NCBI RefSeq assembly: GCF_014279775.1
Contig: NZ_CP047961.1
Coordinates: 62,001 to 126,000, forward strand
Direction of reading: 5' to 3'
Source: Synechococcus sp. PROS-9-1
Lineage (GTDB): Bacteria > Cyanobacteriota > Cyanobacteriia > PCC-6307 > Cyanobiaceae
Length of the DNA stretch: 64,000 nucleotides
Position 1 is the stretch's first letter. Each line of letters opens with the position of its first letter. Positions 1-64,000 of the stretch are shown piece by piece. The translations under genes were made by a program, and so were the position numbers. The notes beneath the pieces are model-generated. The model was not told where the DNA came from and did not search any database. It saw only the letters and a list, made by a program, of their open reading frames with translations.

Positions 1-133
1 AGGAGCGTTCACCTCGTCCGGACTGCTCCACCACCGTGGGAACCCCTGGAGAGGCAAACGGGGCGTGAGCCGAGACGGGAAGGGTTCCTCGCCAGCGGTT
101 TTCGATTGGGTGGTGGCTGCGGGCGTTGATCAC
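1..133 (-). CDS. clpP: ATP-dependent Clp protease proteolytic subunit, 5' end only
   Basis: This is the N-terminal 44 codons of a ClpP serine peptidase; the rest lies beyond the left edge. Read on the minus strand from a GTG at 133, the product begins [14 protein letters not shown] and reaches the family-typical stretch [13 protein letters not shown] just before the edge. ClpP forms the double-ring proteolytic chamber that works with ClpX or ClpC in the cytoplasm. No ATG exists in frame before an upstream stop at 167-169, so GTG is the best start. It follows tig by 46 bases in the same direction, the common tig-clpP(-clpX) order in bacteria. The catalytic Ser, His and Asp are not in the window. 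Confidence 0.85.
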
Positions 134-179
134 GCGGCGGCGGGCGGGAGGACAGATGAATGCAATCTATGGGCGCCGA

Positions 180-1529
180 TCAGGCATCGGTGGCGCTGGG
201 CTTGTCCTTCTCAGGTGCCTTTTCACTCACGGTGCTGTTTTCTTCCAGCCAGCCGAGCAGTTTTTCTTGGAGCAGATCCTCGATCACCGCTTGACGGAGA
301 CGGTTGGGGTCGATGTCACGCTCACCGGTGAGTTGGGCTGAGACCTCCTTCACTTTGGCGTCGATCTCTGGGTCCTCAAGCTTGAGGCTTTCTGCTTCCG
401 CCAGGGCCGAGAGGGCAAGACTGCGGCGCAAGCGCTCCTCCGCTTCCGGGCGTGAGGTTTCCATCAAGTTGCGGACGAGCTCAGGAGTGAACAGAGATTT
501 CACATCCATTCCCTGTTGTGAGAATTGAGCTGCGGTTTGTTCCACGAGGTTGCGCACCTCCTGTTGAACCAAGGTTTCAGGCAGTTCCACCTCAAGTTGC
601 TCGACGAGAGCAGCGAGCAGGGCATCGCGTCGATTGCTGCTGGTACGGCGCTCAGCGTCATCCTTCAAACGCTTTTCAAGGTCAGAGCGGAGCTCGGCCA
701 AGGTTTCCTGTTCGCTGGCTTGTTTGGCGAAGTCGTCATCCAAGTCGGGAAGTTCTCTGGTTTTGAGATCCTTCAGTTCGATCTCGAAGCTGGCCTTGCG
801 TCCGCGCGCATCTTCCTTGGGGTAGTCCTCAGGGAAATTGCAGGCCACGGTTTTGCTATCACCAACGGCCATGCCCACAACGCCTTCAATGAAGCCCGGG
901 ATCATGCGTCCATTCTCGAGGTCCACATCCATCGAATCGGAGCTGCCGCCTTCGATTTCGCTGCCGTCGTCGCTGTAGATGCCTTTAAAACCCACCACGG
1001 CGATGTCGCCTTCTGCAGCCTTGCGGCCTTCCACCGGAACCACGGTGGCGAGTTGACGGCGTGATTGCTCGAGCATGTCATCCACTTTTGTGGCATCGAA
1101 GCTGACGCTCTCCGCTTCCGCTTTCAGCCCCTTGGTGGTTTTCAGGGTTGGGGTGGGAGCCACATCGGCTTCAAAGGTGACGGAAAGGGGCTTGCCAGGT
1201 TCAAAAGACTCCAGCAAGGCTTCGTAGCCGCCATCCACTTCGGGTTGGCCTAGGGCTTCAATCGTTTCCTGTTTGATGGTGTCCCGCCAGATGGCGTCCA
1301 CGAGGTTCTCGAGCGCGGTGGCGCGAATGCGCAGTCCACCCAGTTGTTGCACGAGAACAGAGCGAGGCACCTTTCCTTTGCGGAATCCGGGCAGATTCAC
1401 GCTGCGACTGAGCTGTGAGATCGCCGCTTCGTAGCTGGCCTGACTGCGTTCGGCTGGAATCGCTACTTCAACGGCCAGACGGCTGCCGGGGCGGGCTTTG
1501 GAGGTGACCTTCAGGCTGGCGGCACTCAT
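180..1529 (-). CDS. tig: Trigger factor, ribosome-associated chaperone
   Basis: Trigger factor (449 aa, normal length) binds near the ribosome exit tunnel and assists folding of nascent chains. The N-terminal ribosome-binding domain carries the signature GFRKGKVP at residues 48-55. A FKBP-type prolyl isomerase domain follows at about 160-250, and a helical C-terminal chaperone domain completes the protein. The extreme C-terminus is charged ([14 protein letters not shown]). It starts at an ATG in a divergent arrangement with asd, and clpP follows 46 bases downstream, so the two are probably co-transcribed. Confidence 0.97.
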
Positions 1530-1703
1530 CGGCGGCGTTTAAGAGCAGACCCATCACCTTAATTAACTGCGAGTCCTTTGCCTTCCGCGTAAGCTGATTG
1601 GAACGCTTTAGCAACTCCCTGCGGCGTCACAACGTCAGGGATCGATGCAGTGAGTGGCATGTAGCCACCCCTAAACCCAGATTTTTGTTCCAGTTTCATT
1701 CGT

Positions 1704-2735
1704 TTGATTTCCGCCGCGCCATTCCCAAACCGACCACTCACCGTTGCGGTGCTGGGTGCCAGTGGTGCCGTGGGTCAGGAGCTTCTCCACCTTCTTGAAG
1801 AACGGAATTTTCCAGTCGCTGAACTGCGTCTTTTGGCGTCCGCTCGCTCTGCAGGGAGTCACTGCTCGTGGAAGGGGCAGGAGCTCATGGTTCAAGAGAC
1901 AACAGCCAAAGCTTTCCAGGGAGTTGATTTGGTGCTCGCTTCGGCAGGCGGCTCGGTGTCCAAGGCTTGGCGCGAGGCGATCGTGGCGTCGGGAGCCGTG
2001 ATGGTGGATAACTCCAGCGCATTCCGCATGGAAGATGGCGTGCCCTTAGTGGTTCCCGAAGTGAATCCAAGTGCTGCTCAGCAGCATCAAGGCGTGATCG
2101 CCAATCCCAACTGCACCACAATTCTGCTGAGTTTGGCTTTAGCGCCGCTGGCGTCGCGTCGCCGCTTGCGGCGCGTGGTGGTGAGCACCTATCAATCGGC
2201 TAGTGGTGCCGGTGCCCGCGCCATGGATGAGCTTCGTGATCTCTCCCGGGTGGTGCTTGATGGAGGCACCCCCACCAGTGAGGTGTTGCCCCATTCGCTT
2301 GCGTTCAATCTTTTTTTGCACAATTCACCGCTTCAGCCGAATGGCTACTGCGAAGAGGAGCTGAAAATGGTGAATGAAACCCGTAAAATCATGGGAATCC
2401 TCGACTTGCGCTTTACAGCAACGTGCGTACGGGTTCCTGTGTTGCGCGCTCACTCAGAAGCGGTCAATGTTGAATTCCATGAGCCTTTCTCTGTGGAGGA
2501 GGCCCGATCACTCCTAGCTGTTGCTCCTGGTGTTGAGTTACTCGACGATGCTGCCCACAACCGTTTCCCAATGCCCACCGATGTAACCGGTCGAGATCCG
2601 GTGATGGTGGGGCGAATTCGTCAGGACATCAGTGAGCCGAATGCTCTTGAGTTTTGGCTATGTGGTGATCAGATTCGCAAAGGTGCCGCTCTGAATGCCA
2701 TTCAAATCGCCGAACTGCTTCTTCCTACTGTTTGA
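1704..2735 (+). CDS. asd: Aspartate-semialdehyde dehydrogenase
   Basis: Asd converts L-aspartyl-4-phosphate to L-aspartate-4-semialdehyde with NADPH, the second step of the aspartate pathway to lysine, threonine, methionine and diaminopimelate. The 343-residue product has the Rossmann motif GASGAVG at residues 18-24 and the catalytic Cys137 in ANPNCTT. The start is a TTG; no ATG fits, and family alignment requires a start close to this point. dapA, the next enzyme of the lysine branch, begins 5 bases downstream. lysC, encoding the preceding enzyme, lies about 8.3 kb away on the other strand. Confidence 0.96.
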
Positions 2736-2740
2736 TTCAT

Positions 2741-3649
2741 ATGAGTACTGCTGCTGAACTTTCTCCGACCCCGTTTGGCCGTCTGTTGACGGCCATGGTG
2801 ACCCCCTTTGATGCTGAGGGCCGCGTGGATTTGGCTTTGGCAGGTCGTTTGGCCCGTCATCTTGTCGAGGAAGGTTCAGAGGGGCTTGTCGTTTGTGGCA
2901 CGACGGGTGAATCGCCAACGCTGAGCTGGCAGGAGCAAGTCAAGATGCTGGAGGCGGTCCGTCAAGCCGTTGGACCTGGGGTGAAGGTGCTTGCAGGGAC
3001 GGGGAGCAACAGCACAAGTGAAGCGGTGAAGGCAACGCGAGAAGCTGCGTCGGCTGGCGCTGATGGTGCCCTGTTGGTTGTGCCTTATTACAACAAGCCT
3101 CCGCAAGAGGGCTTAGAAGCGCATTTTCGAACGATTGCAACGGCTGCTCCTGAGCTACCACTGATGCTTTACAACGTGCCTGGACGCACTGGCACGAGCA
3201 TGGCTCCGGCCACGGCAGCTCAGCTGATGGATTGCGCCAACGTGGTGAGCTTCAAGGCGGCCAGTGGCTCGACTGAAGAAGTCACCGAGCTGCGCTTGGC
3301 CTGTGGGCCTCGCCTCGCCGTTTACAGCGGTGATGACGGCTTGCTTTTGCCGATGTTGTCCGCTGGTGCAGTCGGTGTGGTGAGTGTGGCCAGTCATGTT
3401 GTTGGCAGGCGTTTGCGCCACATGATTGATGCGTTCCTCAGCGGTCAGAACGCTGTTGCCCTTGGTCAGCACGAGCAGTTAACGCCGCTCTTCCAGGCCC
3501 TCTTTGCCACCTCCAACCCCATCCCTGTGAAAGCTGCTCTTGAGCTGAGTGGATGGCCAGTGGGTGCTCCTCGTCTTCCTTTATTACCCCTTAATTCAGC
3601 CATGCGCGATTCCTTAGCCCACCTCCTCACTGCCCTGCGTCAGACCTGA
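2741..3649 (+). CDS. dapA: 4-hydroxy-tetrahydrodipicolinate synthase
   Basis: DapA condenses pyruvate with aspartate semialdehyde, the first committed step to diaminopimelate and lysine. The 302-residue protein has the GTTGES loop at about residues 54-59, the catalytic Tyr (LYNVPGR, about 144) and the Schiff-base lysine in VVSFKAASG (about Lys172). I chose the ATG at 2741; a TTG three codons upstream overlaps the asd stop but is less likely. It sits in an operon asd-dapA, with rnj following after 55 bases. Confidence 0.96.
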
Positions 3650-3704
3650 CGCTCCGGCTGCCGATTCAGATTTCCCCTTTTTAACGTCCCTTGAGTTCTT
3701 ATTG

Positions 3705-5756
3705 ATGACATCCACTCTTTCTAAAACCAAGCAGGCCTGTCTCCGAGTGATTCCACTGGGTGGCTTGCATGAGATCGGCAAGAACACCTGCGTGTTCGAG
3801 TACGGCGACGATCTGATGCTTGTGGATGCCGGTTTGGCATTCCCCAGTGACGGGATGCACGGGGTGAATGTAGTGATGCCCGACACCAGCTTCCTGCGTG
3901 AAAACCAGAGTCGGATTCGCGGCATGATCGTGACCCATGGTCATGAAGATCACATCGGTGGAATTGCACACCATCTCAAGAACTTCGATATCCCAGTGAT
4001 TTATGGGCCTCGTTTGGCCCTGTCCATGCTCACTGGAAAAATGGATGAGGCTGGTGTCACCGACCGCACCACCCTCCAAACGGTGGGTCCTAGAGACGTG
4101 GTGAAGGTGGGTCAGCACTTCTCGGTGGAGTTCATTCGCAACACCCACTCAATGGCCGACAGCTTTTCGCTGGCGATCACGACCCCAGTGGGCACTGTGA
4201 TTTTCACGGGTGATTTCAAGTTTGATCACACCCCTGTGGATGGTGAGCACTTCGACTTGGCTCGTCTTGCCCATTACGGGGATCAAGGCGTGCTCTGTCT
4301 GTTCAGTGATTCCACGAATGCGGAGGTGCCTGGTTACTGCCCGCCTGAACGTTCCGTGTTCCCCAACCTGGACCGGCATATCGCTGAGGCGGAAGGACGG
4401 GTGATCATCACCACCTTCGCCAGCTCGATTCATCGCGTCTCGATGATTCTTGAGCTGGCGCTTAAAAACGGACGCAAGGTGGGTCTCCTTGGACGCTCCA
4501 TGCTGAATGTGATCGCTAAGGCCCGTGAACTCGGCTACATGCGTGCACCGGATGAGCTGTTTGTGCCGATCAAGCAGATCAATGATGTGCCAGACCGCGA
4601 GACGCTTTTGTTGATGACCGGAAGCCAGGGTGAGCCTCTTGCTGCTCTGAGCCGGATTTCCCGTGGAGATCATCCTCAAGTGAAGGTGAAGAGCTCCGAC
4701 ACGATCATTTTCTCTGCGAGCCCGATTCCAGGAAACACCATTTCAGTGGTGAACACGATCGATAAATTGATGATCTTGGGGGCCAAGGTTGTCTATGGGA
4801 AGGGGGAAGGCATTCACGTGTCTGGCCACGGCTTCCAGGAAGATCAAAAGCTGATGTTGGCCCTCACCCGTCCGAAGTATTTCGTGCCCGTGCATGGTGA
4901 GCACCGCATGCTCGTGAAGCATGCCCGCACCGGCCATTCGATGGGCGTGCCTGAAGACAACACGCTGATCATCAACAACGGTGATGTGGTTGAGCTCACC
5001 CCGGATTCAATGCGCAAAGGCGATCCTGTGAAGGCAGGGATTGAGCTGCTCGATCAGTCTCGCAACGGAATCGTGGATGCACGCGTGCTCAAGGAGCGTC
5101 AACAGCTTGCCGTTGACGGGATCGTGACGATCCTGGCTGCTATCAGCACCGATGGGGCGATGGTGGCTCCGCCTCGCGTGAATTTACGCGGTGTGGTCAC
5201 CACAGCTGATGCGCGCAAGATGTCGCTGTGGACGGAACGCGAAATCAAGTGGGTGCTGGAAAATCGCTGGAAGCAGCTCTGCCGCACTGTGGACGGGGCT
5301 TCTCCTGAAGTGGATTGGATGGGCGTCCAGCGCGAAGTGGAAGTGGGCTTAGGTCGGCGCATGCGCCGCGAGATGCAGGTGGAGCCCTTGATCCTTTGTT
5401 TGGTTCAGCCGGCCCCTGGTGGCACACCGGTCTATAAAGGCCGCGCTGATGCAGAGCCTGATACCCGTCCGGCAGCCCGTGGTCGTGGCGGTCGTCATGG
5501 TGCTCCCGGCCGCGACAGCGGTAATGGCCACGTACGGCGAGATCCGAATGCGGCTCCAGCACGGGTTGTTCCTTCGCGTGTGATTCGCACACCGGCACCT
5601 GCCGCAGCAGTGTCTGCTCCAGGTGCAGCAGCGACTCCAGCACCGGCCCCAGCTCCGGCGAAAGAACTTGTTGCGGCGACTGTGGTTGTGACCCGCGATC
5701 CAGAGCCTGAGATGCCAGCTGGACGCACCCGTCGTCGTCGTTCAGCGGCGGCGTAG
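3705..5756 (+). CDS. rnj: Ribonuclease J
   Basis: RNase J is a metallo-beta-lactamase/beta-CASP nuclease with endo- and 5'-exonuclease activity on RNA. The zinc-binding HGHEDH motif is at about residues 78-83, and a further metal-site region VHGEHRM follows near the middle. After the catalytic core and the C-terminal domain, the last 120 or so residues form a low-complexity tail rich in Ala, Pro, Gly and Arg (for example APAPAPAKE), ending TRRRRSAAA. That makes 683 residues, longer than the roughly 550 of Bacillus RNase J1; similar tails are usual in cyanobacteria. ATG 3705 is preferred over the adjacent TTG 3702. The 3' end overlaps the convergent gene by 15 bases. Confidence 0.95.
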   Translation: MTSTLSKTKQACLRVIPLGGLHEIGKNTCVFEYGDDLMLVDAGLAFPSDGMHGVNVVMPDTSFLRENQSRIRGMIVTHGHEDHIGGIAHHLKNFDIPVIYGPRLALSMLTGKMDEAGVTDRTTLQTVGPRDVVKVGQHFSVEFIRNTHSMADSFSLAITTPVGTVIFTGDFKFDHTPVDGEHFDLARLAHYGDQGVLCLFSDSTNAEVPGYCPPERSVFPNLDRHIAEAEGRVIITTFASSIHRVSMILELALKNGRKVGLLGRSMLNVIAKARELGYMRAPDELFVPIKQINDVPDRETLLLMTGSQGEPLAALSRISRGDHPQVKVKSSDTIIFSASPIPGNTISVVNTIDKLMILGAKVVYGKGEGIHVSGHGFQEDQKLMLALTRPKYFVPVHGEHRMLVKHARTGHSMGVPEDNTLIINNGDVVELTPDSMRKGDPVKAGIELLDQSRNGIVDARVLKERQQLAVDGIVTILAAISTDGAMVAPPRVNLRGVVTTADARKMSLWTEREIKWVLENRWKQLCRTVDGASPEVDWMGVQREVEVGLGRRMRREMQVEPLILCLVQPAPGGTPVYKGRADAEPDTRPAARGRGGRHGAPGRDSGNGHVRRDPNAAPARVVPSRVIRTPAPAAAVSAPGAAATPAPAPAPAKELVAATVVVTRDPEPEMPAGRTRRRRSAAA

Positions 5757-6557
5757 GGAACGCCAGGCCAACACCAACCGCTTTCGTAAGGGAAGGGATG
5801 TTGGCGGATCGTTATCAGCTGGCCTTGCTGATAACGATCCGAGTTGGGCAATCTGCGTCAGGTTGACCCGCAGCAGTCCGGCCTCCAATCGCTTGGGGTC
5901 GGTATCAAAAGTACTTTCCAGCGATGAAGTGGAAGCCTGCTCAGGAGCTTGCTCCAAGTTGGCTGGGTCTTCCGCAAGATCTTGAGAGCTGTCCAAGTCT
6001 CTTGGCTGTTGCGACCCCTTTGGCTCATCCCACTCAGCCTTCAGCCAGGGCATGGCCGTTTCGATCGTTTCAGCTGCTGGCCTTTTCATTGGTGAGCGCT
6101 TGTCTGCCGCTGTACGCGTTGAGGAGGCGTTCAAAAACGGATCACGGATGAGATCGTCGCTGGCTGGCTCGCTGGTTACGTCGCCAAATGGAATGGATGC
6201 CAGCTCTTCTGCAGCAGGAGCAGACACAACAACATCAATGACAGGTGAGCGCTCCAGCGCTTCGCTGAGGCCCTGTTGAGCAAGTTCTCGCAGTGTGTCT
6301 GGCGGTTCGCTGGCGAGCACGAGCCGGTAAAACTCCGCGCTCTGGCTCCCATCATCCTTTCCGTAGAGGTGGATGTGGCCGAGTAAGAGGGCCACAAAGG
6401 CTCTCCAGGCCAGGGTTGCGTCCCGTTCCGCTCCTGAGGAGGGAAGGGGCTCCAGTTGTCCCAGCAGTGGACGCGCCAAATCGTCGGCTTTGTCGAACTC
6501 GCTAGCGCTGTAGGCCTGTTCAGCGGCGACGTATTGCTCCTGAAAATCAGCGTCCAA
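5742..6557 (-). CDS. Hypothetical protein with N-terminal helical (TPR-like) region
   Basis: A 271-residue protein I cannot assign. Residues 1-105 are predicted helical and look like two TPR-like helix pairs (AAEQAYSASEFDKADDLARPLL, then LAWRAFVALLLGHIHLYGK, each read in segments). The middle is acidic and low in complexity, and the C-terminus is strongly basic (LRKRLVLAW then RSLRRR). There is no signal peptide or membrane segment. It follows tilS by 9 bases on the same strand, so it is probably in a tilS operon. Its 3' end overlaps rnj by 15 bases and contains a perfect 14-bp inverted repeat. Confidence 0.75.
   Translation of the reverse strand: MDADFQEQYVAAEQAYSASEFDKADDLARPLLGQLEPLPSSGAERDATLAWRAFVALLLGHIHLYGKDDGSQSAEFYRLVLASEPPDTLRELAQQGLSEALERSPVIDVVVSAPAAEELASIPFGDVTSEPASDDLIRDPFLNASSTRTAADKRSPMKRPAAETIETAMPWLKAEWDEPKGSQQPRDLDSSQDLAEDPANLEQAPEQASTSSLESTFDTDPKRLEAGLLRVNLTQIAQLGSLSARPADNDPPTSLPLRKRLVLAWRSLRRR
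5806..5840. repeat. Perfect 14-bp inverted repeat with 7-base loop
   Basis: The arms are GGATCGTTATCAGC (5806-5819) and its exact complement (5827-5840), separated by TGGCCTT. The element starts 49 bases after the rnj stop codon and lies inside the 3' coding part of the convergent hypothetical gene. No T-run follows on either strand, so it is not a canonical intrinsic terminator. It could protect or terminate the rnj transcript, or act in both directions; that is inference. Confidence 0.8.
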
Positions 6558-6566
6558 GCGAGGTTG

Positions 6567-7562
6567 TTATGGCTTGCTCACTAGTTGTACCGAGTCTTGG
6601 GTCCATTGCAGAGACTTTTGCCCTGGCAAGGAGCGGCTTCCTGGGGGGCGACCAGGGCCAATCGCCACACTCAGGCTGTCGAGTTGGCTGGCGGAGAGGG
6701 TGCCAACGCCTTGTTCTTGCAGCCAATGATGGAGCAACAACCGACGGGTGGCTTCTGGCAAAAGCTTGAGTGCGTTGCGTTGCAAGCCGCGTTCACAACG
6801 CAGTGGTTCCAGGGCCAGGGTGGCGAGGGTGCGTTGGCAGTCCTCCACTTGAGACACCCGCTCGCTGAGTTGGGCGATGCGTTGGCTGCAGCCTGGATGC
6901 AACTCCTCCAGCATCGGAAGCACCTCGTTGCGGATGCGGTTGCGGCTGAAGGCCGGATTGGTATTGGATGGATCAAGCCAAATGGGCAGTTTCAAGTCCT
7001 GGCAGATCTGGGCGGTGTCGTCTCGGCTGAAGCTCAAAAGCGGGCGCACTAGACGAGGGCCGCTTGGGTCATTGTTTTGTAGTGGTCTGATCGGCCGCAA
7101 GCTGCCAAGGCCGGCCAGATCCGTGCCTCGGGCCAACTGCAGCAGCAAGGTTTCAGCTCGGTCGCTTGCGGTGTGAGCGGTCAGAACCGTGCGGCAGCAC
7201 AGCTGCTGGCTTAGGGCGGCAAGCTCTTGGTAACGCCAGGATCGGGCGCTGGCCTCTGTGCCTGTGTTCTCCCTCGTGCTTCGGCTGATCTGAAGATCCA
7301 ACTCCTGGACTTGGCACCACGCCTTGAGTTCGGAGGCAATGGTTGCTGACTGATCGTGCCAACCATGGTCGCCGTGCCACAGCTGGACATGCCAATGGTG
7401 CAGATGTTGAAGCCCCTGAAGCAGGCCGAGTAAAGCCATGGAGTCTTGACCGCCGGAGAGAGAGATCAGCAGTGTTGTCCCCTTGGGAAGCAGGTTCGGT
7501 TGCCTCAGCAGTTGGCGATGCAGCCTGTCGTGCCAAGGCAACCAGGGTTGGGAGGCAGCCAT
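6567..7562 (-). CDS. tilS: tRNA(Ile)-lysidine synthetase
   Basis: TilS uses ATP and lysine to convert cytidine-34 of the CAU-anticodon tRNA(Ile) to lysidine, so that AUA is read as isoleucine. The 331-residue product has the N-type PP-loop SGGQDS near residue 35 and the downstream family motifs (HTASDRAET, RNRIRNEVLPML). I start at the ATG at 7562, giving MAASQPWLPW. The open frame extends farther upstream but would run into the divergent DUF561 gene and has no homologous content. Length fits short cyanobacterial TilS proteins lacking the full C-terminal domain of E. coli. Confidence 0.93.
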   Translation of the reverse strand: MAASQPWLPWHDRLHRQLLRQPNLLPKGTTLLISLSGGQDSMALLGLLQGLQHLHHWHVQLWHGDHGWHDQSATIASELKAWCQVQELDLQISRSTRENTGTEASARSWRYQELAALSQQLCCRTVLTAHTASDRAETLLLQLARGTDLAGLGSLRPIRPLQNNDPSGPRLVRPLLSFSRDDTAQICQDLKLPIWLDPSNTNPAFSRNRIRNEVLPMLEELHPGCSQRIAQLSERVSQVEDCQRTLATLALEPLRCERGLQRNALKLLPEATRRLLLHHWLQEQGVGTLSASQLDSLSVAIGPGRPPGSRSLPGQKSLQWTQDSVQLVSKP

Positions 7563-7637
7563 GGTGTGGCCAGCGAGTGGAACAACAGAGAATTGATCTT
7601 GCCTGTTCTCAGGCGGGATTACACCCGCGGTGTGAGA

Positions 7638-8435
7638 ATGATGGAACCTGATTTCGCTGGGATGACCCGCCTTTCTCTGCTGCCCGCTGAGCTCCGCCGC
7701 AGCCTGAAGCAGCGAACCGCACTCAAGGTGATCGCCGGTTTGATGAACTTCGATCGCTCCAACGTGGCGATGGTGGCGGCTGCCGCGGGTCGCGGCGGTG
7801 CTGATTTGCTTGATGTGGCCTGTGATGCAGAGCTGGTGAAGTTGGCGATCGAGGTCTCCGCTGGTGTGCCTGTCTGTGTGTCTGCGGTGGATCCTGAGCT
7901 GTTTCCGGCCGCTGTGGCTGCCGGCGCGGCGATGGTGGAGATTGGCAATTACGACGCCTTCTATCCCCAAGGCCGGATCTTTGATGCCACTGAAGTGTTG
8001 TCGATCACCCGCCGAACCCGCGAGCTGCTCCCCGATGTGGTGATGAGCGTCACGGTGCCCCACGTGCTGCCGTTGGATCAGCAAGAGCAGTTGGCTGTGG
8101 ATTTGGTGGCAGCTGGTGCTGATCTGATTCAAACCGAAGGTGGCACCAGTGCGAAGCCGTTCAGCCCTGGAAGCCTTGGATTGATTGAGAAAGCAGCTCC
8201 TACTTTGGCCGCTTCCCACAGCATCAGTGCTGCGCTACATCAGGCGGAGTGCGCTGTGCCCGTACTCTGCGCCTCTGGATTGTCTGCCGTCACCGTGCCG
8301 ATGGCGATTGCGTCTGGCGCTGCTGGTGTGGGAGTGGGATCGGCGGTGAATCGCCTCAACGATGAGTTGGCGATGACCGCTGTGGTTCGCGGGCTGCGCG
8401 AGGCTTTGGCTCGTCCAGTGATCAGCCGCGTTTGA
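7638..8435 (+). CDS. DUF561 family protein
   Basis: A conserved cyanobacterial/plastid protein of unknown function with a TIM-barrel-like pattern of alternating strands and Gly-rich turns (ALKVIAGLMNFD, MVEIGNYDAFYP, ADLIQTEGGTS, SGAAGVGVGSAV). The last motif resembles a phosphate-binding loop of barrel enzymes, which suggests a phosphorylated ligand, but no catalytic assignment is safe. The first ATG of a pair at 7638/7641 is used; another at 7662 (MTRLSLLP) is equally plausible. It is divergent from tilS with 75 bases between starts. Confidence 0.88.
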   Translation: MMEPDFAGMTRLSLLPAELRRSLKQRTALKVIAGLMNFDRSNVAMVAAAAGRGGADLLDVACDAELVKLAIEVSAGVPVCVSAVDPELFPAAVAAGAAMVEIGNYDAFYPQGRIFDATEVLSITRRTRELLPDVVMSVTVPHVLPLDQQEQLAVDLVAAGADLIQTEGGTSAKPFSPGSLGLIEKAAPTLAASHSISAALHQAECAVPVLCASGLSAVTVPMAIASGAAGVGVGSAVNRLNDELAMTAVVRGLREALARPVISRV

Positions 8436-8515
8436 TTTCGCTGCCTAGCCCCATCGCTGGTTTGGGCGGTTTCGCTAAAGATTCCTAGCTTGCGATCAGT
8501 GATGGCTGGACTTTG

Positions 8516-8950
8516 ATGGGAACGCTTGGCTGGTTGCTGCAATGGCCGATTCGAGCCCTCGTGCTGCTTGTCGTGGCAGCGCTTCCGCTTGGCGTGGAAC
8601 TGGCCAGCTTCGGTACGGCGCTGTGGGCAGCGGTGTTGATTGGCCTGTTGGGCACGCTGCTGATCTTGCCGCTCAAAGTGGTGATGGGTCCGGTTTGGGC
8701 CATTACCTCGCTAGGCGGGTTGATTTCGCCGGTGTCGTTTCTCTTCAACTGGATGATTACGGTCATCTTGTTTGGCTTGGCCGCTTGGCTGATCCAAGGC
8801 TTTCGCCTCAAGAACGGTCTGATCAGTGCCATCTGTGGCGCAGTTGTGTACAGCGTGATCAGTGCCATGGTTTTGCGTGCCCTTGGCCTTGCCGATGTGG
8901 ACTTCACCAGGGCCGCTCTGATCGGATCGTTGGCGTTTGGTGCTGAGTAA
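8516..8950 (+). CDS. Small membrane protein, phage-holin-family-4-like (PF04020 type)
   Basis: A 144-residue, very hydrophobic protein with four predicted membrane helices separated by short loops (GLLGTLLILPLKVVMGPVW is part of the second). The length, four-helix pattern and the short P-L-K-V segment fit the widespread PF04020 family, named after holins but found in many non-phage genomes. Its role is unknown. The ATG at 8516 directly follows a TTG that could extend it by one codon. It lies between DUF561 and uvrB on the same strand. Confidence 0.75.
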   Translation: MGTLGWLLQWPIRALVLLVVAALPLGVELASFGTALWAAVLIGLLGTLLILPLKVVMGPVWAITSLGGLISPVSFLFNWMITVILFGLAAWLIQGFRLKNGLISAICGAVVYSVISAMVLRALGLADVDFTRAALIGSLAFGAE

Positions 8951-9016
8951 GACGCCGATGCTTTGGCAATCGCCGTAGCCTGATCAGCCTTCCTCCAGGC
9001 TCGACGCCACCGGATC

Positions 9017-11056
9017 ATGCCCGCTTACGAGCTATCGGCGCCTTACACCCCTAAAGGAGATCAACCCACGGCGATCGCCAAATTGGTGGAGGGTGTGAAT
9101 GGAGGAGAGCGTTATCAAACGCTTCTCGGAGCCACGGGTACGGGCAAGACGTTCACGATGGCCAATGTGATCGCCCAAACCGGACGTCCTGCTTTGGTGT
9201 TGGCCCACAACAAAACCCTGGCGGCCCAGCTTTGCAACGAGCTGCGGGAGTTTTTTCCGCACAATGCTGTGGAATATTTCATCTCCTATTACGACTATTA
9301 CCAACCGGAAGCCTATGTGCCAGTAAGTGATACCTATATCGCTAAAACTGCATCAATTAACGAAGAAATTGATATGTTGCGTCACTCCGCGACGCGATCG
9401 TTGTTTGAGCGCCGTGATGTGATTGTGGTGGCCTCAATTAGTTGCATCTATGGGCTTGGAATTCCAAGTGAATACCTCAAAGCTGCTGTGCCATTCAAAG
9501 TGGGTGAGACTTTGAATTTGCGCGGATCTTTGCGCGATCTGGTGAACAATCAGTACAGCCGCAATGACACAGAGGCGGGGCGTGGACGTTTTCGTGTGAA
9601 GGGAGATGTGCTTGAAATTGGTCCAGCCTATGACGACCGTTTAGTGCGTGTTGAGCTCTTTGGTGATGACGTAGAAGCGATTCGCTATGTGGATCCAACC
9701 ACTGGTGAAATCCTTCAAAGCTTGGATGCGATCAGCATCTATCCAGCCAAGCACTTCGTGACACCAAAAGAGCGTCTCAATGATGCCGTTAAGGAGATTC
9801 GTGCGGAGCTGAAAGATCGCCTTGAGTTTTTAAATGGAGAAGGGAAGTTGCTTGAGGCTCAGCGTTTAGAGCAACGCGCTACGTATGACCTGGAGATGTT
9901 GCAACAAATTGGTTATTGCAACGGAGTTGAGAATTATGCCCGTCATTTGGCTGGTCGTGAGCCTGGATCTGCACCGGAATGCCTGATTGATTACTTCCCA
10001 GATGATTGGTTGTTAATCGTGGATGAAAGCCACGTGACCTGCTCTCAGCTTTTGGCGATGTACAACGGCGATCAAGCTCGCAAAAAGGTGCTGATTGACC
10101 ATGGCTTCCGTTTGCCGAGTGCCGCTGATAACCGGCCGCTTAAGTCGGAGGAGTTTTGGAGCAAGGCCAAGCAGACCGTGTTCGTGAGCGCCACTCCTGG
10201 GAATTGGGAGATGGAGATCAGTGAAGGTCAGATCGCGGAACAGGTGATCCGCCCTACGGGTGTGCTGGATCCGATTGTTGAGGTGCGGCCCACCACCGGA
10301 CAAGTGGATGACCTGCTTGGAGAGATTCGTGATCGTGCCTCTAAGAATCAGCGCGTGTTGGTGACCACGCTCACCAAGCGGATGGCAGAAGACCTCACGG
10401 ATTACCTCGCTGAAAACAAAGTTCGTGTGCGCTATTTGCACTCAGAGATTCATTCGATTGAGCGGATCGAGATCATTCAGGATTTACGTCTGGGTGAATA
10501 CGACGTTCTAGTTGGCGTGAATTTGTTGCGGGAAGGATTGGATCTGCCAGAGGTTTCGCTGGTGGCAATTCTTGATGCCGATAAGGAAGGATTTTTGCGT
10601 GCCCAGCGCTCTTTGATTCAGACGATTGGCCGTGCAGCTCGGCACGTGGAAGGCAAAGCCTTGCTTTACGCCGAGAACATGACCGATTCCATGGCCAAGG
10701 CGATTGAAGAAACCGAACGCCGCCGCGCCATTCAGCACGCCTACAACGAAAAGCACGGCATTACACCCACGCCTGCTGGCAAGAAGGCCACGAATTCAAT
10801 TCTTAGTTTTCTGGAGCTGTCACGCAAACTCAAGGCCGATGGCCCCGATGCAGATTTGGTCAAAGTGGCTGGTAAGGCGGTTCAAGCTTTGGAGGAAGAC
10901 AGCGCTGGATTGGCTCTCGATGCCCTGCCTGAGCTCATCGATCAACTTGAGCTGAAGATGAAAGAGTCAGCCAAGAAGCTCGACTTTGAGGAAGCAGCCA
11001 ACCTGCGGGACCGGATCAAGAAGCTGCGTCAGAAGCTGGTGGGCAGCAGCAGATGA
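9017..11056 (+). CDS. uvrB: Excinuclease ABC subunit B
   Basis: UvrB is the damage-verifying helicase of nucleotide excision repair; it is loaded by UvrA and recruits UvrC. The 679-residue protein has Walker A GATGTGKT at 38-45, the beta-hairpin region rich in Tyr ([10 protein letters not shown], about 93-102), the DESH Walker B motif, helicase motif VI (QTIGRAARH) and a C-terminal UVR domain at about 640-675 that contacts UvrC. All expected domains are intact. It ends 15 bases from the convergent lysC. Confidence 0.98.
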
Positions 11057-11071
11057 TCAAGCCTTCGTGAT

Positions 11072-12874
11072 TTAAGCCTCAAGCGGAGATTCTGTGCCTT
11101 GCGCTCGATGGCATTCAGATCCACCAAGTTGGAAGCCGGCATGCACCGCTTCTAAGGCCTTGACGCCATCAGCTTCGGCGACCACGCAGCTGGTACGGAT
11201 TTCGCTGGTGGCGATCAATTCAATGTTCACTCCAGCTTCGGCAAGGAAGCGGAACATGCGGCCCGCTGTTCCTGCGGTGGCAGGCATCCCAGCGCCGATC
11301 GCGCTGACGCGGGCAATCGCGGGCCCATCTTCGAGAACGGCGCCAGGCCATTGAGACAGCAGCGGCGCAAGGGCTTGATCCGAGGCTGCTCGGTCCTCGC
11401 GTTTCACGATGAAGCTGATGTCACGGCTGCCATCGCGGTGCTGCCGCTCGGATTGAACGATGGCATCAAGGCTGATGCCTGCATCAGCGAGCGCTGAGCA
11501 GAGGGCCCCTGCCATGCCTGGTCGGTCGGGCACATGACGAACGCTCATTTGGGCCTGATCACGATCTAGGGCGACGCCTCTCACCTCCGGTTCACCTTTT
11601 CCGCTGGCAGGAGGGTTGATGTATTGCTGCTGTGTGCTCAGTTCAAAGGCCTGTTGCGCAGCTTGCAAAGCCTTGCCTCCCATGGAGGCGTCCACCACGC
11701 AGCTCACCTTCACCTCGCTGGTGGCGATCAAACGTAGGTTGATGCCCTCTCTTGAGAGCGTGTCGAACAAGCCAGCAGCGATACCAGGGCGGCCCATGAT
11801 CCCAGCGCCCCTGATGCTCAGCTTGCTCATGCCGCCGTCAGTGCTGAGGTTGCCGCCAAGGCTGTCCACCAGCGTGGCGCAGATGCTGCGGGCTTGATCA
11901 AGATCCTCTCCCGCCACGGTGAAGGTGATGTCGTTGCTGCTGCCCTCATGGGTGGCCTGAATGATCAGATCTACGTTCACGCCGCCTGCAGACAGGCTTT
12001 CGAACAAGCGGGCAGCCACGCCTGGCTGATCAGGCACGTGGGAGAGGGCCAGCAAGGCTTGATCCTCGAGGAGCTCCACGCCATCCACAGGACGACCAAG
12101 TTCCAAGCCCTCGCGGCCGATCGGTCTGGCATTGCGGCTTGTGAGCGTGGTGCCTGGTGCATCGCTCCAGCTGGAGCGCACCACCATGTTCACGCCGTAG
12201 TTGCGGGCGATCTCCACGGCGCGGGGGTGGAGAACTGCGGCACCCAGGCTGGCGAGTTCGAGCATTTCATCGCAGCTCACTTGCGGCATCAGTTGGGCAT
12301 TGGCCACCTTGCGCGGATCGGTGGTGAGCACCCCTGGCACGTCTGTATAGATTTCGCAGGCATCCGCACCAAGGGCTGCGGCTAAGGCAACGGCTGAGGT
12401 GTCAGAGCCGCCGCGGCCGAGGGTGGTGATTTCGGCGGTTCCGCCCCGGCTGAGGCTTGTGCCTTGGAAGCCAGCCACCACCACCACTTGCCCTTCTGCT
12501 AGCAGGGCCCTAAGCCGGTCGGTGCGCACATCGAGGATGCGGGCACGGCCATGGGCTGATTCGGTCACGATCCCCACTTGGGCTCCGGTCATCGAGACCG
12601 CTGGCACGCCCAGTTCATGCAGGGCCATCGAGAGCAAGGCGATCGAGACCTGTTCGCCGGTGGAGAGCAACATGTCCATCTCCCGCTGCGGTGGCGCGGC
12701 GCTGATCGCTTTTGCCTTGGCGGTGAGCTCGTCTGTGGTGTGGCCCATCGCCGAGACCACAATCACCAGATCATTGCCGTCTTCTTTGCAGTCGGCGATA
12801 CGACGGGCGACGGCCTGCAGGCGTTCCACGCTGCCGACGGACGTGCCGCCGAACTTCTGCACAAGCAGGGCCAT
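11072..12874 (-). CDS. lysC: Aspartate kinase with tandem ACT domains
   Basis: Aspartokinase phosphorylates L-aspartate, the entry step of the lysine/threonine/methionine pathway. The kinase domain starts with KFGGTSV (residues 7-13), and FTGRGGSD-like substrate-binding sequence (TLGRGGSDTSA) follows. The C-terminal half carries four ACT-type repeats, recognisable by recurring VPDQPGVAARLF / VPDRPGMAGALC and paired MGRPGIAAGLF / MPATAGTAGRMF segments. At 600 residues it matches the cyanobacterial four-ACT architecture, longer than the roughly 400-450 of most bacterial enzymes, and feedback control by lysine/threonine is expected. ATG 12874 is used; the preceding TTG gives one more codon. It follows holA on the same strand. 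Confidence 0.96.
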   Translation of the reverse strand: MALLVQKFGGTSVGSVERLQAVARRIADCKEDGNDLVIVVSAMGHTTDELTAKAKAISAAPPQREMDMLLSTGEQVSIALLSMALHELGVPAVSMTGAQVGIVTESAHGRARILDVRTDRLRALLAEGQVVVVAGFQGTSLSRGGTAEITTLGRGGSDTSAVALAAALGADACEIYTDVPGVLTTDPRKVANAQLMPQVSCDEMLELASLGAAVLHPRAVEIARNYGVNMVVRSSWSDAPGTTLTSRNARPIGREGLELGRPVDGVELLEDQALLALSHVPDQPGVAARLFESLSAGGVNVDLIIQATHEGSSNDITFTVAGEDLDQARSICATLVDSLGGNLSTDGGMSKLSIRGAGIMGRPGIAAGLFDTLSREGINLRLIATSEVKVSCVVDASMGGKALQAAQQAFELSTQQQYINPPASGKGEPEVRGVALDRDQAQMSVRHVPDRPGMAGALCSALADAGISLDAIVQSERQHRDGSRDISFIVKREDRAASDQALAPLLSQWPGAVLEDGPAIARVSAIGAGMPATAGTAGRMFRFLAEAGVNIELIATSEIRTSCVVAEADGVKALEAVHAGFQLGGSECHRAQGTESPLEA

Positions 12875-12923
12875 CAACGCCGTCCAATCGGCCTTTAATT
12901 ATTTCAGCTCATCTGTGTTGGGC

Positions 12924-13904
12924 TCAGCCGAGTAGTCCATCGCGAAAAGCATCACCAGGTTGTGCTCCGCGTTTGAGGGCTGCTTCCACGTTCAGCAATC
13001 GGCTTAGCAAGCTGAGGCAGCGCTGCGAGTTGCGGCCTTGCAATTGCTTGCGCATCACGTAGATCCGCTTTGGGTTGCCGATGCCGGCCGCTTTGGCAAT
13101 GACGGCCACATCGCGCTCTCCCTGTTGTTCCAGGAGCAGCACCCAAAGCCAGCCACGGATTTGTCCTGTGAGGGTGGCAACGATGCGTAGAGCGGGTTCA
13201 CCCGCATCGATCAGGGCATCAAGAAGGCCAATGGCGCCGCCTGCATCGCCTTCCAGTAAGGCATCTCCCACGGCTAAGGCGTTGGTGGCTTGGCCTTCAA
13301 TCAGGGTGTGTACGGCGTCTGCGCTGATGCGCGCATGCCCATTGCTTTCGGCGTGGAGCGCCAGTTTTTGCAACTCCATGCTGAGGCGTGCGCTGTCATT
13401 GCCGATGGCATCCACGAGGGCGGAGACGGCCTCCGCTTCCATGCTCAGGTTGAGCTCTGCGGCTGTGCGCTCCACCAGTTGGCGCTGGCCTGCTCCATCC
13501 CAGATTGCCGGAAGCTGGAACTTTTGCTCGCTATCGAGCCCCTGCTTCACCCGTTTCTGCAACGCTTTCGTGGTGCGTAAGCGTCCGTCTGGCTTGGCGG
13601 GGTTGGTGAGCACCAGCTGGGTGCTGTCTGGGATGAGCTCGAGCGCTGCTTCAAAGCGATCGGCCAGTTCGCTTGGGCAGGCATTGCAGAAGGGTGAGCA
13701 TTGCAGCAAAACCACCCGCATCCCCGCCCCAAAGGGGGGTGTGCGTGCTTCCTCCAGGGCCTGTTCCGCCTGGCCGGCTTCATTGCCATCGAGGCGGCTG
13801 AGGTTAATGCTGCTCCAGCTGGGATCAATTGCCTGATCAATCAGGGCTGCGACGGCACGATCGCGGGCAGCGCTGTCGTCACCCCAGAGCAGATGGATTG
13901 GCAT
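12924..13904 (-). CDS. holA: DNA polymerase III delta subunit
   Basis: The delta subunit of the clamp-loader complex opens the sliding clamp ring. The 326-residue product starts MPIHLLWGDD, where the usual AAA+ P-loop is reduced to a short G-D-D, as in HolA proteins that do not hydrolyse ATP. Delta-family blocks follow, such as DSARLSMELQKLALHA and the C-terminal AALKRGAQP. lysC lies 49 bases downstream in the same direction. Confidence 0.92.
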   Translation of the reverse strand: MPIHLLWGDDSAARDRAVAALIDQAIDPSWSSINLSRLDGNEAGQAEQALEEARTPPFGAGMRVVLLQCSPFCNACPSELADRFEAALELIPDSTQLVLTNPAKPDGRLRTTKALQKRVKQGLDSEQKFQLPAIWDGAGQRQLVERTAAELNLSMEAEAVSALVDAIGNDSARLSMELQKLALHAESNGHARISADAVHTLIEGQATNALAVGDALLEGDAGGAIGLLDALIDAGEPALRIVATLTGQIRGWLWVLLLEQQGERDVAVIAKAAGIGNPKRIYVMRKQLQGRNSQRCLSLLSRLLNVEAALKRGAQPGDAFRDGLLG

Positions 13905-13959
13905 GGAGAAGCTGAGAGAACTGGGGGCGGCTTTGCGTTGATGATGCCGGAGTTGCGTC

Positions 13960-14601
13960 TTGATTCCTCTGAACCACGATCACCCAATCTTTACTGAAAG
14001 CATTCGCCGCATTCGGGCGCTAGTTGGAGACACCGGTTTAGACCCGTTGTCGCAAGACGTGCTGGAACGGCTGGTGCATAGCAGTGGGGATCCCTCCTTA
14101 GCGGCCCTGCTGCAGTTCAGCCCCGGTGCTTGTGAAGCCGGACTGAAGGCCCTTCAGGGCGGAGCTTTGATTCTCACCGACACGGCAATGGCGGCAGCGG
14201 CGGTGCGGCCGATGGCGGCACGTACCGCTGGCAATGAGGTGCGCTGCCTGCTCGATTGGGCCCCGGCTCGGTCGCCGCAAGGATCCACCCGGTCGGCGGC
14301 GGCGATGGTTCGCGCCTGGCCGGAGCTGATCCAGGCGGCTAATAACGCAGGGAAGCCTCTACCGCTGGTGCTGATTGGCAGTGCTCCAACGGCCTTGGAG
14401 CAACTCATGGATCAACTGGAAGCGGGAGCACCCGCTCCAAGCCTGATTGTTGGCATGCCGGTGGGGTTTGTGGGTGTGCCGGAAAGCAAGCGTCGCTTGG
14501 CGCAAACCACCCTGGATCAGATCCGCTTGGACGGCACCCGTGGCGGGGCCGGTCTGGTGGCAGCAGCCGTGAACGCCTTGCTGCGTCAGGTGGCCAGTTG
14601 A
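13960..14601 (+). CDS. cobH: Precorrin-8X methylmutase
   Basis: CobH/CbiC moves the methyl group from C-11 to C-12 of precorrin-8X to give hydrogenobyrinate, a step of cobalamin (or pseudocobalamin) corrin-ring synthesis. The 213-residue protein has the N-terminal [12 protein letters not shown] block, a conserved ALILTDTAM region and the C-terminal [12 protein letters not shown] and GTRGGAGL motifs of the family. The start is a TTG at 13960; a stop lies in frame shortly upstream. The 3' end overlaps the convergent mutS by 16 bases. No other cobalamin gene is nearby. Confidence 0.93.
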
Positions 14602-17315
14602 TCCAACACCTGGCGTGCGCGCTGCACCACGGAGGCTGGCACCCCCGCTAAGCGGGCGGCTTCGATGCCGTAGCTGCGGCTGGCGCCACCAGCAGCCACG
14701 CGATGGAGGAACACCAGATCGCTGCCGGTCTCTTCCACCAGCACCTGGCAGTTGGCCACGTTGGTGCGCTCGCCGGCCAGGGCATTCAGCTCGTGATAAT
14801 GGGTGGCAAACACGGTGCGGGCCTGAAGCTCGCCGGCCAGATGTTCGCTTACGGCCCAAGCGATCGAGAGTCCATCAAAGGTGGCAGTACCTCGTCCGAT
14901 TTCGTCGAGCAACACGAGTGAGCGGTCACTTGCGTGATGCAGGATGTTGGCGGTTTCTGCCATCTCCACCATGAAGGTGGACTGTCCGGCAGCGAGGTCA
15001 TCGACAGCGCCGACACGCGTGAAGATGCGATCGGCGATTCCGACTCGTGCCGTTTGCGCTGGAACCCAGCTGCCGATCTGGGCCAGCAGCTGGATCAGGC
15101 CGATTTGGCGCAGGTAGCAGCTTTTGCCGCTGGCATTCGGCCCCGTGAGCACGACCAAATCAATGCCTGTTCCTAAGTCGCTGTCATTTGGTGTGAAGGT
15201 CGTCTCTACAAGCAGCTGCTCAACCACTGGATGGCGGCCCTGTTCGATCACCAGGCTGCGATCCGCTGTGATTTCAGGAGCACACCAACCTCCCGTGGCA
15301 GCGGCTTCCGCCAGGCTGGTGAGGGCATCAAGGCCTGCGATCGCCCTGGCGGAACGGCGGATTGCTTCTGCATGATCGCCAATCTCCCCTCGCAAGTCAC
15401 AGAACAGTTCGTATTCGCGTTGGGCGGCACGGGCACGCATCTGAAAAATCTGGCCTTCCCTTGCTTTGAGGTCGGGGGTGATGAAGCGTTCCTCATTCGC
15501 CAGGGTTTGGCGGCGAATCCAGTGGTCTGGTACGGCGCCTGAGCGGGCCCGGCTCACCGATAGGAAATAGCCAAAGGTGCGGTGATATTGCAGCTTGAGG
15601 TTGTTGTTGTTGCTGCGCTGACGTTCGCGTTGCTCCTGTTCCGCCAGCCACTTGTCTTGGTCATCGAGCTGATTGCGTAAGCCATCCAAGAGTGGGTCGA
15701 CCCCGTCGTGGATCAGCCCTCCCTCGCTGAGACTTAGCGGTGGGCTGTCCACGAGTTGACGCCGGATGCTCTCCCCGAGCGCCGCGAGGGCTGGATCAGG
15801 CTCCAGCACATCCGAGAGCCAAGAGGGGCCGCCGTTGAGCTGGCTGGCGATCAGGTTGGCGAGCTGAGGTAGGCGCCCTAAGCCATCGGCGATTGCCACG
15901 AGATCTCGGGCTCCAGCGTGGCCTGCACCGGCACGTCCGGCGAGCCGTTCCAGGTCACCCATGGGCCGCAGTAAGCGCCGCAAGGCTTGCCGCAACGGTC
16001 GCTTGCTTACCAATTGGCTCACGCTTGCTTGGCGGGTGCAAATGCTGGAGGGGTCCATCAGTGGGGCCTCAATCCAGCGGCGCAGACAACGGGCGCCCAT
16101 GGCGGTGAGGGTGCGATCGATCGCCCAGAGCAGCGAGCCCTGGAATTGGTTGTCACGCTGGGTGGCGGTGAGCTCGAGATTGCGGCGGGTTTGGGCATCG
16201 AGCACCAGCGCGTCCCCTGGGAAGCAGGTGATCGGTCGCTCCAAGGGCGGCGGTGTGATGCCGTCGTCGTCTAAGGGGCAGGTGTCGCTGAGGTAGGCGA
16301 GCAATCCGCCGGCGGCGCGCATGGCGAGGGGAACGTTTTGCAGCCCAAGCCCGTCGAGGGTTTGCAAGTGGAACCGCTCCAAGAGCAGTGCTTCTGCTTC
16401 CGGTTGGCTGAAGGCTGTGTTGCCGATGTCGCAGCGTTGCAGGCGCTCCGGACACCAGCTGGGTGCCATGTTGTTGTGGCTGTGGTGGATCAGTTCCGCT
16501 GGATCGAGCCGCGCGAGCTCTTGATGCAGCGCAGCACTGTTGTCTTGTTCGCGGACGAGGAATTCGCCCGTGCTCACATCGGCGCAGGCCAGCCCCCAGC
16601 GAAAGGGCTGCCGGCCTTGTGCGGGTTCAACCACTACCGCCGCCAGCCAGTTGTTGCGGCGCGCGCTGAGCAGGCCTTCCTCCAGAACCGTGCCCGGAGT
16701 CAGCACCCTGGTGATGTCTCGGCGCAGCAAGGTTCCTTTGGCGGATCCACTGGCAGGGGCGGCTTCCAGTTGGTCGCAGAGCGCCACGCTGAGGCCGCGG
16801 CGAATCAGCTCGGAGCAGTAGCGCTCAGCGGCGTGGTGGGGAATGCCGGCCATGGGCACCCGTCCGATTTGCTTTCCGGCCTCTTTCCCTGTGAGCGTGA
16901 GCTCCAGCAGGCGAGACAAGTTGATGGCGTCTTCGAAGAAGCATTCAAAAAAGTCTCCGAGCCGGTACAGCAATACCCGATCGGGATGGGCGGCTTTGAG
17001 TTCCACGTAGTGGCGGAGCATCGGGGTGAGCTGCTCCGGGGTGACCTGGCTGTGGTGTGACCAGGGCGGGAGGTCGTCGTCGCTGTTGGCGTCGTGATTG
17101 CTGTTGTTGTCGTTGCTGCTGGGTTCGGGATGCTGTTGTGGTTCTTGGCGCTGAAGTTGGCGTTGACGGGGTCGCTGCTTGGCGTCTTGCGTGAGCTCGA
17201 GATCATCGAGCTGATCGAGCGCATCTTCTTTTTTTTGATCCTTGTTTGGCGGCGAACTGGCCGGTTCCGCATCCCCAAAAAGGTTGCCCTGCAGGGCCAG
17301 GTCCGATTGGGGCAC
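14586..17315 (-). CDS. mutS: DNA mismatch repair protein MutS
   Basis: MutS (909 aa) recognises mismatches. After an N-terminal extension of about 95 residues, the mismatch-binding domain has the F-x-E motif (GDFFECFF). The ATPase has Walker A GPNASGKS at 725-732, Walker B LLDEIGRG ending in Asp804-Glu805, and the STFMVEM and THYHEL motifs. The N-terminal extension is unusual: residues 20-85 are dominated by Gln, Asn, Asp and Lys and are probably disordered. The start is GTG at 17315. The 3' end overlaps cobH by 16 bases. Confidence 0.97.
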
Positions 17316-17465
17316 GGGTGGCGTAGCGATCCATGGATCGTAAGTCTCACAGCAGTGGAGGACGTCTTTGGATCACCACAAGCTGTGAAGCTTGATTCCA
17401 AGGTGGGCCAGGGCTCCAGGTGCATGTGAGAATCTTTCGCACCGCCCTGGCGTCGACAAAACTCC

Positions 17466-17654
17466 ATGCAGATCCTCAACACCCTCACCGTGCTGGCCCT
17501 GGTGGTGATGTCGTTTGCCCTCATCGTGGCGGTTCCTGTGCTGTATGCCTCGAATGAGGACAGCGGACGTTCCAACCGCTTGATCCTGCTGGGTGGGATC
17601 GCCTGGGTAGCGCTGGTGCTGCTCAATTGGGGCGTGAGCTACTTCGTGGTCTGA
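17466..17654 (+). CDS. psbZ: Photosystem II protein PsbZ
   Basis: PsbZ (Ycf9) is a small PSII core subunit with two transmembrane helices; it stabilises PSII supercomplexes and their antenna contacts in the thylakoid. The 62-residue product shows helix 1 ([20 protein letters not shown]), a polar turn [11 protein letters not shown] and helix 2 ([17 protein letters not shown]), ending SYFVV, the family layout. It is divergent from mutS. A TGTGAGAAT stretch at 17426-17434 could be an extended -10 element. It supports the assignment of the window to an oxygenic phototroph. Confidence 0.96.
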
Positions 17655-17716
17655 AGTCCACTTCAGACCGGGTTACGCCTTGATGGGAGCATGGTCTTAC
17701 TTGCCCCTGCCTTTTC

Positions 17717-18199
17717 ATGGCCACGTTTGAAGGACGTTTCACTGATTTAGGCCAGGTTCGTATCGCCGTTGTGGTGGCCCGTTTCAACGATTTGGTGACG
17801 GCAAAGCTGCTGAGCGGTTGCTTGGATTGCCTGTCCCGCCACGGCGTGGATACGACTGCTGAGAGTGCCCAGCTCGATGTGGCCTGGGTGCCGGGGTCGT
17901 TTGAGCTGCCTGTGGTGTCCCAAAATCTTGCCCGTAGTGGGCGCTACCAGGTGGTGATCACCCTGGGTGCAGTGATTCGCGGTGACACCCCCCATTTCGA
18001 TGTGGTGGTCGCGGAAGCCAGTAAGGGAATTGCCGCTGTGGCGCGTGACACGGGCGTGCCCGTGATCTTTGGGGTGTTGACCACCGACACGATGCAGCAG
18101 GCCCTGGAGCGTGCCGGGATCAAGAGCAATCTCGGCTGGAGCTATGGCTTGGAGGCTTTAGAGATGGCTTCCTTGATGAAGGCCTTGCCGGGGCATTGA
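17717..18199 (+). CDS. ribH: 6,7-dimethyl-8-ribityllumazine synthase
   Basis: Lumazine synthase condenses 5-amino-6-ribitylaminouracil with 3,4-dihydroxybutanone phosphate, the penultimate step of riboflavin synthesis. The 160-residue protein has [13 protein letters not shown] near the N-terminus, VPGSFELP (about 58-65), [12 protein letters not shown] with the catalytic His (about 88-99) and FGVLTTDT. It follows psbZ by 62 bases on the same strand. Confidence 0.97.
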
Positions 18200-18263
18200 C
18201 CAACGGCCCCTTTGTGTTGCATGCTGCCCAGGTCGTAGCGAACCCAGCGTTCAACACGGCTTT

Positions 18264-18335
18264 GCGGATGTAGCTCAGTGGTAGAGCATCTCCTTGCCAA
18301 GGAGAGGGTCGAGAGTTCGAATCTCTTCATCCGCT
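18264..18335 (+). tRNA. tRNA-Gly (anticodon GCC)
   Basis: A complete cloverleaf of 72 bases can be drawn. The acceptor stem GCGGATG pairs with CATCCGC. The D arm is in TAGCTCAGTGGTAGAGCA. The anticodon stem TCTCC/GGAGA encloses the loop TTGCCAA, giving anticodon GCC, and the T arm contains GTTCGAAT. The discriminator is T, as expected for glycine tRNA. The 3' CCA is not encoded. It lies 64 bases after ribH. Confidence 0.97.
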
Positions 18336-18446
18336 TTTCGTTTAGGCGGGCTTTCAGCGAGCAGCCAACCTTTTAAGCACACCTTTGTTGAAAGTCTTCG
18401 GTCTTCAAAGAGGTTTGAAATCCAGTTTTTTTTTGATTTTTCTGAT

Positions 18447-18902
18447 TTATTGGTTGCGAATGAGCAATTGCTGAGGGCTAGCTAGTTCAAACCCCATTTG
18501 TTGGTAGAACCCAGAGCTGTTGGTGGTCATTAGATACACCCGCTCAGCGTTGCGAATCGCCTTGGCGCTGAGTAGGGCCTCCACCACACGTCGCCCGAGT
18601 CCGCGGCCTTGAAGGTCTCCGGCAACGACCACATCCCAAAGCACGGCGCGGTGGATTCCATCGCTGGTGGCCCGTCCGAACCCCACCATCCGCTTGCCGC
18701 GCCAAAGGCTCACGACAACCGTGCTGCCGGCCAGCATCCGTTTGAGATCTGCTGTGTTGCGCTCTTGCGCCCAAAACGCGTGTTTGTGCAGCAAGCGACG
18801 CAGCTTGAGCAGGCCGCGGCTCGGCTTGAGATCAGGGCCGAGTCCAAACCAGCGCAGGCCTGGGGCGCCGGGAGCATGTTCCACGAGTCGGATGCGGGCC
18901 AT
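18447..18902 (-). CDS. GNAT family N-acetyltransferase
   Basis: A 151-residue acetyltransferase of the GNAT fold. The acetyl-CoA-binding motif A is visible as LQGRGLGRRVVEALL (about residues 97-111, with the Q/R-x-x-G-x-G/A pattern), preceded by the WDVVVAGD strand and followed by a C-terminal SGFYQQMGFE motif B. The substrate cannot be told from the sequence. It is transcribed toward the tRNA-Gly gene and has no operon partner. Confidence 0.85.
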   Translation of the reverse strand: MARIRLVEHAPGAPGLRWFGLGPDLKPSRGLLKLRRLLHKHAFWAQERNTADLKRMLAGSTVVVSLWRGKRMVGFGRATSDGIHRAVLWDVVVAGDLQGRGLGRRVVEALLSAKAIRNAERVYLMTTNSSGFYQQMGFELASPQQLLIRNQ

Positions 18903-19046
18903 GAAGGGTTAATCAGACCTCCATCATCGGCAAAGGCCTCGCACCGAGCGAACTGTGTCTGGCTGAGATGATGGATAGAAACGATCCAATCTTTTGAACG
19001 CTGCGGTTCCTGGTCGTTTGTTTGCTCATGATCAGGTTGGTGGATA

Positions 19047-20156
19047 ATGGACTCTCCTGCTCAACTCATGCGCGAATGGCCTCCAGGCTATGGAGGCGTG
19101 GAGCGGGTGGCCCATGCATTAGCGAGTGAGTGGGGTGCAACGGTGTTCAGCTTTGATGCGCAATCTCGCAGCGCTGATGAGCTTGATGCCTTGCCGGTTT
19201 CCTATCCCCGTGTGGTGTTGCCAGCCAGTCCACCCCTCGGCCGTTTGTTGCTTCCCTTGCCATCACGTGCGCTTTGGAGCCTCTTGCTCTCACGCCGACC
19301 TCTTTATGGGCATTTGCCATCGCCAGGGGTGCTGTTGGTTTTGCTACTAGCCCGTCTTCTGCATCCCCGTCGGCCAGTGTTCGCCCATTGGCACTGCTTT
19401 GTTGCTCCGGAGCCAGGCTCGAAGAATCGGCTTTTTGCTGCATATCAGTGGCTGGCCCTTCGTGTCGTCCCACATCTAACCAAAGTCATTACGACCTCTC
19501 CCGTACTGGCGAAAGAGTTGATTCGTTGTGGATGCCAGCCCGCTCGTGTGGCTGTTCTGCCCTGTTGTCTGAATCCAGAGCAAGAAAAGGCGCTATTGGA
19601 GTTGCCCTCGCGTTCAGCAAAAGCAATGCCCTTGCGGGTGTTGTTTATTGGCAGGCTTGATAGTTACAAGCGCTTGGACTGGTTGTTGGAAGCTCTTGCC
19701 TTGTTGAAGGAGCCTTGGTCCTTAGCAGTCGTCGGAGATGGCCCACGCCGGCGTGCCTTTGAAGAGCTCACTACGACGTTGTTTGGCGCGAGCTCTGCTG
19801 TGACTTTTCTGGGCCGTTTAGATGAGGCGGAGAAGTTGGCTGAACTCGCCCTTGCAGACGTTTTGGTGCTCCCTTCGGATCGCTCCACAGAAGCCTTCGG
19901 GATCGTGCAGTTAGAGGCAATGGCGGCAGGGATTCCGTCACTCGCTTTTCAAAACAAGCGCTCTGGGATGGGCTGGGTGGGACAGCTGTCTGGATTGCCT
20001 TGGTCCCAACAGCCTGAAGAGTTGTCGTTGGTTCTCCATCAGTTGGCGACGTCGCCCGCACTACGAAAGGCGCTAAGCCTTGAAGCGCGGGACAGATATC
20101 TAAATTTGTTTGCTCGCAAGGTTTGGTTGCAAGTTCTTGATTCGCTTTTCTCCTGA
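19047..20156 (+). CDS. Glycosyltransferase, GT4-like (GT-B fold)
   Basis: A 369-residue GT-B glycosyltransferase. The N-terminal acceptor half begins REWPPGYGGVERVAHAL, the usual G-G-x-E/x-R start of GT4 enzymes. The C-terminal half has VLFIGRLDSYKRLDWLLEAL, VVGDGPRR and EAFGIVQLEAMAAGIPSLAF, the nucleotide-sugar-binding E-x7-E type motif. There is a hydrophobic stretch at about 65-105 but no clear membrane anchor. The ATG at 19047 is the first after an in-frame stop. No other polysaccharide gene is nearby, so the product cannot be predicted; a role in surface glycan synthesis is only likely. Confidence 0.88.
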   Translation: MDSPAQLMREWPPGYGGVERVAHALASEWGATVFSFDAQSRSADELDALPVSYPRVVLPASPPLGRLLLPLPSRALWSLLLSRRPLYGHLPSPGVLLVLLLARLLHPRRPVFAHWHCFVAPEPGSKNRLFAAYQWLALRVVPHLTKVITTSPVLAKELIRCGCQPARVAVLPCCLNPEQEKALLELPSRSAKAMPLRVLFIGRLDSYKRLDWLLEALALLKEPWSLAVVGDGPRRRAFEELTTTLFGASSAVTFLGRLDEAEKLAELALADVLVLPSDRSTEAFGIVQLEAMAAGIPSLAFQNKRSGMGWVGQLSGLPWSQQPEELSLVLHQLATSPALRKALSLEARDRYLNLFARKVWLQVLDSLFS

Positions 20157-20258
20157 TGGTGAGGATCGAGCGATTACACAGCCTGAATTTCTCCTCGTTA
20201 TTGCCATGCCATCCAGTGGGCCTCAGTAGGCTGTTGCGCAGTCGATTTGGCGATTTCC

Positions 20259-23111
20259 ATGCTCAAGCTCCTGCTGGGTGACCCCAACGCCCGCAAGCTG
20301 AAGCGTTATCAGCCGATCGTTTCAGACATCAATCTGCTCGAGGAGGAGATTGCGCCGCTCAGCGACGACGACCTGCGCCGTCGCACGGCTGAGTTTCGCC
20401 AGCGCTTAGGGGCTGCTGGGTCGTTAGATAAACAAAGACCCGTCTTGGACGACTTGTTGCCAGAGGCCTTCGCGGTGGTCCGTGAAGCCGGCAAGCGGGT
20501 GCTGGGCATGCGCCATTTCGATGTGCAAATGATCGGTGGCATGGTGCTGCACGAGGGCCAGATCGCCGAGATGAAAACCGGTGAGGGCAAAACGCTTGTG
20601 GCCACCCTCCCCAGCTATCTCAATGCGCTTACCGGCCGTGGCGTGCACGTGGTCACAGTGAACGACTATTTGGCGCGCCGCGATGCGGAATGGATGGGTC
20701 AGGTGCATCGCTTCCTCGGTCTTTCGGTGGGCTTGATTCAGCAGGACATGTCGCCGGCTGAACGCCGGATTAATTACGGCTGCGATATCACCTATGCCAC
20801 AAATTCAGAGCTTGGATTTGATTATCTGCGCGACAACATGGCTGCTGACATCAATGAGGTGGTGCAGCGCGAGTTTCAGTTTTGCGTGATCGACGAAGTC
20901 GACTCCATCCTGATTGATGAAGCACGCACGCCTTTGATCATTTCCGGGCAGGTGGAACGCCCTCAAGAGAAATATGAGAAGGCCGTAGAGGTGGCGAATG
21001 CCCTGGAGCGGGCCGCCGAAATGGGCAAAGACGGCATCGACCCTGAAGGTGATTACGAGGTGGATGAAAAGCAGCGCAGTTCCACACTCACTGATGAGGG
21101 ATTCGCCAAGGCGGAGGCCTTAATTGGTGTGGAAGATCTCTACAACCCACAGGATCCTTGGGCGCATTACATCACCAACGCCCTCAAGGCCAAAGAGCTG
21201 TTTGTGCGTGATGTGAACTACATCGTTCGCGATGGTGAGGCGGTGATCGTGGATGAGTTCACGGGCCGGGTGATGCCAGGCAGGCGTTGGAGTGATGGAC
21301 AGCACCAGGCGATTGAGGCCAAAGAGGGCTTGGCGATTCAGCCAGAAACGCAAACCTTGGCGTCGATTACATATCAGAATTTCTTTCTGCTCTATCCCCG
21401 TTTGGCCGGGATGACCGGTACGGCCAAAACAGAGGAAGTGGAATTCGAAAAGACCTACTCCTTGCAAACCGCCATCGTGCCGACGAACCGGGTGCGCGCC
21501 CGCCAAGACTGGGTGGATCAGGTGTACAAAACCGAAACGGCGAAATGGCGTGCAGTGGCAAAGGAAACCGCTGAGGTGCACAAGCAAGGCCGGCCCGTTT
21601 TGGTGGGCACCACCAGTGTGGAGAAAAGTGAGCTGCTTAGTGCCTTGCTTGCGGAGGAAAACATCCCCCACAACCTGCTCAATGCCAAACCGGAAAACGT
21701 GGAGAGGGAGGCAGAAATCGTTGCTCAGGCCGGACGGGCTGGCTCTGTGACCATTGCCACGAACATGGCGGGCCGTGGCACCGACATCATCCTTGGCGGC
21801 AACAGCGATTACATGGCTCGCCTCAAACTCCGCGAAGTATTGCTGCCCCGGCTGGTGCGGCCGGAAGATGGCCACCGGCCTCCTTTACCGCTTCAGCGCA
21901 CTGTTGAGGGCGGCGGCGGTTTCACTGAATCGGCCCCGGCGAGTGGCCCTCAGGGCAGCGCTCCTAGTGAAGCCAAGGCGATTGGCAATCTTTATCCATG
22001 TCAGCTCACAGAAGACACCGATCAAGCCCTTGTTGAGCTGGCCAAGCAGCTTGTGAAGGCTTGGGGTGATCGCGCTCTCAGTGTGATCGAGCTGGAAGAT
22101 CGCATCGCCACAGCAGCAGAAAAAGCCCCCACAGAGGATCCTGAGATTGCCCAGTTGCGTGACGCCATCGCCCAGGTGAAAGGCGAATACGACGCCGTGG
22201 TGAAACAGGAAGAATCTGGCGTCCGTGAGGCCGGAGGTCTCCACGTGATTGGCACTGAACGCCATGAATCACGCCGAGTGGATAACCAGCTGCGCGGCCG
22301 TGCTGGCCGTCAGGGTGACCCTGGCAGCACCCGGTTCTTTTTGTCGCTTGGGGACAATCTGTTACGCATTTTTGGCGGTGAGCGTGTGGCTGGCTTGATG
22401 AATGCCTTCCGAGTGGAGGAAGACATGCCGATTGAATCGGGGATGCTTACGCGTTCGCTTGAGGGTGCTCAGAAGAAGGTGGAGACGTACTACTACGACA
22501 TCCGTAAGCAGGTGTTTGAGTACGACGAGGTGATGAACAATCAACGCAGAGCCGTCTACACCGAGCGTCGCCGCGTTCTTGATGGCCGTGAGTTGAAAAA
22601 GCAGGTGATTGGTTATGGCGAGCGCACCATGAATGAGATCGTGGAGGCCTATGTGAACCCAGACCTTCCCCCAGAGGAATGGGACGTAACGCAACTTGTG
22701 AGCAAGGTGAAAGAGTTTGTTTACCTGCTCGAAGATCTCCAGCCCGATCAACTCCAGGGCCTCTCGATGGATGATCTCAAGGCTTTCTTGCAAGAACAGC
22801 TACGCAACGCCTACGACCTCAAGGAAGGCCAAATCGAGGAGTTGCGCCCTGGGCTGATGCGGGAAGCGGAGCGTTTCTTCATTCTTCAACAAATCGATAC
22901 TCTCTGGCGCGAACACTTACAGGCCATGGATGCCCTGCGTGAATCGGTGGGATTGCGCGGATATGGCCAAAAAGATCCGCTGATTGAATATAAAAATGAG
23001 GGCTACGATATGTTCCTGGAGATGATGACGAATATGCGCCGTAATGTGATCTATTCGATGTTTATGTTCCAGCCCGCTCCCCCTGCAGCGGCCCAGACCA
23101 CGTCGGCCTAA
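20259..23111 (+). CDS. secA: Preprotein translocase subunit SecA
   Basis: SecA is the ATPase motor that drives proteins through SecYEG. From the ATG at 20259 the product is 950 residues. It has Walker A MKTGEGKT (about 105-113), the [12 protein letters not shown] Walker B region, [10 protein letters not shown] and the C-terminal helical domain. A low-complexity insertion of about 55 residues rich in Pro, Gly, Ser and Ala sits at about 527-584 in the second nucleotide-binding domain. The C-terminus ends QTTSA and lacks the Cys/His zinc tail of E. coli SecA, as is usual in cyanobacteria. A TTG four codons upstream is an unlikely alternative start. Confidence 0.97.
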
Positions 23112-23126
23112 CTAACCCCTGCAGAG

Positions 23127-23864
23127 TTAGTCCCCCAAAAACTCAAGGATTTCCCGATCCTTCAGGTTTTGGGATTGGCCTGCACGCCTTTCACGAATAG
23201 GGCTCCCGGCGGTCACCGCGTTTAGGGAGCTCTGCAATTCGCTCACCTGATTTTCTAGTTGATCAATTCGCTCCATCAGGTTGCGGATCACATTTGCTTC
23301 CGCATCCGGTAATGCCGAGTGCGCCAAGGGATTGATTCGCACTCCGCTCTGGTGAATCACCCGCCCAGGGATGCCCACCACGGTGCAGTTCTGTTCCACA
23401 CTGCGCACCACCACGGATCCAGCGCCGATTCTGGTGTTGGCACCCACCTCAATAGCCCCCAGCACCTTGGCGCCGGCTCCCACCACAACATCGTTGGCGA
23501 GGGTTGGGTGACGCTTGCCGCTGTCTTTGCCCGTACCGCCGAGGGTTACGCCTTGATAGAGCAGGCAGCGATCGCCAATTTCGCTGGTTTCACCAATCAC
23601 CACTCCCATGCCGTGATCGATGAACACGCTTCGGCCGATCGTCGCGCCTGGATGGATCTCGATCCCGGTGATCCCACGTCCCAGCTGGCTGAGCAGCCTT
23701 GCCGGCAATTTCAGGGGCAGGCGCGAGCGCCAGAGACGATGACTCAGCCTGTGCAGGCTGATCGCTTGAAAGCCTGGATAGCAGAGCAGGATCTCGAGAG
23801 GCCCGCGCGCTGCAGGATCCCGTTCGCGGATGATCGCAAAGTCAGCCCGAATTTGATCAAGCAT
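23127..23864 (-). CDS. cysE: Serine O-acetyltransferase
   Basis: CysE acetylates L-serine with acetyl-CoA, the first step of cysteine synthesis. The 245-residue protein has a helical N-terminal domain and then left-handed beta-helix hexapeptide repeats ([29 protein letters not shown]). The catalytic region is [13 protein letters not shown], and GIPGRVI closes the repeat. After this comes an extra tail of about 65 residues with a heptad-like segment ([19 protein letters not shown]) that could form a coiled coil. It converges on secA with 15 bases between the genes. Confidence 0.94.
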
Positions 23865-23941
23865 GGCCTTGATTCGGACCTGTTGCTAATGCGTGCATCA
23901 TCTCGTGCGGGTAACCCTTATCGCGGCGAATCAGGGACTGA

Positions 23942-24931
23942 TCAGTGGCTGACCAGACCGATTTCCTTGCGGAGGAGCTCGATCGTGTCACCACTGAGGT
24001 AGCTCTCGGCGCAGTGCACTTGGGGCATGCGCATCAGTTGGGAGCGGTTTTGACGCAGGCTTTGCTCCACCAGCGGCATGCTGGGGCGATCACAGAGAAC
24101 GTGGCTAGAGGCGCGCAGAAGGGCCAGCAGCCGGCTGCCGATGTCTGGGGTGGCGGTCATCAGCAGCAGGTCATTGCCGCGCATGCTGTGCAGGATCACC
24201 TCTGCGGCGCGCAGGATGCCAGGACTGATGCTCACCAGGCCAACGCAGCTGCCTTGGCGGAGCTCTTTGAGCATCCCCAACTCCGCTTTGAAGTCATTGA
24301 GATCCACGGCAACAGCGCGCACACCGTGTTTTTTGGCGAGTTCTTCGATGGGTTGGAGGAAGTACCTGCTGGTGACCACCGTTCCATTGCTCGCGTTCTC
24401 GAGCACGCTCTCGAGCTCTTCCATCGGCACTACTTCCACGGGCACATTGATGTTGGGTTCGAGTTCTTCGGCGATCAGCATCGAAGCGCCAATGTCTTCT
24501 CGCGGGGTGCTCACGAGCACCCGGGCGCCGCAGCGCAGGCGCCAATCGATTTCACGCGTGAGCAGTTCTCGGGTTTGTTGCAGGGTGCAACCAGCATTGA
24601 GCAGGCCGTCCACGCATTTGCGCACCTCTCGATCGAGATCGGTGACGCCACGATTGCGGATATGGGGCGGCGTGCGGATTTCTCTTGGCTTCTGTTGATC
24701 GCGGACGTAGATCCCAGAACCTGCCATCGCTTCCACCACCCCATCGGTTTCGAGCTGGCGGTACACCTTGCTGATCGTGTTGCGATGCAACCCGGTTTGC
24801 ATCGCCAGTTGTCTCGTACTCGGAAGACGATGGCCAGGCGGGTAGTGCCGGGCGGCGATAGCGAAACAGATCTGGTTGTACAGCTGGGTCGATGCCGGTA
24901 TATCGCTTTCCTGTTGGATGTGGAATCGCAC
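23942..24931 (-). CDS. GntR-type transcriptional regulator
   Basis: A regulator with an N-terminal winged helix-turn-helix of the GntR type: QLYNQICFAIAARHYPPGHRLPS, then LAMQTGLHRNTISKVYRQLE (each read in segments). A C-terminal ligand-binding domain of about 230 residues unlike UTRA follows; a similar protein is conserved in marine Synechococcus. I start at GTG 24931 (VRFHIQQES), giving 329 residues. An upstream TTG at 24985 would add 18 residues without family support. cysE lies 77 bases downstream on the same strand, and regulation of cysE is possible but not shown by the sequence. Confidence 0.85.
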   Translation of the reverse strand: MRFHIQQESDIPASTQLYNQICFAIAARHYPPGHRLPSTRQLAMQTGLHRNTISKVYRQLETDGVVEAMAGSGIYVRDQQKPREIRTPPHIRNRGVTDLDREVRKCVDGLLNAGCTLQQTRELLTREIDWRLRCGARVLVSTPREDIGASMLIAEELEPNINVPVEVVPMEELESVLENASNGTVVTSRYFLQPIEELAKKHGVRAVAVDLNDFKAELGMLKELRQGSCVGLVSISPGILRAAEVILHSMRGNDLLLMTATPDIGSRLLALLRASSHVLCDRPSMPLVEQSLRQNRSQLMRMPQVHCAESYLSGDTIELLRKEIGLVSH

Positions 24932-25034
24932 GCCGGTGGACCGGATTGATGTGGCCACCTTAAGGACTGGACGGCTTGGTGACAATTGCTGAGCGGATCC
25001 TTGCCCCGATCCAGCGGCTTATCTTCACGTGCTG

Positions 25035-25367
25035 ATGCCTACTCCTTCTCTTCTTCCTCCTGTGCGTCCTGAGATTTTTGGTCTCAATGGGTGGGTTTCG
25101 GCCTTAGCGATGCCGTTGTTTGCGCGCACGGCCCCAGAGCTGGTGTTGGGCTAACACCCCGATTCCACTCGCGAAGGTCGCCGCCATAAGGAGGCCACGA
25201 GCACCGAGGAGATCTCTTCGGATGTCCAAGTCTCGATCGATTGGTTGCGGCATGCTCCAGGGCATGCCGCTCTAGTCGCCGCCACCCTGGTGGAGCTGAC
25301 TCCAGCTTGGAGCTCTGCTCTCAGCGCAGGAGGCTGCTTCTGGAAGCAGATCAGTCTTGAGGGATGA
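25035..25367 (+). pseudogene. Reading frame interrupted by one in-frame TAA (possible broken gene)
   Basis: From the ATG at 25035 one frame runs 39 codons to a TAA at 25152-25154, then continues without another stop for 70 codons to a TGA at 25365-25367. The first part includes PEIFGLNGWVSALAMPLFAR. The second reads HPDSTREGRRHKEATST and later VELTPAWSSALSAGG, a normal-looking protein composition. A single base change (for example CAA to TAA) would account for the break. I do not recognise the family. The 3' end overlaps infC by 17 bases tail to tail. It could instead be a genuine 39-residue peptide followed by non-coding sequence. Divergent from the GntR regulator. Confidence 0.5.
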
Positions 25368-25989
25368 TCCGACGCGCCGGTGAAGGAATCGTGCGCACCG
25401 CGTTATTACCAACGCCGTCTTCCTTGTCTTTCTTCAAAAGCGGTGCTTTACGGGGTGTGAGGAACATGATCATGTTGCGGCCTTCCCGCTTTGGAGGCTG
25501 TTGCACTTCGGCGGGCTCTTCCAGATCCTTCGCCATTCGGCGCAGCAACACTTCAGCCAAGGCGGTGTGCTGGATTTCCCGGCCTCGGAAAATCACCGTG
25601 CATTTCACTTTGTCGCCGGCTTTAAGGAAGCGCTGCGCTTGACCAATGCGAACGTCGTAATCGTGAGAATCGATTTTGTAACGCATCTTGACCTCTTTGA
25701 CTTCGGTCTGATGCGACTTCTTCTTGGCTTCTTTGGCTTTCTTTTCTTGCTCGAATTTGAATTTGCCGTAATCCATGATCCGGCACACGGGCGGATCGGC
25801 TTTCTCGCTCACCAACACGAGATCGAGCTCGCGGTCACGCGCAACTTCTAGTGCTTTTTCTCGATCGATTACCCCGAGCTGCTCTCCGTCTGCGTCAACA
25901 ACCCTGAGCTGTGGGTAGCTGATGCGGTCATTGATGTTGGGGAGCTCCCGGACGGGGGCGCGACGATCAAAGCGAGGACGTGGGGGCAT
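25351..25989 (-). CDS. infC: Translation initiation factor IF-3
   Basis: IF-3 binds the 30S subunit, prevents premature 50S joining and checks initiator tRNA and start codon. The 212-residue product has the N-terminal domain ([20 protein letters not shown]), a Lys/Glu-rich linker (about 85-105) and the C-terminal domain with [13 protein letters not shown] and [12 protein letters not shown]. The tail beyond the usual end is Lys/Arg-rich. In the same direction as miaA, which ends 53 bases upstream. Confidence 0.97.
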
Positions 25990-26005
25990 TCAGTGTGGTG
26001 AAGGG

Positions 26006-26032
26006 CTGCTGATTGAAAGCGGTGCTCAGCAG
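26006..26032 (-). repeat. 7-bp inverted repeat in the infC leader
   Basis: CTGCTGA at 26006-26012 pairs with TCAGCAG at 26026-26032 across a 13-base loop, in the spacer between the miaA stop and the infC start. No T-run follows, so it is not a clear terminator. It could form a hairpin in the infC 5' leader; in E. coli infC is translationally autoregulated, but no equivalence is shown here. Confidence 0.45.
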
Positions 26033-26042
26033 AGATTGTTAT

Positions 26043-26996
26043 TCAGTGTAGACACGCCTCTATCAGGCTTATTGCTTCGCTCAGGGCATCCTGACTTGTG
26101 AGCCAGTGGGGGTTGTGTTGGCGACGAAACCAGGTGCGTTGCCGCTTGGCGAACTGCTGGGTGCGCCTGGTGGTGGTGGCGATGGCCTCCGCTTCGCTTC
26201 GCTCTCCCTGAAGCACCTCGAGCGCTTCGCCGTAGCCGATCGTTTTCAGCATGGGGAGGTCGGATCCATAGCGCTGGCTCAGCTGCTGTGTTTCTGCGAC
26301 CAACCCCTCCCGATAAATCTGCTGGGTGCGTTGAGCGATGCGTGAGCGCAGCTCCTCGGGATTGAGTCCGATCTCCAGCACGCGCCAGGGCGGCGGGTTC
26401 GCCGACTGTTGTTCACTCATCGGTTTGCCGCTGGCGTACAGCACCTCTAAAGCGCGTTGGGTGCGAACCGCATCTGCTGGAGCGATCTTGGCTGCTGCTT
26501 GGGGATCGGACTGTTGGAGCAGTTGGTGACAGTTGGCTTGGCCAAGGGCTTTGAGTTGGCGGCGTAGCTCAGCATGAGGAGGTACGGCGGGAGGATGCAG
26601 TCCTTGGGTGAGGGCCTTGAGATAAAGGCCGCTGCCTCCGGCCAGAAAGGCCACACCTCGATCCTGAAGCACCTTGCTCACGGCAGCAGCGGCTTCCTGT
26701 TGAAACTCCTGAAGCGTGATCGGTTGGTCAGGGGAGCGCAGGTCTAGGAGGTGATGGGTCACGCGCTGTTGTTGTTCGGCCGTGGGTTTGGCTGTGCCGA
26801 TATCCATCTCTCGGTAGAGCTGGCGAGAATCGATGTTGAGGATCTCCAGCTGGAAGTGCTCAGCGAGCTCAAGCGCGAGCGCGGTTTTACCGCTCGCCGT
26901 TGGCCCCACCAGTGCCACCACAAGCGGAGTCTCTGCATTGGTTGTGGTCCCAAATTCAGGGCTGATCTGATTCATCGAAGAAACGATGGGGTGCAT
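26043..26996 (-). CDS. miaA: tRNA dimethylallyltransferase
   Basis: MiaA adds a dimethylallyl group from DMAPP to N6 of adenosine-37 in tRNAs reading codons that start with U. The product has the P-loop GPTASGKT (residues 31-38), [18 protein letters not shown], the [11 protein letters not shown] motif, RTQRALEV and [12 protein letters not shown] use the ATG at 26996 (317 aa); another at 26975 removes seven residues. The open frame runs further back but would cross into the divergent gyrB. infC follows on the same strand. Confidence 0.95.
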
Positions 26997-27055
26997 CCCC
27001 TTTAAAAATGACGCGTCAGAGGGTTCTACGAGCGCCTCTGGGATACCGGTGGTAA

Positions 27056-29058
<2,003 letters not shown>

Positions 29059-29059
<1 letters not shown>

Positions 29060-29397
29060 TGCGGATGTCAACCGGGGTTGTGTTGCGTTGGGGCTGGCTT
29101 CTTGGCGTGGCCTTGATGGCGCCGGCGGCACTTCCCGCTGGTGGTGCTCAGCGGCGGCTTCCCCCCTTGCGCAGGCAGGAGGGCAAAAGCCCATTGCTCA
29201 GTGGTGAGTGCTGTGTCTTGCGCTCCAGCCCGCTGGTTGAGGCCCCTGCCCTACGCCGGTTGGAGTTAGGCACTCCACTCCAGATGTTGCGTCATTGGCG
29301 TGGAGACGATGGCCGCGACTGGATTCAAGTGCAGGTGTCTTCAGGCCAGGGCTTTCCAGCGAGCTTTCAGTCTGTGCGTGGTTGGGTGAATGGCTGA
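29059..29397 (+). CDS. Exported SH3-like domain protein
   Basis: A 112-residue protein whose ATG shares a base with the gyrB stop (TGATG), so translation is probably coupled. The N-terminus looks like a signal peptide: Arg at 2 and 11, a hydrophobic core [20 protein letters not shown], and likely cleavage near residue 30. The mature part has a bacterial SH3-like pattern ([24 protein letters not shown] read in segments, then [10 protein letters not shown] and RGWVNG). Such domains often bind cell wall peptides, but the target is unknown. It overlaps crcB by 8 bases. Confidence 0.7.
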
Positions 29398-29800
29398 TTC
29401 CTTCACGGCTGGTCAGGTCGTGCTGGTAGGGATTGGTGCCATTCCTGGCGCCTGGCTTCGGCTGCGGATCGTGAATCACTTCGAGCCGATGGTTCCCCGC
29501 AAGCATTGGGGAACCTTTGCAGTCAATCTCGTTGCCGCCTTTGCCCTCGGTCTGGTTTTAGGCCTGCAAGGCAATGATCCCTGCTCAACATCTCAAGCTC
29601 TTACGGGGCTGACGTTGCTTGTGGCTGTTGGTTTTTTCGGCAGCCTCAGTACGTTTTCTACGTTTGCCGTTGAGTTGCTCAACACCCTGAAGCAAAGGAA
29701 TTGGCGTGAATCGCTGCTCCTAAGCGTGGGCTCGATCCTGGGTGGCTTGGTTGCGGCTGGTTTGGGCTACGGGCTTGGCTTGGCCGAGGGGATCGCTTGA
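29390..29800 (+). CDS. crcB: Fluoride exporter CrcB/Fluc, first copy
   Basis: CrcB/Fluc channels expel fluoride across the inner membrane as dual-topology dimers. The 136-residue protein has four predicted helices and the family marks: [12 protein letters not shown] near the N-terminus, a conserved Asn in [13 protein letters not shown], and [15 protein letters not shown]. It overlaps the upstream SH3-like gene by 8 bases and the second crcB by one base. Confidence 0.93.
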
Positions 29801-30192
29801 TGCCGCAGTCTTCTTCCACTGCAAACCAGTTCACCCTTCGTCAAGACCTGAGCGAATTGGCTCTTGTGGCGCTTGGTGCTGTTCCTGGCGCTGTGATGCG
29901 TTGGCAAATAGGGTCCCATCTGCATGACAACAACGTGATTGTGAACGTGCTCGGCGCGTTCGTTTTGGGCTGGTTGGTGGGTCTTCCCCTCCGTCCGAAA
30001 CGTCAGTTGCTGGTTGGGATTGGTTTTTGTGGTTCGCTCACCACATTCAGCAGCTGGATGGTGGACTGCGTGACCTTCATCGCTCAAGGCGACTGGCTGG
30101 CTGCCTTGGGGTTAATCGGCCTCACCCTGGGGCTGGGGCTGGGTGCCGCAGCCCTGGGTGTTGTCGTGGGCCGGAGCTTGGTTAAGCGTTAA
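29800..30192 (+). CDS. crcB: Fluoride exporter CrcB/Fluc, second copy
   Basis: A second Fluc-family protein (130 aa) with GAVPGAVMRWQIG, NVLGAFVLGW and GFCGSLTTFSSWMVD. Its ATG overlaps the stop of the first copy (TGATG); a TTG one codon earlier is less likely. Adjacent crcB pairs are known to form heterodimeric channels in some bacteria, which the coupling here suggests. The 3' end overlaps the convergent glutathione peroxidase gene by 11 bases. Confidence 0.92.
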   Translation: MPQSSSTANQFTLRQDLSELALVALGAVPGAVMRWQIGSHLHDNNVIVNVLGAFVLGWLVGLPLRPKRQLLVGIGFCGSLTTFSSWMVDCVTFIAQGDWLAALGLIGLTLGLGLGAAALGVVVGRSLVKR

Positions 30193-30661
30193 GAGCAGAC
30201 TCAATTGCAGTCTTCAGCTCGTCGGAGTCGGGCTCAACGCCGCTTTTGAAGCGTGCGATCACCGTGCCGTCTTTGCCCACGAGGAACTTCTCAAAGTTCC
30301 AAGCCACATCGCCGGAAGGCTCTGTTGTGTTGAGGGTGGTGTAAGGCTCCGTGGTGCTTCCAGTGGCATGCACTTTGTCGAACAGCTCAAAGCTGGCGTT
30401 GTAGGTGGTGGAACAGAAGCTTTTGATCTCCTCCAAAGAGCCGGGCTCCTGACCGCCAAAGTCGTTGCAGGGGAAGCCCAAAACCTGAAGGCCTTGAGCT
30501 CCGTAGCTGTCTTGTAGCGCTTGCAAACCGCTGTACTGACGCGTGAAGCCGCAGCGGCTAGCCACGTTCACGATTAACAGCACCTTGCCTGAGTAAGAGC
30601 CGAGTGATTTGTTGGCGCCGTCGGGGGTGTTGACGGACACGCTGCTGATGTTGGGGGCCAT
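30182..30661 (-). CDS. Glutathione peroxidase family protein (Cys type)
   Basis: A thiol peroxidase of the glutathione peroxidase family (159 aa). The peroxidatic residue is Cys37 in NVASRCGFT; it is encoded as cysteine, not selenocysteine. Other family marks are LQVLGFPCNDFGGQEPG and the WNFEKFLV motif that supplies the catalytic Trp and Asn. A second Cys in the FPCNDFG region is typical of enzymes reduced by thioredoxin rather than glutathione. Likely cytoplasmic, removing hydroperoxides. Divergent from mgtE. Confidence 0.94.
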   Translation of the reverse strand: MAPNISSVSVNTPDGANKSLGSYSGKVLLIVNVASRCGFTRQYSGLQALQDSYGAQGLQVLGFPCNDFGGQEPGSLEEIKSFCSTTYNASFELFDKVHATGSTTEPYTTLNTTEPSGDVAWNFEKFLVGKDGTVIARFKSGVEPDSDELKTAIESALNA

Positions 30662-30738
30662 AACTATTGGAAGTGCAATCGGCGCTGACGATAACCGGCG
30701 ACCGCCCCACTTACACTGGAAGGGGCCGGGCGGAGAGC

Positions 30739-32193
30739 ATGGAAGAAGCCCACGGCCGCAGCGGTGTGAGCGTCACGAATGATCTGGTCGCTGAGGTTGT
30801 TGCTCAGCAATTGGAATCGATGTTGGCGGTTGGCAATTACGACGGAGTCAAGTTGCTCTTGGCGCCGGTTCAGCCTGTGGATGTGGCGGAAGCGGTGGGT
30901 TGCCTTCCGCGAACCCTTCAGGCCCTTGCCTTTCGCTTGCTCGGCAAGGACGAAGCGATAGAGGTGTACGAATACCTTGAGCCAGCCATTCAGCAAAGCT
31001 TGTTGGAACGGCTGCGCTCCAGTGAAGTGTTGGAGCTTGTGGAAGAGATGTCGCCCGATGACCGGGTGCGCCTGCTCGATGAACTCCCGGCCAAAGTGGT
31101 GCGCCGTCTTTTGGTGGAGCTCAGTCCTTCCGAGCGGCGGGTGACCGCACAGTTACTCGGTTATGCCCCCGAAACGGCTGGCCGTTTGATGACAACGGAA
31201 TACATCGATCTCAAGGAATTTCATAGTGCTGCACAAGCTCTCACGATCGTTCGCCGGCGCGCAAGAGAAACCGAAACGATTTACAGCCTCTATGTAACAG
31301 ATGGGCAGCGCCATCTCACCGGCATCTTGTCTTTGCGTGATTTGGTCACGGCCGACCCCAGCGATTGCATTGGTGATGTGATGACGCGAGAGGTTGTGAG
31401 CGTTGGCACCGATACCGATCAGGAGGAGGTGGCCCGTGCGATTCAGCGCTACGACTTTCTTGCTGTGCCTGTTGTGGACCGGGAACGTCGTCTGGTTGGG
31501 ATCGTCACGGTGGACGACGTGATCGACGTGATCGAGCAGGAAGCCACCCGTGACCTTTATGCCGCTGGTGCGGTGGAGGCTGGTGATGAGGATGACTACT
31601 TCCAGAGCAATCTGTTCACCGTTGCGCGCCGCCGCGTGGTGTGGCTTTCGGTGTTGGTGGTTGCCAATGGCTTCACCACCCAGGTGATCGCGATGAACGA
31701 TGCCGTGCTGCGTGAGGTTGTGATGCTTGCCGCATTCATTCCTTTGTTGATTGGCACTGGTGGAAATGTGGGTGCGCAGAGTTCCACGGTGGTGATTCGT
31801 GGATTGAGCACCCAGCGCATCCAACCTTTGGGCCCCTGGCGTGCTGTTGTCAGAGAGTCGCTCGCCGGCGCTCTATTGGGCGTGCTGATGCTTTTTGTTG
31901 TGGTGCCATTTGCTTGGTGGCGTGGCGACGGCCCACTTGTAGGGATGGCGGTCGGGATCAGTTTGCTTGCGATTACCACCTTGGCCGCCACGGCGGGTGC
32001 TGCGTTGCCCTTGCTGTTTAACCGCATGGGCCTCGATCCAGCCCTGATGTCAGCGCCTTTTATCACCACCGCTACAGACGTGGCGGGCGTGTTCATCTAT
32101 CTGAAAACGGCGGAGTGGTTGCTGCTGCATGCGCCCCAGCTGCTCGAGACCACGAGTATTTCTACTCATCTAGCCACTTCTTTCGCTTTCTGA
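30739..32193 (+). CDS. mgtE: Magnesium transporter MgtE
   Basis: MgtE is a Mg2+-gated Mg2+ channel. From the ATG at 30739 it has 484 residues: an N-terminal helical domain with LVEEMSPDDRVRLLDELP, two CBS domains (one around VMTREVVSVGTDTDQEEV and VVDRERRLVGIVTVDDVID), and five C-terminal membrane helices with the pore-region LIGTGGNVGAQSS. A TTG at 30667 would add 24 residues without family support. The ATG is preceded by a GGCGGAGAG stretch that can pair with 16S rRNA. Confidence 0.94.
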   Translation: MEEAHGRSGVSVTNDLVAEVVAQQLESMLAVGNYDGVKLLLAPVQPVDVAEAVGCLPRTLQALAFRLLGKDEAIEVYEYLEPAIQQSLLERLRSSEVLELVEEMSPDDRVRLLDELPAKVVRRLLVELSPSERRVTAQLLGYAPETAGRLMTTEYIDLKEFHSAAQALTIVRRRARETETIYSLYVTDGQRHLTGILSLRDLVTADPSDCIGDVMTREVVSVGTDTDQEEVARAIQRYDFLAVPVVDRERRLVGIVTVDDVIDVIEQEATRDLYAAGAVEAGDEDDYFQSNLFTVARRRVVWLSVLVVANGFTTQVIAMNDAVLREVVMLAAFIPLLIGTGGNVGAQSSTVVIRGLSTQRIQPLGPWRAVVRESLAGALLGVLMLFVVVPFAWWRGDGPLVGMAVGISLLAITTLAATAGAALPLLFNRMGLDPALMSAPFITTATDVAGVFIYLKTAEWLLLHAPQLLETTSISTHLATSFAF

Positions 32194-32200
32194 GAGTTCG

Positions 32201-32227
32201 TTTACGTTTCTTAGGGTTACTCTTTAC
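32201..32227 (+). promoter_or_regulatory. Three (G/T)TTAC repeats upstream of the sigma factor gene
   Basis: TTTAC at 32201-32205, GTTAC at 32216-32220 and TTTAC at 32223-32227 lie in the 52-base spacer between mgtE and the sigma gene. The cyanobacterial HLR1 element bound by the response regulator RpaB is built from two (G/T)TTACA-like repeats, so an RpaB-type site is possible. The spacing (15 and 7 bases) does not match the canonical 10-base period, so this is a tentative call. Confidence 0.3.
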
Positions 32228-32245
32228 ACAACTCAATGAAGCGTC

Positions 32246-33253
32246 ATGGCTCCTGCTGCTGCTGTTGCTTCCCGCCCCGCATCTGCCTCCACTGGTCGCG
32301 CCTCTGGCGCTGAAGTCGATTTAGTTCGTTCGTACTTGCGAGACATCGGCCGCGTGCCGTTGTTGAGCCATCAACAGGAGATCACGCTGGGCCGTCAGGT
32401 TCAAGAGCTGATGGATCTCGAGGCGCTAGAAGCTGAGATCAAGGACCAACGCGGCGGGGAAGAAGTCGCAAGAGAAGAGGTCGCTAAAGCGGCTGGTGTG
32501 AGTGCCCCGCAACTAAAGCGCAAGCTGCAGGCAGGCCGCCGCGCCAAGGAGCGGATGGTGGCTGCCAACTTGAGGTTGGTGGTGAGCGTCGCCAAGAAAT
32601 ACACCAAGCGGAATATGGAGCTGCTGGACTTAATCCAGGAGGGAACGATTGGTTTGGTGCGTGGTGTGGAGAAATTTGATCCCACCCGGGGCTACAAGTT
32701 CAGCACCTATGCGTATTGGTGGATTCGTCAGGGCATCACGCGAGCGATTGCGGAGAAGAGCCGAACAATCCGCTTGCCGATTCACATCACCGAGATGTTG
32801 AACAAGCTCAAGAAAGGCCAACGGGAATTAAGCCAAGAACTGGGCCGCACCCCATCGGTATCGGAATTGGCCTCGTTTGTGGAACTTCCAGAAGAGGAGG
32901 TAAAGGATCTGATGTGCCGGGCGCGCCAGCCTGTGAGTTTGGAGATGAAGGTGGGCGACGGTGATGACACCGAACTACTGGAATTGTTGGCCGGCGATGG
33001 TGAGCTGCCGTCAGAACAGGTGGAAGGCGAATGCTTGAAAGGAGATCTGCGCGATCTGCTGAGCCAGCTGCCTGAATTGCAGGGAAGAGTGTTGCGGATG
33101 CGCTACGGGATGGACGGAGAGGAGCCGATGAGCCTCACGGGTATTGGTCGCATCATTGGTATCAGCCGTGATCGCGTGCGCAATCTCGAGCGTGATGGCT
33201 TAGCTGGTTTGCGTCGTCTGAGTGATCAGGTTGAGGCCTATGTTGCCTGCTGA
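32246..33253 (+). CDS. RNA polymerase sigma factor, sigma-70 group 2
   Basis: A non-essential-type sigma-70 factor of 335 residues. Region 1.2 is DLVRSYLRDIGRVPLLSHQQE. Region 2 includes LRLVVSVAKKY, LLDLIQEGTIGLVRGVEKFD and the -10 recognising FSTYAYWWIRQGITRAI. Region 3 is RELSQELGRTPSV, and region 4 ends with DRVRNLERDGLAGLRRL. It lacks the long region 1.1 of the principal sigma factor, so it is group 2. Cyanobacterial group 2 factors respond to light, nutrients and stress; which one this is cannot be fixed by reading. It overlaps the convergent hydrolase by 16 bases. Confidence 0.93.
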   Translation: MAPAAAVASRPASASTGRASGAEVDLVRSYLRDIGRVPLLSHQQEITLGRQVQELMDLEALEAEIKDQRGGEEVAREEVAKAAGVSAPQLKRKLQAGRRAKERMVAANLRLVVSVAKKYTKRNMELLDLIQEGTIGLVRGVEKFDPTRGYKFSTYAYWWIRQGITRAIAEKSRTIRLPIHITEMLNKLKKGQRELSQELGRTPSVSELASFVELPEEEVKDLMCRARQPVSLEMKVGDGDDTELLELLAGDGELPSEQVEGECLKGDLRDLLSQLPELQGRVLRMRYGMDGEEPMSLTGIGRIIGISRDRVRNLERDGLAGLRRLSDQVEAYVAC

Positions 33254-34173
33254 TTGAGGATCAGCAATAAACGTTCGTTAACAGCCTTTGGGGATTCGTC
33301 GTGTGGGCAATGTCCTGCACGAGGAATCACAAAGAGTGATTGAATGCAATCAAATTGTTCTTGCCAGTTTTTGGCTTCCTTAACGGGTTCCCAGGGATCG
33401 GCTTCCCCCCAAATCAGATGAACGGGCACGGACAAAGCTTGGAGTAAATCCGGAGCCAAGTGATCATCGAAGAGGTTGATAAAGCCGCGAAATGCTTCTG
33501 CAGCACCATTGCGTTGGCTTGGTCCTAAGAGAAGGGCAACCAAGTCATCATCCACGTTGTATCCACTGGGGTAGGCCTGTTTGAGCACGCTCCTAATTAA
33601 TGCTGGCCGCGCCGCATTGCGGAATAGTGCTGTACTCAGCCAGCGCTGACTGACCAGGGTTTTGAGGAGAGGGCGGATCCAAGCCATCCAGGCTGGTTGC
33701 GTTGCCAATTGTTTGTCATCCATCAGCCGCTGCGCGCAGTCGATCAGCACCACTCCCTCACAGGGAATCCTCTTGCTTTGTTCTTTTAAAAGTTGTGCCG
33801 CTCTTAGTGCTACAACACCACCGATTGAGTTGCCAACAAGCACCACAGGTCGATCAATCACGTTGATGCAAAAATCGACAACTTGTTGGGCCCATAGATC
33901 AAAACAATATTGAACTGATTTGTTGGTGCTGGGTTCATCTTTGAGCTGTGCTTGTGGCTGATCACTGCAGCCGAAACCCAGAAGATCGATCGCATAGGTG
34001 GGAACTTGCTCGGCGAGGACGGGTTGGTTGAAGCGCCAATGATTGGTATTCGCTCCGAAGCCATGAATCAGTAGCACCGCAGTTGGTGCCGTTTGATCCC
34101 CCATGACGGACCAGCCAATTTCATGGGATTTCCAAGTCCAAAACGCCTGGATTGGAGCCAAAGGAGCGTTCAT
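33238..34173 (-). CDS. Alpha/beta hydrolase
   Basis: A 311-residue alpha/beta-hydrolase-fold protein. The oxyanion-side motif is HGFGANTNHW, the nucleophile elbow GNSIGG (Ser at about 114), the acid is likely the Asp in WGEADPWEP and the base His is in RAGHCPHDE. Substrate is unknown. Its ATG overlaps the stop of the RND pump gene (ATGA), so it is translated as the last gene of the efflux operon. Confidence 0.88.
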   Translation of the reverse strand: MNAPLAPIQAFWTWKSHEIGWSVMGDQTAPTAVLLIHGFGANTNHWRFNQPVLAEQVPTYAIDLLGFGCSDQPQAQLKDEPSTNKSVQYCFDLWAQQVVDFCINVIDRPVVLVGNSIGGVVALRAAQLLKEQSKRIPCEGVVLIDCAQRLMDDKQLATQPAWMAWIRPLLKTLVSQRWLSTALFRNAARPALIRSVLKQAYPSGYNVDDDLVALLLGPSQRNGAAEAFRGFINLFDDHLAPDLLQALSVPVHLIWGEADPWEPVKEAKNWQEQFDCIQSLFVIPRAGHCPHDESPKAVNERLLLILNQQAT

Positions 34174-37100
34174 CTGCTGGGTGACATGAGCCTGCTTTCA
34201 AGGTCCTTGACCAGCACATAAACAGGGGGAACAACCCCTATGGAGAGAACGGTGGCAACGATTAATCCACCAAAAATGACCGTTCCAAGAGATTGTTGTG
34301 CACTCGCTCCTGCACCGTTGGCGACCACGAGAGGCAAGAAACCGGCAAGCGCGGCCGTTGCTGTCATCAGGATGGGACGAAGCCGCGATTCGGCTGATTC
34401 GATCACGGCGATCACGCTACTTTTCCCCTCCTTAAGTTTTTGTTCGGCGACTTCCACGATCAAAATTCCATTCTTGGCCGCTAAACCGATCAAGGTAACT
34501 AGGCCAATTTGTGCATAGATGTTCAAATCGATGGAGCGAATCGCAAGAAAGGCGAGGGCACCAAGCATGGCCAGCGGCACCGTTGCCAGGATGATGACCG
34601 GTGTGATGTAACTCTCGTATTGGGCTGAGAGCACGAGATACACAATCAGCACCCCAAGTCCAAACACCAGGATGCTCGCGTTCCCCGCGGAGAGCTGCAG
34701 CGCTGCCAAACCGGTAAAGGCAGAACCAATGTTGGTGTAAGTCTCAGCTTTAAACAATTGCTGGATTTTGCTCAGGGCCTGACCGCTGCTTTTTCCGATC
34801 GCTTCCGCGCCCTGAATCAGCACGGTGCGGCTCAAGTTGTAGTGGCTGATCACGGGCGGAGCACTGCTGAGCTCGGCTTCAGCAAATTGCGACACCTGGA
34901 CTAGTTCGCCATCGTTTGATCGAACGTAATAACTAAGGATGTCATCGATAGCTTCCCGTTGATTTGGCGTTCCCTGCACGTAGATGCTGCGGACTTGGCC
35001 GCTCTCGTAGGTGAGTCCGGAGTAGCTACTGCCAGCTAGCGCAGAAATCGTGTCCATCGCCTCTTTGAAGTCGACGTTGAGAGCCCCCATCACCTCGCGA
35101 TTGAGGTTGAGGCCGATCGCTGGAGCGCTTGGGGTGAACTGCGTGTAGACGCTGGAAAAGTCTCCGCTTGCATCAGCCGTCTTGATCAGTTGGCCCGCCA
35201 AATCGGAGAGTTCGTTGAAGCTGTAGGCACCGTTGCTGAGGTCGTTGAATTGGAAGTAGAACCCTCCTTGGGCGGAGAAGCCAGGCACCGCTGGTGGGCT
35301 TGAAGCCCGAGCGAGGCCGTCGCTTAATGCGATCAACTTGGCATTCAGCCGTTTGACGATGGCATCGGAACTGTGTTCCGCGCCTTTGCGTTCTTCCAAG
35401 GGCTGGAGGCCAAAGAAAAAGACACCTTGATCGGGACTGGAGCCATTGAAGCCATAGCCGTTGATGATTGAGGCATTGGCGACATCGTCTTCTTCACTGA
35501 GAACCTTGGCGATTTGGTTGCCAAGCTTTTTGGTTTCCACCAGGGAAGCCCCATTTTGAAGTTGAAAAATTCCCACTCCATAGCCTTGGTCTTCATCGGG
35601 GATGAAGGCTGTTGGCAGGGTCGTGAAAGCGAAGCCTGTCGCCACGATGCCTACAACCAATCCAGCCAGCACGATCCGGCGGGCTTGGATCATCCGTTTG
35701 AGAAGCCTGGAGTAGGTGTTTTCAAGACGCTCGAAATTGCGGTTGAACACCTTGAAGATCAGCGGCAGGTTGGATCCAGCGAGGGCACCGATCACGATGC
35801 CGGCGATGTAAGTCCAGTTGCCAAAGGAAGCAGCACTGAAGCGGCCAAAGGCCAAGCCCACGATTACGCCCACCACAATCCAACTGCGACCCTTCGCTTC
35901 CGGTGGTTTTTTCTGAGAAAGGATCAAACCCGAGAGCATCGGTGAAAACGTGAGCGCATTAAATGCAGAGATGGCAACCGAAAAGGCGATCGTGAGTGCG
36001 AACTGTTTGTAGATGATCCCGATCCCACCTGGATAAAAGGCAACGGGAACAAAGACCGCCATCAATACGAGGGCGGTGGCAAGCAGCGCGCCGAAGAGCT
36101 CGCCCATGCAAGCGAGTGCTGCTTCGCGAGGCTTCATTCCTTGGTCGATGTTGGTGGAGACCGCTTCGATCACAACGATGGCGTCATCCACAACAAGGCC
36201 TGTAGCCAGCACAAGGCCCAGCAATGTGAGTTGATTGATCGAAAACCCGAAGACGTTGAGGAAGGCGAATGTTCCCACCAGAGAAATCGGAATCGCCAGG
36301 CTGGGCACTACGGTGGCGCGCCAGTTCTGGAGAAAAAGAAACAGGATGATTAAGACCAATACGATCGCCAGTCCGAGCGCGTCGATGACGCCATTAACGG
36401 AGGATTCGATGAACTGGCCGATGTCATAAATCTGATTAATCGTGACGCCAGGAGGCACTGTGCTTTTGAACTGGTTGATTTGATCAATAACGCCTTCTGA
36501 TACATCGAGAGCATTGCTCGAAGGAGTTTGGAAAACAGCAATCGTGAGCGCTTCCGTTTCGTTTTTATCAACGACCTGTATTGAGTACGAGTTGCTGCCG
36601 TATCGGACTTCGCCGACATCCTTCAGTTTGAGCAGATTGCCGGAGGGCGAGCGGCTGAGGATCAGGTTGTTGAAGTCATCAATGGAGATCAGATTGCCGT
36701 TGTTCTCCACCACAATCGGATAGGTGTAGGCCTGGTCGCCTGAGGCTGGAGGCCCTCCAACAAGGCCACCAACAGCCACGCTGTTTTGAGACTGAACTGC
36801 ATTCAGTACGTCTTCAGATGTGAGTTTGTTGGCGGCAAGTCTGCTTGGATCAACAAACAGCCAGAAGGCAGGATTGGCACCTCCCCAGATCGTGACGTTG
36901 GCAACGCCTTCCACCCGCGAAAGCGGGTAATAGAGCTGTTCGTAGACGAGTCCGTTTAAAAAAGCAGCATCAAATTGCCCTTCGCTGGAACTGATCTCAT
37001 AGGCAAGAAGGATGGAGGGGTTGCTTTGCGTTACGGAGACCCCTGTTTCTTTCACCTGGTCTGGGAGTTGGGGATTGGCCAGAGACACGCGGTTCTGAAC

Positions 37101-37424
37101 ATTCACCTGAGCGATATCAATGTCTGTTGTTTGGTCGAAATAGACATTGATGGTGCTGTTGCCCGTCATGTCGGTGTTCGAGGAGATGTAGCTCACTCCG
37201 GGAACGCCATTGATCTGTTGCTCCAAGGGATTGGTCACCGCTTGCTCGGTGACCTCCGCATTGGCGCCTCCATAGGTTGCACTGACCAGGATCAGAGGAT
37301 TGGCAATGTTTGGCAGGTTGGCAATGGGCAGAATCGGGATCGAGATCAGCCCGACGAGCACAATTAAAATGCTGCAGACCGTGGTCAGGACCGGTCGCTT
37401 GATGAAATTGTCGGAGAAAGCCAT
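34170..37424 (-). CDS. RND efflux pump, inner-membrane transporter (AcrB/HAE1 type)
   Basis: A proton-driven resistance-nodulation-division pump of 1084 residues. The first helix follows FIKRPVLTTVCSILIVLVG. The periplasmic porter domains contain DQTTDIDIAQVNVQNRV. TM4 carries the proton-relay Asp pair in GLVVDDAIVVIEAV, and TM10 the essential Lys in GLAAKNGILIVEVA. A pump of this type forms a trimer with an adaptor and an outer membrane channel. The adaptor gene ends 4 bases upstream; no TolC-like gene is in the window. The pumped substrate is unknown. Confidence 0.95.
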   Translation of the reverse strand: MAFSDNFIKRPVLTTVCSILIVLVGLISIPILPIANLPNIANPLILVSATYGGANAEVTEQAVTNPLEQQINGVPGVSYISSNTDMTGNSTINVYFDQTTDIDIAQVNVQNRVSLANPQLPDQVKETGVSVTQSNPSILLAYEISSSEGQFDAAFLNGLVYEQLYYPLSRVEGVANVTIWGGANPAFWLFVDPSRLAANKLTSEDVLNAVQSQNSVAVGGLVGGPPASGDQAYTYPIVVENNGNLISIDDFNNLILSRSPSGNLLKLKDVGEVRYGSNSYSIQVVDKNETEALTIAVFQTPSSNALDVSEGVIDQINQFKSTVPPGVTINQIYDIGQFIESSVNGVIDALGLAIVLVLIILFLFLQNWRATVVPSLAIPISLVGTFAFLNVFGFSINQLTLLGLVLATGLVVDDAIVVIEAVSTNIDQGMKPREAALACMGELFGALLATALVLMAVFVPVAFYPGGIGIIYKQFALTIAFSVAISAFNALTFSPMLSGLILSQKKPPEAKGRSWIVVGVIVGLAFGRFSAASFGNWTYIAGIVIGALAGSNLPLIFKVFNRNFERLENTYSRLLKRMIQARRIVLAGLVVGIVATGFAFTTLPTAFIPDEDQGYGVGIFQLQNGASLVETKKLGNQIAKVLSEEDDVANASIINGYGFNGSSPDQGVFFFGLQPLEERKGAEHSSDAIVKRLNAKLIALSDGLARASSPPAVPGFSAQGGFYFQFNDLSNGAYSFNELSDLAGQLIKTADASGDFSSVYTQFTPSAPAIGLNLNREVMGALNVDFKEAMDTISALAGSSYSGLTYESGQVRSIYVQGTPNQREAIDDILSYYVRSNDGELVQVSQFAEAELSSAPPVISHYNLSRTVLIQGAEAIGKSSGQALSKIQQLFKAETYTNIGSAFTGLAALQLSAGNASILVFGLGVLIVYLVLSAQYESYITPVIILATVPLAMLGALAFLAIRSIDLNIYAQIGLVTLIGLAAKNGILIVEVAEQKLKEGKSSVIAVIESAESRLRPILMTATAALAGFLPLVVANGAGASAQQSLGTVIFGGLIVATVLSIGVVPPVYVLVKDLESRLMSPSR

Positions 37425-37428
37425 CGGC

Positions 37429-38556
37429 TTAGTTGGCTCCTGCTGAAACGTTCACAGGCATGCCACTGCGCAGCCGACTTGTGTTGCTAATCGCCACTTT
37501 GGCCCCGGCTTTGAGTCCGGAGATCACCGGATAGAGGTTGTTTTGCAGATCCCCAAGTTGCACCTTCGTTTGCAGCACGATCGGGGTGTTGCCTGGGAGC
37601 TTTTCCAGTTTTTTCAACGCTTTGGCTGTTGTATTAGGTGAGCGTTTGATGGTCGGTAGCGCCTTGCTGATGGGTACGACTTCATAAACGAACGGCTGCT
37701 GCGCTTGCATCATCACGGCCTGCACCGGTACCGCTAACTGCTCACTCGATCCGGTAATGATTTCGGAGGCAACATATTGACCTGTTTTTAATTGTCCGGT
37801 GAGGTTGGGGAACACCGCCTTCACCATTAACGTGTTTGGAGGATTGCCGGCTTTTGGAATCGAATAGTAAGGCGATACAAAGGTGATTGTTCCTTCACCA
37901 GTAACCGGTGGGGTGGATTGAGATGCAAGCTGCACAGGTTGCCCCACTTTGACCTGGGATCCCTGCGATGCTGGAATTTCCATCAAGGTCCAGAGAGTGG
38001 AGTTGTCCACAATTCCTGTAATGACATCCCCGGTTTTGACGTAATCACCGATCTTTACGGTGTCTAAGTCACCGATCACACCATTGATTGGAGAGCGCAC
38101 AAACTTATAGTTAAGGTTGGCCTTATCGGCGATGGCTTGATCTCTTGATGTGATCGCTTTTGTTGCGTAGGCATCACGACGTTTCGCTGATGCGGCTCCT
38201 TGTTCATAAAGAAATTGGTATCTTTCAGCATTAACTTTGTCATAGCGAGCTTGTGATTTAGAGGCGTCGAGCTGGGCGCTCTGTTGCGTGTTGTCGAGCA
38301 CAAGAATCACCTGACCTGCTTGAACTTGATCTCCTTCTTTGACAAGTTTCTTGATCACTCGGCCATCTGTTTCAGGGCTGAGCGTCACGTTGGTGGTGGA
38401 TTCAAGCGGGCTAATCGCTTTGATGCTGGGTTTGAAGCTGCCCTGGGAGATTGTTGCGGTGTTGATGGATAAAAAGGTCGTGCCGGATGTCTTGCTCTGC
38501 CCGCATGCTGCAAGGGCAACGGTGAGAGTCAGTCCAACAACAAGGGGGGCCCGCAC
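37429..38556 (-). CDS. RND efflux periplasmic adaptor (membrane fusion protein), lipoprotein
   Basis: An HlyD/AcrA-type adaptor of 375 residues. The N-terminus LTLTVALAACGQS has a lipobox with Cys18, so it is likely a lipoprotein. The biotinyl-lipoyl-like domain is visible in SPETDGRVIKKLVKEGDQVQAGQVI (read in segments), followed by a coiled-coil hairpin and RSPINGVIGDL; the C-terminal beta-barrel has LKTGQYVASEI. The start is a GTG at 38556. First gene of the operon adaptor-pump-hydrolase; the promoter should lie in the 164-base gap shared with mutY. Confidence 0.92.
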   Translation of the reverse strand: MRAPLVVGLTLTVALAACGQSKTSGTTFLSINTATISQGSFKPSIKAISPLESTTNVTLSPETDGRVIKKLVKEGDQVQAGQVILVLDNTQQSAQLDASKSQARYDKVNAERYQFLYEQGAASAKRRDAYATKAITSRDQAIADKANLNYKFVRSPINGVIGDLDTVKIGDYVKTGDVITGIVDNSTLWTLMEIPASQGSQVKVGQPVQLASQSTPPVTGEGTITFVSPYYSIPKAGNPPNTLMVKAVFPNLTGQLKTGQYVASEIITGSSEQLAVPVQAVMMQAQQPFVYEVVPISKALPTIKRSPNTTAKALKKLEKLPGNTPIVLQTKVQLGDLQNNLYPVISGLKAGAKVAISNTSRLRSGMPVNVSAGAN

Positions 38557-38720
38557 AATGCAACTGATGAGTTGCGCGGACCATACCTGTTATTGACCAC
38601 GATGACGCCTTGCACTCTCATTCAGCTTGGATGGTGCGCAGATCGCCGAAGTAAATATGGGCGGATGCTTTCTGCTTGCCCTGAGATCCTGTGCGCTGAT
38701 CAACGCGGGAACTCGGTGCT

Positions 38721-39857
38721 TTGACACCTGAACTGAGCGGCCCCTTGTTGTCCTGGTGGGAGATGCATGGTCGCAGGGATCCTGAGCAGAAACCATGGAT
38801 GTTCACTGTGGATCGAGCCTGGCCACAGCCTGACGACGTGTTGTCGCCCTTCGGCATTTGGATTGCCGAGGTGATGTTGCAGCAAACCCAGTTGCAGGTG
38901 GTGTTGCCGTACTGGGAGCGCTGGATGGAGGTTTTCCCCACGCTGGAGCGACTGGCTGAGGCGCGAGAACACGATGTGTTGCTGCTTTGGCAGGGGCTTG
39001 GTTACTACTCGCGAGCCCGCCGTCTTCTGGCAGGAGCCAAGCAACTGATGGGTCAGATCGCTCCTGCCTCAAGCACGACGCTGTCCGCTTGGCCAATGGA
39101 TCTGGATGGTTGGCTGCTCCTCCCTGGGATTGGCCGCACCACCGCGGGGGGCATCCTCTCGTCTGCCTTCAACAGCCCGCTGGCGATTCTTGATGGCAAT
39201 GTGCGCCGGGTCTTGGCTCGGCTTCAAGCTCATCCCAAACCTCCTGCGCGTGATCAAGCCTTGTGTTGGCAATGGAGTGAGGCTCTTGTTGCGGCTGCGC
39301 CTGGCCGTGCTCGTGATCTCAATCAGGCCCTGATGGACCTCGGTGCCACGGTTTGCACTCCCCGTTCACCGAATTGCGGGTGCTGTCCTTGGCAGATGCA
39401 TTGCGCTGCTTACGCTGCTGGCGATGTGGAGCGTTACCCCGTGAAAGACACCCCTCGAGCTGTGCCCTTTCAAGTGATTGGTGTGGGAGTGGTGCTGAAT
39501 GAAGCCGGAGAGGTGTTGATTGATCAACGCCTGAATGAGGGGTTGTTGGGCGGGCTATGGGAATTTCCAGGCGGGAAGCAGGAGCCTGGCGAGGCCATTG
39601 TTCAGACCATCGCTCGCGAATTGCAGGAAGAATTGGCGATTGAAGTGTCTGTGGGAGAGGAGCTGATCAGCCTTGACCATGCCTACAGCCACAAAAAACT
39701 GCGGTTTGTGGTGCATCTCTGCCAGTGGCAAAAGGGCGAACCCCAGCCGCTTGCGAGCCAGCAGGTGCGCTGGGTGCGTCCGGAGTCCTTGTCCGACTAT
39801 CCCTTCCCTGCTGCCAATGCTCGAATCATTGCTGCGTTGTTGGACCACGTCTCCTGA
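38721..39857 (+). CDS. mutY: A/G-specific adenine DNA glycosylase with NUDIX-like C-terminal domain
   Basis: MutY removes adenine mispaired with 8-oxoguanine. The 378-residue protein has the helix-hairpin-helix MLLPGIGRTTAG-like segment (LLPGIGRTTAGGILS) with the catalytic Asp in NSPLAILDGNVRRVL. The [4Fe-4S] ligands follow a C-x6-C-x2-C-x5-C pattern in CTPRSPNCGCCPWQMHC. The C-terminal domain is NUDIX-like (GGLWEFPGGKQEPGE, LQEELAIE) and helps to recognise 8-oxoG. The start is TTG at 38721; ATG 38763 is possible but would cut family sequence. Confidence 0.93.
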   Translation: MTPELSGPLLSWWEMHGRRDPEQKPWMFTVDRAWPQPDDVLSPFGIWIAEVMLQQTQLQVVLPYWERWMEVFPTLERLAEAREHDVLLLWQGLGYYSRARRLLAGAKQLMGQIAPASSTTLSAWPMDLDGWLLLPGIGRTTAGGILSSAFNSPLAILDGNVRRVLARLQAHPKPPARDQALCWQWSEALVAAAPGRARDLNQALMDLGATVCTPRSPNCGCCPWQMHCAAYAAGDVERYPVKDTPRAVPFQVIGVGVVLNEAGEVLIDQRLNEGLLGGLWEFPGGKQEPGEAIVQTIARELQEELAIEVSVGEELISLDHAYSHKKLRFVVHLCQWQKGEPQPLASQQVRWVRPESLSDYPFPAANARIIAALLDHVS

Positions 39858-39922
39858 ATTGGGGCACGTTGGTTGGCATCACGCTTTGCCGTAGCCAGCC
39901 TTGATGCATCCGACTTGCTGTC

Positions 39923-40921
39923 ATGGCCGATCTGTCTGCGTTGGCTCCTCGCGTGTTGTGCCTGGGTGAGGCTTTGGTGGATCGGCTTGGCCCGCTTGGA
40001 GGGGATCCCGCTACTGCTGCGCCCGATTCTTGTGATGACCGCTTGGGTGGTGCACCCGCCAACGTGGCCTGTGCTCTCGCTCGGCTTGGCACACCCGTTG
40101 GCCTCGTTGGTCGACTTGGTGAAGATGCCATCGGGGCTGCATTCCTCAAGCTTTTCAAGGGGCGGGGTGTTGATGTGCGGGCGCTTCAACGTGATGCAAG
40201 TCACCCGAGTCGGGTGGTGTTGGTTCGCCGCCATGCCAATGGGGAACGCGTGTTTCAGGGGTTTGCTGGAGATCACATCCTGGGTTTCGCGGATCAACTG
40301 CTGGATCGTGGCTGTTTGGAAGCGGTCTGGCCGGGCTTGGCCGAGCAGGCTCGCTGGCTATTAGTTGGCACGATTCCCTTGGCCTCGATGGCTTCTGCCG
40401 GCGCGTTGCAATGGGTGTTAGCTCAGGCCAAGGCTGCTGGTCTTGGCTTGGCTGTGGATGTGAACTGGCGCCCCACCTTCTGGAATCCCGAGGCAGACCC
40501 AGCGGCGGGTCCTACCGCTGATGCAATGGCGGTGATCAAGCCTGTGTTGGAGCAGGCCTCCCTGATCAAATTGGCCCGGGAGGAGGCGTTGTGGTTTTTC
40601 GGCAGTGATGATCCTGCTGCTATCTCTGCGGATTTGCCGCAGCAGCCCGACGTCGTGGTGACCGATGGAGCCGCGCCCGTTCGCTGGTTCATCGCCAAGG
40701 AAGCCGGGAGTATGCCGGTGTTCCCTCCCGCTCAGGTGATCGACACCACAGGGGCAGGGGATGCCTTCACTGCCGGTTTGTTGCACTGTTGGGATCGCCC
40801 TGTCACGGAGCGGTTGCGCTTCGCGTCAGCCTGCGGTGCACTCGTTTGTGGTGGAGCTGGAGCGATCGACCCACAGCCACGAGAGCAAGACGTATCAACT
40901 TTCCTCAAGGAGTGCACTTAA
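39923..40921 (+). CDS. PfkB-family sugar kinase, fructokinase-like
   Basis: A ribokinase/PfkB kinase of 332 residues. The N-terminal signature is GGAPANVACALARLG and the ATP/anion-hole motif DTTGAGDAFTAGLL, with the catalytic Asp, is near residue 275. Fructokinase is the closest reading, from the overall motif order (CLGEALVDRL, WRPTFW), but ribose or another sugar is possible. Its stop shares a base with the start of the next small gene (TAATG), and a Na+-solute symporter follows, so it is probably the kinase for an imported sugar or sugar-like compound. Confidence 0.9.
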   Translation: MADLSALAPRVLCLGEALVDRLGPLGGDPATAAPDSCDDRLGGAPANVACALARLGTPVGLVGRLGEDAIGAAFLKLFKGRGVDVRALQRDASHPSRVVLVRRHANGERVFQGFAGDHILGFADQLLDRGCLEAVWPGLAEQARWLLVGTIPLASMASAGALQWVLAQAKAAGLGLAVDVNWRPTFWNPEADPAAGPTADAMAVIKPVLEQASLIKLAREEALWFFGSDDPAAISADLPQQPDVVVTDGAAPVRWFIAKEAGSMPVFPPAQVIDTTGAGDAFTAGLLHCWDRPVTERLRFASACGALVCGGAGAIDPQPREQDVSTFLKECT

Positions 40922-41106
40922 TGGGTGTCATGCCAAGTCGCTGGCCCTGGTTGGCCGTGCTCGCTGCGGTTGTTTTGGCCTTAGTGGTGCATGGTCAGGC
41001 GGAATCGGCCTTGCCGTTTTGGGCTGGTCTGCCTGTTTGGGTGTTGGTGTTCATCGGCCTGCAGGCGGTACTCACCTTTGCCGCTGCTTGGATCGCCCGC
41101 CCATGA
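40921..41106 (+). CDS. Small membrane protein, DUF3311-like symporter partner
   Basis: A 61-residue protein with two predicted helices (WPWLAVLAAVVLALVV and VLVFIGLQAVLTFAAAWI) around a short FWAGLPVW turn. Length, the G-L-P motif and position immediately before a sodium:solute symporter fit the DUF3311 type, which accompanies such symporters. It shares one base with the kinase stop and four with the symporter start. The small size makes the family call tentative. Confidence 0.65.
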   Translation: MGVMPSRWPWLAVLAAVVLALVVHGQAESALPFWAGLPVWVLVFIGLQAVLTFAAAWIARP

Positions 41107-42560
41107 GCACCACTCTGATTTCAGCGTTCCTCGCTCTCGTTGTTTACCTGCTGGCGTTGCTCTGGCTCGGAACTCAGAGTCTCGGGGGACAAACCAACAG
41201 CGCCGACTCCTATTTCCTGGCCGATCGGCGGCTGCGTGCCGGAGTGCTGTTCTTCACGCTGATCGCGACCAACTTCAGCGCCTTCTTTTTTCTTGGTTTT
41301 GCTGGTGCGGGCTATCGCATCGGGATTGCCTATTACCCAATGATGGCGTTTGGAACAGGGTTGGCTGCCCTCAGTTTCGGCAGCCTGGGCTGCCGGGTCC
41401 GCAGGCTCAGTGCTGACCATGGCCTCATCACTCCGTCTGAATTGATCGGCCATCTCTTGCCAGGGGAGGGACTGCGCCTGTTGGTTCTTGCGGTGATGGT
41501 GCTGTTCACCCTTCCTTATTTGGCCCTGCAACCTCTTGGTGCCGGTTATTTGCTCGAGAGCCTCACGGGAGGAGCGGTTCCTTTTGAGGTTGGAGCTGTC
41601 CTGCTCACCGTCGTGATCGTTCTGTACGTGGTGGGCGGCGGCATGCGAGCTGTGGCGAGAACCGACGTGCTTCAGGGGATCCTGATGTTTTCGCTGATGC
41701 TGATGGCCTTTGCGGCTGTCGCCAAAGGTGTCGGTGGCGTCGAGCTGGCCAATCGCACGCTGTTTGTGCAACGTCCTGAGCTGTTCAGTCCGGCAGGACT
41801 GGGCCATTTTTTTACGCCGCGAATGTTGGCCAGCTATCTGCTGCTTTGGCCGTTGTGCCTGCCGATGTTTCCGCAGATGCTGATGCGTTTTTTTGCTGCC
41901 GGGGATGACCGCTCGTTGAAGCAGTCGATGGTGCTTTACCCAGTCGTAGCGGGAGTGCTGTTCATTTGTCCTGTGCTGATCGGGATGTGGGGGCATCTGG
42001 CCTTCCCTGATCTGCTGGGTCGCGCGTCCGATCAGATCATGCCCTTGATGCTGTCCCAATACAGCCCGCAATGGTTAACGGGAATCGTGATGGTGGGGGC
42101 CTTGGCTGCCTTTATGTCCACCCTGGATTCGCAGTTGTTGGCGCTGTCGTCGATGCTCACTCGCGACATCTATAAGAGGTATTGGCGACCGCAGGCTTCT
42201 TTGGCGGAGCAAGTGCGTGTTGGGCAGCTCGTGGTGATCGCTCTTGCAGTCGCTGGTCTTGCCATCGCCCTGCGTCCGCCGGAGGCCATTCTGTCGCTTG
42301 CAACCCATGCCTTTTCGGGACTCGCATTGCTGTTCCCGATGCTGGTGGGGGCGGTCTATGGCCTGCGCTGGTCCGTTGTTGGCGCCATGTTGTCGGTGAT
42401 CGCAGGGGAAGCCGTTCTGCTGGGTTTTGCCATGGGCGTGATTCCGCAGGCTTTTCAGGGGGGCTGTCTGCCTTTGATCCCTGCACTCGTTGTGGCCTGC
42501 ACGGTTTTGGGAGTGGATCAGCTCATCGCTCGCTGGTCGTCGTCAGGTTTGCGGGCCTAA
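41103..42560 (+). CDS. Sodium:solute symporter (SSS family)
   Basis: A 485-residue membrane transporter of the LeuT-fold SSS family. The N-terminal TM1 region has LATNFSAFFFLGFAGAGY-type sequence with DSYFLADRRL before it, a family mark. Na+-binding region VLYVVGGGMRAVARTDVLQG lies mid-protein and ALAAFMSTLDSQLLALSSMLTRDIY near TM8. Solute identity is unknown; the coupled PfkB kinase suggests a sugar. Start ATG 41103 overlaps the previous stop (ATGA). The 3' end overlaps convergent tsaE by 38 bases. Confidence 0.92.
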   Translation: MSTTLISAFLALVVYLLALLWLGTQSLGGQTNSADSYFLADRRLRAGVLFFTLIATNFSAFFFLGFAGAGYRIGIAYYPMMAFGTGLAALSFGSLGCRVRRLSADHGLITPSELIGHLLPGEGLRLLVLAVMVLFTLPYLALQPLGAGYLLESLTGGAVPFEVGAVLLTVVIVLYVVGGGMRAVARTDVLQGILMFSLMLMAFAAVAKGVGGVELANRTLFVQRPELFSPAGLGHFFTPRMLASYLLLWPLCLPMFPQMLMRFFAAGDDRSLKQSMVLYPVVAGVLFICPVLIGMWGHLAFPDLLGRASDQIMPLMLSQYSPQWLTGIVMVGALAAFMSTLDSQLLALSSMLTRDIYKRYWRPQASLAEQVRVGQLVVIALAVAGLAIALRPPEAILSLATHAFSGLALLFPMLVGAVYGLRWSVVGAMLSVIAGEAVLLGFAMGVIPQAFQGGCLPLIPALVVACTVLGVDQLIARWSSSGLRA

Positions 42561-43071
42561 CGTTTGGCGGGTGGAGCGAGACGGTGCGTCCGCTGGCAGC
42601 TGCGTAGTTGAGATCCAAGAGCCAGGCGTCTGGAAGAGAGAGGCTGAGCCGCTCCGGCCACTCCACTACGAGCAAAGCCCCCATGGCATTTGCCTCTTCC
42701 TCCTCTTGAAGGAAAAGGTCATCAGCTGCGATCGCTTGCTCGAGCCGGTACAGGTCGAGATGGACGAGAGGGGGGGTTCCTTCCGGGTAGTGCTGAGCGA
42801 GCGCGAAGGTTGGGCTGGTGATCGGTTCTTGGATCCCTAGGGCGTCGGCCAGCCCCTTGACGAGAGAGGTTTTGCCTGCACCGAGCGGTCCTCTCAACAG
42901 CAGGATGTCGTGCGCTTTGAGGCGCGCTGCCAACATCCGGCCAAGCTCTTTTGTGGCCTCGAGATCGTCAAGGATCCTTGTCACATCTGTAGATTGGTTA
43001 ACAAGGGAGCCCGAAGCCTCGGCGTCTCCGAAGTATTTATCGTTCACATCCTCCCCAGGGAGCTTTTCCAT
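42523..43071 (-). CDS. tsaE: tRNA threonylcarbamoyladenosine biosynthesis ATPase TsaE
   Basis: TsaE is the ATPase that works with TsaB and TsaD to place threonylcarbamoyl on adenosine-37 of ANN-decoding tRNAs. The product has Walker [15 protein letters not shown], the [15 protein letters not shown] motif, HLDLYRLE, and LVVEWPERL. The ATG at 43071 gives 182 residues, but the first 29 or so have no family counterpart, and that ATG abuts the divergent ahcY start with no room for a promoter. GTG 42984 ([10 protein letters not shown]) may be the true start. Confidence 0.9.
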
Positions 43072-44502
<1,431 letters not shown>

Positions 44503-44520
44503 TCACTTTCGATTGAGTGA

Positions 44521-44547
44521 GGGCTGCGGAATGCAGCCCTTTTTTTT
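44521..44547 (+). terminator. Intrinsic terminator after ahcY
   Basis: GGGCTGC (44521-44527) and GCAGCCC (44533-44539) form a perfect 7-bp stem around a GGAAT loop, followed by T8 at 44540-44547. It lies 18 bases after the ahcY stop. Confidence 0.93.
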
Positions 44548-44908
44548 ATGGTCTTTTTGTGTTCAGAGATTGTTCTTGTAAATGTTTATAGGGGTCGGCA
44601 ATGCTTCGTTGCGCCTTGATGACCCTTCGCTTTCCTGGTCAATAAATATTTGCGGAGGTGTTGTGAGGTCTTAGTTTTGTCAGCAGAAAAAAGCTGTAAA
44701 GCTGCCGTTTTGTTTTGAGGAATGACTCTGCTCTTGAGTTTGGGAAATGGCTCAGACTCCTGCGTATCAAATGATTCCTTGCTGAACCGAAGGCAGAGAT
44801 ATTTCTCCTTTTTCTAAGTCTGATTCTGTTGTGTGAATCACATCGTTGCGGAGGATTCCGTTTGGCAGGAAAGTGTGAAACAATGGCATCACTTTTTAAT
44901 CGTTGTTG
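44548..44908. other. A/T-rich gene-free stretch before the DedA gene
   Basis: About 360 bases that hold no convincing gene. Only short, unlikely frames occur (a plus-strand frame of about 31 codons starting with ATGACTCTG, and a 111-codon minus-strand frame crossing the DedA start). The stretch is visibly richer in A+T than the genes around it. The promoter and leader of the DedA gene must be at its right end. A small RNA is possible but I see no decisive structure. Confidence 0.5.
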
Positions 44909-45568
44909 ATGGGTCTGTCTGAACTGATTACTCAGCTTCCAGAGCTGATTGGACAGGCCGTTGAGGCGAATCAATGGTTGGGATATGGCGCCATTTTTGC
45001 GGCCATGTTTCTGGAAAATTTGTTTCCTCCGATCCCTTCAGAGTTGATCATGCCTTTGGGTGGGTTTTATGTGCAGCAAGGGCAATTGCAATTTATTCCA
45101 GTTGTCCTTGCCGGTTTGATCGGAACGGTGTTCGGAGCGTTGCCTTGGTATGGCATCGGCCGGCTGATCAACGAACAACGCATTGAGCAATGGCTCGATC
45201 GGCATGGCCGCTGGATCGGTATTAGCTCTGAGGAGTTGGCGCGGAGTCGCCGCTGGTTTAGCCGCTACGGCACAGCCCTTGTGTTTTGGGGACGGTTGGT
45301 GCCGGGCATTCGCACCCTGATTTCGGTTCCTGCAGGGATCGAGCTGATGCCGATGGCTCCATTTTTGATTTGGACCACAGCTGGAAGCCTGATCTGGACG
45401 CTGTTGCTCACCATCGCTGGCATGGTGCTCGGCGAGGGTTACAGCAATGTGGAGGTCTGGATCGACCCCGTTTCCAAAGTGATCAAGGTGGGCCTGGTGG
45501 TTGCCGTTTTGGCTGGTGGGATCTGGCTTGCCCTCAGAATTTGGCGTCGCCGTCAGTCGGCCGACTAA
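44909..45568 (+). CDS. DedA family membrane protein
   Basis: A 219-residue DedA/SNARE-associated protein. The family motifs are ENLFPPIPSELIMPLGG (with the E-x-x-x-P-x-P-x-E/G pattern in the first helix region) and GRLVPGIRTLISVPAG (the F/W-x-R-x-x-P-x-x-R motif). Hydrophobic stretches give about five membrane segments. Members move phospholipids such as undecaprenyl phosphate or phosphatidylethanolamine across the inner membrane; which applies here is unknown. ATG 44909 is preceded by two TTG codons in frame. Confidence 0.92.
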   Translation: MGLSELITQLPELIGQAVEANQWLGYGAIFAAMFLENLFPPIPSELIMPLGGFYVQQGQLQFIPVVLAGLIGTVFGALPWYGIGRLINEQRIEQWLDRHGRWIGISSEELARSRRWFSRYGTALVFWGRLVPGIRTLISVPAGIELMPMAPFLIWTTAGSLIWTLLLTIAGMVLGEGYSNVEVWIDPVSKVIKVGLVVAVLAGGIWLALRIWRRRQSAD

Positions 45569-45644
45569 GCAGTCATACGAGCCAGCAACCGGCTGTTGTG
45601 AGCCCCTCCACCCGGGGGGCAGCCAGTTGCCATGGCGGGCTGAT

Positions 45645-46025
45645 TCAGAAGGGAACCTCTTCGTCGCTCGGGCTCCCCCCTGCGAATCCCCCGGATCCCG
45701 CTTCGCTGTCGCGTTTGGAGCCCAAGAGTTCGAGGCGATCAACGCGAACAACAGGTTTGCTGCGCTCTTCGCCGCTATTTCGATCGGTCCAGCGATCCAA
45801 TTTGAAGCTGCCGATGATGCCGAGGAGTGATCCTTTTTTGACGTAATCGGCAGCAACCTGGGCCTGTTTGCCCCAGATCTCAAGGTTGAACCAATCCGGT
45901 TCATCGTCGCGGCTGCGACGATTCACGGCAATGGTCAGGTTGGCCACCATGCTTCCCGATTCGAAGTAACGAACTTCGGGATCTCGGCCGGCTCGGCCGA
46001 CCAGGGTTACGGAGTTGACACCCAT
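45645..46025 (-). CDS. ssb: Single-stranded DNA-binding protein
   Basis: SSB coats single-stranded DNA in replication, recombination and repair. The 126-residue protein has the OB fold (MGVNSVTLVGRAGRDPEVRYF, WFNLEIWGKQAQ, GSLLGIIGSFK; each read in segments) and the acidic C-terminal tip SDEEVPF that recruits partner proteins. The Gly-rich linker is short. Divergent from mreB. Confidence 0.96.
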   Translation of the reverse strand: MGVNSVTLVGRAGRDPEVRYFESGSMVANLTIAVNRRSRDDEPDWFNLEIWGKQAQVAADYVKKGSLLGIIGSFKLDRWTDRNSGEERSKPVVRVDRLELLGSKRDSEAGSGGFAGGSPSDEEVPF

Positions 46026-46161
46026 AAAGGTTTAGTTCTGCGTGGATCAATGATGCGCCACGGTTGTCGTAGCTGCTTTTAAGGAGTTCCACCCTCAGCG
46101 CTGGATGTATCAGCCGGTGCATGACACCCCTCCTAAGATTCGTCGACTTGTGCCCCACTCA

Positions 46162-47214
46162 GTGCTTTTTCGTCGGTTTCAGCTCTCCCGTGACATCGGT
46201 ATCGACCTTGGCACTGCCAACACCCTGATTTATGTCTCCGGCAAGGGGATTGTCTTGCAAGAGCCTTCAGTGGTGGCCATTGATCTGGAGAGGGGGGTGC
46301 CCCTGGCCGTTGGCGATGAAGCGAAGCTGATGCTGGGCCGTACGCCCGGGAACATTCGTGCGGTGCGGCCACTGCGCGATGGCGTGATCGCTGATTTTGA
46401 TGCGGCTGAGCAGATGCTCAAAAGCTTCATTCAGAAAGGCAACGAGGGGCGAGGGATCATTGCTCCTCGCTTGGTGGTGGGCATCCCCAGCGGTGTGACC
46501 GGTGTGGAGCGCCGCGCCGTGCGAGAGGCCGGTCTGGCCGGTGCCAGAGAAGTGCATCTCATTGATGAGCCCGTGGCCGCGGCAATTGGTGCTGGTTTGC
46601 CGGTCACGGAGCCCGTTGGCACGATGATTGTGGATATCGGTGGTGGAACCACTGAAGTAGCGGTTCTCAGCCTCGGGGGCACTGTGCTGAGTGAATCCGT
46701 TCGCGTTGCCGGTGATGAAATCAGCGATTCGATTGGAGTCCATCTCAAAAAGGTTCACAACCTGGTGGTGGGTGAGCGCACCGCCGAAGACATCAAGATT
46801 CGAATCGGCTCCGCATTCCCCGATAATGACTTCGATCAGACGGTGATGGATGTGCGTGGCTTGCACCTCCTATCTGGTTTGCCGCGCACGATTCAGCTCC
46901 AAGCCGGCGACCTTCGTGAAGCCATCGCTGAGCCACTCAACGTGATTGTGGAGGCCGTGAAGCGAACGCTCGAACGCACCCCCCCCGAACTAGCAGCCGA
47001 CATCGTCGATCGCGGGATCATGCTCGCTGGTGGTGGGGCCCTGGTGAGGGGGATTAGCGACCTGATCAGCCATGAAACAGGGATCTTCACCCACATTGCT
47101 GAAGATCCGCTGCTGTGTGTGGTGAATGGCTGCGGTCAGGTGCTTGAGGATTACAAACGCCTGCAGCGTGTGCTGGACACCCCCGAATTTGTTCGTTCTG
47201 CTTCGAGCCTCTGA
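46162..47214 (+). CDS. mreB: Rod shape-determining protein MreB
   Basis: MreB is the bacterial actin homologue that guides side-wall peptidoglycan synthesis. The product has the actin phosphate-1 motif DIGIDLGTANTLIY, GIPSGVTGVERRAV, phosphate-2 VDIGGGTTEVAV and the adenosine motif MLAGGGALVRGI. I choose GTG 46162 (VLFRRFQLSRD, 350 aa, the usual family length). The ATG at 46105 would add 19 residues without family sequence. First gene of mreB-mreC-mreD, with 5 bases before mreC. Confidence 0.95.
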   Translation: MLFRRFQLSRDIGIDLGTANTLIYVSGKGIVLQEPSVVAIDLERGVPLAVGDEAKLMLGRTPGNIRAVRPLRDGVIADFDAAEQMLKSFIQKGNEGRGIIAPRLVVGIPSGVTGVERRAVREAGLAGAREVHLIDEPVAAAIGAGLPVTEPVGTMIVDIGGGTTEVAVLSLGGTVLSESVRVAGDEISDSIGVHLKKVHNLVVGERTAEDIKIRIGSAFPDNDFDQTVMDVRGLHLLSGLPRTIQLQAGDLREAIAEPLNVIVEAVKRTLERTPPELAADIVDRGIMLAGGGALVRGISDLISHETGIFTHIAEDPLLCVVNGCGQVLEDYKRLQRVLDTPEFVRSASSL

Positions 47215-47219
47215 TCCCG

Positions 47220-47963
47220 ATGGGCTCCTCGCCGTGGCCGCAGGGAACGCGTTCCCGGAGCCTCAAACGAATCTGGCCTTGGCTTGCCCTTCTCGGCGTT
47301 CTGGGAATGGTGCGTTGGAGCAAGGGCGCTGGTTTTGCGGATGGCTATGCCTTGCTCACGCGTCCGTTTTGGCCGGGTTCAGCTCAGAAACAGTGGATCC
47401 AGGCAGCGCAGCAGCAGGACGATGCCACCCGTTTGCAATTGCTCGAGGTGGATAACGCTCGCTTGCGAGGGCTGCTTTCACTGGATCGTCAAGGCGCCAG
47501 CACTGCAATTTCTGCTGCTGTGATCTCGCGAACGCCTGAAGGCTGGTGGCAGCAGATCGTGCTTGGAAAGGGGGTGTTGGATGGCATCAAGCAAGGTGAT
47601 GCGGTGATCGGTCCGGGTGGATTGATTGGCCGTGTTCAAAGTGCCACCCCAGCGACAAGCCTTGTTCGCTTGCTCACAGCCCCTGGAAGTCGAGTTGGCG
47701 TTTGGGTGCCGCGGACCCGTCAACATGCCTTGTTGGTGGGAATGGGAACAGCCCGTCCTGAATTGAAATTCATCGACAAAGACGTAAAGGTCCGACCTGG
47801 TGATTTGGTGAGCACCTCGCCGGCTAGCACCCTGCTGCCTGCGAACCTTCCGGTGGCCGTTGTGCAGTCTTTGAACTCCAGGGCGGTGCCGGCTCCCACG
47901 GCTTTGGTTCAGTTGATTGCGCCTCCGGATGCGATCGACTGGGTGCAGGTGAGTCGGCGCTGA
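47220..47963 (+). CDS. mreC: Rod shape-determining protein MreC
   Basis: MreC is a single-pass inner-membrane protein whose periplasmic part organises the elongation machinery. The 247-residue product has a basic N-terminus, one membrane helix (WPWLALLGVLGMVRW), a coiled-coil portion (QDDATRLQLLEVDNARLRGLL, read in segments) and the beta domain with GVLDGIKQGDAVIGPGGLIGRV. Start ATG 47220, after mreB. Confidence 0.93.
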   Translation: MGSSPWPQGTRSRSLKRIWPWLALLGVLGMVRWSKGAGFADGYALLTRPFWPGSAQKQWIQAAQQQDDATRLQLLEVDNARLRGLLSLDRQGASTAISAAVISRTPEGWWQQIVLGKGVLDGIKQGDAVIGPGGLIGRVQSATPATSLVRLLTAPGSRVGVWVPRTRQHALLVGMGTARPELKFIDKDVKVRPGDLVSTSPASTLLPANLPVAVVQSLNSRAVPAPTALVQLIAPPDAIDWVQVSRR

Positions 47964-47966
47964 TCG

Positions 47967-48470
47967 ATGGCTCGTCTTCACAGCCAACCGATTTGTGTTG
48001 CTTCCGGATTGTTGGTGCCGTTGATCAGTTTGGCGGCACCGTCATGGCTGAGCTTGGGTGGTGTCTTGCCGAGCTGGGCGGTGTTGTGGCTGCTGCCTTG
48101 GGCCCTCGTTGATGGACCGGTATCGGGTGTGATTGCGGGTGCGGCGATGGGGCTTGTCCTGGATGGTCTCAGTGTGGGAGATGCCAGCCAGGTGCCCGCT
48201 TTGATGCTGTTGGGCTGGTGGTGGGGACGGCTTGGGCGGCGGGGACGACCGATTCAACGCAGTCTCAATTTGGGGTTGCTGGCTTGGATCGGCACGATGC
48301 TGCTTGGGCTGAGTCTTTGGGCGCAGCTGTTGGTTCAGGGTGTGAATGCTCCTCTGGCCCAAGCCTTTGCATTGCATACCTGTTTGGCTCAAGGTCTGAT
48401 GACGGGCCTGATGGCCCCGATGATTGGGTCTTGGCAACTTCTGATCTGGCGACGGCGCACTCCCGCATGA
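47967..48470 (+). CDS. mreD: Rod shape-determining protein MreD
   Basis: MreD is the multi-spanning partner of MreC. The 167-residue product is highly hydrophobic with four to five helices, including VLWLLPWALVDG and a VIAGAAMGLVLDGLSVG segment typical of the family. It begins 3 bases after mreC and its last codon overlaps the start of the downstream lipoprotein gene (ATGA). Confidence 0.85.
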   Translation: MARLHSQPICVASGLLVPLISLAAPSWLSLGGVLPSWAVLWLLPWALVDGPVSGVIAGAAMGLVLDGLSVGDASQVPALMLLGWWWGRLGRRGRPIQRSLNLGLLAWIGTMLLGLSLWAQLLVQGVNAPLAQAFALHTCLAQGLMTGLMAPMIGSWQLLIWRRRTPA

Positions 48471-49789
48471 TTCAGCTCACTTCGCATCGCCATAGCTCCT
48501 ATCGGCGTAGATGGCTCGCCTTGGCGCTTGTCAGCACGTCGTTGCTGATCGGGGGATGCCGGCGTAGCGAAGCTCCAGAAGGAGCTCTTCAGCTTTGGAC
48601 GTTGCAATTAGCGCCCAAGTTCAACACCTACATGGAACAGGTGATTGATCGCTGGGATGCTGATCATCCCGATGCACCGGTGCGTTGGACCGATTTGCCT
48701 TGGGGCTCGGTGGAACGGAAGCTCCTGGCTGCAGTGTTTGCGCGCACCGCTCCGGATGTGGTGAATCTCAATCCCCCCTTTGCGGCCAATTTGGCAAGCA
48801 AGGGTGGGTTGACTGATCTCACGCCGCTGTTGCCGCCTGATGCCGCTCAGCGCTATTTGCCTTCGGTGTGGCGTGCAGCACGCGATCCAAAGACTGGTCA
48901 AATTGCCGTCCCCTGGTATCTCACGGTGCGGCTCAGCTTGGTCAACCAGCAGCTGCTACAGCAGGCTGGCGTGAGTTCGCCTCCCCGTCGTTGGGAGGAT
49001 GTCCCTGCCTTTGCTCGCCAAATTCGAGAGCGAACAGGACGTTACGGCCTCTTTGTCACGGCAGTGCCCGACGACTCCGCCGAATTGCTGGAGTCGATGG
49101 TGCAGATGGGGGTGATGTTGCTGGATGACAAACAGCGAGCTGGATTCGACTCGCCCGAGGGGCGCAAGGCGTTTGCGTTTTGGACCGATTTGTATCGAGA
49201 GGGGCTTCTTCCTAGGGAAGTGGTCAGTCAAGGCCAGCGACGGGCGATTGAGCTGTACCAAAGCGGCGAGCTCGCGTTGCTGGCCAGTGGGGCTGAATTT
49301 TTACGCAGCATTCAGACCAATGCGCCTGGTGTGGCGGCGGTGACCTCCCCGCAACCGCCTCTCACAGGAGGCGATGGCACCGCCAACGTGGCGTTGATGA
49401 CGCTTGCGGTCCCTCGCCAGAGTGAGCGGCCGCGAGAAGCGTTGTCTTTTGCCCTCGATCTCACCAATGGACCGAACCAAGCGCGCTTTGCTCGCGAGGC
49501 CAGGGTGTTGCCCTCCTCCCTGGAGGCTCTCAGGCAGGTGCGTGCTGAGCTTGAAGCCGAGCGTCCTGCAACCCCAGAGCAAGCTCAAATTCGCGAGGCA
49601 AGGATTCTCTCTGCCAAGACGCTGGGGCGGGCGAGGGTTCTTGTCCCTGCGACGCCCGGGGTAAAGCGTCTTCAAAGCATCGTGTACACCCAGCTTCAGC
49701 GGGCGATGTTGGGTCAGATCAGCAGTGATGAGGCGGTGCGTACGGCGGCTGAGCAGTGGAACCGTTATTCAGAGGCGCGATGGCCGTAA
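48467..49789 (+). CDS. ABC-type extracellular substrate-binding lipoprotein, sugar type
   Basis: A family-1 substrate-binding protein of 440 residues. The signal sequence WLALALVSTSLLIGGC has a lipobox with Cys at about 28, so it is likely anchored as a lipoprotein. The mature part has LTDLTPLLPPDA, VPWYLTVRLSLVNQQLLQQAG, the two-lobe order typical of sugar-binding proteins and a C-terminal helical tail. Solute is unknown. Its ATG overlaps the mreD stop (ATGA). No ABC permease or ATPase gene is adjacent, so it may pair with components elsewhere. Confidence 0.85.
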   Translation: MIQLTSHRHSSYRRRWLALALVSTSLLIGGCRRSEAPEGALQLWTLQLAPKFNTYMEQVIDRWDADHPDAPVRWTDLPWGSVERKLLAAVFARTAPDVVNLNPPFAANLASKGGLTDLTPLLPPDAAQRYLPSVWRAARDPKTGQIAVPWYLTVRLSLVNQQLLQQAGVSSPPRRWEDVPAFARQIRERTGRYGLFVTAVPDDSAELLESMVQMGVMLLDDKQRAGFDSPEGRKAFAFWTDLYREGLLPREVVSQGQRRAIELYQSGELALLASGAEFLRSIQTNAPGVAAVTSPQPPLTGGDGTANVALMTLAVPRQSERPREALSFALDLTNGPNQARFAREARVLPSSLEALRQVRAELEAERPATPEQAQIREARILSAKTLGRARVLVPATPGVKRLQSIVYTQLQRAMLGQISSDEAVRTAAEQWNRYSEARWP

Positions 49790-49877
49790 TGGAGCCAGTG
49801 GTTGGGTCGAATCGAAAAATTGCTCACGCACGGTTCACCCCGACCGGTAGAGTCGCTTCTCTTCACATTGTGTTCCG

Positions 49878-50645
49878 ATGCCCACAGATGGGCCTTCTGT
49901 AAAAGGAACCATTCTTGTGGTGGACGACGAGCCCGCAGTCAGACGGGTTCTGATCATGCGTCTGCAATTGGCTGGTTACAACGTCGTCTCGGCTGAGGAT
50001 GGAGAGCAGGCGTTGGAGATGTTTCATAACGAAGAGCCTGATCTCGTCGTCCTCGACGTGATGCTTCCAAAAATGGATGGCTTTGCTGTTTGCAGGCGCT
50101 TACGAGCTGAGTCCTGCGTGCCAATTATTTTTCTCTCGGCCTTGGAATCCATCTCGGAACGCGTGGCTGGCCTTGACCTCGGAGCTGACGACTATCTTCC
50201 AAAGCCCTTTAGCCCAAAGGAACTTGAAGCGCGCATCTCCACAATCCTGAGACGGGTGGGGTCCGGCGCTGCTACCTCCGAGCCTCGAGAGATCCCCAGT
50301 GGTCAAGGTGTGATGCGAGTTGGAGACTTAGTGGTTGATACCAATCGCCGTCAGGTGAACCGAGGAACCGAACGCATCGCCCTCACTTACACAGAATTCA
50401 GCCTTCTTGAATTGCTGTTTCGCGAGCCGGGTCATGTGGTGCCTAGGGCCGAAATTCTTGAACAGCTTTGGGGTTATCCGCCCCGGCGTGCGGCTGATCT
50501 CCGGGTTGTTGATGTATACGTTGCCCGTCTTCGCGGCAAGCTCGAACCCGACCCCCGCAACCCCGAGCTGATCCTCACCGTGAGAGGCATTGGCTATGCG
50601 TCCCAACGCATGGGTGAGCCCGCAGGAGCATCTGCCGCAGTTTGA
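49878..50645 (+). CDS. OmpR/PhoB-family response regulator
   Basis: A two-component regulator of 255 residues. The receiver has the acidic pair Asp16-Asp17, the phosphoacceptor Asp60 in VVLDVMLPKMDG, a conserved Ser in FLSALE and Lys in LPKPFSPKELEARI. After a linker, a winged-helix DNA-binding domain has ALTYTEFSLLELLF, PRAEILEQLWG and RVVDVYVARLRGKLE. Sequence near the receiver end (KPFSPKELEARI) and the effector region resembles the Ycf27/RpaB group of cyanobacteria, but I cannot separate paralogues by reading. No histidine kinase gene is adjacent. Confidence 0.92.
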   Translation: MPTDGPSVKGTILVVDDEPAVRRVLIMRLQLAGYNVVSAEDGEQALEMFHNEEPDLVVLDVMLPKMDGFAVCRRLRAESCVPIIFLSALESISERVAGLDLGADDYLPKPFSPKELEARISTILRRVGSGAATSEPREIPSGQGVMRVGDLVVDTNRRQVNRGTERIALTYTEFSLLELLFREPGHVVPRAEILEQLWGYPPRRAADLRVVDVYVARLRGKLEPDPRNPELILTVRGIGYASQRMGEPAGASAAV

Positions 50646-50716
50646 TGAATTTGGAGTGATCTGTTCGCTCTCGTGCCCGCCGCGGGGCAGGATGGCGCCC
50701 GACTGCTTCTTCTCTC

Positions 50717-52186
50717 TTGTCTGAACTTCGTGAGACCCGCTTGGAGAAGGCGAATGCTCTCAAAGCACAGGGGCAAGAGCCGTATGCGCTGCGTTTTGAT
50801 CTCACTGATCGCATGGCTCGCTTGCAAGCCGATCATGCTGATCTTGCGAACGGCACCGAGCGCGACCTAAAGGTTTCGGTTGCTGGCCGGGTGATGACCC
50901 GCCGGGTGATGGGCAAGCTTGCATTTTTCACCCTGGCGGACGAAACGGGAACGATCCAGTTGTTCCTGGAAAAAGCAACGCTTGGAGACAGCTTTGCTCA
51001 GCTCAGTTCCTTGGTGGATGCCGGAGACCTCATCGGAGTTCATGGCAGCTTGCGGCGCACAGATCGCGGTGAATTGTCCGTGAAGGTGAGTGAATGGCAG
51101 ATGCTCACCAAGTCTCTTCAGCCTCTGCCAGATAAATGGCATGGCCTCGCGGATGTGGAGAAGCGCTATCGCCAGCGCTATCTGGATTTGATCGTGACGC
51201 CGCAGTCCCGTGAGACGTTCCGGCGTCGGGCGATGGCCGTGAGTGCAATCCGCCGTTGGTTGGATGAACGCGACTTTCTAGAGATCGAAACACCGGTCTT
51301 GCAGTCCGAGGCCGGAGGCGCTGAGGCGCGACCGTTCATCACGCATCACAACACCCTCGATCTGCCTCTCTACTTGCGGATTGCCACGGAGCTCCATCTC
51401 AAACGGCTCGTGGTGGGTGGTTTTGAACGGGTGTATGAGCTTGGGCGGATCTTTCGCAACGAAGGGGTGAGCACGCGCCACAACCCTGAATTCACGTCGG
51501 TGGAGGTGTATCAGGCCTATGCCGATTACAACGACATGATGACGCTCACCGAACAGCTGATTGCTTCGGTGTGTGAGCAGGTGTGCGGTACAACCCGCAT
51601 CAGCTACCAGGGCGTGGACGTGGACCTGACGCCGTCTTGGAGGCGCGCCACGATGTATGAACTTGTGCAGGAGGCCACTGGCCTTGATTTCGCCAGCTTC
51701 AAGACCCGTGAGGCGGCTGTGGAGGCGATGCGAGCCGCCAATCTCCCGGCGCCGGATAAGGCCGACACCGTTGGACGGCTCTTGAACGAAGCGTTTGAGC
51801 ATGCTGTGGAACCGAAGTTGATCCAGCCCACCTTTGTGCTCGATTACCCGCAGGAAATTTCACCTCTGGCTCGTAAACATCGCAGCAAGCCCGGCCTAGT
51901 GGAGCGGTTTGAGTTGTTCATCGTGGGCCGAGAAACGGCCAATGCCTTTAGTGAGCTCACGGATCCTTTGGATCAAAGAGGGCGTATGGAGCTCCAGCAG
52001 GAGCGTCGTGCTGCTGGAGATGTGGAAGCCAGCGGAGTGGATGAGGATTTCATCCAGGCCCTCGAAGTGGGGATGCCCCCCACTGGTGGACTTGGAATCG
52101 GGATTGATCGCTTGGTGATGCTGCTCACCGATAGCCCCTCGATTCGGGATGTCATTGCCTTTCCGTTGATGCGACCGGAGGGGTGA
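50717..52186 (+). CDS. lysS: Lysyl-tRNA synthetase, class II
   Basis: LysS charges tRNA-Lys. The 489-residue protein has the OB-fold anticodon domain ([19 protein letters not shown], about 56-74). The class II core shows motif 1 ([21 protein letters not shown], read in segments), motif 2 ([15 protein letters not shown]) and motif 3 ([12 protein letters not shown]). The start is a TTG at 50717 ([12 protein letters not shown] region); no ATG precedes it. It follows the response regulator by 71 bases. Confidence 0.95.
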
Positions 52187-52230
52187 CCTGTCAGCATGGA
52201 TAATTAACCCAGTGGCAGGGTCCAATTCCG

Positions 52231-52494
52231 ATGAGTGGTGAGCGCGTAGGTTTCCGCTTCAAACACGCCGATGCGGTGGTCAAGCGCAATCCGCAGGGGC
52301 GGTCCCGTCGAGGATGGGTGATGGAACCAGTGGAGCAGACCACGAGCCGAGGCACCAAGATGCCCGCTTATCGAATCCGCTGGCGTGACAGTGAGCGGCC
52401 TGAAATTGTGCTTCAGCACATGCTGATCGCTGATCCAGACCCCACCCCTCCACCTGAAAATGTGAGCCTCGAGCCACCCGCACCCAAGGCTTGA
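52231..52494 (+). CDS. Conserved small protein of unknown function
   Basis: An 87-residue soluble protein I do not recognise. The first 70 residues alternate charged and hydrophobic positions (VGFRFKHADAVVKRNPQGRS, YRIRWRDSERPEIVLQHMLI), compatible with a small beta-rich fold of SH3/KOW type. The C-terminal 20 residues are Pro-rich. It starts 44 bases after lysS on the same strand and converges on the hercynine operon with 22 bases between stops. Confidence 0.7.
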   Translation: MSGERVGFRFKHADAVVKRNPQGRSRRGWVMEPVEQTTSRGTKMPAYRIRWRDSERPEIVLQHMLIADPDPTPPPENVSLEPPAPKA

Positions 52495-52516
52495 TTGAGA
52501 GCCATTGCAAGCTTGA

Positions 52517-53002
52517 TTAGCTGAGCCCTTTGCTGCGCCTCAGCTCTTCGAGCTCTTGTTGTGCTTCGAATAGGGCCCAATCCTCATCCAGGCGAAGCCT
52601 TGATGAGGATTGCTGTCCTTGACTTTTAAGGCTGTTGAGCTGCTCTTCGAGTTCGGCGAACTGAAGGCCCAGGGCCTCGAACTCGTTCCAGAGCTCGCGA
52701 CCTTGCTGCATCAGACCAACAACATGCTGATCAGCCCGTTGCGCGAGTTCAAGGGCGCCAGCCCCACGTGCTTTCTCGCCCCGCTTTGTCCAGGCTTGGA
52801 CCTGTTCGGCGAGCGTGAGCAGTTGGCGGCGTAATTCCCTCGCTTGGAGTTGCTGCTGCCCGCGACGATTGTGAAGATCCCTTTGGCGGTCTTGAAGGTG
52901 CTGTTCCTGCAGTAATTGATCCTGGCTGGGATTGCTGCGCAAAAACTGTTCCAGCCGTTCTTCCAGGCTGCGTTCGAGGTTGTCCAGCCAGGTGGGGCTC
53001 AT
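52517..53002 (-). CDS. Hercynine-operon-associated protein, coiled coil
   Basis: A 161-residue protein dominated by Gln, Glu, Leu and Arg with long heptad-like stretches (LQDRQRDLHNRRGQQQLQAR, LQFAELEEQLNSLKSQ). It is predicted to be mostly helical coiled coil with no membrane segment. It is the last gene of the egtB-egtD operon, overlapping the preceding gene by 4 bases (ATGA). From memory, cyanobacterial genomes carry a 'hercynine metabolism protein' in this position; its function is not known. Catalytic residues are absent, so a scaffold or partner role is more likely than an enzymatic one (inference). Confidence 0.75.
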   Translation of the reverse strand: MSPTWLDNLERSLEERLEQFLRSNPSQDQLLQEQHLQDRQRDLHNRRGQQQLQARELRRQLLTLAEQVQAWTKRGEKARGAGALELAQRADQHVVGLMQQGRELWNEFEALGLQFAELEEQLNSLKSQGQQSSSRLRLDEDWALFEAQQELEELRRSKGLS

Positions 53003-53232
53003 GGGATTGGATCCGGTGCGCTCGTGATCAATGGAGCTTCGATTTCCTGCTCCAGCGGATTGATCGCACCTTCCCGTGAACGGAGCAATAGCTGGGTGAG
53101 ACGGGCGACCGAGCCCTCCCCGAGCTCAAGAGCACCCAAACGATCGAAGGCGTTGCGGTACACCGTTTCCAGCTCTTCGATCAGGGTCTCTCGTTGTAAA
53201 CGGACTGTGGCCCGTTGCTCGTCGCGACTCAT
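52999..53232 (-). CDS. Hercynine-operon-associated small protein
   Basis: A 77-residue protein starting MSRDEQRATVRLQRETLIEE, with one or two amphipathic helices (ETLIEELETVYRNAFDRLGAL, read in segments) and an acidic C-terminus with Pro. It lies 27 bases after egtD and overlaps the next gene by 4 bases. It matches my recollection of the 'hercynine metabolism small protein' found beside egtB/egtD in marine cyanobacteria. No known motif; a protein-protein adaptor is the most likely reading. Confidence 0.75.
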   Translation of the reverse strand: MSRDEQRATVRLQRETLIEELETVYRNAFDRLGALELGEGSVARLTQLLLRSREGAINPLEQEIEAPLITSAPDPIP

Positions 53233-53259
53233 GGCTCAGCAGGGATGAAGGTCTGGATC

Positions 53260-54240
53260 TCAGTCTGTGGCTTCTAGGAGATGTAAGGAGAGATCGTCAT
53301 CTGGATCATGCCAGCGGCGCACCCAGCGCCATCCGGCCTGTTGCGCTAACGCAACAGCGCGTTCAGGGCTGTATTTGAGGCTGTATTCGGTGATCAGTGG
53401 TTCATCGCACCTGAACGTCCAACTGTGATCGGCGATCCTGACCACTTGGTCGCAGCTGCTGATCAAGGCCATCTGCACCCTCTGCTGGTCGGCTTGCCAA
53501 CGCGCTTGGTATTGAAAGGATTGGGGGTCAAAATTCGCTCCTAAATCGGCATTGAGGCGATGCAGCAAGTTGCGTGCAAAGGCGGCTGAGATGCCAGCGG
53601 CGTCGTTGTAGGCCGCTTCGAGGCGGACCTTGCTCTTGGGTTGGTCCAGACCAAGCAGGAGAGGTCCCCCCTTCAGCAACTGCTTGAAATGGCGGAGTAG
53701 CCGGACGGCATCGTGCTGCTCAAAATTGCCGAGCGAGCTGCCGGGAAAGAAACCGATGCGGCGTTGATCTCGCAGCAATGGGTGCTCAGGCACTGCTTTA
53801 AGCGTGCTGTGATCGCAGCAAATTCCCAGCATCGGCACCCCTGGGTGGCGTTGCTGCAGAGCTGCGGTGGCCTTGCCTAGATGCTCGGCACTGATGTCGA
53901 GGGCCACGTAGGCGGCGGGATGGATCGCGTCGAGAAGAGGCCCTACTTTTTGGGCGCTGCCAGCCCCGAATTCAACAATCACCCCTCCACCGATGGCTAA
54001 CGCAATCTCGGGGGCAGCCAACTCGAGCAGAGCAATTTCGGTGCGCGTGAGGCTGTATTCGGGTTGCTCACAGATGCGATCGAACAGGCGTGAGCCCTCC
54101 TCGTCATAGAGAAACCAAGCCGGGAGTTGGCGGGGACAACGATTGAGCCCGATCCGCACGAGCTGTTCCATATCCGCTGCTGGCGGATGGAGGTCGATCA
54201 GTTCGGGTTTTTGATCAGTCTGTTGAGAGGTGGTGGTCAT
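53260..54240 (-). CDS. egtD: L-histidine N-alpha-methyltransferase
   Basis: EgtD trimethylates the alpha-amino group of histidine with three S-adenosylmethionine to make hercynine, the first step of ergothioneine synthesis. The 326-residue protein has FLYDEEGSRLFD (about 43-54), EYSLTRTE (61-68), the SAM-binding FGAGSAQKV (91-99) and GFFPGSSLGNF, the family marks. Its ATG overlaps the egtB stop by 4 bases. It depends on SAM recycling; ahcY is about 9 kb away but on an independent transcript. Confidence 0.95.
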   Translation of the reverse strand: MTTTSQQTDQKPELIDLHPPAADMEQLVRIGLNRCPRQLPAWFLYDEEGSRLFDRICEQPEYSLTRTEIALLELAAPEIALAIGGGVIVEFGAGSAQKVGPLLDAIHPAAYVALDISAEHLGKATAALQQRHPGVPMLGICCDHSTLKAVPEHPLLRDQRRIGFFPGSSLGNFEQHDAVRLLRHFKQLLKGGPLLLGLDQPKSKVRLEAAYNDAAGISAAFARNLLHRLNADLGANFDPQSFQYQARWQADQQRVQMALISSCDQVVRIADHSWTFRCDEPLITEYSLKYSPERAVALAQQAGWRWVRRWHDPDDDLSLHLLEATD

Positions 54241-55469
54241 CGGGCCAAGCGCAGGCCAGCCGCCATCCAGCGGCTAGAGGGAGCAAAAAAATTGCGGTAG
54301 GTGTTGCGGGCATGCCCCTCTGGGGTGAGCTGGCTGCTGCCCCGCAACACAAACTGGGAGGTCATGAATTTGCCGTTGTACTCGCCCACAGCTCCTTGCG
54401 CTGCTTGAAATCCGGGATAGGGCCGGTAGGGACTTGCGGTCCATTGCCAAAGCTCAGCATGGCTTTGCTTGAGCTGCAGCCCGTGCTCCTGGGCGGCCAT
54501 CTCCCATTCGGCCTCCGTTGGTAAGCGGGCTCCCGCCCAACGCGCGTAGGCATCGGCTTCAAACCAGCTGAGATGACGCACAGGGCGATGGTCTTTTAAC
54601 GGGCAGCGGCCTGCCAGGGTGAATTCCCAGGCCCAAGCTTGCTGTTCACCACACTGCGCTTGGCGCCAGTAACGCGGTGCTTTCCACTGCCGCTCTGTGC
54701 GGATGGCCCAGCCTTCACTCATCCAGAGTTCGGGGCGCATATAGCCGCCGTCCTCGATAAAAGCTCTGTAGTCGCCGTTGCTCACTAAGCGATCGGCCAG
54801 GTCATAGGGCTCGAGCCAAACGCGATGCCGTGGTTCCTCATTGTCGAAATGGAAGCGATGGGCGTTGTTGGTGCTGCTGTGTTGTTGGGTGTCTTGACCG
54901 ATCTCCACCAGCCCCCCCGCACACTGCAGCCAAACGGGAGTTGTCCCATCGTTGGGAGAGGCTTTGGGCTCGTGCCAATCCGTTCGGTAAGCCGGTTCCA
55001 AGGGCTGACGGCTGAAGGCATCGAGAAGATCCATCAACATCAACTCCTGATGCTGTTGCTCGTGCTGAAGGCCCAGTTCCACGAGCTCCAGCCAGGGGGA
55101 GGTGGAATCTCCTTTGCGTTGGAGCAGGTTTTCCAGGGCCTGGTTCACCTTGTGCCGCCAAGCGATCACCTCTGCCATTGGTGGCCTGCTGAGTAAGCCC
55201 CGTTGCGGTCTGGGTTGCCGAGGACCAACCGCGTCGTAATAGGAGTTGAACAGATAGTTCCAGCGGTGATCTGCCCCTTCGTAACCAGGGCAATGGGGGA
55301 TCAAAACAAAGGTTTCGAAAAACCAGGTGGTATGAGCGAGATGCCATTTGGGTGGGCTCGCATCGGCCATGCCCTGGAGGCAGAGGTCTTCGGCTTCAAG
55401 CGGCTCAATCAACACTTCGCTGGTGCGGCGCACGTACATCAGCCGGCTGAGCAGCGTGCCGGAGTCCAT
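54237..55469 (-). CDS. egtB: Hercynine oxygenase / sulfoxide synthase EgtB
   Basis: EgtB is the non-haem iron enzyme that joins a thiol donor (gamma-glutamylcysteine or cysteine) to hercynine with O2, forming the sulfoxide precursor of ergothioneine. The 410-residue protein has an N-terminal DinB-like domain with iron ligands likely from WHLAHTTWFFE (His46) and HEQQHQE (His136, His140), and a C-terminal FGE-sulfatase-like domain with LRGSSQLTPEGHARNTYRNFF (read in segments). Typical members have RGGS; here it is RGSS. First gene of the four-gene operon, divergent from the kinase gene with 97 bases between starts. The donor thiol cannot be told. Confidence 0.93.
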   Translation of the reverse strand: MDSGTLLSRLMYVRRTSEVLIEPLEAEDLCLQGMADASPPKWHLAHTTWFFETFVLIPHCPGYEGADHRWNYLFNSYYDAVGPRQPRPQRGLLSRPPMAEVIAWRHKVNQALENLLQRKGDSTSPWLELVELGLQHEQQHQELMLMDLLDAFSRQPLEPAYRTDWHEPKASPNDGTTPVWLQCAGGLVEIGQDTQQHSSTNNAHRFHFDNEEPRHRVWLEPYDLADRLVSNGDYRAFIEDGGYMRPELWMSEGWAIRTERQWKAPRYWRQAQCGEQQAWAWEFTLAGRCPLKDHRPVRHLSWFEADAYARWAGARLPTEAEWEMAAQEHGLQLKQSHAELWQWTASPYRPYPGFQAAQGAVGEYNGKFMTSQFVLRGSSQLTPEGHARNTYRNFFAPSSRWMAAGLRLAR

Positions 55470-55566
55470 GGCAGGTTGTTGCTCGGGACAGTGACCTTAG
55501 TGAGGCCAAGCTGGAGGTGCTTTCGTACAAGTCCCCCTAGCATCAGCCCATGGAGGCAATGTCGTT

Positions 55567-57558
55567 GTGATCGGCACTCTGCTGGCTGAGCGCTATCGCT
55601 TGGATCAATGTCTGACGTCAGACAAGTGCGCACCCCAGGGCAAGCTTTGGCGTGGCGCCGATGTATTGGCTTCAGATGCTCCAGTGGCACTGCGGCAGCT
55701 TCAAGATCCTGAGGCGCAAGACCGGTTTCGTCAGCTTTGGCCAGCGATGCAATCTGTGCTTCACCCGCTGATCCCACGATTCGGAGGACTGCTGGAGGAC
55801 TTGGATTCGCTCTGGCTGGTGAGGGAGTGGCAAGAAGGATCCAGCTTTGGGCAGATTCAGCAGCAGCGGCGCGAGCGTCAGCTGGTGTTTGGTGGCGGCG
55901 AAGTGCTGCTGTTGTTGCGTCAGCTCCTCCCCGTGTTGGGCGTTCTCCATGGCAAGGGACTGGTCCATGGCGACATCAATCCGAGCAATCTTCTGCGCCG
56001 TGATCAGGATGGATTGCCGGTTTTGCTGGATTTTGGTCTGCTTCAAAACCTGGGTACCGCTCCGCTCCTAGGCGCCACGGCCAGCTATGCCCCGAGGGGG
56101 CAAGGCCGCGGCGAGATGGCAGCGCCATGGATGGATTTGCATGCTTTGGGTGTGACGGCCTTGACGTTGCTGAGCGGGCGGGCGCCTGAGGCTTTGCTGC
56201 CGGTGGATGCCAGCGAATGGCAATGTCCCCCAGGCCTCGAAATCCATGAGGGCTTCCGCGAGGTGTTGGAACGCTTGCTCAGTGAGGTTCCAGGGCGTCG
56301 TTTTGAGCAGGCAAGGGAGGTTTTACAGGCCTTGAAAGCGGTTCCCATGCCTGAATCGACCGGTCCGATGCCGAGTTCTGAGCGAACGGTCGTGCTCGCG
56401 CCTGTGGTGCTGGATTCTGCTGAAGTCCCTGCTGCCCTTCCGCAGGCTGTTGGCTCGCCTTCCTCCCAGCCTCGCCGGCGTCAGCGCGCCGATGAGCGCG
56501 AAGTGGCGGCAGAAGGACGGCTATGGCCTGTGGTGATTGCCCTGTTGTTGTCGGCGGTGGTTGGCACGGCTATTGGCTGGTTCCTTCTCAGCCGCGGCAA
56601 TGCTCCATCTGGTGTGCCATCTACGGATCGAGATGTGGTGGGCCGCTCGCCGACGGCCAGCCTTCCGCCAGCAGAGGTGGATCAGCGTCAACAACTTCTC
56701 AGTCGATTAACAGCTCTGCAGGTAAACCGCAGCTGGTTTTTGCAGGTTGTGGATGCCAGCTTGTTAGCCCGTTTCCCGGAGCGGAGCGGTCGCTTACCCA
56801 GTGATTCCCTTGAAGATGCTCCCCTGCGCAAGGTTTGGAACGAGCTAGCCAACGAGTGGTTAGCCAGGGTGGAGCAGTTGCCTCCAGGCTTGCGCAGTCG
56901 ACTGGGGACACTTGATCCAAAGGATTGGCAGACCCAGCGTCAGGCCCTTGTTGCTCAAGGTGTGAATGACAGGGTGGTGGAGCAGATGGTCTCTGTGGCG
57001 GCCAACACCCTGCTGCCGGGTGTGGCCTTTGGGACCAAGCCACCCGATCCATTCCGGCAGCTTTGGTACGCCGCTGCCTTGCGCAGTCTGGAGGAGGTGA
57101 AGATTGAAAGGGTGAAGGCAAGGTCTGAGATCGCCACAGTTCTGTCCAGTCGAGTACCAGCCGATAGCGCCCGCCTGATTTCGATTGAGGTTCCAGCCAA
57201 TCGTCGGCTGGTGCTCGGCATTAACGGAACACCGTTGATGCAGATGACCGTCTATGCCGCTGACGGCTCTGTGGCTGCCGAAAGGGGGCCTTTGCGAGTG
57301 GTCACCCTGGCGGCTGATGTGGGCACACCTGTGCAGGTGCTCGTAACCAATGAAGGCGTCGCCTCCGGCCTGCTGACCCTGTCTTGTCGAGCAGACCTGC
57401 CAAGGGTGGATCGCAATCCGATTGCCGATCCGGCGACTGGAGCGCAGGGACCGATTGAAGCGTTGCCAGAACCTCCTGGCCCGAAGCCAGCGGGCGTGAA
57501 CGAGAACGTCTCCCAGGAGCTATCCGATCAGCCAGAAGCGGGGCTGCTGAGTCAGTAG
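55567..57558 (+). CDS. Membrane-anchored Ser/Thr protein kinase-like protein with atypical catalytic motifs
   Basis: A 663-residue protein. Residues 8-260 form a kinase-like domain: the strand that normally has VAIK reads VALR (Arg43 instead of Lys), the catalytic loop is HGDINPSN (134-141; Asp136 kept, HRD and Lys changed) and DFG (155-157) is intact. The APE-type end reads YAPRG. A Pro-rich linker follows, then one helix ([20 protein letters not shown], about 318-340). The C-terminal 320 residues, probably outside the cytoplasm, have no match I recognise. Start is GTG 55567. It overlaps smpB by 7 bases at the 3' end. Confidence 0.82.
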
Positions 57559-58046
57559 CGGGCTATGGCGTCCCGGGTTTCTTTCTTGACCTGCTTGTCT
57601 TTGGCAGCGGCCCGCTTGTCATGGAGCTTGCGTCCCTTGCCCAAGCCGATTGTCAGCTTGATCCATGACCCCTGCAGGTGCAGGTTGAGGGGAATCAGGG
57701 TGAGCCCTTTTTGCTCCAGGTGACCCCGTAATTTGTCGATTTCGCGGCGATGGGCGAGGAGGCGCCTCACCCGCAGTGGCTCGTGATTGAAATAGCGGCT
57801 GGCATGGGTGTGCGGGGAGATATGAACGTTGTGAAGGTGCAGTTCTCCGCGCCTGATCAGGCAGAAGCCATCGCGAAGATTGGCCTGCCCAGCACGCACC
57901 GACTTCACCTCGGTCCCCAGAAGTTCGATTCCCGTTTCTAGGGTTTCGAGAATCTCGTACTGGTGCCTTGCCAGTCGGTTGTCGGCCAGCAGGCGATTGG
58001 CCGCTGCTCTTGCCGCTGCACTCTTCTTGCCGCCTCCCTTGCCCAT
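57552..58046 (-). CDS. smpB: SsrA-binding protein SmpB
   Basis: SmpB binds tmRNA and delivers it to stalled ribosomes for trans-translation. The 164-residue product has a Gly/Lys/Ala-rich start, [31 protein letters not shown], and a basic C-terminal tail [16 protein letters not shown] ending TRDAIARY. The tail is needed for ribosome contacts. The ssrA gene itself is not seen here. Divergent from ruvB with 64 bases between starts. Confidence 0.96.
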
Positions 58047-58110
58047 CTCGCGTCAGGCCCCACGGCCGATCGGTCTCCCGACCTTATCCAGCTATCGGTA
58101 CCCTGCGAGC

Positions 58111-59190
58111 ATGGCGATTGTTTCTTCCAACGCTGGATCCTCCAAGGGAGCTCCCCGACCGAAGCCGTCGCGGGTGGTGGATGCAACGTGCCAACAGGAT
58201 GAAACGGCCGAGCTGAGCGCCACGAAGGAAGACGGCCTGAGGCCGCGTCGTTTTGACGATTACATCGGTCAGCGCGAACTTAAGCAGGTGCTTGGGATTG
58301 CCATTCAGGCGGCGATGGGTCGGGGTGAGGCCCTCGACCATGTGTTGCTGTATGGCCCTCCGGGCTTGGGTAAAACCACCATGGCGATGGTGTTGGCAGA
58401 GGAATTAGGGGTCACCTGCCGGATCACCAGCGCTCCGGCTCTGGAGCGTCCACGCGACATTGTTGGCCTGCTCGTGAATTTGCAGCCGAAGGAGGTGCTC
58501 TTTATTGATGAGATTCATCGGCTCACCCGCGTTGCCGAAGAGCTCCTCTATCCGGCAATGGAAGACCGACGCCTCGATCTCACCGTTGGCAAAGGCAGTA
58601 CGGCGCGAACGCGTGCCTTGGAGTTGCCGCCCTTCACCCTGGTGGGCGCCACCACAAGGGCCGGTGCACTCAGCTCTCCCCTGCGCGATCGCTTTGGACT
58701 GATTCAGCGGCTGGAGTTTTACGGACAAGACGATCTCCAAGCGATTGTGATGCGGGCGGCTGGTCTGTTGAAGCTGCAGCTTTCCCCGGAGGCTTGCGCC
58801 GAGATTGCCCGACGTTGTCGGGGCACCCCCCGGATTGCTAACCGTCTGTTGCGCCGGGTGCGGGATGTGGCCTGTGTGCGTGAGGTGTCTGGCTGCATCG
58901 ATGTGCAGTTGGTGGATGAAGCGCTCACGCTGCATCGTGTGGATGGCAAGGGCCTTGATGCCAGTGACCGTCGCCTTTTGGAACTATTGCTTCAGTCCCA
59001 TGGCGGCGGTCCCGTCGGTCTCGACACCTTGGCCGCGGCGCTTGGTGAGGATCCCACCACCCTGGAAGCGGTGGTGGAGCCCTATTTGCTTCAGCTCGGC
59101 TTTCTACAGCGCACTCCCCGGGGACGGGTGGTTACGCCCGCTGGCCGAGGCCATCTGGGATGGCCCGCGGATGAGGGAGATGCGGCATGA
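58111..59190 (+). CDS. ruvB: Holliday junction branch migration ATPase RuvB
   Basis: RuvB is the AAA+ motor of RuvAB that drives Holliday junction branch migration. The 359-residue protein, started at ATG 58111, has Walker [21 protein letters not shown] Walker B, the sensor-1 GATTRAGAL, arginine finger region [14 protein letters not shown] and a C-terminal winged helix with [11 protein letters not shown]. An N-terminal extension of about 45 residues precedes the usual [12 protein letters not shown] following TPR gene overlaps its stop. Confidence 0.96.
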
Positions 59191-59996
59191 GCTTTGATCT
59201 CAAGCGTTGGTTCTCCGTTTTGTTAGTTGCCTTCGGGGTTGTGGCGCTGCTTGGGGCTGATCCAGCTTTTGCTGAATCGCTTCCTAATGGTCAGCACCGT
59301 CAATTGTTTGAACAGGCCCTGCGCTTCAGCCGTCAGGGCGACCCGCAGAGGGCCCTCGAGGGATGGGATCGGGTGCTGGAGCTGGCTCCGGATGACGCTG
59401 CTGCCTGGAGCAACCGCGGCAATGTTCGTTTGGTTTTAGGTGACACCGAGGGGGCGATCGCTGATCAAACCAAGGCGATCGAGCTCGCCCCAGAAGAATC
59501 GGACCCCCACCTCAATCGAGGCACGGCTGAGGAGGCCTTGCAGGATTGGACGGCAGCCGAGCAGGATTACAACTGGATTTTGAAGCGGGATCCTCAAGAT
59601 GCTTCGGCGCTCTACAACCTCGGCAATGTGCGTGGCTCTGAAGGCGACTGGAAATCCGCTGAAAGCCTTTATGGGCGTGCCGCTGAGGCTCGTCCTGGGT
59701 TTGCGATGGCGCGCTCCAGCAGGGCGCTGGCTCTTTACCAACTTGAGGCCTTTGACGACGCTGAGCGGGAGATGCGCAACTTGATCCGTCGTTATCCGAT
59801 GTTTGCGGATGCGCGCGCTGGTTTAAGTGCCTTGCTTTGGATCCGTGGCTCTAAGGGCGAGGCCGAAAGCAACTGGGCGGCGGCTTCTGGCTTGGATCCC
59901 AGTTATCGCGAAGCCGATTGGTTGCTCCAGGTGCGGCGCTGGCCGCCACGCCCTGTTGCTGATTTACAGCGTTTGCTGGCTCTGGAGAGTCCATGA
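59187..59996 (+). CDS. Exported TPR-repeat protein
   Basis: A 269-residue protein with a signal peptide ([22 protein letters not shown], likely cleavage after AFA at about 29). At least five tetratricopeptide-like repeats follow (for example [38 protein letters not shown]). TPR arrays mediate protein-protein contacts; targets are unknown, and thylakoid lumen or periplasm is likely. Overlaps ruvB (ATGA) and the following amidohydrolase (ATGA). Confidence 0.88.
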
Positions 59997-61168
59997 CCAC
60001 CACTACACCTCTTCTAAAAGCAAGGCTTGAGGCGATCTTGCCCGAGTTGATCGAGCTGCGTCGCCATCTCCATGCGCATCCGGAACTGAGCGGGGAAGAA
60101 CACCAGACCGCGGCCCTCATTTCTGGAGAGTTGCGTCAGTGCGGCTGGCGTGTTCGTGAAGGGGTGGGGCGCACCGGTGTGCTGGCGGAGCTTGGGCCTC
60201 AGAGCGGTCCGCAGTTGGGTTTGCGTGTGGATATGGATGCTTTACCGGTGGAGGAGCGCACGGGTTTGGCCTATGCCTCCCTGCGGCAAGGGGTCATGCA
60301 CGCCTGCGGCCATGACTTGCACAGTTGTATCGGCTTGGGGGTTGCGCGTTTGTTGGCGCAGGAGGCGTCCTTGCCAGTGGGGATGCGCCTTTTGTTTCAG
60401 CCTGCTGAGGAGATTGCCCAAGGTGCCCGCTGGATGCGCTCTGACGGTGCCACTGATGGTCTCAGCGCCCTGTTTGGCGTGCATGTGTTCCCATCTTTGC
60501 CTGTGGGCACGATCGGACTGCGCAGCGGCAGCCTGACGGCTGCTGCTGGTGAATTGGAAATCGAAGTGATCGGTGAAGGCGGTCATGGCGCGCGGCCCCA
60601 TCAATCCGTTGATGCGATTTGGATTGCAGCACGGGTGGTTTCGGGATTGCAGGAGGCGATCAGCCGTCGCTTGGATGCTCTTCATCCGGTGGTGGTGAGC
60701 TTCGGGAAAATCGAAGGAGGCAAGGCCTTTAACGTGATTGCCGATCGGGTCACCCTCCTCGGCACGGTGCGCTGTCTTAGCGCTGATCTCCATGAACGGT
60801 TGCCAGCTTGGATTGAGGAAACGGTCCAAGCCATTTGTGGCAGCTTTGGCGCTACCGCCCTGGTTCGCTACCGCTGCATTGCACCGCCCGTCCGCAATGA
60901 TCCCGCCCTCACCGCCTTGCTAGAGCGCAGCGCCGTTGACCAATTGGGGGCCGAGAATGTGCAGCGCCTGGACCAGCCTTCGCTCGGTGCCGAGGATTTT
61001 GCAGAACTGTTGCAGGACGTTCCCGGCAGCATGTTTCGCCTGGGGGTGGCCGGTCCTGATGGATGTGCAGCGCTCCATAACGGTCATTTCAATCCTGAGG
61101 AAGGAGCCTTGGGCGTGGGAGTGCAGGTTTTAACCGCAGCGATGTTGGCTTGGACACCCACGCCATGA
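59993..61168 (+). CDS. M20-family amidohydrolase / peptidase
   Basis: A 391-residue zinc-dependent amidohydrolase of the hippurate hydrolase/IAA-amino-acid hydrolase type. Visible motifs are LRVDMDALP (77-85), the metal-site VMHACGHDLH (101-110), FQPAEEIAQGARWM and the C-terminal GAEDFAELL. The substrate may be an N-acyl amino acid. It overlaps the TPR gene by 4 bases and the next small gene by 4 bases, so it sits within the coupled ruvB run. Confidence 0.92.
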   Translation: MTTTTPLLKARLEAILPELIELRRHLHAHPELSGEEHQTAALISGELRQCGWRVREGVGRTGVLAELGPQSGPQLGLRVDMDALPVEERTGLAYASLRQGVMHACGHDLHSCIGLGVARLLAQEASLPVGMRLLFQPAEEIAQGARWMRSDGATDGLSALFGVHVFPSLPVGTIGLRSGSLTAAAGELEIEVIGEGGHGARPHQSVDAIWIAARVVSGLQEAISRRLDALHPVVVSFGKIEGGKAFNVIADRVTLLGTVRCLSADLHERLPAWIEETVQAICGSFGATALVRYRCIAPPVRNDPALTALLERSAVDQLGAENVQRLDQPSLGAEDFAELLQDVPGSMFRLGVAGPDGCAALHNGHFNPEEGALGVGVQVLTAAMLAWTPTP

Positions 61169-61395
61169 GCCGTTCAACCCGCACCAGAATTCACATCGTT
61201 TTGTCGCTTGCGGCGCCGCTGATGGTGCTGCTCGGGGTGTCGGCGATGCTGCAGCGAGAGGGACCCGACCGCTGGCAAGCACTTCCTGCCATTGTTGTGG
61301 GATCTGGTTTGGTGATCCATGCCGTGGTGGGTCGTCGTTATCGCCGCCATCAATTGTTGATCGCCTTGCGCACCACCCGCTCTCAGGAGGATTGA
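61165..61395 (+). CDS. Small membrane protein, possibly DUF3188
   Basis: A 76-residue protein with two predicted helices (IVLSLAAPLMVLLGVSAML and ALPAIVVGSGLVIHAVV) followed by a basic RRYRRHQLL stretch. The size and the RR-x-RR-type motif after helix 2 fit the cyanobacterial DUF3188 type, though I hold this loosely. Its ATG overlaps the amidohydrolase stop (ATGA) and the HEAT-repeat gene starts 1 base after its stop. Confidence 0.7.
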   Translation: MSRSTRTRIHIVLSLAAPLMVLLGVSAMLQREGPDRWQALPAIVVGSGLVIHAVVGRRYRRHQLLIALRTTRSQED

Positions 61396-61396
61396 G

Positions 61397-62023
61397 ATGG
61401 CTAGTACCCCTGAACAGACTGCACCCAATCCTGAGGAGCTGCGGGCAGCGATCGCTTCTGGTGATCCTGTTCAAGCGATGCCAGCCCTTGCCAAATTGCG
61501 AGCGCTGCCCGATTCAGAGAACGACAGTGTTGTGATTCCACTGTTGATCCTGGGCAGTAAGCAACAGGCATTTTTAGTGCGCTCCCTGAGCTGCAGTGGC
61601 CTGGGCTACCGGCGCAATGAACAGGGCTGGCAGGTGCTGATTGGTCTGGTTTCGACAGACGACGATCCCAATGTGCGCGCTGAAGCGGCCAATGCCTTAG
61701 CGAGCTACGGGGTGGAGCGGGCCTGGCCCCTGTTGCGCGAAAGCTTTGCGAAGGATGGCGCTTGGTTGGTGCGTTGCAGCATCCTTTCCGCTCTCGCTGA
61801 GCAGCCCGAAATGAACCCGGCTTGGTTGCTGGACCTTGGCAGGGAAGCGATCGCCGATGCTGATGGCACCGTGCGGGTGAGTGGGGCGGAAATTTTGGCT
61901 CGGGTCCTGCGCGAGCAGGCCGGAAACGCCAATGGCTCTGAAGCCAGGGCGTTGCTTCAGCCGTTGCAACAGGACGCTGATCACCGTGTGGTGGCTGCTG
62001 CGCTGAATGGATTGCAGCCTTAA
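61397..62023 (+). CDS. HEAT-repeat protein
   Basis: A 208-residue, largely helical protein with HEAT-like repeats: DPVQAMPALAKLRALPDSEN, DDPNVRAEAANALASYG and DGTVRVSGAEILARVL. In cyanobacteria HEAT-repeat proteins include phycobilin lyases and scaffolds, but I see no lyase-specific mark. It is the last gene of the ruvB run, before the thiC leader. Confidence 0.85.
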   Translation: MASTPEQTAPNPEELRAAIASGDPVQAMPALAKLRALPDSENDSVVIPLLILGSKQQAFLVRSLSCSGLGYRRNEQGWQVLIGLVSTDDDPNVRAEAANALASYGVERAWPLLRESFAKDGAWLVRCSILSALAEQPEMNPAWLLDLGREAIADADGTVRVSGAEILARVLREQAGNANGSEARALLQPLQQDADHRVVAAALNGLQP

Positions 62024-62073
62024 AAGGAGAAGTGCACCAGACCTGAAAAGCGTTGCTAGCTTTCAAACACCAC

Positions 62074-62158
62074 TAGGGGTGCCCTGGCGTTCATTGCGAT
62101 CGCTGGGGCTGAGATCACACCCTCTGAACTTGATCCGGGTCATGCCGGCGCAGGGAAG
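62074..62158 (+). promoter_or_regulatory. Thiamine pyrophosphate (TPP) riboswitch
   Basis: The THI-element core is plain: AGGGGTGCC near 62075, GCTGAGA at 62108-62114, then ACCCTCTGAACTTGATCCGG and CATGCCGGCGCAGGGAAG at 62141-62158 (the conserved 3' half with GCGCAGGGAA). It stands 63 bases before the thiC start and should lower thiC expression when TPP is plentiful. I see no clear terminator between it and thiC, so control by translation or by a less obvious structure is likely. Confidence 0.95.
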
Positions 62159-62170
62159 TGAAGGATGTGA

Positions 62171-63619
<1,449 letters not shown>

Positions 63620-63626
63620 GCTTTGG

Positions 63627-63650
63627 CCTCAAGGGCCTGCGGCCTTGAGG
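63627..63650 (+). repeat. Hairpin after thiC
   Basis: CCTCAAGG (63627-63634) and CCTTGAGG (63643-63650) form a perfect 8-bp stem around an 8-base loop, 7 bases after the thiC stop. No T-run follows directly, so it may stabilise the 3' end rather than terminate. Confidence 0.7.
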
Positions 63651-63661
63651 ATCACTCTTTC

Positions 63662-63689
63662 AACCCTGGTGTCATCGCCGGGGTTTTTT
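63662..63689 (+). terminator. Intrinsic terminator after thiC
   Basis: AACCCTGG (63662-63669) pairs with CCGGGGTT (63678-63685) with one T-G wobble around an 8-base loop; the T-run is 63684-63689. Together with the hairpin just before it, this is the likely end of the thiC transcript. Confidence 0.8.
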
Positions 63690-63792
63690 GTTGGCTTGGC
63701 TTGGGGCTACATCTCTTTTTTAGGTGAGTTACCTTCGGTTTGTTGCCCCATGGAGTGGACACCATTTGGGTGGGTGGTGGCGCAAGCGAAAT

Positions 63793-63815
63793 AAAAAGCC
63801 CTCCTTGCGGAGGGC
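63793..63815 (-). terminator. tkt: Intrinsic terminator after transketolase gene
   Basis: On the minus strand GCCCTCC and GGAGGGC form a 7-bp stem around GCAA (stem 63798-63815), followed by TTTTTATTT. It lies 45 bases beyond the tkt stop codon and is directed away from the gene. Confidence 0.9.
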
Positions 63816-63860
63816 GGGAAAAGCAATGCTCTTGTCTGTTGCGAAATGGGTCGCTAAAGA

Positions 63861-64000
63861 TCAGCCCAGCAGACCCTTTGACTTGGCAACGACGTTCTCG
63901 ACGGTGAAGCCGAACTTCTCCATGCAGGTGCCGCCTGGAGCTGATGCCCCGAAGCGGTTCATGGTGATGCTGTCGCCGTCGAGGCCGATGAAGCGGTGCC
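63861..64000 (-). CDS. tkt: Transketolase, 3' end only
   Basis: The last 46 or so residues of a transketolase; the remainder lies beyond the right edge. The visible C-terminus reads MNRFGASAPGGTCMEKFGFT and then VENVVAKSKGLLG, the family-typical end with FGASAP-x-x-x-x-x-x-x-x-FG. Transketolase is a TPP enzyme of the Calvin cycle and pentose phosphate pathway. Its neighbour thiC makes the TPP precursor, though the two genes converge and are separately terminated. Confidence 0.93.
   Translation of the reverse strand, partial: HRFIGLDGDSITMNRFGASAPGGTCMEKFGFTVENVVAKSKGLLG

Follow-up and report, generated by a model that had tools for sequence, protein, structure and literature searches.

The mycobacterial egtABCDE cluster is a described system for ergothioneine biosynthesis, and it shares the EgtB and EgtD steps with the locus that we analyzed. 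The EgtB of Chloracidobacterium thermophilum, which is the closest solved EgtB to the enzyme at our locus, prefers cysteine (excerpt of PMC10903977). Our locus also encodes two small proteins. The initial annotation called these unexplained. They are not new: NCBIfam already lists both families (TIGR04374 and TIGR04375) for their association with hercynine, without giving a function. For one of the small proteins, the closest described relatives seem to be Vipp1 (also known as IM30) and PspA, which have an amphipathic helix (alpha0) followed by a long hairpin. Membrane binding by IM30 is driven by its basic alpha1-3 hairpin (excerpt of PMC12636044).

The window that we analyzed is 64,000 nucleotides from Synechococcus sp. 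PROS-9-1, and it contains the unit egtB-egtD-77aa-161aa on the minus strand, from 55469 to 52517 (Table 1). All four open reading frames were found where the initial annotation had placed them, as were its 4-base overlaps between egtB and egtD and between the two small genes; egtD and the 77-aa gene are separated by 27 bases. Also supported was the broader picture that it gave: egtB and egtD in a conserved operon, two small proteins that are helical, and neither egtC nor egtE alongside.

Table 1. Genes of the four-gene unit (positions within the window)
Gene	Position	Strand	Description
egtB	54237..55469	-	410 aa; sulfoxide synthase closest to Chloracidobacterium thermophilum enzyme
egtD	53260..54240	-	326 aa; histidine N-alpha-methyltransferase
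77-aa gene	52999..53232	-	acidic; predicted hairpin of two helices; TIGR04374 in NCBIfam ('hercynine metabolism small protein')
161-aa gene	52517..53002	-	NCBIfam TIGR04375 'hercynine metabolism protein'; read as divergent, shortened PspA/Vipp1-like

With modest confidence, we favor the explanation that an ergothioneine pair, probably using cysteine as the donor, is co-expressed with a PspA/Vipp1-like membrane arm, and that EgtB and EgtD probably do not require the products of the two downstream genes as subunits. EgtD and EgtB would form hercynine and then hercynyl sulfoxide, and the C-S bond would be cut by an enzyme encoded elsewhere. The four genes are presumably co-transcribed, and the joint transcript would let them be expressed together when cells face oxidative or photosynthetic stress, with one arm synthesizing an antioxidant and the other maintaining membranes, perhaps by binding Vipp1 polymers.

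EgtB scored 503 bits against TIGR03440 (cut-off 360), and EgtD scored 361 bits against TIGR03438 (cut-off 290.9; both are NCBIfam profiles) and matched Pfam's Methyltransf_33 (E = 2e-96). With both above their cut-offs, the locus qualifies as an ergothioneine operon. In a search of the PDB, the nearest structures to EgtB were 8QF6, 6QKI, and 6O6L (E about 2e-115), while M. thermoresistibile EgtB (4X8B) was much more distant (E = 1.2e-29). In trees of 13 picocyanobacterial rows and 20 other regions, all of them hand-picked, the picocyanobacterial EgtB and EgtD each formed one separate clade. Judging by sequence, the pair is of the bacterial type and differs from the sulfoxide synthase found in many other cyanobacteria. 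Across 76 EgtB proteins, including the one in the window, the HEQQHQE iron-ligand stretch was present in 75. The initial annotation had pointed out that EgtB has RGSS instead of RGGS in its FGE-type motif. This is correct, but we rejected it as a special feature of this protein: RGSS is the commonest variant (36 of the 76), followed by RGSC (11), RGGS (11), and RGSA (9), with another variant or no match in the remaining 9. In having RGSS, RGSC, RGSA, and other variants, the picocyanobacterial enzymes differ from C. thermophilum EgtB.

Unlike the mycobacterial cluster, the genome of the window has no match to EgtC (TIGR03442) at E values of up to 1. The initial annotation had suggested looking for egtC elsewhere in the genome, and this search covered all of it. 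The absence of egtC would be explained by the similarity of EgtB to the cysteine-preferring enzyme from Chloracidobacterium: if, as its nearest relative suggests, the donor is probably cysteine, then EgtC is not needed. The genome has nine matches to class V enzymes, of which two were below the Pfam cut-off; among the seven that we scanned, none reached the cut-off for EgtE (TIGR04343, 400 bits), and the best was SufS at 107 bits. The genome does encode a homolog of cystine C-S lyase (similar to 1ELQ, E = 5e-86) at genome positions 580652-581584 on the minus strand, and this enzyme could replace EgtE and cut the C-S bond.

A locus scan seeded with the small protein confirmed 128 places, and we kept the best 80, leaving 48 outside the count. 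All four genes are in the same order in 72 of these 80 loci. In five of the eight exceptions (L090, L121, L125, L142, and L146), the contig breaks off close to where a gene is missing; in the other three, egtBD is absent (L114) or the 161-aa gene is absent (L117 and L128). Synechococcus WH7803 (L074) carries all four genes. The initial annotation spoke of "strict coupling", but the 4-base overlaps are common without being strict: they are found between egtB and egtD in 37 of 76 loci, between egtD and the small gene in 37 of 78, and between the small gene and the 161-aa gene in 52 of 76.

One alternative is that the small genes are old residents between smpB and lysS, that egtBD was placed upstream of them, and that joint transcription has little functional meaning. 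Six genomes or loci (G114, G163, G221, G264, G274, and L114) have the arrangement smpB, small gene, 87-aa gene, lysS without egtBD, and the separate clades of picocyanobacterial EgtB and EgtD are also consistent with this. However, the order kept in most of the best 80 loci and the frequent 4-base overlaps suggest selection for co-expression. We consider this scenario unlikely.

Another alternative is that EgtB and EgtD rely on the small proteins as accessory subunits or chaperones, for scaffolding, iron loading, or substrate channelling. The conserved gene order fits this view, as do the NCBIfam names, which imply a role in hercynine metabolism. We examined 35 genomes from the window's family (Cyanobiaceae) and 103 genomes from the same class but outside that family. 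Within the family, every genome with egtBD also has the 77-aa gene (18 of 18), which also favors a requirement. But 5 of the 23 family genomes with the 77-aa gene lack egtBD, and in two of these five the same site also carries the 161-aa gene; of the 19 family genomes with the 161-aa protein, 2 lack egtBD. Conversely, G272, L117, and L128 carry egtBD but no 161-aa gene. Outside the family, EgtD is present in 100 genomes, and 96 of these lack a match to the 77-aa protein. A wider 77-aa profile recovered the same 28 genomes in all. Relatives of the 161-aa protein that score below the TIGR04375 cut-off are present in 100 of the 103 genomes, seven of which lack an intact EgtD. As a control, Synechococcus elongatus has below-cut-off matches to both small families and none to EgtB or EgtD. 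The data thus do not support the idea of the initial annotation that EgtB and EgtD have to be matched by the small proteins, and most of what it named as refuting evidence was observed, with the 18 of 18 genomes as the point in its favor. Because of this distribution, we view obligate subunits as quite improbable, and the database names are not supported as a guide to what the pathway requires. We also looked for viral copies: 49 and 142 pattern matches in IMG/VR included none that was confirmed by tblastn; this procedure picks up near relatives only.

The 77-aa protein belongs to TIGR04374 (126.8 bits, cut-off 70). Its AlphaFold2 model (mean pLDDT 87.7) has helices at residues 3-34 and 39-65, and we read it as an independent two-helix protein. 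We did not find a fold or a homolog for it: the best matches were at E = 0.75 with Foldseek and at E = 0.27 for its profile against the PDB, and Pfam gave only scattered weak matches. Inspecting the gene neighbors of its distant relatives by eye turned up nothing informative.

The 161-aa protein belongs to TIGR04375 (207.3 bits, cut-off 125), and together with its relatives in TIGR04376, it looks like a divergent member of the PspA/Vipp1 branch of the ESCRT-III superfamily, based on profile comparisons and a predicted model. TIGR04375 and TIGR04376 are homologous (hhalign probability 99.6%, E = 9e-25). When a combined profile from 34 TIGR04375 and TIGR04376 proteins was compared to 177,635 PDB sequences, the first nine matches were all Vipp1 or PspA (E = 8e-7 to 5e-4), although poly(A)-binding protein, which is unrelated, was close behind (8e-4). 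The alignment was collinear, from positions 1-174 to positions 1-217, and included an alpha5-like tail. A profile of TIGR04376 only (20 of 21 proteins; L057 was dropped as truncated) gave a cleaner separation, with Vipp1 or PspA as its first nine matches (E = 3.6e-8 to 8e-5) and the next at 0.023. Similarly, hhalign linked the 21 TIGR04376 rows to 26 Vipp1/PspA proteins (97.5%, E = 8e-12); these 26 came from 30 loci, and L195, L210, L216, and L217 were dropped for want of a clean open reading frame. Controls scored 1.4% (reversed) and 0.0-0.2% (five column shuffles). Finally, invariant W, R, L, and A residues around the turn of the hairpin align with their counterparts in Vipp1.

Direct proof for TIGR04375 alone failed. 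With hhalign, its probability against Vipp1/PspA was 2.5% (13 rows) or 6.9% (58 rows, with a reversed control of 2.9%), and its profile reached Vipp1 in the PDB at E = 8.3, whereas a lysozyme chain, which is unrelated, scored 1.4e-5. (The 58 rows come from the window and from 57 of the 76 loci that carry the 161-aa gene; another alignment covers the window and 30 of the 80 loci.) The remote homology is significant for the combined and TIGR04376 profiles, and TIGR04375 reaches Vipp1 only through TIGR04376. In Pfam scans of the 34 members, PspA_IM30 was the most frequent match at E values of up to 1 (9 of 34, best E = 6e-4; the next was in 5 of 34). The 161-aa protein of the window had no match to PF04012 at E up to 1 (gathering cut-off 33.9 bits), and the sole match in its genome is another gene. 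Of 19 searched genomes from outside the family with a TIGR04376 gene, PF04012 matched that gene in two, below the cut-off (E = 1e-5 and 4.8e-4).

The predicted structure of the 161-aa protein (pLDDT 86.3) has helices at residues 3-23, 25-80, and 84-157, which look like the amphipathic alpha0 and long hairpin of Vipp1/PspA. The helix names follow the Vipp1 literature and were assigned by alignment. The protein would retain alpha0, the alpha1-alpha2/3 hairpin, and the alpha5-like tail, and it would have lost most of alpha4 and alpha6. It differs from the 26 Vipp1/PspA proteins in its length (161 versus 219-270 amino acids), in lacking most of the middle region, in scoring below Pfam thresholds, and, in picocyanobacteria, in being encoded downstream of egtBD. 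With Foldseek, the top 11 matches to the model were all Vipp1 or PspA, but they were not significant (E = 0.028-0.21). VIA-align placed residues 1-158 on residues 2-158 of Vipp1 (6zvr) with Z = 12.3; this is not discriminating by itself, as unrelated coiled coils reach 12.2. It is improbable that the 161-aa protein is a generic coiled coil whose likeness to Vipp1/PspA is due to composition and heptad repeats: the similar Z scores, the insignificant direct score of TIGR04375, and the large composition bias that HMMER reports for the Vipp1 matches are as expected from that idea, but neither the reversed nor the shuffled controls reproduce the match, the forward profile aligns collinearly along its full length, and Vipp1/PspA rank first in both sequence and Foldseek searches.

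Unlike in Vipp1, the hairpin is not basic. Its pI is 6.4 with a net charge of -1 (residues 25-127) or 5.5 (residues 25-157), and the median across 58 relatives is 7.1. In Vipp1/PspA, residues 25-156 have a median pI of 9.45, with 25 of 26 above 7, and the genome's own Vipp1 is at 9.6. Since it is the basic hairpin of IM30 that drives binding, direct membrane binding by the 161-aa protein is doubtful; we infer a role with membranes or with Vipp1 itself. A more speculative idea, which we consider rather doubtful, is that TIGR04375 and TIGR04376 form a further ESCRT-III-like family of cyanobacteria, nearly class-wide, whose short neutral-hairpin subunit co-assembles with or caps Vipp1/PspA polymers and which, in picocyanobacteria, is made from one message with the enzymes for ergothioneine, so that cells would raise membrane upkeep and antioxidant supply in parallel.

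Although TIGR04374 and TIGR04375 were already listed as families, the likeness of the 161-aa protein and TIGR04376 to Vipp1/PspA seems to be new. Searching the open literature for the family names and accessions returned no papers, and we found no description of this nearly class-wide relative of Vipp1/PspA. An excerpt of PMC11237479 mentions two cyanobacterial PspA/Vipp1 clusters, and its list of homologs may include TIGR04376 proteins. Our results call into question the functions implied by the database names of two conserved families. If our preferred explanation is true, then it links membrane remodelling in oxygenic phototrophs to the production of an antioxidant by marine cells that are very abundant. 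The TIGR04376 proteins are somewhat longer than those in TIGR04375 (about 175-200 amino acids), and for the most part the 77-aa gene does not accompany them. The TIGR04376 gene adjoins a gene from one recurring family in 9 of 20 loci.

The operon is real and conserved, and its small proteins had been catalogued previously. All four reading frames lie on the minus strand where the initial annotation had placed them, with both of the 4-base overlaps that it described (egtB/egtD and 77-aa/161-aa gene); 27 bases separate egtD from the 77-aa gene. TIGR04374 and TIGR04375 are typed as hypothetical equivalogs in NCBIfam, whose curators had already spotted the hercynine association of both small proteins. 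A literature text search with the names and accessions of these two families found no paper.

Features of the hercynine locus and related genes (window positions unless labeled otherwise)
Feature	Position	Strand	Remarks
egtB	55469-54237	minus	above NCBIfam cut-off
egtD	54240-53260	minus	above NCBIfam cut-off
77-aa gene	53232-52999	minus	TIGR04374, "hercynine metabolism small protein"; above NCBIfam cut-off
161-aa gene	53002-52517	minus	TIGR04375, "hercynine metabolism protein"; above NCBIfam cut-off
87-aa gene	52231-52494	plus	adjoins lysS
C-DES homologue	G000:C1:580652-581584 (L184 1408-2643)	minus	matches 1ELQ, E = 5e-86

We considered the best 80 of the 128 confirmed places from a scan of a genome collection with the 77-aa protein. 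These loci are from Synechococcus, Cyanobium, Aphanothece, Vulcanococcus, Prochlorococcus MIT 0701, and many MAGs, and 72 of the 80 contain all four genes. The other eight lack the 161-aa gene (four), egtB and egtD (two), or egtB (two); five of the eight are cut off by a contig end close to the missing gene. In L114, from a MAG, egtBD are absent even though smpB and a kinase gene upstream and lysS downstream share the contig. The 161-aa gene is missing from L117 and L128; in the latter, a DUF218 gene comes directly after the 77-aa gene. Overlaps of 4 bases join egtB to egtD in 37 of 76 cases, egtD to the 77-aa gene in 37 of 78, and the two small genes in 52 of 76. One locus (L090, contig CALPNT020000037.1) is titled Bifidobacterium breve and bears picocyanobacterial genes; it is probably a mislabelled or contaminated MAG. 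The 87-aa protein is extremely well conserved, with 94-99% identity across the 12 loci compared (tblastn), and has no match to any NCBIfam or Pfam family.

The initial annotation proposed that the small proteins are needed in step with EgtB and EgtD. We searched the same 291 sampled genomes from the phylum for each of the four protein families, and the distribution does not support this proposal. Among 35 genomes of the window's family, 17 have all four genes, one has egtBD and the 77-aa gene without the 161-aa gene (G272), two have both small genes without egtBD (G264 and G274), three have the 77-aa gene alone (G114, G163, and G221), and 12 have none. In all six exceptions, smpB lies to one side of the locus, and the 87-aa gene with lysS to the opposite side. 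Within the family, egtBD are always accompanied by the 77-aa gene (18/18), which is the most often kept of the four (23/35), but the small genes persist without egtBD, as the 77-aa gene does in five genomes of the family. Outside the family, EgtD is above the cut-off in 100 genomes. The 77-aa protein has matches in five genomes there, all below its cut-off, and EgtD is present in four of the five; searching with a wider profile for this protein gave the identical 28 genomes in total. Of the 103 genomes of the class outside the family, 100 (all except G051, G093, and G193) have a relative of the 161-aa protein that scores under the TIGR04375 cut-off. Seven of these 100 genomes lack an intact EgtD: five have no match (G036, G111, G145, G175, and G185), and two have stop-containing fragments (G181 and G266). 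EgtD is also split in two pieces in G030 (contig C55, 29451-30357); the split and the fragments may reflect gene decay. In our control, Synechococcus elongatus matches both small families below the cut-off and has no match for EgtB or EgtD. PMC3826126 reports that S. elongatus PCC 6301 lacks homologues of the pathway genes and that hercynine was detected in nine of 10 cyanobacterial strains, which do have such homologues. Thus, the small proteins do not depend on EgtBD, nor do the EgtBD of other cyanobacteria depend on the 77-aa protein. In the class, the co-occurrence of TIGR04376 (the wider relatives of the 161-aa protein) with EgtD carries no information, because each is present in nearly every genome.

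What is new and useful here is that TIGR04376 appears to be remotely homologous to Vipp1/PspA, and TIGR04375 by way of TIGR04376. TIGR04375 and TIGR04376 are plainly homologous by profile comparison (hhalign, 99.6%, E = 9e-25). A profile of 13 proteins from the family and 21 wider proteins, compared to 177,635 distinct PDB sequences, gave as its top nine matches Vipp1/PspA sequences that align collinearly from residue 1 (E = 8e-7 to 5e-4); tenth was a poly(A)-binding protein fragment (E = 8e-4). HMMER flagged a large composition bias in the Vipp1 matches. With TIGR04376 alone (20 proteins), Vipp1/PspA again filled the nine best ranks (E = 3.6e-8 to 8e-5); the match that followed was at 0.023. 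In hhalign comparisons with 26 Vipp1/PspA proteins from the phylum, the 21 TIGR04376 rows scored 97.5% and the combined alignment 96.9%; the reversed controls scored 1.4% and 2.1%, and five column shuffles 0.0-0.2%. TIGR04375 alone failed, with 2.5% (13 rows; reversed, 0.2%) or 6.9% (58 rows; reversed, 2.9%), and its PDB search placed Vipp1/PspA at E = 8.3, behind an unrelated lysozyme chain (1.4e-5). In a Pfam scan (E up to 1), PspA_IM30 was matched by nine of the 34 proteins (best E = 6e-4) and the runner-up family by five; the sole match of the window's 161-aa protein was weak (CENPH, 0.0072). Of 59 genomes searched with PF04012, 19 lie outside the family and possess a TIGR04376 gene; the search caught that gene in two of these 19, both below the cut-off (G030, 1e-5; G042, 4.8e-4). 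The single PF04012 match in the window's own genome is elsewhere than the 161-aa gene.

The predicted structure of the 161-aa protein (58-row alignment; mean pLDDT 86.3, pTM 0.59) has helices at 3-23, 25-80, and 84-157. Among 350,542 PDB chains, Foldseek ranked Vipp1/PspA 1-11, with E = 0.028-0.21 and none below 0.001. In VIA-align, Vipp1 6zvr scored Z = 12.3, with residues 1-158 aligned to 2-158, and Snf7, which is also ESCRT-III, scored 12.6; unrelated helical proteins scored comparably (12.2 for a designed coiled coil; 11-12 for others). As in the genome's own Vipp1 (first of 238 segments), the strongest 18-residue hydrophobic moment is in alpha0 (first of 144 segments). The hairpin differs in not being basic: its pI is 6.4 (25-127) or 5.5 (25-157). 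Over residues 25-156, the genome's Vipp1 has a pI of 9.6, and the median for 26 Vipp1/PspA proteins is 9.45. The alpha0-3 piece of IM30 binds membranes, which PMC12636044 credits to the basic hairpin. The non-basic hairpin counts against a simple membrane-binding role; the 161-aa protein may therefore act on Vipp1 polymers or on other proteins rather than on lipid.

One gene family recurs directly upstream of the TIGR04376 gene, on the same strand, in nine of 20 loci (L043, L047, L051, L053, L054, L055, L057, L059, and L062). We scanned four of these nine proteins, and three have a weak C-terminal match to T2SSC (GspC), below the cut-off (best E = 1.4e-5); by eye, some have an N-terminal hydrophobic stretch. 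The product is a possible partner of the TIGR04376 protein.

The 77-aa protein is acidic (pI 4.6), with two confidently predicted helices (3-34 and 39-65; pLDDT 87.7) and 33 invariant positions across 31 aligned rows. It has no significant relative by fold (Foldseek), PDB profile, or Pfam.

EgtB from Chloracidobacterium is the closest match to the window's EgtB (E = 2e-115); the mycobacterial enzyme is distant (1.2e-29). In trees of 26 EgtB and 31 EgtD (hand-picked rows), the 13 picocyanobacterial rows form a single clade with support of 100/100 in each. In the EgtB tree, this clade groups with eight other rows (including G011 and G080) and is separate from five rows of a different type; in the EgtD tree, it groups with G011, G080, and G035, not with the EgtD of all eight EgtB neighbors. 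The egtB-egtD pair recurs: the two genes sit side by side in G011, and in G080 they share a 4-base overlap.

The initial annotation noted that egtC and egtE are not adjacent to the operon. EgtC indeed has no match in the whole genome, and the Chloracidobacterium enzyme (CthEgtB) prefers cysteine (according to PMC10903977), so cysteine is the likely thiol donor here. Glutathione, which itself serves as the donor in Synechocystis PCC 6803 according to PMC10295655, could be an alternative; the same paper states that no egtE has been identified in cyanobacteria so far. The genome has nine class V matches, of which we scanned seven for EgtE, and none was above the EgtE cut-off. These seven are SufS, two IscS/NifS-like enzymes, two aminotransferase-like enzymes, one decarboxylase-like enzyme, and a homologue of the cystine C-S lyase C-DES, which is a candidate substitute for EgtE at the last step.
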